A stretch of DNA of 37,897 nt. Origin: a bacterium (GTDB lineage: Bacteria > Electryoneota > RPQS01). Position numbers and translations under genes: made by a program. Under the pieces are notes generated by a model, which saw only the letters and a program-made list of their open reading frames with translations, was not told the DNA's origin and did not search any database. The stretch spans positions 1-37,897 of the forward strand of contig JADLDM010000029.1 of assembly GCA_020846695.1 (NCBI GenBank), written 5' to 3'. Positions 1-37,897 of the stretch are shown one piece after another (position 1 is the first letter of the stretch; each line of letters opens with the position of its first letter).

Positions 1-11
1 ACATCCGGTAC

Positions 12-317
12 ATGACCGCGATCATTGACTTGTTGCAGTCTGCCCCCTGGTCTTACGTATCTGAATCCGACAGAAGGCTCCACATTGGTGGTCGCTATGT
101 TGTGGGTGCTGACACGGTTTGCATCCACATTTCCGGGAAGCCTTTTGTGTACAGTGAATTCTCCGTGTTTGGTATAGGGACCTATCGAACATCGAGATAT
201 TTCCCCGACACTATTTATCGGTGCTCAGAGGAAGTCTTTCAACAACACGTAAGCAGAGCCACAGAGTTCAGGAACAAGGATGTTGGAATGATAGACTTCC
301 TTCCTGACACCAACTAA
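12..317 (+). CDS. hypothetical protein, possibly partial at left edge
   Basis: A 101-residue frame from ATG at 12 to TAA at 317. The frame is open to the window edge, so this may be the end of a longer gene. I recognise no domain, signal peptide or membrane segment. The protein is rich in aromatic residues and looks like a small compact soluble domain. It reads less GC-rich than the genes that follow. It lies 31 nt before the ABC exporter gene in the same direction, but nothing links it functionally. It could be a real small gene, a gene tail, or a chance frame; no opposite-strand frame competes with it. Confidence 0.5.
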   Translation: MTAIIDLLQSAPWSYVSESDRRLHIGGRYVVGADTVCIHISGKPFVYSEFSVFGIGTYRTSRYFPDTIYRCSEEVFQQHVSRATEFRNKDVGMIDFLPDTN

Positions 318-348
318 GTCGTAGCGACGTCCGTCAAGCCATATCCTC

Positions 349-2184
349 TTGATTACTTATCTCAGTTTCATTAACCCTTTCAAGCGCTACCCGAAGTATC
401 TGATTGCTACGGCGGTGAGCACGCTTTTCTTTGTGGCGTTTAACGCGCTGTCCGTGTGGCTCGTCGCGCCCGTGCTCAGCGTGCTCTTCATGCCCGGCAA
501 GAGCGATCCCACAACAAACGCCGTGGTGGGTGAGGGGCTGCGCGGAGTTTATGATTCGCTGAAGCAGTGGTCATGGGAGATGATCGGCGGCGGCGATCCG
601 CAGCAGGTTCTGCCTCGTCTGTGTGTCGCACTGATTGCGGTCTTTGTGCTGAAGAATGTGTTTGCATATTTGCAGATGCACTTCGTCTCGTACGTCGAGC
701 AACGGATGATCAAGGACCTGCGCGAACGCGTCTATTCGCACGTGATCCGCCAGCGCTACGGATTCTTCGACTCGAGTTCGACCGGTGAACTGATGAGCGC
801 CGTGATGAACGATGTCAATCAGCTTTCCGTCACATTCCAGCGCGTGTTCACGCAGGCCGTGCGCGACCCGCTCACCGTACTCACATTGCTCGTGATTCTC
901 TTCAGCATCTCGTGGCAATTGACGCTTGCGGCGCTGCTGATTGTTCCGGCTTTCGGGATTATCTTCCGCAAGACCGGCGGCAGCCTGAAGCGCAAGAGCG
1001 GCAGAATTCAGGAGGGTATGGCGGAAATCACATCCGCGCTGCAAGAGACCATTTCCGGCGCGCGCTTAATCAAGTCTGCTTCAACGGAGCAATTTGAAAG
1101 CGAGCGCTTTGAAGGACGCTCGACACGACTCTTCCGAAACGCGCTGCGCATGGTCAGACTGGAACGTCTCGCCTCGCCTCTTTCCGAAACCATCGGCGTC
1201 GGAATCATTGCTACGGTTCTTCTGCTCGGCGGTCAGCAGGTGCTCTCAGGTTCCTTGCTCGATGCTGAAGATTTCATTCGTTTCATTGTTGTGCTGTTCT
1301 CGATGCTTGCACCCGCAAAAGCTGTTGGCAACCTGCACAACTATCTGCAAATCGGATCGGCGGCTGGCGCGCGCATCAATGCGCTGCTTGAAAAGCCGCA
1401 GGAGTTGCTCAACGAGACTGGCAAGCCTGTCACTAAGCTCGAGCGCGGCGTGCGATTTGACAACGTCTTCTTCAAATATCCGACTTCGGAACATTGGATT
1501 TTGAACAACGTCTCGTTTGAAGTTAAGCGAGGCGAGCGCGTCGCGCTGGTAGGCCGATCAGGAAGCGGGAAAACCACGCTTGCGAATCTGCTTCCGCGAT
1601 TCTATGAAGTTGAAAAAGGGCACGTGCTATGGGATGGTCAAGACGTGCGCGAGTTCAAGATTCCAGACCTGCGCAAGCACGTCAGCATCGTCAGTCAGGA
1701 TGTCTTCCTCTTCAATGAGTCCGTTCGCTACAATCTGACTTACGGCAATCCGGCGATTACCGACGAGCAATTACATGCAGCGATTGCGCGGGCGCAAGCG
1801 GCGGATTTCATCGCGCAGATGCCGCAGGGATTGGAAACCGTTGTCGGCGAGCGCGGCGCACAGCTTTCGGGCGGACAACGACAGCGCATCGCCATCGCGC
1901 GCGCGTTACTGAAAAATGCACCGCTGCTGATCTTCGACGAAGCAACCTCTGCGCTTGACAACGAATCCGAAAGACTGATTCAACACGCGCTGGAGGAATT
2001 ATTCCGGGACCGCACTGTGATCATCATCGCGCACCGTCTGAGTTCGATTCGTTTTGCAGATCGCGTGATCGTGATGGATGCGGGAGAGATTGCCGCGCAG
2101 GGCACGCACGACTCGCTGATTCAATCGAGCGAATTGTATCGCGTCCTTACACAGCAATATGAGCGGGAAGCCAGAGTCGAGTGA
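349..2184 (+). CDS. msbA: ABC exporter, MsbA/lipid A flippase-like (membrane domain + ATPase)
   Basis: A 611-residue type IV ABC half-transporter, normal length for MsbA. The N-terminal half carries about six hydrophobic segments (residues 15-330) around the cytoplasmic coupling region. The C-terminal ATPase has Walker A GRSGSGKTT (about 402-410), signature LSGGQRQR, Walker B LLIFDEATSALD and switch His in IIAHRLS. Family members flip lipid A-core or other lipid-linked glycans across the inner membrane using ATP. Placement at the head of a glycosyltransferase operon fits MsbA, although multidrug or capsule-lipid exporters of the same fold cannot be excluded. The start is TTG at 349 with no clear Shine-Dalgarno sequence; the reading begins MITYLSFINPFKRYPKY, a typical MsbA-like N-terminus. 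The stop overlaps the next gene's GTG start by four bases (GTGA). Confidence 0.9.
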   Translation: MITYLSFINPFKRYPKYLIATAVSTLFFVAFNALSVWLVAPVLSVLFMPGKSDPTTNAVVGEGLRGVYDSLKQWSWEMIGGGDPQQVLPRLCVALIAVFVLKNVFAYLQMHFVSYVEQRMIKDLRERVYSHVIRQRYGFFDSSSTGELMSAVMNDVNQLSVTFQRVFTQAVRDPLTVLTLLVILFSISWQLTLAALLIVPAFGIIFRKTGGSLKRKSGRIQEGMAEITSALQETISGARLIKSASTEQFESERFEGRSTRLFRNALRMVRLERLASPLSETIGVGIIATVLLLGGQQVLSGSLLDAEDFIRFIVVLFSMLAPAKAVGNLHNYLQIGSAAGARINALLEKPQELLNETGKPVTKLERGVRFDNVFFKYPTSEHWILNNVSFEVKRGERVALVGRSGSGKTTLANLLPRFYEVEKGHVLWDGQDVREFKIPDLRKHVSIVSQDVFLFNESVRYNLTYGNPAITDEQLHAAIARAQAADFIAQMPQGLETVVGERGAQLSGGQRQRIAIARALLKNAPLLIFDEATSALDNESERLIQHALEELFRDRTVIIIAHRLSSIRFADRVIVMDAGEIAAQGTHDSLIQSSELYRVLTQQYEREARVE

Positions 2185-3269
2185 AGCTCCTGCTGGTAAA
2201 TTCTGCAGCTCCGGAACTTTGGGGTGGCGGCGAAAAGTGGTTCGTAGAGGCCGCGAAATGGTTCACCGAAGAAGGACACCATGTCATGGTGTGCGCGAGG
2301 AGCGATTCGCGATTTGAGACGGCCGCAAGAGGGGCAGGATTGAACACAGTCTCTACGCCCTTCGGCGGCGATTTTGATCCGTTTGCAGTTGCGCGCGCAC
2401 ACAAAATACTGAAGCAAGTCAAACCGCAATGCGTGCTGACGAACTTCAACAAAGAGGCGTGGCACTTCGGTCTCGCGCGCGACAAGATGGATACGCGATT
2501 GATCGCACGGCATGGCTTTCCGCTCTGGTCGGATAAGCTGCATCACAAGCTCGTTGCAAAGCTGCTGGATCACCTGATTGTGAATGCGGAGACGATCCGC
2601 GATCGCTATCTCGCTCTTGGAATCAACGACAAGAAATTGTCCGTGATTCATAACGGAGTGTCTCAGTTCACACAGCGATTTGGTGAAATGCGCAAGCGCT
2701 TGAAGCTCGCCGACAGCACATTCTTGGCCGTCGCGGCAGGAAGACTTGAGGAGCAGAAGAGATTTGATCTGCTGCTTCAAGCATGGAGATTTGCTGACTC
2801 GCATGATGCAGATGCACATCTTGCGATCTTCGGCAGAGGCCCGCAGGAGGAGGCTCTGAAGTCTCTGACAAGAGAAATGAATTTGGAGAGCAGCGTCACT
2901 TTCGCGGGCTTTGATTCGGACTTCGCTTCACTCGTCGGAGATGCAGATCTGTTTGTGTTGACGTCGGAAAATGAGGGCACGCCGAATGCGGTGTTGGAGG
3001 CGATGAGTGCGGGTGTTCCCGTGTTAGGATTCGACGTCGGTGCGATGAAGACTCTCTTGCGCGGGAGTCTAAGTGATTTCCTTATTCGAGCGGGCGATGC
3101 CCAAGCGCTTAACGAGCGGCTTTCATATTGGATTTCTAATCGAGAGAAGCTAAGAAGTCATCGCGCGGAGTTTGCAGTCAGAGCCAAGAGCGAGTTCAGT
3201 TTTGATGTTTCGATGCGTCGCTACGTGGAAGTCTTTCAAGCCGTGGTAGATCAGAGTGCGCGAGCGTAA
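2181..3269 (+). CDS. glycosyltransferase family 4 (GT-B fold)
   Basis: A 362-residue retaining GT4 glycosyltransferase. Visible features are the N-terminal GGGEKW acceptor-side glycine motif (about residues 15-20), IHNGV near the domain boundary (about 157), AAGRLEEQKRFDLL opening the nucleotide-sugar domain, and the E-x7-E pair in ENEGTPNAVLEAMSAGVPVLG (about 262-282). Such enzymes add sugars from NDP-sugars to LPS core, O-antigen or other cell-surface glycans at the cytoplasmic face. No membrane segment is present. The GTG start at 2181 overlaps the stop of the upstream exporter (GTGA), so translation is probably coupled. The downstream frame also overlaps its end, by 14 nt. The sugar and acceptor specificity cannot be read from sequence. 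Confidence 0.9.
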   Translation: MKLLLVNSAAPELWGGGEKWFVEAAKWFTEEGHHVMVCARSDSRFETAARGAGLNTVSTPFGGDFDPFAVARAHKILKQVKPQCVLTNFNKEAWHFGLARDKMDTRLIARHGFPLWSDKLHHKLVAKLLDHLIVNAETIRDRYLALGINDKKLSVIHNGVSQFTQRFGEMRKRLKLADSTFLAVAAGRLEEQKRFDLLLQAWRFADSHDADAHLAIFGRGPQEEALKSLTREMNLESSVTFAGFDSDFASLVGDADLFVLTSENEGTPNAVLEAMSAGVPVLGFDVGAMKTLLRGSLSDFLIRAGDAQALNERLSYWISNREKLRSHRAEFAVRAKSEFSFDVSMRRYVEVFQAVVDQSARA

Positions 3270-5292
3270 GGAAGAAATCATCGGTTCGCTGGTCTTTCTC
3301 TTGGCCGTGCTCATCGGTTGGGGACCCTTTGTTTTCTTCGGTGTGCGGGAAAATTTCGGAGATCGCTTCGCGCTCCTAATTGGCGCCGGATTCGGCGCGC
3401 TTGCTGCGGGTTTCATTTACGACGCGGCGGAAAGACTGCTCGGAAAAGGCGAGGGAATCTATGCCGCAATTGTAGCGGTGACGTTCCCTGCCGCGGGAAT
3501 TGTTATCAGCCAGGCGCCGCTCTTGCCCGATGCTGCGCTGATGTTTATTACGTCGGCGTCATTGTGGTTTGCATCCCGCGCAACGGATGAAACGCGCGCG
3601 GAGAATCTGTTTTTTGTCTCGCTGCTGTCCGGAGTTTCGACGGCGTCTTTCGGATTTCAACCGGTCGCCTTTCTTCCGTTGCTTGCAGGAATTGTTGTTC
3701 ATACTCGCGCGCAATTGAAACCGCTGGATGTTCTGCTCGTCTTGCTTCCGGTGCTTGCGGGTTTGATTGTCAATCGAATGCCTTCGCTGCCCTTCGCGCA
3801 ATCGGCAACGCGGCACGTGACAATTGAGAACTCACTCGTTCAAGAGTTTTTGTTCGCATTGCCGTGGGGTGTATGGTTACTTGCGGGGATCTTCGGTAAG
3901 CGTGATTCGCTTTCGGAATCGTGGATTCGTTTTACAGCACTGAGTCTCTTCATATTGACGGGACTTTCTCTTGCACTTGGGAATTCGCCGATTGCATCGC
4001 TAGGCAGCGCGACTCCCGTGCTCGCGCTAATCACTGCGGCGCTGCTGAAATCGTGGTTTGATGCGGGAGAATCAGGACGACTCAAGAGCTTCAATTGGAT
4101 CGCCGCGCCCGCCGCGCTCGGGATGATTTCATTTCTTCTGTGGCGCGTGCTCAAGAGCGAGGACCTGCTCGTCGTCGGACACAATCACGCACTGCTGGCG
4201 GTGGCTGCAGGGCTTGTAATCTTCGTCCCGCTCTTGAAGGACATGCGACGCTGGCTCTTCTTTATGCTCGCGCTGTCGGGAGCGGTGATTGGAGCGCTGT
4301 GGTTTCTATATTCGGGTGAAGTCATCTATGAAGATCTGAAGGCCACATTCAATATCGCGCCGTGGTTGACGACCGTTGCGATGCTTGCGCTTGCGGGTGT
4401 TCGCTTCCTTTTTGGAAGGAGCATTCCCAGGGCCGCGCGCACTCCGGGTGAAAAATGTCGCTTTGACACGCTGGTTGCGAGGAGCTTCCGTAACAAAAGA
4501 GTGTGGGCGGGCGAGCCTAAAACACTTGCGCTTGCGGATGGAGACAAAGTGCGTATCGCAATTTTCGGCGATGTCACCGGCTCCGAATTTCCATTCTCTT
4601 CACGTCGTGGCGGTTATTTCGCTTTTAGGAAATTGGTTTCGGAACTCAACGAGCGCAAGCCGGATGTTGTTATATGCACCGGCGACCTTGCTTCCAACGC
4701 GACTGCGCTATCTTATCGAAGGCTGCGCGTGATGTTGAGAAATCTGCGCTTGCCGCTTCTGGTCACGCCGGGCAACCACGACCTTGTCGCTAAGCGCGTT
4801 TACAAACCGCACTACTTTCACGGGCTTTTTGGAACGGACAACGGGAGCCTTGTGCTCGCGGACCTGCGTCTTGTGTTTCTGAATACTGCATGGGGCGCAC
4901 TGAGCGATGAGCAGTTTGCATGGCTGGAAGAGACGCTCGCATCACCACATTCCGGCAAGACCCTTGTATTCTGTCACAAGCCGCTATTTGATCCGCGCGA
5001 AGGAAAATCTTACGCCATCGAGCACAGACCGGACGCGGAGAAGCTGCACGAGATATTTCGCAAGCATCGAGTCACGGCGGTTTTCTCCGGTCACATTCAT
5101 TCTCTACTGCATTCCGGGCGCGACGGCATTCACTACATCATCTCCGGCGGCGGCGGATCGAAATTGAAAACAGAAGGTGACGCGCATCACTATCTCTGGC
5201 TGACGGGCGATAGTCGTGAACTCGTGCTGGAAGCCTGCGTGCCACAAACAGGTGAGCGGCTTCTCACTCTCAATCTCTCAAATCTCTCTTGA
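3256..5292 (+). CDS. polytopic membrane domain (truncated GT-C/PMT-like) fused to calcineurin-like metallophosphoesterase
   Basis: A 678-residue fusion. Residues 1-390 hold roughly ten hydrophobic segments. One stretch, around 45-110, resembles the PMT/ArnT glycosyltransferase pattern (helix, R-rich loop, LLPDAALMF), but the first loop with the catalytic acidic pair of that family is absent. Residues 430-650 form a metallophosphoesterase: GDVTG (about 438), GDLAS (475), GNHD (506), CHKP (573) and GHIH (612). The usual His of the first D-x-H motif is Thr; all other metal ligands look intact. It sits between two LPS-type glycosyltransferases, so a phosphodiester or pyrophosphate bond in an envelope glycolipid or lipid carrier is a plausible substrate. 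That is inference. GTG start at 3256 overlaps the upstream gene; the stop overlaps the next TTG start (TTGA). Confidence 0.8.
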   Translation: MRERKEEIIGSLVFLLAVLIGWGPFVFFGVRENFGDRFALLIGAGFGALAAGFIYDAAERLLGKGEGIYAAIVAVTFPAAGIVISQAPLLPDAALMFITSASLWFASRATDETRAENLFFVSLLSGVSTASFGFQPVAFLPLLAGIVVHTRAQLKPLDVLLVLLPVLAGLIVNRMPSLPFAQSATRHVTIENSLVQEFLFALPWGVWLLAGIFGKRDSLSESWIRFTALSLFILTGLSLALGNSPIASLGSATPVLALITAALLKSWFDAGESGRLKSFNWIAAPAALGMISFLLWRVLKSEDLLVVGHNHALLAVAAGLVIFVPLLKDMRRWLFFMLALSGAVIGALWFLYSGEVIYEDLKATFNIAPWLTTVAMLALAGVRFLFGRSIPRAARTPGEKCRFDTLVARSFRNKRVWAGEPKTLALADGDKVRIAIFGDVTGSEFPFSSRRGGYFAFRKLVSELNERKPDVVICTGDLASNATALSYRRLRVMLRNLRLPLLVTPGNHDLVAKRVYKPHYFHGLFGTDNGSLVLADLRLVFLNTAWGALSDEQFAWLEETLASPHSGKTLVFCHKPLFDPREGKSYAIEHRPDAEKLHEIFRKHRVTAVFSGHIHSLLHSGRDGIHYIISGGGGSKLKTEGDAHHYLWLTGDSRELVLEACVPQTGERLLTLNLSNLS

Positions 5293-6320
5293 AGCTTCGC
5301 GGCGAAATTCCCGATCTCGGACCGAGACGAATCCTGCTGATTCAATTGCGACGCATTGGAGATGTGTTACTCTGTACACCGGCGATTCGCGCGCTCCACG
5401 AGAAGTATCCACACGCGCAGATTGACTTCGCGGCGGAAGAGCCGGGTGAAGAAGTCTTGCGTGGACATCCGCTGATCCGAAATCTGTGGCTCACACCCAA
5501 GCGCGGGCTCATGGACACGGTTTCGTTCGTTCGTAAGATGCGTCGCGAGCAATATGATTGGGTGATTGATTTCCTGGCGAACCCACGCAGCGCGCAGATG
5601 ACATTTTTCACGCGTGCGGGTGTTCGTGCGGGGCTTGCGAGGAGGGGAAGAGCGTGGGCCTACAACTACTTGTTGGAGGAAGAGCCTGAGGACGCGGATG
5701 CCTACGCGGTGGACTTGCGGCTTTCGATGCTGCGCGAATTAGGTATCGCATCTCGCTCTCGAAAGTTGGAAATCTACTGCGATCTTCAGAATGAGGCGGC
5801 GCAAGAAAGGGCTCGAGAAACTTTGCGGTCAGCATCCGGTGTGGTGGTTGCAATCGCCGCAGGAAATGCAAACAATGCGAAACGCTATCCCGCGGACTTG
5901 ACCGCGAGTGTGGTTGATCTCTTGCGCGCGCAGGGAATGAATGTGGTGCTGACGAGTGGGCCGGGTGAGGGGGAGTTCGGCGAGGCGATTCTGAAGCAGC
6001 TCAAGATTCCGGTTGTGCACATGAAAGATGCGCGTGTGGTGGACTTAACTGCGCTATATCGAAATTGCGCGCTTTATGTCGGTCCGGATTCAGGCCCGAA
6101 ACACATAGCGGTTGCATGTGGAATTCCGACCGTGACGATTTTCGGACCGGGGAGACCCTCAAATTGGAACGATGCAGAGAATCCGAATAATGTGATGCTG
6201 GTCGCGCCCTGTGACAAGCGACCGCATTGTGTAGAAGCGGAATGCGCGAAGCTTGGGCATATCAAACTGATCACGCCGCGCGAAGTGCTGGCCGCTTCGC
6301 TTAGAGCGCTGCTTCGATAG
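5289..6320 (+). CDS. glycosyltransferase family 9 (ADP-heptosyltransferase-like)
   Basis: A 343-residue GT9 protein of the WaaC/WaaF/WaaQ type. The N-terminus RRILLIQLRRIGDVLLCTPA (about residues 13-32) is the family hallmark. The C-terminal domain carries the ADP-heptose-side motif GPDSGPKHIAVACGIPTV (about 260-277) followed by IFGPG. These cytoplasmic enzymes transfer heptose from ADP-heptose to Kdo/heptose of the LPS inner core. HldD, which makes ADP-L-glycero-D-manno-heptose, is encoded at 21325-22305 in this window, giving a consistent donor supply. The TTG start overlaps the preceding stop (TTGA), so coupled translation is likely. It is the last gene of the run; the next gene is convergent and begins two bases beyond its stop, with no visible terminator between them. 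Confidence 0.9.
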   Translation: MKLRGEIPDLGPRRILLIQLRRIGDVLLCTPAIRALHEKYPHAQIDFAAEEPGEEVLRGHPLIRNLWLTPKRGLMDTVSFVRKMRREQYDWVIDFLANPRSAQMTFFTRAGVRAGLARRGRAWAYNYLLEEEPEDADAYAVDLRLSMLRELGIASRSRKLEIYCDLQNEAAQERARETLRSASGVVVAIAAGNANNAKRYPADLTASVVDLLRAQGMNVVLTSGPGEGEFGEAILKQLKIPVVHMKDARVVDLTALYRNCALYVGPDSGPKHIAVACGIPTVTIFGPGRPSNWNDAENPNNVMLVAPCDKRPHCVEAECAKLGHIKLITPREVLAASLRALLR

Positions 6321-6321
6321 C

Positions 6322-6708
6322 TCACGAGTCTCCGTGGAATTTATCCATGTCGCGGCGATCTTTTTTCGTCGGACGGCGGCCTTCGTTCTTCTTGCTGCCA
6401 TCGCGCCAAAGCCGATCTGACTCCTCAATCTGCCGAAATTTTTCGACCGTCGCCGGATCGGTGATCTCTTCGTACATGCGGTGCGCGTCTTTCTTGGAAA
6501 GATTGATGTCGGCGGATTCGAGTATCCGATAGGCGCGATAGAGTCCCTTGACACGAATTTTCAGAATCGCACCCGCATCAATCGTGTCCCCCGGATCCGC
6601 GAAGCGCTCGCCGATCATGATCTTGCCCTCGCGACACGCAGCGGTTGCCTGAGTCCGGGATTTGTAGAGCCGCGCGCGATGCAGCCAAATATCTACTCGT
6701 AGTTTCAC
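6322..6708 (-). CDS. hslR: S4-domain RNA-binding protein, Hsp15/RqcP-like
   Basis: A 128-residue protein. An S4 RNA-binding domain fills about residues 3-65, opening MKLRVDIWLHRARLYKSR, which is the signature of the heat-shock protein 15 family. A basic, charged tail (KKNEGRRPTKKDRR) follows. Hsp15 binds 50S subunits carrying stalled nascent peptidyl-tRNA and recycles them; Firmicute RqcP is the related factor in C-terminal tailing. The start is GTG at 6708, chosen because AAGGAAA lies about nine bases upstream and the neighbouring out-of-frame ATG is followed at once by a stop. Divergent from the M28 peptidase gene with 73 nt between starts. Length and architecture are normal for the family. 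Confidence 0.88.
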   Translation of the reverse strand: MKLRVDIWLHRARLYKSRTQATAACREGKIMIGERFADPGDTIDAGAILKIRVKGLYRAYRILESADINLSKKDAHRMYEEITDPATVEKFRQIEESDRLWRDGSKKNEGRRPTKKDRRDMDKFHGDS

Positions 6709-6781
6709 ATCTGTTTCCTTGCCGGTTACAAGAAGATAATATTTCCCCGCGAATAAATCCAGCAGCCAACGGGTCCCTTAT

Positions 6782-8554
6782 ATGTTCCAGATTTTCCTGA
6801 TTCTTATTCTATGTTTCTCGGCGGTCGCGCAGGCCGACGATCTGTCCGACAATTTGAAGCGCCACGTCTATTACCTCGCGGATGATGCGCGTGAAGGACG
6901 CGGTATCGGCACCAAGGGCTTGGACGATGCGGCGGATTACATCGCGGCGCAAATGAAAGAGATCGGTCTCACTCCGCCCTTCGATGGCTCCTACTTTCAG
7001 GAGTTTGATATGGGCTGGGGATTTGAGATGGGCGCGAATAACAAATTGGTCTATGGCGAAAAGAGTGCAACAACAGAAGACGGAGTGATGCCGACAGGAT
7101 TCTCTGCAGCGGGAACCGTGACAGCGCCGGTCAGGTTTGTAGGCTACGGAATAACGGCGCCAGAGTTTGAATATGATGACTATGCCGATATTGACGTGAA
7201 TGGCGCGATTGCCTTGGTGATGCGCAAAGAGCCGGGCGAATTTGATTCGACCTCAAAGTTCGAAGGACTCAATACGACTTTGCACGCGGCGCTTAGAACC
7301 AAAGCAAGCAATGCGAAGCAGCATGGCGCGGCTGCAATGCTCTTAGTTGACGGGCCGCTCTACGCGGATTCCACGCAGGCAGAGGAATTGGTCGCACCGC
7401 CTTCCAATGAAGCCTATATTGATTGCGGCATTCCGGTCATGAGAATGACGCGCAAGAAAGTCGCCGAGTTATTTCCCGAATTTGAATTGGCGAAGCTGCA
7501 ACGTTCGATTGATTCCAACACGCAACCGCGCAGTTTGGAAGTAACCAAGGATAGCGTGTCGCTCTCAACCGATCTTTCGCGTGAAACCGTGAAGGTGAAA
7601 AACGTCGGTGGAATCGTAGAGGGCGGAGACAATGTGCTGGTTCTCGGCGCGCATTATGATCACCTCGGTTACGGTCAGAGCGGAAGCCTCGACGAGAAAT
7701 TGAATGTGATTCACAACGGCGCGGATGATAACGCGAGCGGAGTTGCGGGGATTCTGGAAACTGCGCGCATGTTGAAGAAGACTCCGATCGGCTCAACGGT
7801 GCTCGTGGTCGCGTTTACGGCAGAAGAGACCGGATTGGGTGGATCAAGTCATCTGGTGAAGCATTTCCCACTCGACATGGCTCGCGTGAAGATGATGCTC
7901 AATCTTGATATGGTGGGCCGCTTGAACGACAAAGCTGAGTTCACGGTGCTGTCGTGCAAGTCCGCGGAGGAATTTTCGGGAATCGTGGATCGCGCAAGTC
8001 AGGAGACCGGTTTGACGATTACCTGCAAAGGCGACGGCTATGGGCCTTCCGATCACATGAACTTTTATCTCGCGGAAAAGCCGGTGCTCTTCTTCTTTAC
8101 GGGCGCGCACGCGGATTATCACAAGTCAACCGATGATGCGGACCTCATCAATTACAACGGTGCGGCGAAAGTGACGCAGCTTGCTTATAACACGCTGCGG
8201 GAAGTGGACTCCTTCAATTCGCCGTTGACCTATGTAAAATCGAGTGAGCCGCCGGATCAGGGCGGCGGCGCTTTTCGCGCATACTTCGGTTCGATTCCCG
8301 ATTATGCTCAGCCGGATTCTTTGATCGGAGTGCTGCTCTCCGGCGCGCGCGAAGGTGGTCCCGCTGCAACTGCAGGCATCAAAGGCGGCGACTTGCTCGT
8401 GCGCATGGGCAAGGTGAAGCTCAACAACATCTATGACTTCGTCTTCGCGCTGAAAACTTATGCGCCGGGTGATACCGTCGAAGTGGAATACATGCGCGAA
8501 AACAAGAATGAAGTTGCGCAAGTGGTTTTGAAGGCGCCGCCGCAAAAGCACTAA
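6782..8554 (+). CDS. exported M28-family zinc aminopeptidase with C-terminal PDZ domain
   Basis: A 590-residue exported peptidase. A signal peptide (MFQIFLILILCFSAVAQA, cleavage near residue 18) precedes a helical N-terminal part, a PA-like insert (about 110-240), and the M28 catalytic domain. Metal and catalytic residues are visible: His in GAHYDHLGY (about 290), Asp in NGADDNASG (312), Glu-Glu in TAEETGLGG (347), Asp in NLDMVGRL (375) and His in ADYHKSTDD (about 448). A PDZ domain (about 495-588) has the GPAATAGIKGGDLL loop. The family removes N-terminal residues from peptides using two zinc ions; a periplasmic or surface role in peptide scavenging is likely. No good Shine-Dalgarno sequence precedes ATG 6782. 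It is followed after 31 nt by the beta-propeller gene, probably one operon. Confidence 0.93.
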   Translation: MFQIFLILILCFSAVAQADDLSDNLKRHVYYLADDAREGRGIGTKGLDDAADYIAAQMKEIGLTPPFDGSYFQEFDMGWGFEMGANNKLVYGEKSATTEDGVMPTGFSAAGTVTAPVRFVGYGITAPEFEYDDYADIDVNGAIALVMRKEPGEFDSTSKFEGLNTTLHAALRTKASNAKQHGAAAMLLVDGPLYADSTQAEELVAPPSNEAYIDCGIPVMRMTRKKVAELFPEFELAKLQRSIDSNTQPRSLEVTKDSVSLSTDLSRETVKVKNVGGIVEGGDNVLVLGAHYDHLGYGQSGSLDEKLNVIHNGADDNASGVAGILETARMLKKTPIGSTVLVVAFTAEETGLGGSSHLVKHFPLDMARVKMMLNLDMVGRLNDKAEFTVLSCKSAEEFSGIVDRASQETGLTITCKGDGYGPSDHMNFYLAEKPVLFFFTGAHADYHKSTDDADLINYNGAAKVTQLAYNTLREVDSFNSPLTYVKSSEPPDQGGGAFRAYFGSIPDYAQPDSLIGVLLSGAREGGPAATAGIKGGDLLVRMGKVKLNNIYDFVFALKTYAPGDTVEVEYMRENKNEVAQVVLKAPPQKH

Positions 8555-8585
8555 GTGAACCGGAAACAGGAAATAGGAACCGGAA

Positions 8586-9671
8586 ATGACATACAGAATT
8601 ATTCTACTGCTTGCACTCACCTCTTCGCTTTTGTTTGCTGAAGAGCCTCTGCACGGCACGATGATCTCGACTTCGCCGCCGGATTCACTGTGGTATGAAG
8701 GAGAGTTGCATATTCAAAATGTCAAGCAGCTTACATTCGGCGGAGAAAATGCGGAGGCGTACTTCTCGACGGACGGCAAGTTCCTGGTCTATCAATCAAC
8801 ACGCGACAGCTTTGATTGTGATCAGATTTTCACGTACAATCTTGAAACCGGCGAGCAGACGCTCGTAAGCACGGGAACAGGCGTGACGACGTGTTCATTT
8901 TTTGTTCCTGGTAAGGACGAGCTTGTGTTCTGCTCTACTCATGAGCACGGCGCGCATTGTCCCGAGAAGCCGGATAGAAGTCTCGGCTATGTTTGGGGGC
9001 TTTTCGATTTTGGAGTGTACAAGTGTAAGCTGGATGGAAGCGGATTGACGAAGCTCTCGGATGTTGCAGGCGCGTACGATGCGGAGGCCGCAGTGTCACC
9101 GGACGGCAAGGAAGTCATCTTCACCTCGGGGCGCGACGGCGATCTGGAACTCTACAAAATGGATATTGACGGGCGGAACGTGAAGCGCTTGACGCACACG
9201 GTAGGCTATGACGGAGGGCCGTTCTTCTCGCCTGACGGAAAGTGGATTGTCTATCGCACTTTTCATCCCAAGACTCCCGAGGAGTTTGAGAAGTGGAATT
9301 TCCTTTGGGAAAAACAGGCCGTGTCACCTGTTCGCCTCGAGCTATGGGTGATGGATACGGAAGGTGAGCAGCAAAGACAAGTAACGAATCTCAATTCCGC
9401 GAGTTTCTGTCCTTACATGCATCCCAACGGAGAGTGGATTATTTTCACCACGAACTGGGCGGACAGTTTAGGTAACAAGCGGATGCCGAACTTCGATCTC
9501 TTCAGAACCAGACCTGACGGCTCTGGACTTGAGCGGATTACATACGGCTCAACCTTTGACGGCTTCCCGATGTGGTCGTATGACGGGAAGAAACTGGTGT
9601 GGGCCTCCAATCGCGGTGTTCGCAAGGAATTGGGCGAAACGAATATCTTCATTGCGGACTGGGTAGAGTAG
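8586..9671 (+). CDS. exported TolB-like / PD40 beta-propeller protein
   Basis: A 361-residue protein with a signal peptide (MTYRIILLLALTSSLLFA). It carries about six PD40/WD40-like blades: FSTDGKFLVYQS (about 60), VSPDGKEVIFTSGRDGD (175), FSPDGKWIVYRT (215), MHPNGEWIIFTTN (279) and WSYDGKKLVWASN (335), with intervening LYKMDIDGRN-type strands. TolB-like propellers outside the Tol system are usually periplasmic binding or scaffold domains, often beside exported peptidases, as here. No TolB N-terminal domain is present, so this is not a classical TolB. AGGAA at 8574-8578 gives a good ribosome site for ATG 8586. The TAG stop is part of a GTAG-headed inverted repeat. Confidence 0.88.
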   Translation: MTYRIILLLALTSSLLFAEEPLHGTMISTSPPDSLWYEGELHIQNVKQLTFGGENAEAYFSTDGKFLVYQSTRDSFDCDQIFTYNLETGEQTLVSTGTGVTTCSFFVPGKDELVFCSTHEHGAHCPEKPDRSLGYVWGLFDFGVYKCKLDGSGLTKLSDVAGAYDAEAAVSPDGKEVIFTSGRDGDLELYKMDIDGRNVKRLTHTVGYDGGPFFSPDGKWIVYRTFHPKTPEEFEKWNFLWEKQAVSPVRLELWVMDTEGEQQRQVTNLNSASFCPYMHPNGEWIIFTTNWADSLGNKRMPNFDLFRTRPDGSGLERITYGSTFDGFPMWSYDGKKLVWASNRGVRKELGETNIFIADWVE

Positions 9672-9688
9672 CCAGCTTGAAAAGCTGG
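9668..9688 (+). repeat. short inverted repeat overlapping stop codon (GTAG-headed)
   Basis: GTAG followed by CCAGCTT-GAA-AAGCTGG, a perfect 7-bp stem with a 3-nt loop. The TAG of the head is the stop codon of the propeller gene. There is no T-run, so it is not a classical terminator. It resembles the GTAGGG-headed hairpins at 30294 and 33553 in layout but not in stem sequence. Confidence 0.6.
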
Positions 9689-9745
9689 ACAGTTTCGCCA
9701 GTTCGATCGTCGTCCGAGCCTGACAGAATGCGGCGGCTACAGTGC

Positions 9746-9774
9746 TTGAGAGTCTTGAATGAATCAACTATATT
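9746..9774 (+). promoter_or_regulatory. predicted sigma-70-type promoter of the clostripain-like gene
   Basis: TTGAGA, 17-nt spacer, TATATT. The expected start site near 9781 gives a leader of about 33 nt before the ATG at 9814. Read by eye. Confidence 0.6.
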
Positions 9775-9813
9775 TTGAAAACAACGGAAACAACCAATTC
9801 GAGGGCAATGAAC

Positions 9814-11673
9814 ATGAGATTCCTGAATACGCGTGTGTTTCTCACGGCGCTTCTTATGACTGCAACGGCGATATTCATCTTCCAAAGCTGCTCAAGTTCG
9901 GGCGACGGAGGAGGGGATGACAACGGACAGGCGAAGTGGACCATCATGGTCTACGGCGCGGGAAACAACGATTTGGATCAGGCGAACAACAATACCTCCT
10001 ATATTGTTCAGGACGTACAGGACATGGAGAAGGTGGGCAGCCAGAGCGGCATGAACATCATTTCGATGGTGTCGCGCTACAACGGCGGCGGCAATGCGAA
10101 GTATTACAAGCTGGGCTACTATCCCAGCGAAAACCCGGATCAGATCAGCTCTGAAGAGCTTTTGAACCTTGGCACCAAGGACATGTCCGACCCGGCGACG
10201 ATGCGCGAGTTTATCAACTACTGCAAAGCGAACTACCCGGCGGATAACTATTTACTCTTGGTGGATGATCACGGCGCGGGTTGGCCGGGAAGCTGTGTGG
10301 ATGAAGTGGGCGGCGCGGGAAGTCTTCTGACCAATGTCGAGTTGCGTCAAGCAATTGCGCAATCCGATTTGGGACGCGTGGATATTCTCACGTGGCACGC
10401 CTGTTTGATGGCGATGGTGGAAGTGGCCTACGAATTCCGCAACGTGGCCGATTACATGACGGGCTGTCAGTTTACTATGCCGATGGAGAATATTCTTGGC
10501 GCGGATATCTGGCTCGGATGGTTGAAGGATAACCTTGATGCAAGCCCCGATCAGTTTGCCAGAAAGATTGCGGAATCGGTGCGCGAGCGCGCAGAGTTCA
10601 AGCAGAAGACCACGCAGTACGGCATGATCGCGCTCGGTCAAATGAACACGCTTGGGTCAAGGGTCGGGGCGTTCGGAAATATCCTGGTGCAGGAGGGCGG
10701 GCAGTATTGGAATGAAGTGCAGGCGGCGTGGCAGGGCACGCACTCGACGCAGTATGACAATCAGGCTTATGTGGATTTGCGCGAGTTTGCCAATCGCGTG
10801 AAGCAGCAAGAGCATCTACAGAACTCGAATCTGATTCGCACGGCTGCGGATGACGTGATCAGCGCGATAAACGCGGCGGTGCCGTTTACGAATAGCTATT
10901 TCTATGGAAGTGATCCGGTAGTTCCGCGCGGCGGATTGAATATTCACTTCCCCTATCAGATGCAGCAGTTCGACTCTTCGAATTACGTTACACTGGAATT
11001 CCGCGCGACGAACTGGCAATCATTCCTCTCGACCTTCTTGAGAAGCGGCGCGCAGGCTCCGACGGGACGATGCTGCTACAATAATAATACGCAGTGCGCG
11101 GATGTGACGCAGGCGGAATGTCAGACGGTGAACGGAACGTGGACGCAAGGTGCGACGTGCAACGACGGTTGCGGCGGAGGCGATCCGACCGGCCGCTGTT
11201 GTTACAACAGTAATCAGAGCTGTCAGGACGTGACGCAGACTCAGTGCAACGGACTTGCGGGAACATGGACGGGTGGAGTGACGTGTGCGGCGGGATGCGG
11301 CGGCGGCGGACAGCAATGCGCAACGTCATGCGAGACGGCTGTGGCTTACACGCCCGGAAATATTGTGTCAAACTGCACCGTGCAGAATCACTCGACGAAT
11401 TGGTTCAGCACAACGCTTGGCGTGGGAACGTGGCGCTTCCAGCTCGTGGCTGCCAGCGGCGACTTTGATATCTACACCTATGCGGACGATTGCGTAACGC
11501 AGCTGGGCTGCTATGGTGAGGCGCAGGGTGATGAGGACTTCACGTGCAATGTGCAGGGCAGCGCGGTGACGATTCGCGTGATGATCTACGCCTACGACGG
11601 GCAGGGCGGCTACCAATTCGCGATTTCGCAAGTCGGGATTCAGGATGATCCGCACGCGATGAAATTAAGGTAA
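9814..11673 (+). CDS. exported clostripain-family (C11) cysteine protease with two Cys-rich repeats and a C-terminal PPC-like domain
   Basis: A 619-residue exported protein. I chose ATG 9814 over the track's TTG 9775 and over ATG 9808 because GAGG at 9801-9804 is nine bases from 9814 and a clean signal sequence (MRFLNTRVFLTALLMTATAI) follows. The Cys in FQSC could be lipidated, but the lipobox is weak. The C11 domain starts at WTIMVYGAGNNDLDQ (about residue 41); catalytic His153 lies in DDHGAGW and Cys197 in WHACLMAMVEVAYE. Two tandem 42-residue modules beginning GRCCYN (about 418-499) come next, then a beta-rich pre-peptidase-C-like domain (about 505-605). Family enzymes cut after Arg or Lys. 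The combination suggests a surface or secreted protease. A strong terminator follows. Confidence 0.87.
   Translation: MRFLNTRVFLTALLMTATAIFIFQSCSSSGDGGGDDNGQAKWTIMVYGAGNNDLDQANNNTSYIVQDVQDMEKVGSQSGMNIISMVSRYNGGGNAKYYKLGYYPSENPDQISSEELLNLGTKDMSDPATMREFINYCKANYPADNYLLLVDDHGAGWPGSCVDEVGGAGSLLTNVELRQAIAQSDLGRVDILTWHACLMAMVEVAYEFRNVADYMTGCQFTMPMENILGADIWLGWLKDNLDASPDQFARKIAESVRERAEFKQKTTQYGMIALGQMNTLGSRVGAFGNILVQEGGQYWNEVQAAWQGTHSTQYDNQAYVDLREFANRVKQQEHLQNSNLIRTAADDVISAINAAVPFTNSYFYGSDPVVPRGGLNIHFPYQMQQFDSSNYVTLEFRATNWQSFLSTFLRSGAQAPTGRCCYNNNTQCADVTQAECQTVNGTWTQGATCNDGCGGGDPTGRCCYNSNQSCQDVTQTQCNGLAGTWTGGVTCAAGCGGGGQQCATSCETAVAYTPGNIVSNCTVQNHSTNWFSTTLGVGTWRFQLVAASGDFDIYTYADDCVTQLGCYGEAQGDEDFTCNVQGSAVTIRVMIYAYDGQGGYQFAISQVGIQDDPHAMKLR
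11065..11310 (+). repeat. tandem in-frame 126-nt repeat coding for two Cys-rich modules
   Basis: Two copies (11065-11190, 11191-11310) encode GRCCYN-x-N-x2-C-x-DVTQ-x2-C-x4-GTW-x2-G-x2-C-x2-GCGGG. Each holds six cysteines in the same spacing. DNA has diverged more than protein, so the repeat is maintained as protein. Confidence 0.85.
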
Positions 11674-11696
11674 GTCAGTACAAGGCTACTATGATT

Positions 11697-11739
11697 AGGG
11701 CGGTCCGGTGCTTGACAAGCACTTGGGCCGCCCTTTTTT
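11697..11739 (+). terminator. Rho-independent terminator
   Basis: Long hairpin: AGGGCGG... pairs with ...CCGCCCT, with an inner GTGCTT/AAGCAC stem, followed by TTTTTT. It lies 24 nt beyond the clostripain-like gene. Confidence 0.9.
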
Positions 11740-11892
11740 GTTCACGCTATCCCTCTTCCCCCTTCTTCCCCTCCGGCAATCCTTACCGCTTTCCTCTAAG
11801 GAAATCTCAAGTTCGCATCGTAAGATATTGATTTTTATCACTGGCACATGGGTTGCTTACTTCCACTACGGCAAAAAGGTGCTGTCGCATCT

Positions 11893-11900
11893 GCTATACT
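11893..11900 (+). promoter_or_regulatory. predicted extended -10 promoter (leaderless) of the barrel gene
   Basis: TGCTATACT ending at 11900 matches an extended -10 (TGnTATAAT). No good -35 lies 17 nt upstream. Only seven bases separate the -10 from ATG 11908, so transcription would start at about the ATG. Confidence 0.5.
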
Positions 11901-11907
11901 TAAAGAA

Positions 11908-13281
11908 ATGAAAGTTAAAGCAATAATTCTGCTATTCTTAGCAGGGGCTTCGTGGGCATCCACGTGGCCCTCCGGGGCTGTTTGCGACCCGCAAACAGGG
12001 GCAAAACCTGTCCGCGAGGGCAGATTCCGCCTCTCCGGATGGGGCGCGACCCTCTCTAATGAGGCTTGGGAAGACAATCGCATGGGCGGACTGTTCGAGA
12101 TCGGCATCGCCAAAGGGCTGTCGCTTTCGGGTGCTGTCGCAAACCGCGACCTTTCGGGCAACGGCGCCTTTCAGCGCGGAGCCGAGGATGCACGCTTGGG
12201 GCTGGCCTTCTGGCCTCTCCTATATAAGGACAAACTGCGCGCGGGCGTCAACGGCAATCTGATTCTGCCGACGGGATTCCGTGAACAGCAAGCCTACTAC
12301 GACTCGACCGCGAACAACGTCGTCACGCTTCCCGCCTACACACTCGCTCAAACTGCGGCGCAATTCTCCTTCGGCACCTCATGGTCGCCGGGACGCGCGG
12401 CGGAACTCGCGGGCTTCGCGGGTTACATGGGAACCTCAGACAATTTGTATCAAGCTTTCCGTTGGGGAATGGGACTTTCACTCACTCCGTTTGGAAAAAC
12501 TGTCGGTGCGAGCTTTGACTACGGACAGTCCATCACACGAGCCGGCACATTACCAAATACGGAAGTGCTGCGCGGAGGTTTGGATGTCGAATTACCGTGG
12601 GGATTCGGATTGCATCCGGGAGTGTATGCTGAATTGGAAGACGATCCGATGATCGGCGCGGCGGTGGGATTGAGCTTTCAAGCAAGATTACCGCACTCGG
12701 TCTATCCCGATAAACCGAGACCGCCGAAACCTGCCGTTCGCCTTGCTGTCGCACTTGTGGCTCCACCGATTTCAGATCAGCCGATGGCGGACAACGAACA
12801 GCTTTGGAAGAACATCCGCGAATCTCTAAAGCCAAGTTTTGAGGCGGTGCTTCCGCTTGAATCGCTTGACTTGCCCGGTCTCCCGTTTGAAGAAGTGAAT
12901 CGCGGTAGTTTCTGGAACAGCATGGCGGCGATTGCCGCAGCCTATCCCGATGCAAGGTGGCTCTTGATTACGCACGTCGAAAATGAATCGGTTTCGCGCG
13001 CGGCGGGACTTTCAATTCCCTTGGTGGTAACTCAGCCGACGTGGGAAGCGACCTGCAAATTGCGCGTGCAGTTGGTGGATCTAATTGAACTGGCGGCATA
13101 CCCTGAGCAAATCATCGAAGCATCGGCCATCGGCAAAGAGGGATTGAGAAGCCCGATGCTCTCTTCATTAGAGAAAGAGAAGCTCAGCCTTGAGCGCGTC
13201 CGCGAACTCACCCTCGAAGCCTACCGCAAGGCGGGAGTCGAAATTGCGATTGCGCTGCCGCAGAGAGGAGAAGGGGAATGA
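11908..13281 (+). CDS. exported outer-membrane barrel-like protein with C-terminal alpha/beta domain
   Basis: A 457-residue exported protein from ATG 11908; the track's 11848 start adds 20 residues before a clean signal peptide (MKVKAIILLFLAGASWAS). Residues about 25-270 look like an outer-membrane beta-barrel: alternating polar/hydrophobic strands with Gly and aromatic turns (LRAGVNGNLILPTGF, GFGLHPGVYAEL). After a Pro-rich linker (PDKPRPPKPAV), residues about 272-445 form a mixed alpha/beta domain opening VRLAVALVAPP, loosely like the CsgG/LpoB/TolB-N fold; that likeness is weak. It overlaps the next lipoprotein gene by four bases (ATGA), so the three following envelope genes probably form one operon. 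It may anchor or export the surface proteins encoded downstream. The function is unknown. Confidence 0.75.
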   Translation: MKVKAIILLFLAGASWASTWPSGAVCDPQTGAKPVREGRFRLSGWGATLSNEAWEDNRMGGLFEIGIAKGLSLSGAVANRDLSGNGAFQRGAEDARLGLAFWPLLYKDKLRAGVNGNLILPTGFREQQAYYDSTANNVVTLPAYTLAQTAAQFSFGTSWSPGRAAELAGFAGYMGTSDNLYQAFRWGMGLSLTPFGKTVGASFDYGQSITRAGTLPNTEVLRGGLDVELPWGFGLHPGVYAELEDDPMIGAAVGLSFQARLPHSVYPDKPRPPKPAVRLAVALVAPPISDQPMADNEQLWKNIRESLKPSFEAVLPLESLDLPGLPFEEVNRGSFWNSMAAIAAAYPDARWLLITHVENESVSRAAGLSIPLVVTQPTWEATCKLRVQLVDLIELAAYPEQIIEASAIGKEGLRSPMLSSLEKEKLSLERVRELTLEAYRKAGVEIAIALPQRGEGE

Positions 13282-13664
13282 GTCACTGCGTGACGGCATT
13301 CTTTCTTGCTTTCTTGATGATGAGTTGTACGTCGCCGACGGAATCGAATGACGACAACAACAACTCAAATCCGTCGAAGAGTCTGACGATTGACGCGCGG
13401 CCCGCGGCGATTCCGGCGGACGGAGCTTCGCGCATGACCTTGTTTGTTGAATATCGGGAAGATGGAGTGGCCGTGCCCGATTCAACCAGAATTATTCTTC
13501 TCAATCCGATGGGCACGCTCGCGCAAGGAACGATCTACACGGTCGGCGGAGTCGCGCTGGATACGCTCACGGCGGATTCTACAGCGGGAATCGGTTGGCT
13601 GGTCGCCTATGCCGACGGTTTGCGCGATTCAATCGAAATCATGTTTACAGATACGACCAATTAG
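13278..13664 (+). CDS. small lipoprotein with a Big-1 (invasin-type) Ig-like domain
   Basis: A 128-residue lipoprotein. The signal sequence ends in a lipobox (LMMSC, Cys at about 17), followed by an Asn/Asp/Ser linker. One Ig-like domain fills residues about 36-124, with the Big-1 pattern ARPAAIPADGASRMTLFVEY at its start and a VGGVALDTLTAD strand. Such domains are structural or adhesive and sit outside the cytoplasm. The ATG overlaps the stop of the barrel gene (ATGA), so translation is likely coupled, and the next lipoprotein begins one base after its stop. No enzymatic motif is present. A stalk or partner role for the surface proteins of this operon is inference. Confidence 0.82.
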   Translation: MSHCVTAFFLAFLMMSCTSPTESNDDNNNSNPSKSLTIDARPAAIPADGASRMTLFVEYREDGVAVPDSTRIILLNPMGTLAQGTIYTVGGVALDTLTADSTAGIGWLVAYADGLRDSIEIMFTDTTN

Positions 13665-13665
13665 A

Positions 13666-14772
13666 ATGACAAACGAAATGATCAGAGCGCACGCAGTGCG
13701 GCACTACCGTGTAATACTGTTTGGTATTGTGGCCATGCTGTTCAGCGCGTGTGGAAGCGGAGGCTCATCGGGGCCTGTGACTCCGGTGGGACCGGAAGAG
13801 TTCCACATAGAGTATTGTCGCGTGATTGAAGCGGATAATCGCATGCGCGTGGAGTGGCTTGCCAATCGCCCGACCTCCGGCGAATTCCGCTACGGCCAGA
13901 CGACCTATACGCAACTCATGACAATTCCGGTGGTCGAAGATACGCACAGCGTCGCGCTATCAGGATACGCTTTCAATACCGCTTATGTCTATCGCCTTAC
14001 CGTGATTGATGAGCAGGGAAATCGTCTCGATTGCACAGGCGACTTCACCACGCCGGAAAAGGCAACGCCCGAACCAATCATTTCCGCTTTGACTATTAAT
14101 GAGATCAGCGAATCGAGCGCGAAGATAGAATGGCAGACCGACGAGAACGCGACTACGATTCTCTATTATGGAGTCGGCGCGATTTCCGATTCAATCACCG
14201 TGAGCGGTTTGCGCATGGATCACGAAGTCACGCTTAACAACCTGACTTCTTCCACAATCTACGCGCTGCGACCGGAAGCGGTGGACGCAGACGGATTGCG
14301 CGGCTTCGGACCGGACAGCATGTTTGCAACTGCGGCGCGATTGATTGTCTGGCTGCCCGCAACGCAGATCACATTGGGCGATACTATGCTGGTTCCTGTG
14401 CATCTTGAGGCGGCGGAAGATCTGGCCGCAATGCAGTATCGTCTCGATTTCGCAGAGGGTAATGTTGAAATCGTCGGCGTGCACGAAGGCCCCTTCTATA
14501 CCGAAAACAATGGATTCAATTTCTTCCGCGACATTCGCAACGGCACGAGCCAAGTGACCAATGCGATGACGTGGGTGATCGCCTATAACGGCAACACGCG
14601 CACGGGCACCGACGCGGACGGCGACGGCGTCATTGCGATTCTGGAACTTCGAGGACTTGCACCGGGCTCGGCGGGGGCTGCGCTTGATGCGGATTCAACT
14701 TTCGGACTCGATATGTTCGCGCAAATGCGCTCATGCAGCTTGCGCACCGGAACAATCACGGTGATACAATGA
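13666..14772 (+). CDS. lipoprotein with two FN3-like domains and a C-terminal cohesin-like domain
   Basis: A 368-residue lipoprotein. The ORF track begins at 13444 inside the previous gene; ATG 13666 follows that gene's stop by one base and gives a proper lipoprotein signal (lipobox LFSAC at about 32). Two fibronectin-III-like domains follow (about 48-130 and 140-225; strands SSAKIEWQTDENATTILYYG). The C-terminal domain (about 230-368) has cohesin features: WLPATQITLGDTMLVPVHLE, AAMQYRLDF, GDGVIAILELRGLAPGSAG. Cohesins bind dockerin modules on partner proteins. The very next gene encodes a dockerin-like segment, so this lipoprotein could tether it to the outer membrane. That pairing is inference. 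ATG 13678 is an alternative start. Confidence 0.8.
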   Translation: MTNEMIRAHAVRHYRVILFGIVAMLFSACGSGGSSGPVTPVGPEEFHIEYCRVIEADNRMRVEWLANRPTSGEFRYGQTTYTQLMTIPVVEDTHSVALSGYAFNTAYVYRLTVIDEQGNRLDCTGDFTTPEKATPEPIISALTINEISESSAKIEWQTDENATTILYYGVGAISDSITVSGLRMDHEVTLNNLTSSTIYALRPEAVDADGLRGFGPDSMFATAARLIVWLPATQITLGDTMLVPVHLEAAEDLAAMQYRLDFAEGNVEIVGVHEGPFYTENNGFNFFRDIRNGTSQVTNAMTWVIAYNGNTRTGTDADGDGVIAILELRGLAPGSAGAALDADSTFGLDMFAQMRSCSLRTGTITVIQ

Positions 14773-14913
14773 AGCGATTACCCCCTTCTGATTCCCCCGC
14801 GCTTCGCGAGGGAAGGCCAGAAGCCCCCTATCCCCCGCAAGCAGGGGGACACCCAGACGAGACTATTTCATTCATCATAACCGGTACGGTAACCGGAGGA
14901 TTGGGAGACTATC
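14773..14913 (+). repeat. intergenic C-run/G-run hairpins
   Basis: Two small palindromes: CCCCCGCGCTTCGCGAGGG at about 14794-14812 and CCCCCGCAAGCAGGGGG at 14832-14848. Both follow the pattern C-run, GC-rich turn, G-run seen again at 37656 and 37792. The overlapping 65-codon frame (14733-14930) is just translation of this repeat. GGAGG at 14896-14900 precedes the next gene. Confidence 0.65.
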
Positions 14914-17900
14914 ATGCATACTTGGCGTAATCTTTTGCACGCGGCGCTGTTGACGGGTCTGGTGTGGACAAACACACAGGCCGCGACAACCTATCGCTCG
15001 TTCCTCGAATGGAACGGACCGTATTTCCACGTGCGCCACGGCTTGACTGCGGATTCATCGGCCTATCTCGATTATATGGTCAATAATCCGCTGCCGCTCT
15101 ACAGCACACCATTTTCTTCCCCCAGCGCAGTCGAGCTTTACGGCTCCGCCGATGCGCCCGTCGCGTTCGTCGTGGATCACGACCACCGCCGCGTGCAGGT
15201 GTTCTCGGCCAATGCAGGCTGGAATGTGGAGGCGCTGTTCTACAGCACCACACCCGTGCAGGGAAACTACGGCGGCAGGTCCGTCAAGTTCTCACTCGGT
15301 GAAGTCCTGCCGGGCAGCGAGCGCATGTGGATTAACGGACAATTTTTCACTCGCGTCAATTCGCTGACCGGTTATGGCGCATCGGACTCGGTCTATACGA
15401 TTGTGTATTCAGGCGTGCCGAATACGGGCGGTGTTGCAACGCTCCCGCTCGGCTGGGCCTTGCAGCCGACCGACAGTGTGCGAGTCGAATATGCCTATGC
15501 CAATCCGCCGGGATCTTCCGGAGTCGGCGACTTGGATTACGTGCTCTATCAAACCGCGCCGACGGATATTCCGCTGCAACTCAACGAAGCGACCTCGGCT
15601 ACCGATCCGGCGATGACAGACCTGACAGGAATTGCCATCAATGCATCCGTCCGACTTGGCGCAGTGGTGGACGTCTATCTGGTCAACGGACTCTCCAACG
15701 GCAACGGCGCGCTGGCAAGCTACGAGTTGTCTGCCGTAGGCGCCGGCGGAAACTTCACTCACGTGGACACCTATCCCGGCGAATTGGGAAGGCCCTACGA
15801 TGTTGAAGTCGTCGAAACCAACGTCAATGTGGATGGAACCGTTGCGGAGGGAACCCCATCCGGCGCGGCGAATTCCACACTTACCGAGAGTATTACCAAT
15901 CAGAACACTTTCCTCGGTCATGACTATCGCATCACGTTTAGCTTCGATACTTCATCGGCAATGAACGGTGTGGCCGCGCCCGACGCAGAGGAAAACGATC
16001 TTGCCTACGAAGTTGCCACCGGACGTTTGCACATGGTCATGACGTCCGATGCCGCAGACCCCGGAACGGCTTACAGCTTCAGCGATGACTATGGTCAGAC
16101 GTGGTCAACACCGGTCACGATCTCTCCGTCAACTCTTACAGGCGTGCACGATCGCCCGCGCATGGCGATTGAAAGCAACGGCAATCTGCATGTTGTGTAT
16201 GAAGCAGTCAACGGAAGCGGCGACCGTCATCTCTATCACAGCGTTTCCTCCGACGGTATCAGTTGGTCGGCAGGTATCGAGTTAACGACCGCGTTGACGC
16301 CCTCCACCGTCGCGGATAACCGCTACTGCAATTTGTTGGTTGATCCCTCCGACAATGTTCACTTGATCTGGTCCGGTGATGACGACGTCTATCACCGCAT
16401 CTATAATGGTTCGTGGGGCGCGGCCAATCTGATTGCAAGCGGCGCAGGCGCGGACTTCTCTGCTCCTCATGCCGTTATGGATAATGTGGGCCGAATCTAC
16501 GTTGCCTATGTCTCCGCTTCAACCGCTCCCGCCGACATCAGCTACCTCCACTACAATGGAGCAGTCTGGGGCAGCTATGAAACCGGCGGCTTCACTGCCG
16601 GAACCCCCGATCCCGTTACGACTGCGGCCGGATTTGTATCCGACGGCGGCGGACGCGGCGAAGCTTTCCCGCTCCCGCAAATCGCACTCGTTGATGAGGC
16701 CATATGGGTCTTCTGGGCCGGAACCGGAACGGAAACCTACGGCGTAGATCAGGCGCAATTGCGCTACAACATGGTCTCTTCATTGGATGGCAATTTCACC
16801 TCCGGCGCAGGGACAGCGCTCACCACAGGAGACGACGTTGCTCCGATGGCCTTCACGGTTGCTGTGGATGAGAACCTCGACCTGCATATCTGCTGGCCGT
16901 ACGGAACCGTTGTGGATCAGGAAGGCTTGCGCTACAAGAAGATGTACGCAGACGGCACCTGGGCGCCGCTGACGACGACAACCGGTCGCGAAATTTACGA
17001 AGAAGGCGCTGCCGCAACGGTATTCGCTCTCGAACCGCGCTTGGTTTGCCCGCAAATTGCAGGAGCCACTGCTCCGATGCTTGCCTGCTCGAAAGCCTAT
17101 ACGACTCTCGGAGGCGGTTCGCCGCGCGGGTTGTTCAAGGTTATTGACGGCGTCGTGACCATCACCGATCAAACCACGCTTGCCGAAGTGCAGACGTGGC
17201 GCGTGTGGACAAACGGCGTTGCCGATGCAGGCGGAATTCCCGGTCTCTCCTTTACCATCAGCAACACGACCGATGCAATCTCGTCCACCGACGACGTGGA
17301 CGCGACGAACTTCAATCTCGGCGACTACTACGAACTCGACGGCACTCCCGCCGACAAGAATGACCTCCTCTTCCTGTCCGATACGGACAATCACCGCGTG
17401 AAAGTCATTCGCGCGTATGATAACATTGACGATTGTTTTGGTGGCGACACGCGCTGGGATGTGCCCGGTCAATCCGATGGAACTCCGAGCCAGACCTACA
17501 AACTCGCCACAGTCGGCGGTGAAGGAAGCTTCACGGTTTGGGCAAGCCCGGACAGTCTGCCATGGACGATTGTTGACGACCTCCTGATTGCAGGACCCGC
17601 CGATCGCTATTGCGAACTCGATCGCTACACCAAGGAAGTGCGCTTCGGCGACGGCGCGCACGGCCTAATTCCGCCCGACGGAGCGTTTATTCGCGTTCGT
17701 TATGAAGAGTCGGTGGATGAAGCCGAATTCGGAACGCTCGGTTCGGGCACCGGACAGATGTCCTATCCGCGCGGTGTGGCGGCAGCGTACAACGAAAATC
17801 TCGGTGTGTACGACGTCTATGTTTGCGACACGGGCAACAACCGTTTGCAGAAATTCTCCTACAATCCGAACTCGTCCGTTAATCCGAATTCCTGGACAAG

Positions 17901-19725
17901 CCCGACTGTCGCCTGGGCGGCAACCGATACGACGACCGACCTGCTCAGCGCGCCGCAAGATATCGAAGTGGTTACACTGCTTGGCGAAGTCTATCTCGTG
18001 GTCAGTGACAACGGAAATGACCGAATTGTCATCTACAAAGACAACGACGCCGCGGGCTCAGGTGGCGACAATGCGCCCGAGTATGTGGAAGAATGCGGCA
18101 GCGAAGGAACAAGCCTGAATCAGTTCATCAACCCGATGGGACTTGGTGTCATGGCCGAGGACAACGGCTTAATTGTGATGGCCGCCGATGCGGATCGCAA
18201 TGAAGTCTGCAAGATCGTTTCTCGTGACTGGCTGTTGGAAGTCGGACAGGATACCACCGGTGGGCCCGACGGCGAGAACGAAATCCCCGAACTCGCCCTG
18301 GTGGACGGAATTGACGGCGACAACTATCTACTTTTGCAGCCCGGCGCAACCCGCACGCTCCAACTTGTCGTGAACAATCCCGACTCTCTGATTTCCGTGC
18401 GCGCATCATGTACGTTCAACGCAACGATGATCCGCGTGCTCTCAATATCCGAAGGAAATCTATGGAGCGGCGAGCGCTACACCAACACGATCTTCCTTAC
18501 CGACGTGGACAATACTGCGGGAACCTTCGACGTCAACTCCGCGATGGTCGGAGATGACGACGGACTTTCCTTGAATGACTCGCGCGTCGGCGCAACGATT
18601 ACTGTTCAGGCTCTGACGGCGCTGACGGTTCCCGCAACCGGTGCAATTTCCTTTGCGACGGCGACCGATTTGCGCAGCGTCGGGAATATTCCTGTGACGA
18701 ACGGCGTGCGCCGTGGAGTCACGCTCCGCGCAGGCTACCTCGCGGATATTGCATCGGCAGGCGGATCGCCGGGACAGGCTCCTTCGATGATCCCCGAGCC
18801 TGACGGAAGAATTGACTTTGCCGACGTCAACATCTTTACGCAAGGTTGGAACGGAAACGGCATTATCTTTGATCCGATTTCAGACATTGGACCGTATCTC
18901 GGTTCAACACTGCCGGGATTGATTGCAGATCCCGACGGAAGACTCGACGCCTTTGACTTGCTCTCGCTTTCGACCATGTACAACTGGTACAACAGTCAGG
19001 GCGCGGCGTCTTTTGATCCACGCGGATTTGACGTGACCTCGATGGACAATGGAAACTCAATTCGCGTGGTTTCGAGCAGTGATGAAAACGGCGTCACGCT
19101 GACACTTTACGCCGATCAGATTTTGAATCTGACTTCCGCACATTGTATTCTTGAGATGGCTTCGCCTGCCGCACAGATCGTTACGATTGAGGAGGGTGAC
19201 TTCCTGAATCGTGAAGCGCAGACGATCTTCCTTGCGACCAACGGAGGAACATTCGCCGACATCAACGTCGGTCGCTTGAGCCGTGAAAATCCGGGAATTT
19301 CCGGAAGCGGCGCAATTGCCACGGTGCGCGTCACTCTGCCCGCCGGTGTATCGCCCGATTTGACCGTGATGTACGAACTGCGCAATCAGGAAAATGATCT
19401 TGTTGGATTCGGACAGACCACCAGTGTGGAAAATGCCGAAGTGCCGACGCAATTCGGATTGGCTCCGGCCTATCCGAATCCTTTCAATTCGACTACCTCA
19501 ATCAAGTTCATGCTGCCTGAGGCCGCTGACCTTTCTCTGCGCGTGTTCAATGTGTTGGGTCAGGAAGTCGCCACTCTGGTCAACGGTCATTTCAATGCGG
19601 GTATTCACGTCGTGCATTGGGATGCCACGAGTGAGAGCAACACTGCTCTGCCCTCCGGCGTCTTCTTCGCGCGCCTTGAAGCCAACGGCAGAACCGATAT
19701 TCAGAAGCTCGTCTTGATGAAATAG
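14914..19725 (+). CDS. giant exported multidomain protein: Asp-box/sialidase-like, NHL propeller, cohesin-like, dockerin-like, C-terminal sorting domain
   Basis: A 1603-residue exported protein with a signal peptide (MHTWRNLLHAALLTGLVWTNTQA). In order: beta-rich region to about 350; propeller with Asp-box strands such as SDDYGQTWSTP (about 390) and SSDGISWSAG; NHL-like strands FLSDTDNHRVKVI (about 825), VCDTGNNRLQKFSY (971), VVSDNGNDRIVIY (1029); cohesin-like domain (about 1129-1265); dockerin-like pair of EF-hand loops PDGRIDFADVNIF and DPDGRLDAFDLLSL (about 1290-1355); second cohesin-like domain (1372-1505); sorting tail PNPFN...LGQEVATL...LMK (1512-1603). The tail type directs export and anchoring in type IX-like systems. 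No catalytic Tyr/Glu set of true sialidases was identified, so binding or scaffolding is likelier. GGAGG lies about 13 nt upstream of ATG. Confidence 0.85.
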   Translation: MHTWRNLLHAALLTGLVWTNTQAATTYRSFLEWNGPYFHVRHGLTADSSAYLDYMVNNPLPLYSTPFSSPSAVELYGSADAPVAFVVDHDHRRVQVFSANAGWNVEALFYSTTPVQGNYGGRSVKFSLGEVLPGSERMWINGQFFTRVNSLTGYGASDSVYTIVYSGVPNTGGVATLPLGWALQPTDSVRVEYAYANPPGSSGVGDLDYVLYQTAPTDIPLQLNEATSATDPAMTDLTGIAINASVRLGAVVDVYLVNGLSNGNGALASYELSAVGAGGNFTHVDTYPGELGRPYDVEVVETNVNVDGTVAEGTPSGAANSTLTESITNQNTFLGHDYRITFSFDTSSAMNGVAAPDAEENDLAYEVATGRLHMVMTSDAADPGTAYSFSDDYGQTWSTPVTISPSTLTGVHDRPRMAIESNGNLHVVYEAVNGSGDRHLYHSVSSDGISWSAGIELTTALTPSTVADNRYCNLLVDPSDNVHLIWSGDDDVYHRIYNGSWGAANLIASGAGADFSAPHAVMDNVGRIYVAYVSASTAPADISYLHYNGAVWGSYETGGFTAGTPDPVTTAAGFVSDGGGRGEAFPLPQIALVDEAIWVFWAGTGTETYGVDQAQLRYNMVSSLDGNFTSGAGTALTTGDDVAPMAFTVAVDENLDLHICWPYGTVVDQEGLRYKKMYADGTWAPLTTTTGREIYEEGAAATVFALEPRLVCPQIAGATAPMLACSKAYTTLGGGSPRGLFKVIDGVVTITDQTTLAEVQTWRVWTNGVADAGGIPGLSFTISNTTDAISSTDDVDATNFNLGDYYELDGTPADKNDLLFLSDTDNHRVKVIRAYDNIDDCFGGDTRWDVPGQSDGTPSQTYKLATVGGEGSFTVWASPDSLPWTIVDDLLIAGPADRYCELDRYTKEVRFGDGAHGLIPPDGAFIRVRYEESVDEAEFGTLGSGTGQMSYPRGVAAAYNENLGVYDVYVCDTGNNRLQKFSYNPNSSVNPNSWTSPTVAWAATDTTTDLLSAPQDIEVVTLLGEVYLVVSDNGNDRIVIYKDNDAAGSGGDNAPEYVEECGSEGTSLNQFINPMGLGVMAEDNGLIVMAADADRNEVCKIVSRDWLLEVGQDTTGGPDGENEIPELALVDGIDGDNYLLLQPGATRTLQLVVNNPDSLISVRASCTFNATMIRVLSISEGNLWSGERYTNTIFLTDVDNTAGTFDVNSAMVGDDDGLSLNDSRVGATITVQALTALTVPATGAISFATATDLRSVGNIPVTNGVRRGVTLRAGYLADIASAGGSPGQAPSMIPEPDGRIDFADVNIFTQGWNGNGIIFDPISDIGPYLGSTLPGLIADPDGRLDAFDLLSLSTMYNWYNSQGAASFDPRGFDVTSMDNGNSIRVVSSSDENGVTLTLYADQILNLTSAHCILEMASPAAQIVTIEEGDFLNREAQTIFLATNGGTFADINVGRLSRENPGISGSGAIATVRVTLPAGVSPDLTVMYELRNQENDLVGFGQTTSVENAEVPTQFGLAPAYPNPFNSTTSIKFMLPEAADLSLRVFNVLGQEVATLVNGHFNAGIHVVHWDATSESNTALPSGVFFARLEANGRTDIQKLVLMK

Positions 19726-19749
19726 CACATCTTCGTCTCCTCCTTACAA

Positions 19750-19783
19750 AAAGAGGGCGACCCGAAATTGGGTCGCCCTCTTT
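19750..19783. terminator. bidirectional hairpin terminator between convergent genes
   Basis: A 14-bp perfect stem (AAAGAGGGCGACCC / GGGTCGCCCTCTTT) with loop GAAATT. Read on the minus strand it is followed by a five-T run; on the plus strand the stem ends in TTT. It serves the genes ending at 19725 (+) and 19834 (-). Confidence 0.88.
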
Positions 19784-19802
19784 GCATAGCGCAATGATTC
19801 GC

Positions 19803-19828
19803 CGTTGTGGGTTTCCAGACCCGCAACG
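19803..19828. repeat. inverted repeat, GTTGTGGGT type
   Basis: CGTTGTGGGT-TTCCAG-ACCCGCAACG: arms of 10 nt with one mismatch and a 6-nt loop, beside the terminator. It shares the GTTGT head with the hairpins at 21299 (minus) and 33551. Confidence 0.6.
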
Positions 19829-19833
19829 ATGAT

Positions 19834-21231
19834 TTACTCAAACACCGGAGAGACTCTGAAGAACTCCTTGTCGTTCATCGGAGCAATTTGTGTCGAAAGC
19901 ACACTCGAATCAAAGTAATCCGAAACAGAATTTGTGAAGTCGGGATTGTTTGCGCGTTCGAGGCGATAGGCCGTCGCATGGCGATAGGCTGTCCAGCGCA
20001 GTTCCAGTGTGTTGGCAGCAATCCACTGAATCGTTAGGGTCTGCGCGGCCTGAACCGGCTCGTAAACTCGAACAAGCTTAGTTGCATCTTCAAAGGTGAC
20101 GATCTGGTCGAAACCGGGCGAAGTCAATGTGTATTTCGGCACTCCGAGCACGCTCGACGTAGAATCTACCCAAACTCCCGTTCTGCCGTCACGAATCTGA
20201 AACTTTCCAGACCAGAATGTCAGCAGATCTTGTCCGGTGCCATTCTGAATGAGTGCGGAGAACGTGTTTGCGTTCACAGATGGAGTCGTGAAAGCGATCT
20301 CACCAGTCACGGCATCATAGCAAACGCCGGGCGTGTGAAAGATACGTCTTGTGCCATCAATGTCTTGAATCGCGACTATACGTCCAAGCACTGTAAGGGT
20401 GTCAAAGTATGATTGGTTAAAGAAATTGGCCTCTTCGGTGACGCCGATTCGCAGTGAATAGACATAGTGGTTTTCTTCATCATCGTAGCAACCATAGAAG
20501 TAGCGCCAGTAACCACTCTTGAAAGCAATCGATAGGTCTTCAGAGCGATCAAAGATGTCCAATTGGAAATTCTGAAATGCGTCGACTGCCCCGCCCGGTA
20601 GCCATATCATGACGCCTTGGGCCACCCAGATGTCCCAATCACATCCAGTTGGGTCGTCCCAGTACCATGTAGTCCCAGACACAAGCAGGTACTGCGAAGT
20701 CAAGGGGGGAGCTGGCCAGGATTCCATTGAGAACGCCTGAACTTCTTCACCCCAGCCCCAGTGGATAAGACTCTGTCGCGCAAATACTGAATCACCCTCC
20801 AAATCAAAGTAGTATACGTCAAGATCTTCGGCTGGCCAGTCAATAGAGTATGGCTTGCCTGCTGCAACGGGTCCCGCAACATCCTGCATCTTGAGCAGCG
20901 AGAGGTCTGCCCAAGACATAGCCCATGGATCGGAGTCATACTCAGTTCGAGGGAAACGGAGAAATCCAAGATCACCGTCCCCACTTGTTTTGAACCAAAT
21001 CGTATCCACTGCCGGATTGATCAGCGTATCATTTCCCAGCGAATCTTCTCCCCAAACCGCGGCGCCTGCTGTCACCGCTGCCCAGCCGAAACTCGTGCTG
21101 TCTTCATAGTGTTGCACATCCCAAGTGATCGTCCGCGCGGGCAACTGTATCTCTGCGACGAGTTGCAATGGAATCTCAGCAATTGCAGTTGTCGCGCAGG
21201 CAATCAGTCCTATGATAGCAAATCGGTTCAT
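19834..21231 (-). CDS. exported protein of unknown function
   Basis: A 465-residue protein from ATG 21231; the track's start at 21291 adds 20 residues in front of a clean signal peptide (MNRFAIIGLIACATTAIA) and would lie upstream of the promoter. The mature part is beta-rich with many Trp and Asp residues (WYWDDPTGCDWDIWVAQG). The last 85 residues (about 380-465; LTIQWIAANTLELRWTAYRHATAYRLERA) look like one fibronectin-III-like domain. Unlike the other large exported proteins here, it has no C-terminal sorting tail. I do not recognise the main domain. It is transcribed on its own between a terminator upstream (hldD) and one downstream; the predicted promoter lies six bases before the ATG. Confidence 0.75.
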   Translation of the reverse strand: MNRFAIIGLIACATTAIAEIPLQLVAEIQLPARTITWDVQHYEDSTSFGWAAVTAGAAVWGEDSLGNDTLINPAVDTIWFKTSGDGDLGFLRFPRTEYDSDPWAMSWADLSLLKMQDVAGPVAAGKPYSIDWPAEDLDVYYFDLEGDSVFARQSLIHWGWGEEVQAFSMESWPAPPLTSQYLLVSGTTWYWDDPTGCDWDIWVAQGVMIWLPGGAVDAFQNFQLDIFDRSEDLSIAFKSGYWRYFYGCYDDEENHYVYSLRIGVTEEANFFNQSYFDTLTVLGRIVAIQDIDGTRRIFHTPGVCYDAVTGEIAFTTPSVNANTFSALIQNGTGQDLLTFWSGKFQIRDGRTGVWVDSTSSVLGVPKYTLTSPGFDQIVTFEDATKLVRVYEPVQAAQTLTIQWIAANTLELRWTAYRHATAYRLERANNPDFTNSVSDYFDSSVLSTQIAPMNDKEFFRVSPVFE

Positions 21232-21237
21232 AGTTCT

Positions 21238-21265
21238 AATATACGGCGAAGTTTTGGGAAAGCAA
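21238..21265 (-). promoter_or_regulatory. predicted leaderless promoter of the exported protein gene
   Basis: On the minus strand: TTGCTT, 16-nt spacer, TATATT, then six bases (AGAACT) and ATG. The start site is expected at or within a base or two of the ATG, and no Shine-Dalgarno sequence is present. Confidence 0.6.
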
Positions 21266-21293
21266 GACTCGAAAGGGTCAGAGTAATTCACAC

Positions 21294-21322
21294 AAAAAGG
21301 GCGGCACCCCTGCCGCCCCTAC
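21294..21322 (-). terminator. Rho-independent terminator of hldD, built from a GTAGGGG-headed repeat
   Basis: On the minus strand: GTAGGGGCGGCA-GGGG-TGCCGCCC followed by TTTTTG. An 8-bp perfect stem plus T-run just after the hldD stop. The head TTGTAGGGGCGG is shared with the repeat at 33551. Confidence 0.82.
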
Positions 21323-21324
21323 AA

Positions 21325-22305
21325 CTACACGTCCGCCAAATATTTCATTCCCGCGTGCATGTAGTCCTTCACGTAGGATTGCACATATTCCGCAAACCGG
21401 TCGGGAAATTGAGGAAGTCCGGCGGCGAGAAGTTTCGTCATGTCCGCACGCGTTTCGTATTGATAGCGGCCGCGCAGATCTTCGGGCATCGGAAAGTATT
21501 CGATGTTCGCGGGCTTGCCAAGCGCTTTGAAGACGTTTTCTGCAAGCTGATTGTAGGTATGCGGCATGCCGGTTCCCAGATTGAAAATCCCGTTCACTTG
21601 CGGACGATCCAACAAGAAGAGAATCCCCGCGAGCACCTCTTCGATATGAATGAAATCGCGCCGCTGTTCGCCATGACCAAACCCGTCGCGATGCGATTCA
21701 AACAGGCGAACCTTTCCGGTATCACGCGCCTGCGGATAGGCGTGCATCACCACCGAGGCCATGCGCCCCTTGTGATATTCATTCGGCCCGAACACATTGA
21801 AGAACCTAAGTCCCGCCACGCGCTTCTGCCACCCACGATCCAAGACCATCCTATCAAACAGCCACTTCGAGAAACCGTACGCATTCAGTGGTCTGAGCTT
21901 CGGAGTCAGTTCGTCATCATCGGAAAAGCCGAGCGAGCCGTCACCGTAGGTTGCAGCGGAAGAAGCGTAAATAAACCGCGCGTTTTGAGCCAGCGTCCAT
22001 TCGCACAGCTTGCGCGAGTAGTCCACGTTCCATTCATAGAGATAATCCACGTCACGCATGGTCGTGTCCGCGCACGCACCCATGTGAATCACCGCCGTGA
22101 TCTGCGAGGCCCACGTCTCGCGCTTCAAAGCATCAAACAACTGTCCGCGATCCACAAACTGATGAAATTCGAGGCCGCGCAGGTTCATCCACTTCTCGGC
22201 TGTGCCGAAGCGGTCCGCCAAAATTAAACGGCTTTCGCCGCGCTTGTTCAAGGCATGTGCGACCGCGCTCCCGATGAAGCCCGCCGCGCCGGTGATTAGG
22301 ATCAT
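21325..22305 (-). CDS. hldD: ADP-L-glycero-D-manno-heptose 6-epimerase
   Basis: A 326-residue short-chain dehydrogenase/epimerase of the HldD (RfaD) family; the usual length is about 310-330. Rossmann motif GAAGFIGSA (residues 6-14), family block GACADTT (76-82), SSAATYG (115-121), catalytic YGFSK with Tyr143 and Lys147, then NVFGPNEYHKGRMASV and RDFIHIEEV. It converts ADP-D-glycero-D-manno-heptose to the L-glycero form, the donor for inner-core heptosyltransferases, using NADP. The GT9 at 5289-6320 is a plausible user. Cytoplasmic. Start ATG 22305 is fixed by the Rossmann motif at the extreme N-terminus. The gene stands apart from the other LPS genes of the window, with a palindromic element upstream and a terminator downstream. 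Confidence 0.95.
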   Translation of the reverse strand: MILITGAAGFIGSAVAHALNKRGESRLILADRFGTAEKWMNLRGLEFHQFVDRGQLFDALKRETWASQITAVIHMGACADTTMRDVDYLYEWNVDYSRKLCEWTLAQNARFIYASSAATYGDGSLGFSDDDELTPKLRPLNAYGFSKWLFDRMVLDRGWQKRVAGLRFFNVFGPNEYHKGRMASVVMHAYPQARDTGKVRLFESHRDGFGHGEQRRDFIHIEEVLAGILFLLDRPQVNGIFNLGTGMPHTYNQLAENVFKALGKPANIEYFPMPEDLRGRYQYETRADMTKLLAAGLPQFPDRFAEYVQSYVKDYMHAGMKYLADV

Positions 22306-22319
22306 AGTATTTTCAGTTT

Positions 22320-22434
22320 GTCACCCTGCAAGGGTCTATTTGCGCGCCTGACACTGTGCGACCTGTGGTAGAGAGAGAGTCAGGCAATACTGCAATGCGA
22401 GTTGGCTCCCTGAATAGATCCTTACGAGGATGAC
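22320..22434. repeat. long inverted-repeat element, GTCATCCT family, degenerate copy
   Basis: The left end GTCACCCTGCAAGGGTCTATT and the reverse complement of the right end, GTCATCCTCGTAAGGATCTATT, match at nearly every position, giving arms of about 21 nt around a 72-nt centre. It fills the gap between hldD and the GH13 gene. The same terminal sequence occurs at 25122-25191. Confidence 0.75.
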
Positions 22435-22444
22435 AGAATGGGGT

Positions 22445-23995
22445 TTACCGAACTCTCCTCGAAGCAAAATCAAAATTGGGCAATCCCAACGTGGCGTCGT
22501 GATCATGCTCATCATCGGTGACGGCGGATGCATCGCGAATTTCGCAATCCAGCGCGTGAACCTCCCACGGCTCCATGTCCAAATATAGCCCGCGCATCAT
22601 CAGTTCGATCCCGTCGCGAATGAATACCTTCTGCGTTACCTTATCGCGCAGCATCACTTCCTTGCCCTGAAGATTTCCGAAATTCAAATCCACCCAACAC
22701 TGACTGCGGTAATCGGCCCAATTCACAAACACGCGAAGATGCGACGCCTCGCTGTCCCAGGCCTGACCTAAAACCTGCCAATTGGTGTCATTGCCTTGCC
22801 ATGCCTGACGCGGACGCAAGAGTTGCCAGCTTCCGCTGCGCACCGCATCCATTCCCAACACCGTCAAGAGCTGCTCATACATTTCAGTAATCGAGCTGTC
22901 TCTCTCCTCCTTCGGAACTCTCAGGAGTTGCACCGGAGGACGAATCTTCCAACCCATGAACTGCCCCTGATAAAACAGATTCGCGGAGGGCAGTGAAAAC
23001 AGCCAGAAGGCCGCCGCGCGATGAATCGGCTGCGCGAGTCGTGAAGCAATCCGCTTCTCGTCGTGATTCTCGAGAAATCTCAACTTCTTGCGGTGCTTCT
23101 CTTCTTCGTAATCAAACTGCACGCGCGAAAGTCCGGTCGGACTCACGGCCCAATCAAGCGGATCCTTGTCATAGGTCAAATCGAATCCCATCTCAAGCAA
23201 TTCCGGATCAAGCCCCCAATAAACTTCGGCGATGAACGTGAAGTCGGGATATTTGTCGCGCACGCGCTTGACCGCATTGGGCCAGAACTCGCGCATCTCA
23301 CCGCCCCACGTCTTCGTGAAAACGTGCGACAGTATCAGCATCGCCATGTCGCAGCGCACACCGTCACATCTATCTGCAACGGAAAGTAACTCGCCCAACA
23401 CCGCCTCATGCACTTCGGGTTTGCGAAAATCCGGCTGAGCCGTATCGGACCACGCGGGGAAATACGGATCCTTTCCATGCCCGATAATCGCGGTTCCCTT
23501 CTTTGTGTCCACCCTAAAATAGGTCACCGGATCACGCGCAAGGTCCTCCTCGCTTCCTTGAACGTAAAACTCCGGATGCTCAGAGGTCCACGGATGATCG
23601 GCAGCGGTGTGACTCGGCACAAAATCCAGGAACAGCTTCATCCCTCTTGCGTGCAGCTTGGCGCGAAAACTCCGCAAACCCTCTTCGCCGCCTAATTCGG
23701 GATTCACGTTGTATCCCACAATCGCGTAGGGCGACGCCGTAATATCCTCTGCCTTCCAGTCCGAAAGCACCTCGGCATAGTCCTTCTGCAAGCCTTCGTG
23801 CGCGCGCGCAATCTCGCGGCTGCGGGCAGACGGAGTCCAGATTCCCATCAGCCAGACCGCATCCACGGAGCGGGATTGCCAGAGGTCAAAGTGCTCATCC
23901 GCGACCCGAGACAGCGAGATCGGCGTGCCGCCGCCAAGCTGTCTGAGCCAGACGCGGGTATTAATTTCGAGGATCGTGCCTGCCGGTCTAAACAC
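22445..23995 (-). CDS. GH13 alpha-amylase family glycosidase
   Basis: A 516-residue cytoplasmic GH13 enzyme with no signal peptide. The barrel carries the conserved family regions: DFVPSHT (region I, about 124-130), DGVRCDMAM with nucleophile Asp216 (region II), FIAEVYWG with acid/base Glu257 (region III) and LENHDEKR with Asp312 (region IV). A beta-sandwich C-terminal domain (about 430-495) follows. The subfamily is unclear; the W-rich N-terminus (INTRVWLRQL) is seen in maltogenic or trehalose-type relatives, so the substrate is probably an alpha-glucan or alpha-glucoside. GTG start at 23995 is supported by AAAGGA seven bases upstream. It is transcribed divergently from the FKBP gene through overlapping promoters. 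Confidence 0.92.
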   Translation of the reverse strand: MFRPAGTILEINTRVWLRQLGGGTPISLSRVADEHFDLWQSRSVDAVWLMGIWTPSARSREIARAHEGLQKDYAEVLSDWKAEDITASPYAIVGYNVNPELGGEEGLRSFRAKLHARGMKLFLDFVPSHTAADHPWTSEHPEFYVQGSEEDLARDPVTYFRVDTKKGTAIIGHGKDPYFPAWSDTAQPDFRKPEVHEAVLGELLSVADRCDGVRCDMAMLILSHVFTKTWGGEMREFWPNAVKRVRDKYPDFTFIAEVYWGLDPELLEMGFDLTYDKDPLDWAVSPTGLSRVQFDYEEEKHRKKLRFLENHDEKRIASRLAQPIHRAAAFWLFSLPSANLFYQGQFMGWKIRPPVQLLRVPKEERDSSITEMYEQLLTVLGMDAVRSGSWQLLRPRQAWQGNDTNWQVLGQAWDSEASHLRVFVNWADYRSQCWVDLNFGNLQGKEVMLRDKVTQKVFIRDGIELMMRGLYLDMEPWEVHALDCEIRDASAVTDDEHDHDATLGLPNFDFASRRVR

Positions 23996-24023
23996 GGCGT
24001 TTTCCTTTGCTTGGTGTACTTGC

Positions 24024-24051
24024 TTGCGCCTTTGGGGGGACTTCTTATATT
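24024..24051 (+). promoter_or_regulatory. predicted promoter of the FKBP gene
   Basis: TTGCGC, 16-nt spacer, TATATT at 24046-24051; expected start near 24058 and a leader of about 52 nt. The -10 almost coincides with the minus-strand -10 of the GH13 gene. Confidence 0.5.
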
Positions 24052-24075
24052 AACGCATTGCGGCCTAAAAGACAA
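24047..24075 (-). promoter_or_regulatory. predicted promoter of the GH13 gene
   Basis: On the minus strand: TTGTCT, 17-nt spacer, TAATAT (24052-24047). The expected start near 24040 leaves a leader of about 45 nt with AAAGGA before the GTG. Confidence 0.55.
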
Positions 24076-24109
24076 GGCCGACCGTTTCGCCCTAAACCGA
24101 AAGGAAACT

Positions 24110-24643
24110 ATGAATTTGTCAACCGTTACGCACGTTCTGGCGGCGGCGGCCTGTGCCCTCTTTCTGGGTTGTGGAGGCAGTGAAACCAAAACCCCCGCAA
24201 AGAAGGCATCCGACTCCCCCCAGCAATCCACCAAAACCGAGAGTAAACCCGTGACCGAACAGCCCACAGGCGGCCCCACCAAAGTGTCCGGCGATACCGT
24301 GACCACTGCTTCCGGACTTCAATATCTGATGATCAAAGAAGGATCCGGCGAGATGCCGAAGGTGGGCGAAATAGTGACCGTGCATGCGAGCGGTTGGTTT
24401 ACAGACGGCAAGAAATTTTGGTCGAGCCATGATGATGGAAATCCACTCGTGTTCGCGCTTGGCGCGACGCCGCCGAAAGTCATTGCCGGATGGGAAGAGG
24501 GACTCCTGTTAATGAAGGCGGGCGAGAAACGCCAACTAATCATACCTGCGAAGCTTGCTTATGGAGAGAACGGTCGCCCCGGCGCGATTCCGCCCAATGC
24601 AACTCTGATCTTCGATGTCGAGTTGGTGGGGATTAAGAAGTAG
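24110..24643 (+). CDS. lipoprotein FKBP-type peptidyl-prolyl cis-trans isomerase
   Basis: A 177-residue lipoprotein from ATG 24110 (AAAGGAAACT upstream); the track's 23798 start runs back through the opposite GH13 gene. Signal with lipobox LFLGC (Cys21), a charged Ser/Thr/Pro linker (about 25-65), then an FKBP domain (about 68-176): TASGLQYLMIKEGSGEMPKVG, VHASGWFTDGKKFWSS, KVIAGWEEGLLLMKAGEKRQL, LAYGENGRPGAIPPNATL. The usual FD of FDSS is FWSS here. FKBPs speed cis-trans isomerisation at prolines; membrane-anchored periplasmic ones assist folding of envelope proteins. It is monocistronic, with its own promoter and a strong terminator. Confidence 0.93.
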   Translation: MNLSTVTHVLAAAACALFLGCGGSETKTPAKKASDSPQQSTKTESKPVTEQPTGGPTKVSGDTVTTASGLQYLMIKEGSGEMPKVGEIVTVHASGWFTDGKKFWSSHDDGNPLVFALGATPPKVIAGWEEGLLLMKAGEKRQLIIPAKLAYGENGRPGAIPPNATLIFDVELVGIKK

Positions 24644-24669
24644 TTTTCAGTTCCTGTCGAATAAATGAT

Positions 24670-24703
24670 CGAGGCGAGCCATTTGGCTCGCCTCGACTTT
24701 TTT
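24670..24703 (+). terminator. Rho-independent terminator after the FKBP gene
   Basis: An 11-bp stem CGAGGCGAGCC-ATTT-GGCTCGCCTCG, then ACTTTTTT. Confidence 0.9.
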
Positions 24704-24722
24704 CACAAGATGTGTGACTTTG

Positions 24723-25049
24723 TTATGGTGTCGGCTCGGTGCGAGTCATACGTTCGGTTCTGAGCCGTGTCAGTTCGTCCTGATAGTAGCGGATGCGTTC
24801 GCAGTGTCCTGCAATCGCATGATTCTCAAGCGTGGGAACCTCCCCCGCCTGAAGCATTTCGTGGCACTTCTGTCCGAGTGTTTCTTGCGCGTGGCGAAGC
24901 CTGCGCTCCGTTTGCGCTTCTTCCATTCGTATCCGGCCCTGCCGCGCCAATTCGTCGCCCTTGTCCCGCAGATCGCGCATCCCCGACAACACCGTATCAC
25001 GGACATCGTCCCAAAAATTTACGGTCGTGTTCTTGTCTTGAGTCTTCAT
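24723..25049 (-). CDS. small charged coiled-coil protein, function unknown
   Basis: A 108-residue, highly charged, helical protein with heptad-like stretches (RDLRDKGDELARQGRIRMEEAQ, about 23-44; YYQDELTRLRTER near the C-terminus) and two Cys (about 62 and 83). No signal peptide, membrane segment or recognised domain. ATG 25049 has AGAGGG four to nine bases upstream, so translation is plausible. It lies downstream of cutA on the same strand but is separated from it by a 70-nt palindromic element. It could be a chaperone-like or envelope-stress accessory protein, but nothing in the sequence decides this. Confidence 0.72.
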   Translation of the reverse strand: MKTQDKNTTVNFWDDVRDTVLSGMRDLRDKGDELARQGRIRMEEAQTERRLRHAQETLGQKCHEMLQAGEVPTLENHAIAGHCERIRYYQDELTRLRTERMTRTEPTP

Positions 25050-25121
25050 AGCGCCCTCTTGAGGGTTGGTTTCCTATATGTGCTACTCGTTGAACTCGTG
25101 ATTCGTTCCAAGTATCGCGTC

Positions 25122-25191
25122 GTCATCCTGAGCGTAGCGAAGGATCTCTCAGAGGGGTCCTTCACTTCGCCAAGCCTGTGTTCAGGATGAC
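25122..25191. repeat. palindromic interspersed element, GTCATCCTGA family
   Basis: Perfect 10-nt terminal inverted repeats (GTCATCCTGA / TCAGGATGAC) enclose further imperfect pairing (GCGAAGGATC against GGTCCTTCACTTCGC). 70 nt in all, between cutA and the coiled-coil gene. Non-coding. A degenerate relative lies at 22320-22434. Confidence 0.85.
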
Positions 25192-25203
25192 AAAACTAAG
25201 GCG

Positions 25204-25536
25204 TCACACTCCGACCTGTTCCAGCAGCCATCTGCTGTATTCCGGTGCGATTTCGTCCACGGAAAACACCAGAATTTCCGGAACTGAATAGGGATGATTT
25301 TCTTTGAAGTACTGCTCGATTTCGCCCAACCTCATGTGATGCGACTTGATGAAGAGCAACACTTCCGTTTCATCCTTGATCTCGTCGGACTCCCAGCGGT
25401 AGGAAGATCGCGCGCCGGGTAATCTGGTCACACAGGCCGCAAGCTTTTTCTCGATCAGTCCGCGAGCCAGCGCTTCCGCCTTGTCAAGCTGATCAATTGT
25501 GGTGATAATCAGGATCTCGCCGTGACCTTTTTGCAT
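25204..25536 (-). CDS. cutA: CutA1 family protein
   Basis: A 110-residue CutA1 homologue of normal length. Visible family features: ILIITTIDQLDKAEALARGLIEKKLAACV at the N-terminus, SYRWESDEIKDETEVLLFIKS in the middle and HPYSVPEILVF near the C-terminus. CutA1 forms very stable trimers with a ferredoxin-like fold; its link to divalent-cation tolerance was proposed from E. coli genetics, and the molecular role is still unclear. Cytoplasmic or periplasmic; no signal is seen here. ATG 25536 is supported by AAGGAG eight bases upstream. It lies downstream of the HU gene across a 248-nt gap with no clear terminator, so it may be independently transcribed. Confidence 0.95.
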   Translation of the reverse strand: MQKGHGEILIITTIDQLDKAEALARGLIEKKLAACVTRLPGARSSYRWESDEIKDETEVLLFIKSHHMRLGEIEQYFKENHPYSVPEILVFSVDEIAPEYSRWLLEQVGV

Positions 25537-25784
25537 AGCTGTGACTCCTTGCTGTAGTGCAATGGCAAACTTTCACGCGCAAATAGCCTGCAATCCGCAC
25601 AACAAACTCCCGCGAATCATCTCCTTGCAGAATGCAAGCAAGCTCCGCTCCATTCTGGCCTTCCTCCGTTCACGGGGAGCCTGTCCCCGTAAGGAAATCA
25701 GAAGGGGGTCTGACTTGGGATTCCCCGTCAGAATTCGTATCTTCCGGGAGCCAAAGATACAGCCTATGCGTTAGAGTAGAGTGT
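25537..25784. other. non-coding gap with small hairpin
   Basis: 248 nt between the HU and cutA genes. ACGGGGA-GCC-TGTCCCCGT at about 25674-25692 is a compact GC-rich palindrome without a T-run. The small frames here (25541-25774, 25632-25925) lack ribosome sites and domain signals. Confidence 0.5.
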
Positions 25785-26057
25785 CTACCGGACCAGCTTC
25801 TTAAAGCCTGCGGCAGGCACAAACTTCGGATACTTCGCGGCGGGAATATCAAGCTCTGCTCCGGTATGCGGATTGCGTCCTTTTCGGGCAGATCGCTCTG
25901 CCAAGTAGAACGAGCCGAAGTCTGAAAGCGTGACCTTGTCGCCATCCCAAACGGCATCCTGAATCGTCTCGATCACGGCCTGCAACACCTCCGAAGAGGT
26001 CTGCTTGGAAAGCGCGGTCTTGGCGGCTATCGCGGCCACAAGTTCTCTGTTTGTCAT
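25785..26057 (-). CDS. HU-family DNA-binding protein
   Basis: A 90-residue HU/IHF-type nucleoid protein of normal length. Family features: MTNRELVAAIAAKTALSKQ helices, VTLSDFGSFYL beta-strand, and the DNA-binding arm with GRNPHTGAELDIPAAKYPKFVPAAGFKKLV. It forms dimers that bind and bend DNA in the minor groove. The arm has the RNP tip in NPHTG form, as in most HU proteins. Divergent from the zinc-ribbon gene with only 30 nt between start codons, so their promoters must overlap. The paralogue (HU alpha or beta, or IHF subunit) cannot be assigned. Confidence 0.96.
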   Translation of the reverse strand: MTNRELVAAIAAKTALSKQTSSEVLQAVIETIQDAVWDGDKVTLSDFGSFYLAERSARKGRNPHTGAELDIPAAKYPKFVPAAGFKKLVR

Positions 26058-26087
26058 ATAGCAAATACAATAAAATCCTAAAAGAAC

Positions 26088-26309
26088 ATGCCACTCTACG
26101 AATATCAGTGCGAGGTCTGCGGCAAAGTCACAGAGTTCCTCGACTCGGCCTCGACCAAGCGAACCGACGGCTTCTGCCCGAATTGCAAAGAAGACCGCAA
26201 ACTCAACAAAATCTTCTCTGTAACTGCATCAGTGTCGAAGTCTGGCTCGGATTTCTCCAGCTACGCGTCCGCCCCAGCAAGTTCCGGTTGCGGCAGCGGC
26301 TGTGGCTGA
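26088..26309 (+). CDS. FmdB/CxxC_CxxC-type zinc ribbon protein
   Basis: A 73-residue protein opening MPLYEYQCEVCGKVTEF, the signature of the FmdB-type putative regulatory zinc ribbon. Two CxxC knuckles (Cys8/Cys11 and Cys30/Cys33 in CPNC) form the metal site. The tail is low-complexity Ser/Ala and ends GCGSGCG. The family is widespread and small; FmdB was proposed to regulate formamidase, but most members have no known role. Cytoplasmic. AAAAGA lies just before the ATG. Convergent with the AbrB-like gene, 28 nt between stops. Confidence 0.92.
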   Translation: MPLYEYQCEVCGKVTEFLDSASTKRTDGFCPNCKEDRKLNKIFSVTASVSKSGSDFSSYASAPASSGCGSGCG

Positions 26310-26337
26310 GCTTCCGGTAACTGACGGCCGGGTGTCG

Positions 26338-26607
26338 TCACACTGACTTCTTCAAAGCTTCTATCGCCGAGCGAACGCCGGGAAATGTCGCCTCTACATC
26401 CGAGTCTGCCTCTCCAACCTGAGATGCAGGCTTCGCTGAGAGGTGTTGCGGCCTCAAAACAACCACTCCCGCCTCGACCATCTTCGGCTCCGTCACAAGC
26501 TCGAAAGTAAGAAAATCACCCTCGGACAGAGAAACGCGATCCACCAACTTCTGCGGCAGGGTCACTTGATTTTTATGGCGGATACGGGCGGTGAGGGGCT
26601 TGCGCAT
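26338..26607 (-). CDS. AbrB/MazE-like swapped-hairpin DNA-binding protein
   Basis: An 89-residue protein from ATG 26607. The track's TTG at 26679 coincides with the -35 box of the predicted promoter, so the shorter form is preferred. The N-terminal block ARIRHKNQVTLPQKLVDRVSLSEGDFLTFEL (about 7-37) is the AbrB/SpoVT/MazE swapped-hairpin pattern. The remaining 50 residues are charged and helical without a known domain. Such proteins act as transcription regulators or antitoxins. No toxin-like gene (PIN, MazF) is next to it: downstream lies the convergent zinc ribbon. It is an orphan with a near-consensus promoter, possibly self-regulated; the predicted leader is about 36 nt. Confidence 0.78.
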   Translation of the reverse strand: MRKPLTARIRHKNQVTLPQKLVDRVSLSEGDFLTFELVTEPKMVEAGVVVLRPQHLSAKPASQVGEADSDVEATFPGVRSAIEALKKSV

Positions 26608-26649
26608 GGTTTCGGCAGCAGAAGGGCATTCCAATTTTCCAACTTTCTG

Positions 26650-26679
26650 AATATAGCAATTTCGCAACCTCCCTGTCAA
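26650..26679 (-). promoter_or_regulatory. near-consensus promoter of the AbrB-like gene
   Basis: On the minus strand: TTGACA (26679-26674), 18-nt spacer, TATATT (26655-26650). Predicted start near 26643. Confidence 0.72.
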
Positions 26680-26730
26680 GCGGCATCTTGCTGACCGCCG
26701 ATTTGGGGGCCCATTTTTGCAAGAAAGTCC

Positions 26731-26759
26731 TTGACAACCTGCTAATTTTTGTTTAGTTT
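26731..26759 (+). promoter_or_regulatory. possible promoter and long leader of the M23 peptidase gene
   Basis: TTGACA at 26731, 17-nt spacer, TAGTTT (weak -10). A leader of roughly 165 nt would follow. It contains an imperfect hairpin (CTGAG-A-GTA / TAC-CG-CTCAG, about 26814-26838) and an unused GGAGG at about 26840. Confidence 0.4.
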
Positions 26760-26929
26760 GCCATAGATTTGTGAGACTTCGTGCAAACTGAATAAGCTGA
26801 ACAAAAACAACCCCCTGAGAGTAGCATTGTACCGCTCAGAGGAGGAAAATAGTATAGAGTCTCAACAACGGGTAGTAGGTTTGCTTTTGCGGACACCCCA
26901 ACAGAATGTAGGCGATTTGAATCTGAAGC

Positions 26930-27880
26930 ATGGCCAATAAGAAGTTCTCCATAATCCTGCTCTCCCACGACCTGACCAAGAAGGTGGAATTCACCTTCTC
27001 GCGGAAGGGCATTAAGGCGTTACTCGCGGGAATCGTCGCGAGCTTCCTGCTCTTCAATGGGATAACCGGATTTCTGGCAAGCCGTTTTGCTTCCGACTCA
27101 AAGAGTACCGAATTGTTGGCCGAAAACCAAGCGCTCCGCGAGCAGCTTGAGACGTTTGATTCCAAACTCAAGAACGTCGAACAGCGCATGTCGTCTCTGG
27201 CCGAAACCGACAACATGTTACGCTTGATGGCCGACCTGCCCGCCCTATCCTCTGACATTCGCAAGGTGGGCGTTGGCGGCGCAGAGGAGATACTCCCGCA
27301 GGGACCGCTGCTTCCCGAAGCGCAGGAACTCGCCGAAGTACTCAATAAGCTGGATCGGGAAGTTGAACTGCAAAAAGTCAGCTTCCGTGAAATCTATTCA
27401 AAGCTCGAACAGAATGAGGAGATGCTCGAACATCTTCCCACTCTGAGACCCTGTGATACCGGCTACTTCTCTTCGGGCTTTGGCTATCGCACCGATCCCT
27501 TCACCAAGAAGGCCACGCGCCATGAAGGACTGGACATCTCCGCTCCGCGCGGGACATCGGTCATGGCCTCCGCCGCAGGAACCGTCATCTACGCCAGCCG
27601 CTATTATAACTACGGGCAGTTCATCGTTGTTGATCATGGCGGCGGCATCCAAACGGCCTACGGTCACCTGCACAAGATGAACGTCACGAAAGGTCAGAAG
27701 GTCGAGAAGGGGCAAACGATCGGACAGGTCGGCTCCACGGGCCGCTCCACCGCGCCGCATCTCCACTATGAAGTCCGTGTAAACGGCGTCGCTGTGAATC
27801 CGATGGACTACGTATTCGAAGAGACCGAGACCTTCCCCGATGTCGCGCAACAGTCGCCTGAATCCGATAACGGGGGCTGA
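26930..27880 (+). CDS. membrane-anchored M23-family (LytM-type) peptidase
   Basis: A 316-residue protein. A short cytoplasmic N-terminus, one membrane helix (about 28-50), a coiled coil (about 56-92) and a linker lead to an M23 domain (about 180-300). Zinc ligands and catalytic residues are intact: His198 and Asp202 in RHEGLDIS, His246/His248 in YGHLHK, His277 and His279 in APHLHYEVR. Active M23 enzymes cut peptide cross-links of peptidoglycan; anchored ones with coiled coils often work in cell division, elongation or curvature. It lacks a Shine-Dalgarno sequence before ATG 26930. It is monocistronic, with a terminator directly after it. Confidence 0.93.
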   Translation: MANKKFSIILLSHDLTKKVEFTFSRKGIKALLAGIVASFLLFNGITGFLASRFASDSKSTELLAENQALREQLETFDSKLKNVEQRMSSLAETDNMLRLMADLPALSSDIRKVGVGGAEEILPQGPLLPEAQELAEVLNKLDREVELQKVSFREIYSKLEQNEEMLEHLPTLRPCDTGYFSSGFGYRTDPFTKKATRHEGLDISAPRGTSVMASAAGTVIYASRYYNYGQFIVVDHGGGIQTAYGHLHKMNVTKGQKVEKGQTIGQVGSTGRSTAPHLHYEVRVNGVAVNPMDYVFEETETFPDVAQQSPESDNGG

Positions 27881-27901
27881 AAGTCTGCATCCGAGTATCT
27901 G

Positions 27902-27927
27902 ACCCGAGGTTCCGCCTCGGGTTTTTT
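27902..27927 (+). terminator. Rho-independent terminator after the M23 gene
   Basis: ACCCGAGG-TTCCG-CCTCGGGT followed by TTTTTATT. Confidence 0.92.
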
Positions 27928-27952
27928 ATTATCGTTTCGTTAACAAACCGAC

Positions 27953-27981
27953 TTGACAATCTCGAAGACCCCCGCTACCTT
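27953..27981 (+). promoter_or_regulatory. predicted leaderless promoter of acr3
   Basis: TTGACA, 17-nt spacer, TACCTT, then five bases and ATG 27987. No Shine-Dalgarno sequence is present. Confidence 0.6.
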
Positions 27982-27986
27982 CCAAC

Positions 27987-29054
27987 ATGAGTTCAAAACC
28001 GCACAAACTCTCCTTTCTCGATCGCTACCTGACGCTGTGGATCTTCCTGGCAATGGCCGCGGGAGTCCTGTCCGGCTTCATCTTTCCGGGCATCGTCCCG
28101 TTTCTGGATCAGTACAGTCTCGGAACCACTTCGATTCCCATAGCCGCCGGCCTGATCCTGATGATGTATCCGCCGCTTGCGAAAGTCCGCTATGAGGAGC
28201 TGCCCGAGGTCTTTGCCAACTGGAAAATTCTTGGAATCTCCCTCTTGCAGAATTGGCTGATCGGCCCGATCTTGATGTTCCTGCTCGCGATTGTCTTTCT
28301 GCGCGGCTATCCCGAATACATGGTCGGATTGATTCTGATTGGACTCGCGCGTTGCATCGCCATGGTGATCGTGTGGAATGATCTCGCCAAAGGCGACACG
28401 GAATATGCCGCCGGATTGGTCGCCTTCAACTCGATCTTTCAGGTGCTCTTCTATTCCGTCTATGCTTATGTCTTCATTACGCTCTTGCCGCCGCTATTCG
28501 GTCTCACGAGCACGGAAGTGAAGATCACCATCGGGCAGATTGCGCAAAGCGTCTTCGTTTATCTTGGCATTCCTTTTCTTGCGGGATTCCTCACACGTTT
28601 CATCCTCATTCGCGTCAAGGATAAGGAGTGGTATCACAAGAAATTCATTCCCAAAATCAGTCCGATTACGCTGATTGCTCTGCTCTTCACGATTGTCATA
28701 ATGTTTTCGTTAAAGGGCGACAAAATTCTCGCGCTGCCCTTCGACGTGCTGCGCATCGCCGTGCCCTTGCTCATCTACTTCGTGCTGATGTTCTTCGTCT
28801 CGTTCTGGATGGGCCGCAAGATCGGCGCGGATTATTCCAAGACAGCTACGCTCTCCTTCACCGCTGCGTCCAACAACTTTGAGCTGGCAATCGCCGTTGC
28901 CATCGCAGTCTTCGGAGTGCACTCCGGAGCCGCGCTTGCCGCAGTCATCGGGCCATTAGTTGAGGTGCCGGTGTTGATCGGATTGGTAAATGTCGCGCTA
29001 TGGATGCAGAAGAAGTATTTCGTCTCAGCCGTGCGCATCGAAAAGTGCCCATGA
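27987..29054 (+). CDS. acr3: arsenite efflux permease Acr3 (ArsB/BASS superfamily)
   Basis: A 355-residue, ten-helix permease of the Acr3 family; normal length. Family marks: [18 protein letters not shown] (about 55-72), [19 protein letters not shown] with the conserved TM4 Cys123, and [19 protein letters not shown] with the conserved TM9 Glu. Acr3 exports As(III), sometimes antimonite, across the inner membrane driven by the proton gradient. No arsR repressor or arsC reductase is present in the window, and the next gene is an MFS carrier 13 nt downstream, likely co-transcribed. The promoter's -10 lies five bases before the ATG, so the mRNA may be leaderless. Confidence 0.95.
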
Positions 29055-29067
29055 GTCCTTGTCTGCA

Positions 29068-30297
29068 ATGAAATCCCTTTCCGAACTGGGGCACTTCTTC
29101 GCGCTGAAGCGCTCGACCGTCGGACTGCTCGCCATGGTCGTGTTGGTCGGCATGGGTGAATACCTCGCCGAGCGATTTCTCCCGATCTACATTATCGCAT
29201 TGGGCGGCGGCGCGATGGTCATCGGACTCTTGCAGGCCATGGACAACTTCCTGTCCGCCATCTACAGCTATCCCGGCGGCTATCTCTCCGAAAGGCTCGG
29301 CACCAAGCGCGCGCTTCTGCTCTTCACTTTCATCTCGATAATCGGCTATCTGATCGTTGTTCTCTTTCCGGTCTGGCAAGCCGTGCTCGTCGGAGCAGCC
29401 TTCTTCATCTCATGGTCCGCTCTCTCACTCCCTGCAACCATGAGCCTGATCTACAAAGTCCTGCCGCAGCACAAGCGCACGATGGGAGTCAGCATGTACT
29501 CTCTGACTCGCCGTATTCCGATGGCACTGGGCCCGTTGATCGGCGGAATGTTTATTGTAATCTGGGGTGAAAGGCTCGGTGTGCGCGCAGCCTTCCTCTT
29601 TGCAATCGTCCTCGCACTCATTGCAATGATATTTCAGCAACGACTGATTGATGACGATACTCCAAGAGAGCGGGATCGAAAAGAGAAGCCTGAATGGAAT
29701 CCGATGAAGCTCTTTCCGCACATGAACCCCGCGCTCAAGCAACTACTGGTTTCGGATATTCTGATTCGCTTCTGTGAACAGATTCCCTATGCGTTCGTCG
29801 TCGTCTGGTGCATGAAGATCATTTCGGCGCCGGTCACGGCGCTCGAATTCGGCCTCCTGACCACCATCGAAATGGCCGTCGCTGCCGTCTGCTACATTCC
29901 CGTCGCCTATTGGGCCGACCGCAGCGAGAAGAAGCCGTTTGTCGTCATCACATTTGTCTTCTTCACCTTCTTTCCGCTCGTCTTGATGTACAGTCACTCT
30001 TTTGTCTGGCTCATCCTGGCCTTTGTACTGCGCGGCCTAAAAGAGTTCGGTGACGCGACGCGCAAATCACTCATCATGGATCTGTCGCCCGCTGAAAATG
30101 GAGCCGTCATGTTCGGACTCTACTATCTGATCCGCGATGTCATCGTCTCCGTCGCAACCTTCGGAGGAGCCTTGCTCTGGATGATTGATCCCAAGCTGAA
30201 TCTACTCACAGCCTTCGCTTTCGGAATCCTTGGCACACTCTATTTCGCCTTCTTCGGAAAAAGCTACGCAACGGAGACCCATCAGGCAGCAGCGTAG
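29068..30297 (+). CDS. MFS transporter
   Basis: A 409-residue, twelve-helix major facilitator. ATG 29068 is preferred to the track's 28990 start, which would overlap acr3 by 65 nt. The loop 2-3 motif GGYLSERLGTKRALLL (about 71-86) matches the MFS A-motif, and a second copy-like DRSEKKPF lies in the C-half (about 288-295). A long charged cytoplasmic loop (about 192-218) separates the halves. The substrate is unknown. It follows acr3 by 13 nt, so a role in arsenic or metalloid export is possible, but it is not obviously ArsJ and lacks the partnering GAPDH gene. The TAG stop lies within a GTAGGG-headed palindrome. Confidence 0.88.
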   Translation: MKSLSELGHFFALKRSTVGLLAMVVLVGMGEYLAERFLPIYIIALGGGAMVIGLLQAMDNFLSAIYSYPGGYLSERLGTKRALLLFTFISIIGYLIVVLFPVWQAVLVGAAFFISWSALSLPATMSLIYKVLPQHKRTMGVSMYSLTRRIPMALGPLIGGMFIVIWGERLGVRAAFLFAIVLALIAMIFQQRLIDDDTPRERDRKEKPEWNPMKLFPHMNPALKQLLVSDILIRFCEQIPYAFVVVWCMKIISAPVTALEFGLLTTIEMAVAAVCYIPVAYWADRSEKKPFVVITFVFFTFFPLVLMYSHSFVWLILAFVLRGLKEFGDATRKSLIMDLSPAENGAVMFGLYYLIRDVIVSVATFGGALLWMIDPKLNLLTAFAFGILGTLYFAFFGKSYATETHQAAA

Positions 30298-30317
30298 GGA
30301 CACGATACATCGTGTCC
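30294..30317 (+). repeat. GTAGGG-headed palindrome overlapping stop codon
   Basis: GTAG then GGACACGAT-AC-ATCGTGTCC, a perfect 9-bp stem. The head contains the TAG stop of the MFS gene. No T-run follows. Confidence 0.7.
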
Positions 30318-30339
30318 GGCCTGCCAAGAGGCAAGAAAA

Positions 30340-30957
30340 ATGATCTACGAAACCCATCCCGACAATCCCAATCCACGCGCGATACAAAAAGCTATCGCGG
30401 CTTTGGAGCGCGGTGAATTGATCGCCTACGCAACCGATACCGTGTACGGTCTCGGCTGTGATATTCACTCGAAGTCCGCTGTAGAACGCGCGCTTGCCCT
30501 CAAGGGCTACTCGAAATATCACGCGCTGTCATTTCTCTGCGCAGACCTTTCCGACATCTCGAACTTTGCCCGCGTAGAGACTCCGGTTTACAAAATGCTC
30601 AAGCGCTGCCTGCCCGGACCTTACACCTTCATTCTTCCCGCCACGCGCGAAGTCCCGAAGATGCTCATCTCAAAACAGAAGACTGTCGGTCTACGCGTGC
30701 CCGATCATCCCGTCTGTCGTGACCTCCTGAAAGCCTTCGGAAGACCGATTCTCTCAACTTCCGTAACCGATCGCGACGGCCATGTCATTGGCGATCCCTC
30801 TGAAATCCAGGAAATCTGGGGAGAGCAGGTCGCAGTCATCCTCGATTCAGGAATTATCGAGTCGAAATCCTCCACCGTCGTGGATTGCACCGCCGAAGAT
30901 GAACCCGTCATCCTCCGCGAAGGAAAAGGCGACATCACTCTGATCTACTACGGATAG
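30340..30957 (+). CDS. YciO / Sua5-YrdC family protein
   Basis: A 205-residue YrdC-fold protein. The N-terminal IHPDNPQ-like start (ETHPDNPNPRAI), ATDTVYGLGCDI (about 31-42), the middle block LKRCLPGPYTFILPATREVPKML (about 87-109) and the C-terminal VILREGKGDI strongly resemble YciO. YrdC/TsaC makes threonylcarbamoyl-AMP for tRNA t6A; YciO paralogues share the fold and, in published work, show weak or no such activity. The KGYSKYHALSFLC segment replaces the KxR(x)2 active motif (KR..P) of TsaC, so the assignment to YciO rather than TsaC is reasonable. Cytoplasmic. AGAGG lies eight bases before ATG 30340. Confidence 0.88.
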   Translation: MIYETHPDNPNPRAIQKAIAALERGELIAYATDTVYGLGCDIHSKSAVERALALKGYSKYHALSFLCADLSDISNFARVETPVYKMLKRCLPGPYTFILPATREVPKMLISKQKTVGLRVPDHPVCRDLLKAFGRPILSTSVTDRDGHVIGDPSEIQEIWGEQVAVILDSGIIESKSSTVVDCTAEDEPVILREGKGDITLIYYG

Positions 30958-30980
30958 ACAATCCGCTGTTGCTGCAGTTC

Positions 30981-31052
30981 CCCGCCGAGTCGGGTTAAGC
31001 GCTCCCTTTCTTGATCAACTGCACTCGGTTCTGCGCGCAACCCGACCGAAAC
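30981..31052. repeat. 72-nt hairpin repeat, copy A
   Basis: CCCGCCGAG-TCGGGTT ... AACCCGA-CCGAAAC. The arms and flanks match copies B-D but the loop has diverged; inner GCGC/GCGC pairing is kept. Confidence 0.85.
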
Positions 31053-31390
31053 GATACGCCACACCGCCGTCGCCGAGCGGGGATTAAGCGCGACCAAGTA
31101 GCCCAAGAGAACTAAGAAATGTGCCTGTCGCGCGGTTCCCCGCCGGAATCCGCTCCGCTTTCATACCTCATACCTCTGACCTCATACCCCTCCTTCCGCG
31201 CACCCATTGCACTCAATGCCTCTCTTTTCATAGCCTATTTGCAAGAACAGCCACCACCCCGCCAAACCCCTTCACATCACCCTACGCAATCTTCTATAAA
31301 ACAATACTATGTGCAGACTCCCCTAACGGCGATATTGTCACACAAAGCCGTTCTTTTTGGTGCGCCGTTTGCCAATTCGGATTCAAGACC

Positions 31391-31418
31391 TTGAATTGCC
31401 CAAATATTAGTCTATATT
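31391..31418 (+). promoter_or_regulatory. predicted promoter of the Omp28-like gene
   Basis: TTGAAT, 16-nt spacer, TATATT; expected start near 31425, leader about 52 nt, GGAGG at 31468-31472. Confidence 0.6.
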
Positions 31419-31476
31419 TAGCTTAAATAGGTGGTTTTCCGGTTTCTCTTCTTGCACTCGCTAACTTGGAGGATGT

Positions 31477-33528
31477 ATGAATCGTAACGTCAGATCTCTT
31501 TTTGCAGCAATCCTTCTGCTCGTAACTTCCGCTGTCTCATTCGGTGCGCAGCGTCAAGCCGTTCTCGTGGACGGATTCACTCAATGGAATTGCGGCCCCT
31601 GCGCAAGCTGGAATCCGCAAGAGAACACAATTCTCGATGCGTTCACGCGCGATACCGTCGTCGCCATCAAAACACACGGATGGTGGCCCGGCGCAAATAA
31701 CGATGCTTTCCATCTCTGGAATGTCGCCGAATCTACACAACGTATTAACTACTACGGCTGCAACTGGGTGCCGTGGGTGATGGTTGACGGCATCATTGAT
31801 CTCTCCAATGTCAATGCAACCGGGTTGCGCAACGGTGTGCGTCAACGTTACACCACTCCTTCACCCTGCACCATTGATGGCCTCGCTGCCTCGACGTCCG
31901 GACCAAATCAGGTGTCGGTCTTTGGGACCATCAATGCCGAACAGGATATTACCGGCATGAGATTGATGGTTGTGCTGATTTCTGATCTCATTACTTATCA
32001 ATCGGCTCCCGGCTCGAACGGCGAGACCCAATTCCCGGAAGTTTTCCGCGACGCTTATCCCAACTTCAACACAGGTGAAGTCATCGCTGCAAGCCCCGGA
32101 ACTCCCTATCAGTTTGAAGCAACTCTGAATCGCGATCCATCTTGGGATGTGGAAAACCTGACCGTCATCGCCTTCGTGCAGAACAACTCTACGCACGAAG
32201 TCTTGCAGGCCAATTACACGTTCGTCTCACAAGACTACGCGTTCTCGTTCACTTCCGAAGAGCCGCAGCAGAATATTGTTCCGACCGACGGCGGCAATGT
32301 GAACTACACCTACTACATTGATAACGTCGGCCTGCTGCAAGATACCTACACCGTGGACCTCGCCGGTAACTGGCCTACAGGATGGACGCACACCGTGGAA
32401 GCCAATGGCGTCCCCGCGAATCCCTCCTCGATTGATGTCACTGTACCGTCGCAAGGAACCGCGACAATCACCGTCCGCATTAATCCCAACGGCAACGGCG
32501 GTAATTGCGCTTTTGCTGTGTCGGCAACCAGCGTGGGACAACCGCTCTTCACTGCTTCGTATGACTATCGCCTCATGTCCGGCCTCGATATTCTCATCGT
32601 GGACGGCGATGGCGGCGATGACTACGAAACCTACTACGAAGCAGCTTTCAACGACGCGGAAATCGCCGGTGCATGGGGCCGATGGGATACAGCGCTCGAC
32701 GCGCTCGACATCAGCCACCTGCAAGGCGTGGACGTGGTCGTCTGGTTCACCGGTGATATGTGGCAAGAAACTCTAACCCCCCTCGATCAACTGAATCTGC
32801 AAGACTATCTTGATCTCGGTGGCAAGCTCTTCATCTCCGGTCAGGGAATCGGATTCGATATGCGCAATGACCAGTTCTTTATTGACTACTTGCACGCGCA
32901 ATACAACCGCAACTTCCCGCAGGGCGTCTCCATCACGGGAGTTAACGGCTGGCCCTTCCAAACGATGTCTTTCGATATCACGGGCGGAACCGGAGCAAAT
33001 AATCAAACTCGCCAAACCGCTCTGCATCCGCGCGACGCAATGGCAATCCCGCTCTTCACCTACGATCAGCAGTATCAGGGCGAGACCTTTGAAGCCGGCC
33101 TCACCGTGGATAACGGAACCTATCGCGCTCTCTATCTCGGATTCGGCCTCGAAGCAATCAGCGCTGCTGAAGACCGCGCAGCATTGCTCGCAGCAGGAAT
33201 CAACTGGCTCATGACCGGACTCGATGCCCCCGAAGCTCCGAGCGCGACTCCCGCCGAGTTCTCACTGATGCAGAACTTCCCGAATCCGTTCAACCCCGAA
33301 ACCACGATCCCCTTCTCACTCCCCGTGCGCGCCGATGTGTCCGTCAAGATTCATGATCTGCTCGGACGCGAAGTCGCAACGCTCACACAGGGTGTGATGG
33401 ACGCGGGTTATCATGCGGTGAACTTCAATGCATCCGATCTCTCCAGCGGTGTCTATTTCTACACCGTGAAGGCTGTCGGCGGCAATGAAAACTTCTCCGC
33501 CACCCGCAAGCTCGTGCTGATGAAGTAA
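31477..33528 (+). CDS. exported Omp28-like thioredoxin-fold protein with C-terminal sorting domain
   Basis: A 683-residue exported protein. Signal peptide (MNRNVRSLFAAILLLVTSAVSFG), then a thioredoxin-like domain (about 26-125) with redox motif NCGPC (Cys39, Cys42) and a cis-Pro-type loop VPWVMVDG (about 98), as in Omp28-related proteins. Beta domains follow: one at 130-255, an NEW3/CARDB-like domain at 262-365, then an alpha/beta domain opening LDILIVDGDGGDDYETYY (about 370-590, with GGKLFISGQGIGFD). The sorting tail FSLMQNFPNPFNPET...LGREVATL...LMK ends the protein. It probably works at the cell surface or outside; disulphide or redox chemistry is possible from CGPC. It is monocistronic by its own promoter. 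Confidence 0.87.
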   Translation: MNRNVRSLFAAILLLVTSAVSFGAQRQAVLVDGFTQWNCGPCASWNPQENTILDAFTRDTVVAIKTHGWWPGANNDAFHLWNVAESTQRINYYGCNWVPWVMVDGIIDLSNVNATGLRNGVRQRYTTPSPCTIDGLAASTSGPNQVSVFGTINAEQDITGMRLMVVLISDLITYQSAPGSNGETQFPEVFRDAYPNFNTGEVIAASPGTPYQFEATLNRDPSWDVENLTVIAFVQNNSTHEVLQANYTFVSQDYAFSFTSEEPQQNIVPTDGGNVNYTYYIDNVGLLQDTYTVDLAGNWPTGWTHTVEANGVPANPSSIDVTVPSQGTATITVRINPNGNGGNCAFAVSATSVGQPLFTASYDYRLMSGLDILIVDGDGGDDYETYYEAAFNDAEIAGAWGRWDTALDALDISHLQGVDVVVWFTGDMWQETLTPLDQLNLQDYLDLGGKLFISGQGIGFDMRNDQFFIDYLHAQYNRNFPQGVSITGVNGWPFQTMSFDITGGTGANNQTRQTALHPRDAMAIPLFTYDQQYQGETFEAGLTVDNGTYRALYLGFGLEAISAAEDRAALLAAGINWLMTGLDAPEAPSATPAEFSLMQNFPNPFNPETTIPFSLPVRADVSVKIHDLLGREVATLTQGVMDAGYHAVNFNASDLSSGVYFYTVKAVGGNENFSATRKLVLMK

Positions 33529-33552
33529 ATCTTACTGCGCTTCCCCGCCGTT

Positions 33553-33578
33553 GTAGGGGCGGGTCCCCCGACCCGCCC
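33553..33578. repeat. GTAGGGG-headed palindrome
   Basis: GTAG then GGGCGGGT-CCCCCG-ACCCGCCC, an 8-bp perfect stem, preceded by GTT as in the minus-strand hldD terminator. No T-run. Confidence 0.75.
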
Positions 33579-33641
33579 GATGCTTAAACAAATGACGGCC
33601 TTCGCACTGCAATCTTTGACAGGTAAGTAATCTCTCAATCA

Positions 33642-33684
33642 AGCGCCGCCGGCCCAATTCGCGGTCGGCGGCGCTCTCCTTTTC
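33642..33684 (+). terminator. strong hairpin between the two sorting-tail genes (terminator or leader attenuator)
   Basis: AGCGCCGCCGGCC pairs with GGTCGGCGGCGCT (13 bp, one G-T), loop CCAATTCGC, followed by CTCCTTTTC. It ends only a few bases before the GGAGG of the next gene, so it may end upstream transcripts or sit in the leader of the next mRNA. Confidence 0.7.
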
Positions 33685-33702
33685 TTGGAGGGGAAAGGAC
33701 AC

Positions 33703-35424
33703 ATGAAGAACTTCTCAAACACTCTCAGAGGATCAACCATCCTCGCACTGCTCGCAACGCTCATCCTCTCTTGGCCATTCCTCGGTGAACGACCGCACAC
33801 TTCCGCCAACGCTTGTTGGACAAACTACCTCATCGAATGCTTCGACTCCGTCGCAACCGCTTGGCCCTGGCAGAGACCCACGGGACGCGCATGGAGAGTG
33901 AATCCCCCCATTCAACAACTGACCTGGGGAATTCAGGATCGCGTCTACAGCGTTGGCCTCGAATCCTATTGCGGAGATGATGACGACCAAGCCTGCTGGT
34001 GTCTTGGCGGCCCGCGTACGGAAGACCCCGACTTCGATCTCTATCCCGCGAACCTCAACACCTACGTGACCTACGGCCCCCTAAACACTACAACTTCGCA
34101 ATATGGCCGCGTGAGATTCGTGCTTTATCTCGAAAACGCTTTGGACATTGGAGATTCCATCTTCTGGGGCGCCGATTCCGTCTTCAGCCTCGGCACGTCA
34201 CCCACGCATGTCTGGGTGGACAGCTCCATCAAAATGGAGACCTCAAACGGTTGGGTCATAATTGACATGGATCTTGCCGACTTGAACCGCATGAACGGAG
34301 CAGGCTTTGACGGAGACAGCGTCTCGGCGTTGGGCCGTCCCGCCGTCTATGTCTTCTGGTGGTTCAAAGCAAACAACAACACGCAGCGGGGAGTCGGCAG
34401 CTTCATTGACGACGTGATCATCGCACTCGATGACGGCTCGCTCGATTGCAGAGGCGGGAGCATTCAAACAAGAAATCTCGATTCGGTATCCATGCCGGAA
34501 AACATTGTTGTCGGAGACTCCATTCTCGCCATGTACACATGGAATGTCTGCGACGGAGGTGCGCCGATGTATCCGCCCTTCCATGTGCAATTCCTCGTGG
34601 ATGATGAAGTAGTTTCGGATTCCGTAGTTTCAGACATTCTCCCCGGTGTTTCGCAATCCTGGTGGTCGCCGCCTCTGGTCTTCGAGACCGAAGGCACGCA
34701 TGTTCTCACCGTGAATGTTGATCCGCTGAACGAAGTCGCCGAAGGGAACGAAAACAACAACGTCGCAAATCTAAACATCTCTGTCCTGGCGTTCAATGAT
34801 CCCCCCGTCTTCACGTGGCTGTCCCCCGGACCGCTCGCGCCGGGTGGAGATACGTTATTTGCTTATGGTGAGGGCTTGTTGCGCTGGGAATGCTATGACC
34901 CCGATGACGACGCGAGCATCTCGATCTATTATGACACGGACAATCAGGGATGCACCGGCCCCTTCGTCCCAGGCGGAAACACTCTCGTTGAACACGACGG
35001 AGTGGACTCACTGCTTTGGACCGTTACGAGTTTCGTCCCCGGCAGCATTCGTTGGCCTTACGCAATTGTGCAGGACGGTCAGAACTTCCTCTGTCAGTAT
35101 GCCGATTTCCCGATGCAGGCAATGTCAACCGGAACCGGTGAAGATGTCTTTGTGCCCGTGACGTTCCATCTTAATCAGAACTTCCCGAATCCCTTCAATC
35201 CGTCAACCGACATCCAGTTCGGCATCACAAAGCCCGGAGCAACAACACTGAGAGTGTTCGATCTGCTGGGGCGCGAAATCCGCACGCTGATTGATAACGA
35301 CCTCACTCCGGGAATCTATCACGCGCATTTTGATGCTGGCGCCGATCTCGCTTCAGGTGTCTATCTCTATCGCCTCGATGCTCCCGAAGGAACTCTGCAA
35401 GGCAAGATGATCCTGATGAAGTGA
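33703..35424 (+). CDS. exported protein with CARDB-like domain and C-terminal sorting domain
   Basis: A 573-residue exported protein. ATG 33703 is chosen over the track's TTG 33685 because GGAGG at 33688-33692 and AAAGGA lie just upstream of it. A long signal sequence (to about residue 37) precedes a Cys- and Trp-rich beta region (38-240; LESYCGDDDDQACWCLGG). A CARDB-like domain (about 250-360) has VGDSILAMYTWNVCDGG and VDPLNEVAEGNENNNVA. After another beta domain (365-480) comes the sorting tail FHLNQNFPNPFNPST...LGREIRTL...LMK (487-573). No enzyme motif is visible; an adhesive or structural surface role is likely. It is followed by several hairpin repeats and a terminator. Confidence 0.83.
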   Translation: MKNFSNTLRGSTILALLATLILSWPFLGERPHTSANACWTNYLIECFDSVATAWPWQRPTGRAWRVNPPIQQLTWGIQDRVYSVGLESYCGDDDDQACWCLGGPRTEDPDFDLYPANLNTYVTYGPLNTTTSQYGRVRFVLYLENALDIGDSIFWGADSVFSLGTSPTHVWVDSSIKMETSNGWVIIDMDLADLNRMNGAGFDGDSVSALGRPAVYVFWWFKANNNTQRGVGSFIDDVIIALDDGSLDCRGGSIQTRNLDSVSMPENIVVGDSILAMYTWNVCDGGAPMYPPFHVQFLVDDEVVSDSVVSDILPGVSQSWWSPPLVFETEGTHVLTVNVDPLNEVAEGNENNNVANLNISVLAFNDPPVFTWLSPGPLAPGGDTLFAYGEGLLRWECYDPDDDASISIYYDTDNQGCTGPFVPGGNTLVEHDGVDSLLWTVTSFVPGSIRWPYAIVQDGQNFLCQYADFPMQAMSTGTGEDVFVPVTFHLNQNFPNPFNPSTDIQFGITKPGATTLRVFDLLGREIRTLIDNDLTPGIYHAHFDAGADLASGVYLYRLDAPEGTLQGKMILMK

Positions 35425-35444
35425 CTTCTCCGTAACCATCGAGA

Positions 35445-35516
35445 CCCGCCGAGTCGGGTTCGCGCTCGATGATTGATTCAACCGCGCAAATCTATCGCGC
35501 GTAACCCGACCGAAAC
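35445..35516. repeat. 72-nt hairpin repeat, copy B
   Basis: Arms TCGGGTT / AACCCGA with inner CGCGC/GCGCG pairing; same flanks as the other copies. Confidence 0.88.
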
Positions 35517-35527
35517 TGAAGAAATAC

Positions 35528-35557
35528 GAAGGGGCGACCATCTCGGTCGCCCCTTCT
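35528..35557. terminator. hairpin terminator candidate
   Basis: GAAGGGGCGACC-ATCTC-GGTCGCCCCTTC, a perfect 12-bp stem followed by a pyrimidine-rich tract (TCTCGTCTCCCC) rather than a pure T-run. It would end the gene finishing at 35424. Confidence 0.65.
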
Positions 35558-35589
35558 CTCGTCTCCCCTTCTGTCATTCTAAACCTTCA

Positions 35590-35661
35590 CCCGCCGAGCC
35601 GGGTTCGCGCTCGACGATTGATTCAACAGCGCAAATCTACCGCGCGTAACCCGGCCGAAAC
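35590..35661. repeat. 72-nt hairpin repeat, copy C (tandem with D)
   Basis: Arms CCGGGTT / AACCCGG: the closing T-A pair of copies A/B is C-G here. Identical to copy D. Confidence 0.9.
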
Positions 35662-35671
35662 TGAACCTTCA

Positions 35672-35743
35672 CCCGCCGAGCCGGGTTCGCGCTCGACGAT
35701 TGATTCAACAGCGCAAATCTACCGCGCGTAACCCGGCCGAAAC
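35672..35743. repeat. 72-nt hairpin repeat, copy D
   Basis: Direct repeat of copy C with a period of 82 nt; the intervening TGAACCTTCA is part of the unit. Confidence 0.9.
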
Positions 35744-35761
35744 AGTCTTCGATTTTTCTTC

Positions 35762-37654
35762 TCACCCTTGTTCCGCCCTCACCAAAAACACCGGCACCTT
35801 CACCTTGTGACGCACACGAGTCGCCGTCGCGCCGAACAAAATATCCTGTATCATCCGGTGGCCGTGCGTGCCCATCACCAATAAATCAGCTTTCTCTTCT
35901 TCGACAATCCGCACAATCTCATCCGGCGGATTGCCATACCCCATCACCATGCGCGCGGGCAAACCCAACTCCTGCAAATTGCGTTCGAGTCTCCTCATGT
36001 ACGCTTCGTCCCCCACCACTTCGTGATCTTCAGACTCCTCCTTCCACAGGCGCGGCCCCATGCCGTCGGCAACATGCACAAGCAGAACTTCCGATCCGTA
36101 CAGCCGCGAAAGAGAGATCGTCTCCTTCAACAATTGCTCATCGTAGCGCGATACCTCCAGCGCAACCGCAATCCGCTTGTATTCTCTGGCGGGAATTTCC
36201 AGCGAAAGCTCCGGCGCATGTTCCAAGCGGCGCTTCTGCTTGCGAATGTAGGGAATTACCAAAACATACAGAAGCAGAAGAGCAAGCGCTACAACAGCCG
36301 CGAACACAAGCATATGGTACCACATCACTCCGCCCTCCGATGATGCAACCCACTCGGAAAGAATGCTCGTCACCAATCTGACATTCAAGGCCACAATCAC
36401 AATCGCCGAAATCCAGGCCAGCGCCTTCACCCAGGTCTTGTTCGCAAATTCCCCCATTTTCGCGCGGTCGCTCGTAAAGTGAATCAGCGGAATAATCGCG
36501 AAGGGCAACTGCATCGAAAGCACAACCTGAGAAAGAATCAAAAGCTGATACGTTCCCGCGTCACCCATAATTGCCAGCGTGACCACCGCCGGAACAATTG
36601 CAAGCGAGCGCGTGATAATTCGTCTTAACCACGGGCGAATCTTCAGATTGACGAATCCTTCCATCACCACCTGTCCCGCAAGCGTGCCCGTCAAAGTCGA
36701 ACTCTGCCCGCTGGCCAGAAGCGCAATCGCAAAGGCCGCGCTCGCCGCTGCCGTGCCAAGAAGCGGAGTCAGAAGTTCGTGCGCCTGCTGAATCTCCGTC
36801 ACCTCTATTCCATTCCGATAGAACGTTGCCGCTGCCAAAATCAGAATCGCCGCATTCACAAAAAACGCCGCGTTCAGCGCAATCACGGAGTCAATCAAAT
36901 TGTATTTGCAGGCCTGCTTGATGTGGGCCTTTGTCTGTCCGACTGCGCGCGTCTGCACCAGAGCCGAATGCAAATAGAGATTATGAGGCATCACCGTCGC
37001 GCCCAAAATCCCAATCGCAACATAGAGACTCTCTTTGTTCAGCCGAGGAACAAACCCTGTAAGGATTCCGCTCACTTCCGGCTTGCTCAAAATCATCTCG
37101 ATGAAAAAACAAGCTCCGATCGTCATCACCAAGGTCAGAATAAACGCTTCAACTTTCCGAATCCCGAGATGCTGAAAATACAAAAGCAGCATCACGTCCG
37201 CGGCAGTCAATACAACTCCCCACATCAACGGCATTCCAAACAGCAAATTCAGCGCAATCGCAGTTCCCAAGACTTCCGCCAAGTCACAGGCAACAATCGC
37301 AATCTCGCAGACAATCCAAAGAGCAATCCCTACCGGTCGCGGGTAGGCTTCACGACACGCCCGCGCCAAATCTCTTCCCGTCACAATCCCTAATCGCGCA
37401 CAAAGCGTCTGAAGCAGCACCGCAATCAGATTGCTCATCAGGAGAACCCAGATCAGCTGATAGCCGAAGCGCGAGCCGCCTTCTATATCCGTCGCCCAAT
37501 TCCCCGGGGCCATGTAACCCACGCTCACCAAATACGCCGGCCCCGCAAATGCAAATAGCCTGCGGAACAAACTCACCTTATCCGGAATCTGCACCGAACG
37601 ATGCACTTCCGAGAGCGATACGTGATCATTTGTTTTGTTCATGGATTCTCTCAT
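35762..37654 (-). CDS. Nramp-family metal transporter fused to a C-terminal universal stress protein domain; canonical DPGN Asp is Ala
   Basis: A 630-residue fusion. Residues about 30-465 form an eleven- or twelve-helix Nramp (MntH-like) transporter. In TM1 the canonical DPGN motif reads VGYMAPGNWATD: residue 49 is Ala (codon GCC) instead of the metal-binding Asp. The TM6 motif GATVMPHNLYLHS (about 218-230) is intact. Residues about 488-628 form a UspA domain (YKRIAVALEVS; GTHG-x9-GA ATP-binding loop). Nramp proteins import Mn2+ or Fe2+ with protons; Usp domains bind ATP and often sense stress. Loss of the Asp should alter metal or proton coupling, so substrate is uncertain. ATG 37654 is used here; ATG 37642 is equally possible. 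The 136-bp tandem repeat lies immediately upstream. Confidence 0.9.
   Translation of the reverse strand: MRESMNKTNDHVSLSEVHRSVQIPDKVSLFRRLFAFAGPAYLVSVGYMAPGNWATDIEGGSRFGYQLIWVLLMSNLIAVLLQTLCARLGIVTGRDLARACREAYPRPVGIALWIVCEIAIVACDLAEVLGTAIALNLLFGMPLMWGVVLTAADVMLLLYFQHLGIRKVEAFILTLVMTIGACFFIEMILSKPEVSGILTGFVPRLNKESLYVAIGILGATVMPHNLYLHSALVQTRAVGQTKAHIKQACKYNLIDSVIALNAAFFVNAAILILAAATFYRNGIEVTEIQQAHELLTPLLGTAAASAAFAIALLASGQSSTLTGTLAGQVVMEGFVNLKIRPWLRRIITRSLAIVPAVVTLAIMGDAGTYQLLILSQVVLSMQLPFAIIPLIHFTSDRAKMGEFANKTWVKALAWISAIVIVALNVRLVTSILSEWVASSEGGVMWYHMLVFAAVVALALLLLYVLVIPYIRKQKRRLEHAPELSLEIPAREYKRIAVALEVSRYDEQLLKETISLSRLYGSEVLLVHVADGMGPRLWKEESEDHEVVGDEAYMRRLERNLQELGLPARMVMGYGNPPDEIVRIVEEEKADLLVMGTHGHRMIQDILFGATATRVRHKVKVPVFLVRAEQG
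37508..37510 (-). other. Asp-to-Ala codon in Nramp TM1 motif
   Basis: On the minus strand the codons ATG-GCC-CCG-GGG-AAT read M-A-P-G-N. GAC to GCC is a single base change from the family consensus. Confidence 0.9.
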
Positions 37655-37655
37655 T

Positions 37656-37897
37656 CCCCCCGCGATGCGCGGGGGGACAGGGGGGTAAGACTCACTGCTT
37701 GCTGAATGTCAGTCCGATTCCAAACTACTATCGGCGGCCTCCGGCCGTCTCAACTCCGTTGCCGAGCAGGGATCGCACTCCCTCTGATTGTCCCCCCGCG
37801 ATGCGCGGGGGGACAGGGGGGTAAGACTCACTGCTTGCTGAATGTCAGTCCGATTCCAAACTACTATCGGCGGCCTCCGGCCGTCTCAACTCCGTTG
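37656..37897. repeat. 136-bp tandem repeat truncated by window edge
   Basis: The unit starting at 37656 recurs at 37792 and matches through the last base (106 nt visible), without a mismatch that I can see. Each unit has a C-run/G-run palindrome (six C, GCGATGCGC, six G), a unique stretch (TAAGACTCACTGCTTGC...), a GGCGGCC/GGCCGTC palindrome and CCGTTGCCGAGCAGGGATCG. It abuts the start of the Nramp gene and is its 5' region. No coding frame is convincing. Confidence 0.9.

Follow-up and report, generated by a model that had tools for sequence, protein, structure and literature searches.

A probable REP element with a non-GTAG tag and an unusually long loop in a little-known bacterial order

The window analysed here, a stretch of 37,897 nt, is one contig (C29) of a 2.5-Mb genome that is 81% complete and distributed over 215 contigs. 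Four copies of a 72-nt repeat were confirmed at the positions given in an initial annotation of the sequence (Table 1). Copy A starts 24 nt past the stop codon of an ORF (30340-30957), copy B starts 21 nt past the stop codon of a second ORF (33685-35424), and copies C and D lie between this second ORF and a convergent one (35762-37654). Copies C and D are identical and lie in tandem as two 82-nt units, and they are therefore not independent of each other. The T-A pair that closes the arms of copies A and B is exchanged for C-G in copies C and D, as claimed in the annotation. Directly downstream of copy A we found a related element, here called type II, that the annotation had not listed. It has the CGCCGA foot of the four copies and a different stem (GCGGGGA/TCCCCGC), with an inner stem of GCGCGAC/GTCGCGC. 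Two further features were seen in this part of the window. A perfect strong hairpin between copies B and C (35528-35556, GAAGGGGCGACC...GGTCGCCCCTTC; fold z-score -7.4) is terminator-like on the minus strand. At the contig end, a 107-nt exact direct repeat (37655-37761 and 37791-37897) encloses a degenerate CCGA-type element; this could be a true tandem arrangement or an artefact of assembly at the end of the contig.

Table 1. Positions of the repeats in the window, and of the repeats and transposase gene at the G007 locus
Feature	Sequence	Position	Strand	Remarks
Copy A, long-loop CCGA-foot element (probable REP)	Window	30981-31052	+	Arms TCGGGTT/AACCCGA; AA/GC internal mismatch; model R1, 61.4 bits
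Copy B	Window	35445-35516	+	Arms TCGGGTT/AACCCGA; model, 82.1 bits
Copy C	Window	35590-35661	+	Arms CCGGGTT/AACCCGG; model, 85.3 bits
Copy D	Window	35672-35743	+	Identical to C, in tandem with C; model, 85.3 bits
Related type II element	Window	31069-31150	+	GCCGAGCGGGGATTAAGCGCGAC...GTCGCGCGGTTCCCCGCCGGAATC; model, 19.7 bits, E 0.006
Classical GTAG REP	Window	33553-33578	+	GTAGGGGCGGGTCCCCCGACCCGCCC; the same repeat flanks the RAYT of contig C36 (L032)
Element	G007 L088	1360-1421	+	Covariance model
Element	G007 L088	1437-1498	+	Covariance model
RAYT gene, 174 aa	G007 L088 (contig C2)	1501-2025		Between forward and reverse elements
Element	G007 L088	2026-2087	-	Covariance model
Element	G007 L088	2091-2152	-	Covariance model
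Element	G007 L088	2156-2217	-	Covariance model

Read on the + strand, the element consists of Y-CGCCG-A-G, a stem of about eight pairs, a 2x2 mismatch that is AA/GC in many copies, an upper stem, the loop and (G)CCG(A/G)AA-Y-C. The foot CGCCGA(G) is present in all copies, and whether it is written as CCGA or CGAG turns on counting the next G-C pair into the stem. Conservation extends from the pyrimidine before CGCCGA to the YCT after CCGAAA, outside of which the flanks are random, and 22 flank and arm positions are invariant. The 5′ foot, the bulged A and the AA/GC mismatch make the element asymmetric between strands. An inner GCGC stem, described in the annotation as kept, is not universal, as many copies have GC alone or junction variants (CGCGC/GCGCG with a bulged T, or GCGC/GCGC with a bulged AT). 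The arms were 98% identical where the loops were 83% identical, a difference on which we did not rely because the arm-based search biases it. The same genome carries ten occurrences of a short form of 37-39 nt (e.g. GCCGAGCCGGGTTAAGGCTTTGCGCAACCCGGCCGAAA), for which DNA folding gave the same plan with the A bulged. The 72-nt form is the long-loop version of this short form.

Searches of the genome were carried out with a strict pattern, in which the flanks and GGGTT/AACCC were fixed and two stem pairs and the loop were free, and with a covariance model built from 41 copies. The strict pattern matched 49 times and the reversed pattern 0 times, indicating that the repeat is not a product of chance. 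With the covariance model there were 73 matches, which included about 57 long copies and at least 8-9 of the short form. Several copies sit at contig ends, as expected since repeats break assemblies. The long copies (49 to about 57) were mostly extragenic, and with crude gene calls none was clearly within a gene. Both orientations relative to genes were seen, with 13 of 34 copies between convergent and 6 of 34 between divergent genes. The proposal that the copies lie after gene ends holds in the window and is merely a mild tendency genome-wide. GC-rich hairpins past gene ends, as seen in the window, would also be expected of intrinsic transcription terminators that have a common sequence by coincidence. 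We consider this explanation very improbable, as the element continues into CCGAAAYCT without a T run in 46 copies, a terminator scan called none of the four window copies, and the 22 invariant positions are unneeded for termination.

The paired change in the window is weak on its own because it represents one kind of substitution in two copies. Copies from the same genome did little to strengthen it; RNAalifold identified a single covarying pair (37 CG, 2 UA and 2 UG), which is too little by itself. The relatives settle the question. In the alignment of model matches from relatives, whose fitting made use of the structure, compensated, two-sided changes were seen at 7 of 10 stem pairs and 99.7% of cells were paired, a level reached in 0 of 500 shuffles; sliding the partner by 1-3 columns gave 13-55% pairing. 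An independent test came from the two stem positions that the search patterns did not fix. These positions were Watson-Crick in 121 and 122 of 129 distinct sequences, and both values were higher than the maxima of 116 and 121 obtained in 5000 within-genome shuffles. The pairs were of the types C-G, T-A, A-T and G-C, plus T-G intermediates. These data indicate that the stem is kept as a structure and not only as a sequence, as had been suggested from the four copies. Additional paired substitutions and copies elsewhere, the absence of which was to count against that suggestion, were both looked for and both found.

Elsewhere in the order, the covariance model matched 22-99 times in each of nine genomes and once in G006; two genomes outside the order gave 1 and 0 matches. 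The short-form pattern was found in 8 of 13 genomes of the family or order and in 0 of 26 others in the phylum. When the strict pattern was applied to 84,980 GTDB species genomes, it matched at three places in CSMAG_2917 and at one in Modern_marine.mb.187, metagenome genomes that match G011 and G004, respectively. One further match, in Spirochaetales, was taken as chance since its stem (AAGGGTT/AACCCCG) pairs incompletely. Judged by these patterns, the element appears to be confined to the family and order. No neighborhood common to both sides was found between genera in a limited sample of 34 relative loci, which fits lineage-specific insertion. Because a close relative does not exist, we could not show an exact unoccupied site for the 72-nt element.

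The annotation had also suggested that a REP-type transposase be sought. Such a gene was found in G007, a genome of the same family as that of the window and of another genus, where it is flanked by the repeat. The forward pair of elements ends 2 nt ahead of the RAYT start codon, and three reverse copies follow the stop codon (Table 1). The protein matched Pfam Y1_Tnp over the cut-off and NCBIfam REP_Tyr_transpos with 79.9 bits, just under the cut-off of 80; its best match among solved structures was E. coli TnpA-REP (4er8), although this match was weak (E 0.017). This locus also bears on two other origins that a repeat of about 70 nt, interspersed and provided with inverted repeats, could have, namely as a MITE mobilized by a DDE transposase, which cuts double strands, or as a recombination site resembling the attC of integrons. 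The enzyme encoded between the G007 copies is a Y1 transposase, which is neither a DDE transposase nor a tyrosine recombinase. Moreover, the ends (5′ CGCCGAG and 3′ CCGAAAYCT) are not inverted repeats beyond the stem, the bulge is one-sided, and target duplication is not visible in the flanks inspected. The ends of attC-type sites read RYYYAAC...GTTRRRY, an arrangement that is the reverse of that in the element. We therefore give hardly any credence to an origin of either kind.

Related RAYTs, at 41-54% identity, form a clade of about 28 members that is spread over 10 genomes within the order; outside the order, scores drop sharply from >110 to 72 bits. Clade members contain the motifs HxH and YxxxNP (HUH/Y1, class 2 Y-x3-NP). 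At nearly all of the roughly 28 loci an inverted hairpin was common to both flanks, with an alignment score higher than that of shuffled flanks. These hairpins share the plan of the repeat and have different stems (CCGGGTT, CAGGGA, GGCAGAT, GCGGGGT, GGCGAAT and more), and their feet are CCGA, CCGC or CGGC. Stems beside sister RAYTs are identical or similar, and foot type, which was assigned by hand, tracks the RAYT tree with 9 changes compared to 15.7 when shuffled (0 of 200 shuffles as low). Long-loop elements adjoin the RAYTs of G007 C2 (62 nt), G003 C458 (61 nt) and G008 C149 (degenerate copies). In a sibling RAYT gene (L135, G003 C415, 1245-1850), the stretch from the HUH to the Tyr motif includes the gene's own REP three times, as inverted copies that keep the frame, which shows that such hairpins insert or spread locally. 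REP copies that lie in frame inside a RAYT gene have been published for subclass 2.4 RAYTs.

From the inverted copies flanking the G007 RAYT and the sister families at most of the 28 clade RAYTs, we conclude that the repeat is very probably a REP element, that is, a non-autonomous hairpin that a RAYT devoted to it (HUH/Y1, TnpA-REP) recognizes in single-stranded form. We observed that the copies are numerous and extragenic, that the stem is constrained as a structure, and that in relatives such hairpins flank the RAYT genes of one clade in inverted orientation. Because the foot is CGCCGA(G) rather than GT(A/G)G, the element falls outside the canonical GTAG REPs; it is a REP by genetic organization. 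Known TnpA-REP biochemistry, together with the anatomy of the element, suggests how a RAYT could cut and move it. The RAYT would bind the 5′ CGCCGA foot and the stem of one strand and would cut close to the pyrimidine-C dinucleotides that are conserved at its two ends; the element could thereby have been copied through the genome. Under the guide rule discussed for IS608 and REP-Mb, cutting at TC would be predicted for a foot that ends in GA, and the YC found at either end agrees with this prediction. No cognate RAYT of this clade was found in the 81% complete assembly that contains the window. It would have been lost or would be encoded in sequence absent from the assembly, and the copies in this genome may consequently be immobile relics.

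Compensatory changes that keep the stem would also be expected if the hairpins acted in transcripts, as 3′ UTR stabilizers, attenuators or regulatory RNA, and were selected at the RNA level. The mostly extragenic location, the excess of convergent (13/34) over divergent (6/34) placements, and the abundance of 70-nt forms in genomes that lack a cognate RAYT agree with this possibility. However, both orientations relative to genes occur, with six copies between divergent genes, the window contained no Rfam match at gathering scores, and direct inverted flanking of RAYT genes is left unexplained. We consider selection as a structured RNA to be improbable as the primary explanation, although RNA use after insertion can be a secondary role of a REP element.

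Total lengths across genera fell into tight classes of 31, 37-39, 59-62 and 67-73 nt, and the loops were unrelated in sequence; the model favors about 69 nt, and both exact patterns, which permitted about 31 to 85 nt, gave only these classes. Against the explanation as a RAYT-moved REP stands the presence of the abundant 67-73-nt form in G011 and G004, each with one clade RAYT beside a different REP, and in G002, which has no clade RAYT. One speculative reading, which we consider rather unlikely, is that the long forms are a subtype of their own under functional constraint, with selection acting on the length of the loop and not on its sequence. If so, these would be REPs in host use, or REPs moved in trans by a RAYT of other specificity.

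As a REP element, the repeat has its closest parallels in the enterobacterial REP (PU)/TnpA-REP system (RAYT group 2/subclass 2.2). In both cases the element is an imperfect hairpin of one strand, with copies that are extragenic, clustered, and inverted beside a RAYT gene encoding HUH and Y-x3-NP. The lower and upper stems are split by AA/GC in both systems, and in E. coli this mismatch is conserved and required for activity (PMC8266576). In contrast, the foot is CCGA (CGCCGA) here and GTAG in enterobacteria, and our element has an extra bulged A and a conserved 3′ CCGNAA. Its loops of 30-40 nt lead to a total of 67-73 nt, compared to 29-37 nt in E. coli, whose REP sequences have been described (PMC2817692). 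Like the GTAG and CGTC superfamilies (Di Nocera 2013, PMC3733652), it is a tagged palindrome of high copy number located downstream of genes, in a genome with several families; however, the CCGA tag fits neither consensus. Class 3 TnpA-Y1 genes, which are reported to be rare in Planctomycetes, Acidobacteria and Proteobacteria, also have atypical high-copy hairpins beside them, and CCGA, the foot of the family described here, fits their CnGA foot (Quentin 2018, PMC6006769); our sister families read CCGC or CGGC. The Y motif of class 3 ends in Q, whereas our clade has the class 2 signature Y-x3-NP. Gammaproteobacterial REP definitions require GT(A/G)G (PMC2817692, PMC3686654), and atypical feet have been reported for other classes (PMC6006769). 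The repeat is thus a REP/RAYT variant with a non-GTAG tag and an unusually long loop in a little-known bacterial order.

In E. coli TnpA-REP, residues R104 and Q95 contact GTAG (PMC6006769, PMC8266576). Alignment to 4er8 revealed that, in contrast to the E. coli protein, R104 is absent in 28 of 28 clade members (P in 25 of them, I or L in the rest) and Q95 in most of them. Two RAYTs beside GTAG repeats in the genome of the window, on contigs C36 and C25 (WQPRFHDRVIRDD), have kept both residues. The apparent loss of R104 and Q95 fits the changed tag as a correlation. The four RAYTs with CCGGGTT-stem REPs have a KRE motif in common, located in the helix that faces the mismatch; this is a lead that shared descent could account for. 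Since the GTAG tag is common to most described REP-RAYT pairs, it has been hard to learn how the transposase reads its tag. One RAYT clade within one order, with at least three feet (CCGA, CCGC and CGGC), many stems and matching changes in the GTAG-contacting protein region, provides a natural series for testing co-evolution of hairpin, tag and transposase, and for asking if the cutting site is dictated by the tag, as it is in IS200/IS605. With this order, the range of REPs that have non-GTAG feet and long loops now includes a lineage represented by metagenomes alone.

The genome of the window carries other REP families. Three of its RAYTs, on contigs C197 and C36 (both found by Pfam) and C25, were considered as cognates and rejected because other repeats, GTAG or CTAG-type, flank them. 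The GTAG REP, also present in the window (Table 1), is the second REP family of this genome and has its own RAYTs. On contig C197 (L031, around 1100-1950), a RAYT is flanked by CTAG-tagged hairpins (CTAGGTTCGACC...GGTCGAAC), which make up another REP family whose tag is not GTAG. The third RAYT (L178, contig C25, 1150-1716) is flanked by GTAGTGCCGCACTGCGTGCGC repeats that are partly duplicated downstream. We also observed a GTAG REP nested in the loop of a CCGA-type REP (G001:C17:78760-78816). Finally, in two unrelated locations (L042 upstream of the element at 1000, and L034 upstream of 1501), the CCGA element is directly adjoined by a GTAG-like REP ending in GCCGCCCGTGTT, which suggests that the two form a composite mosaic unit.
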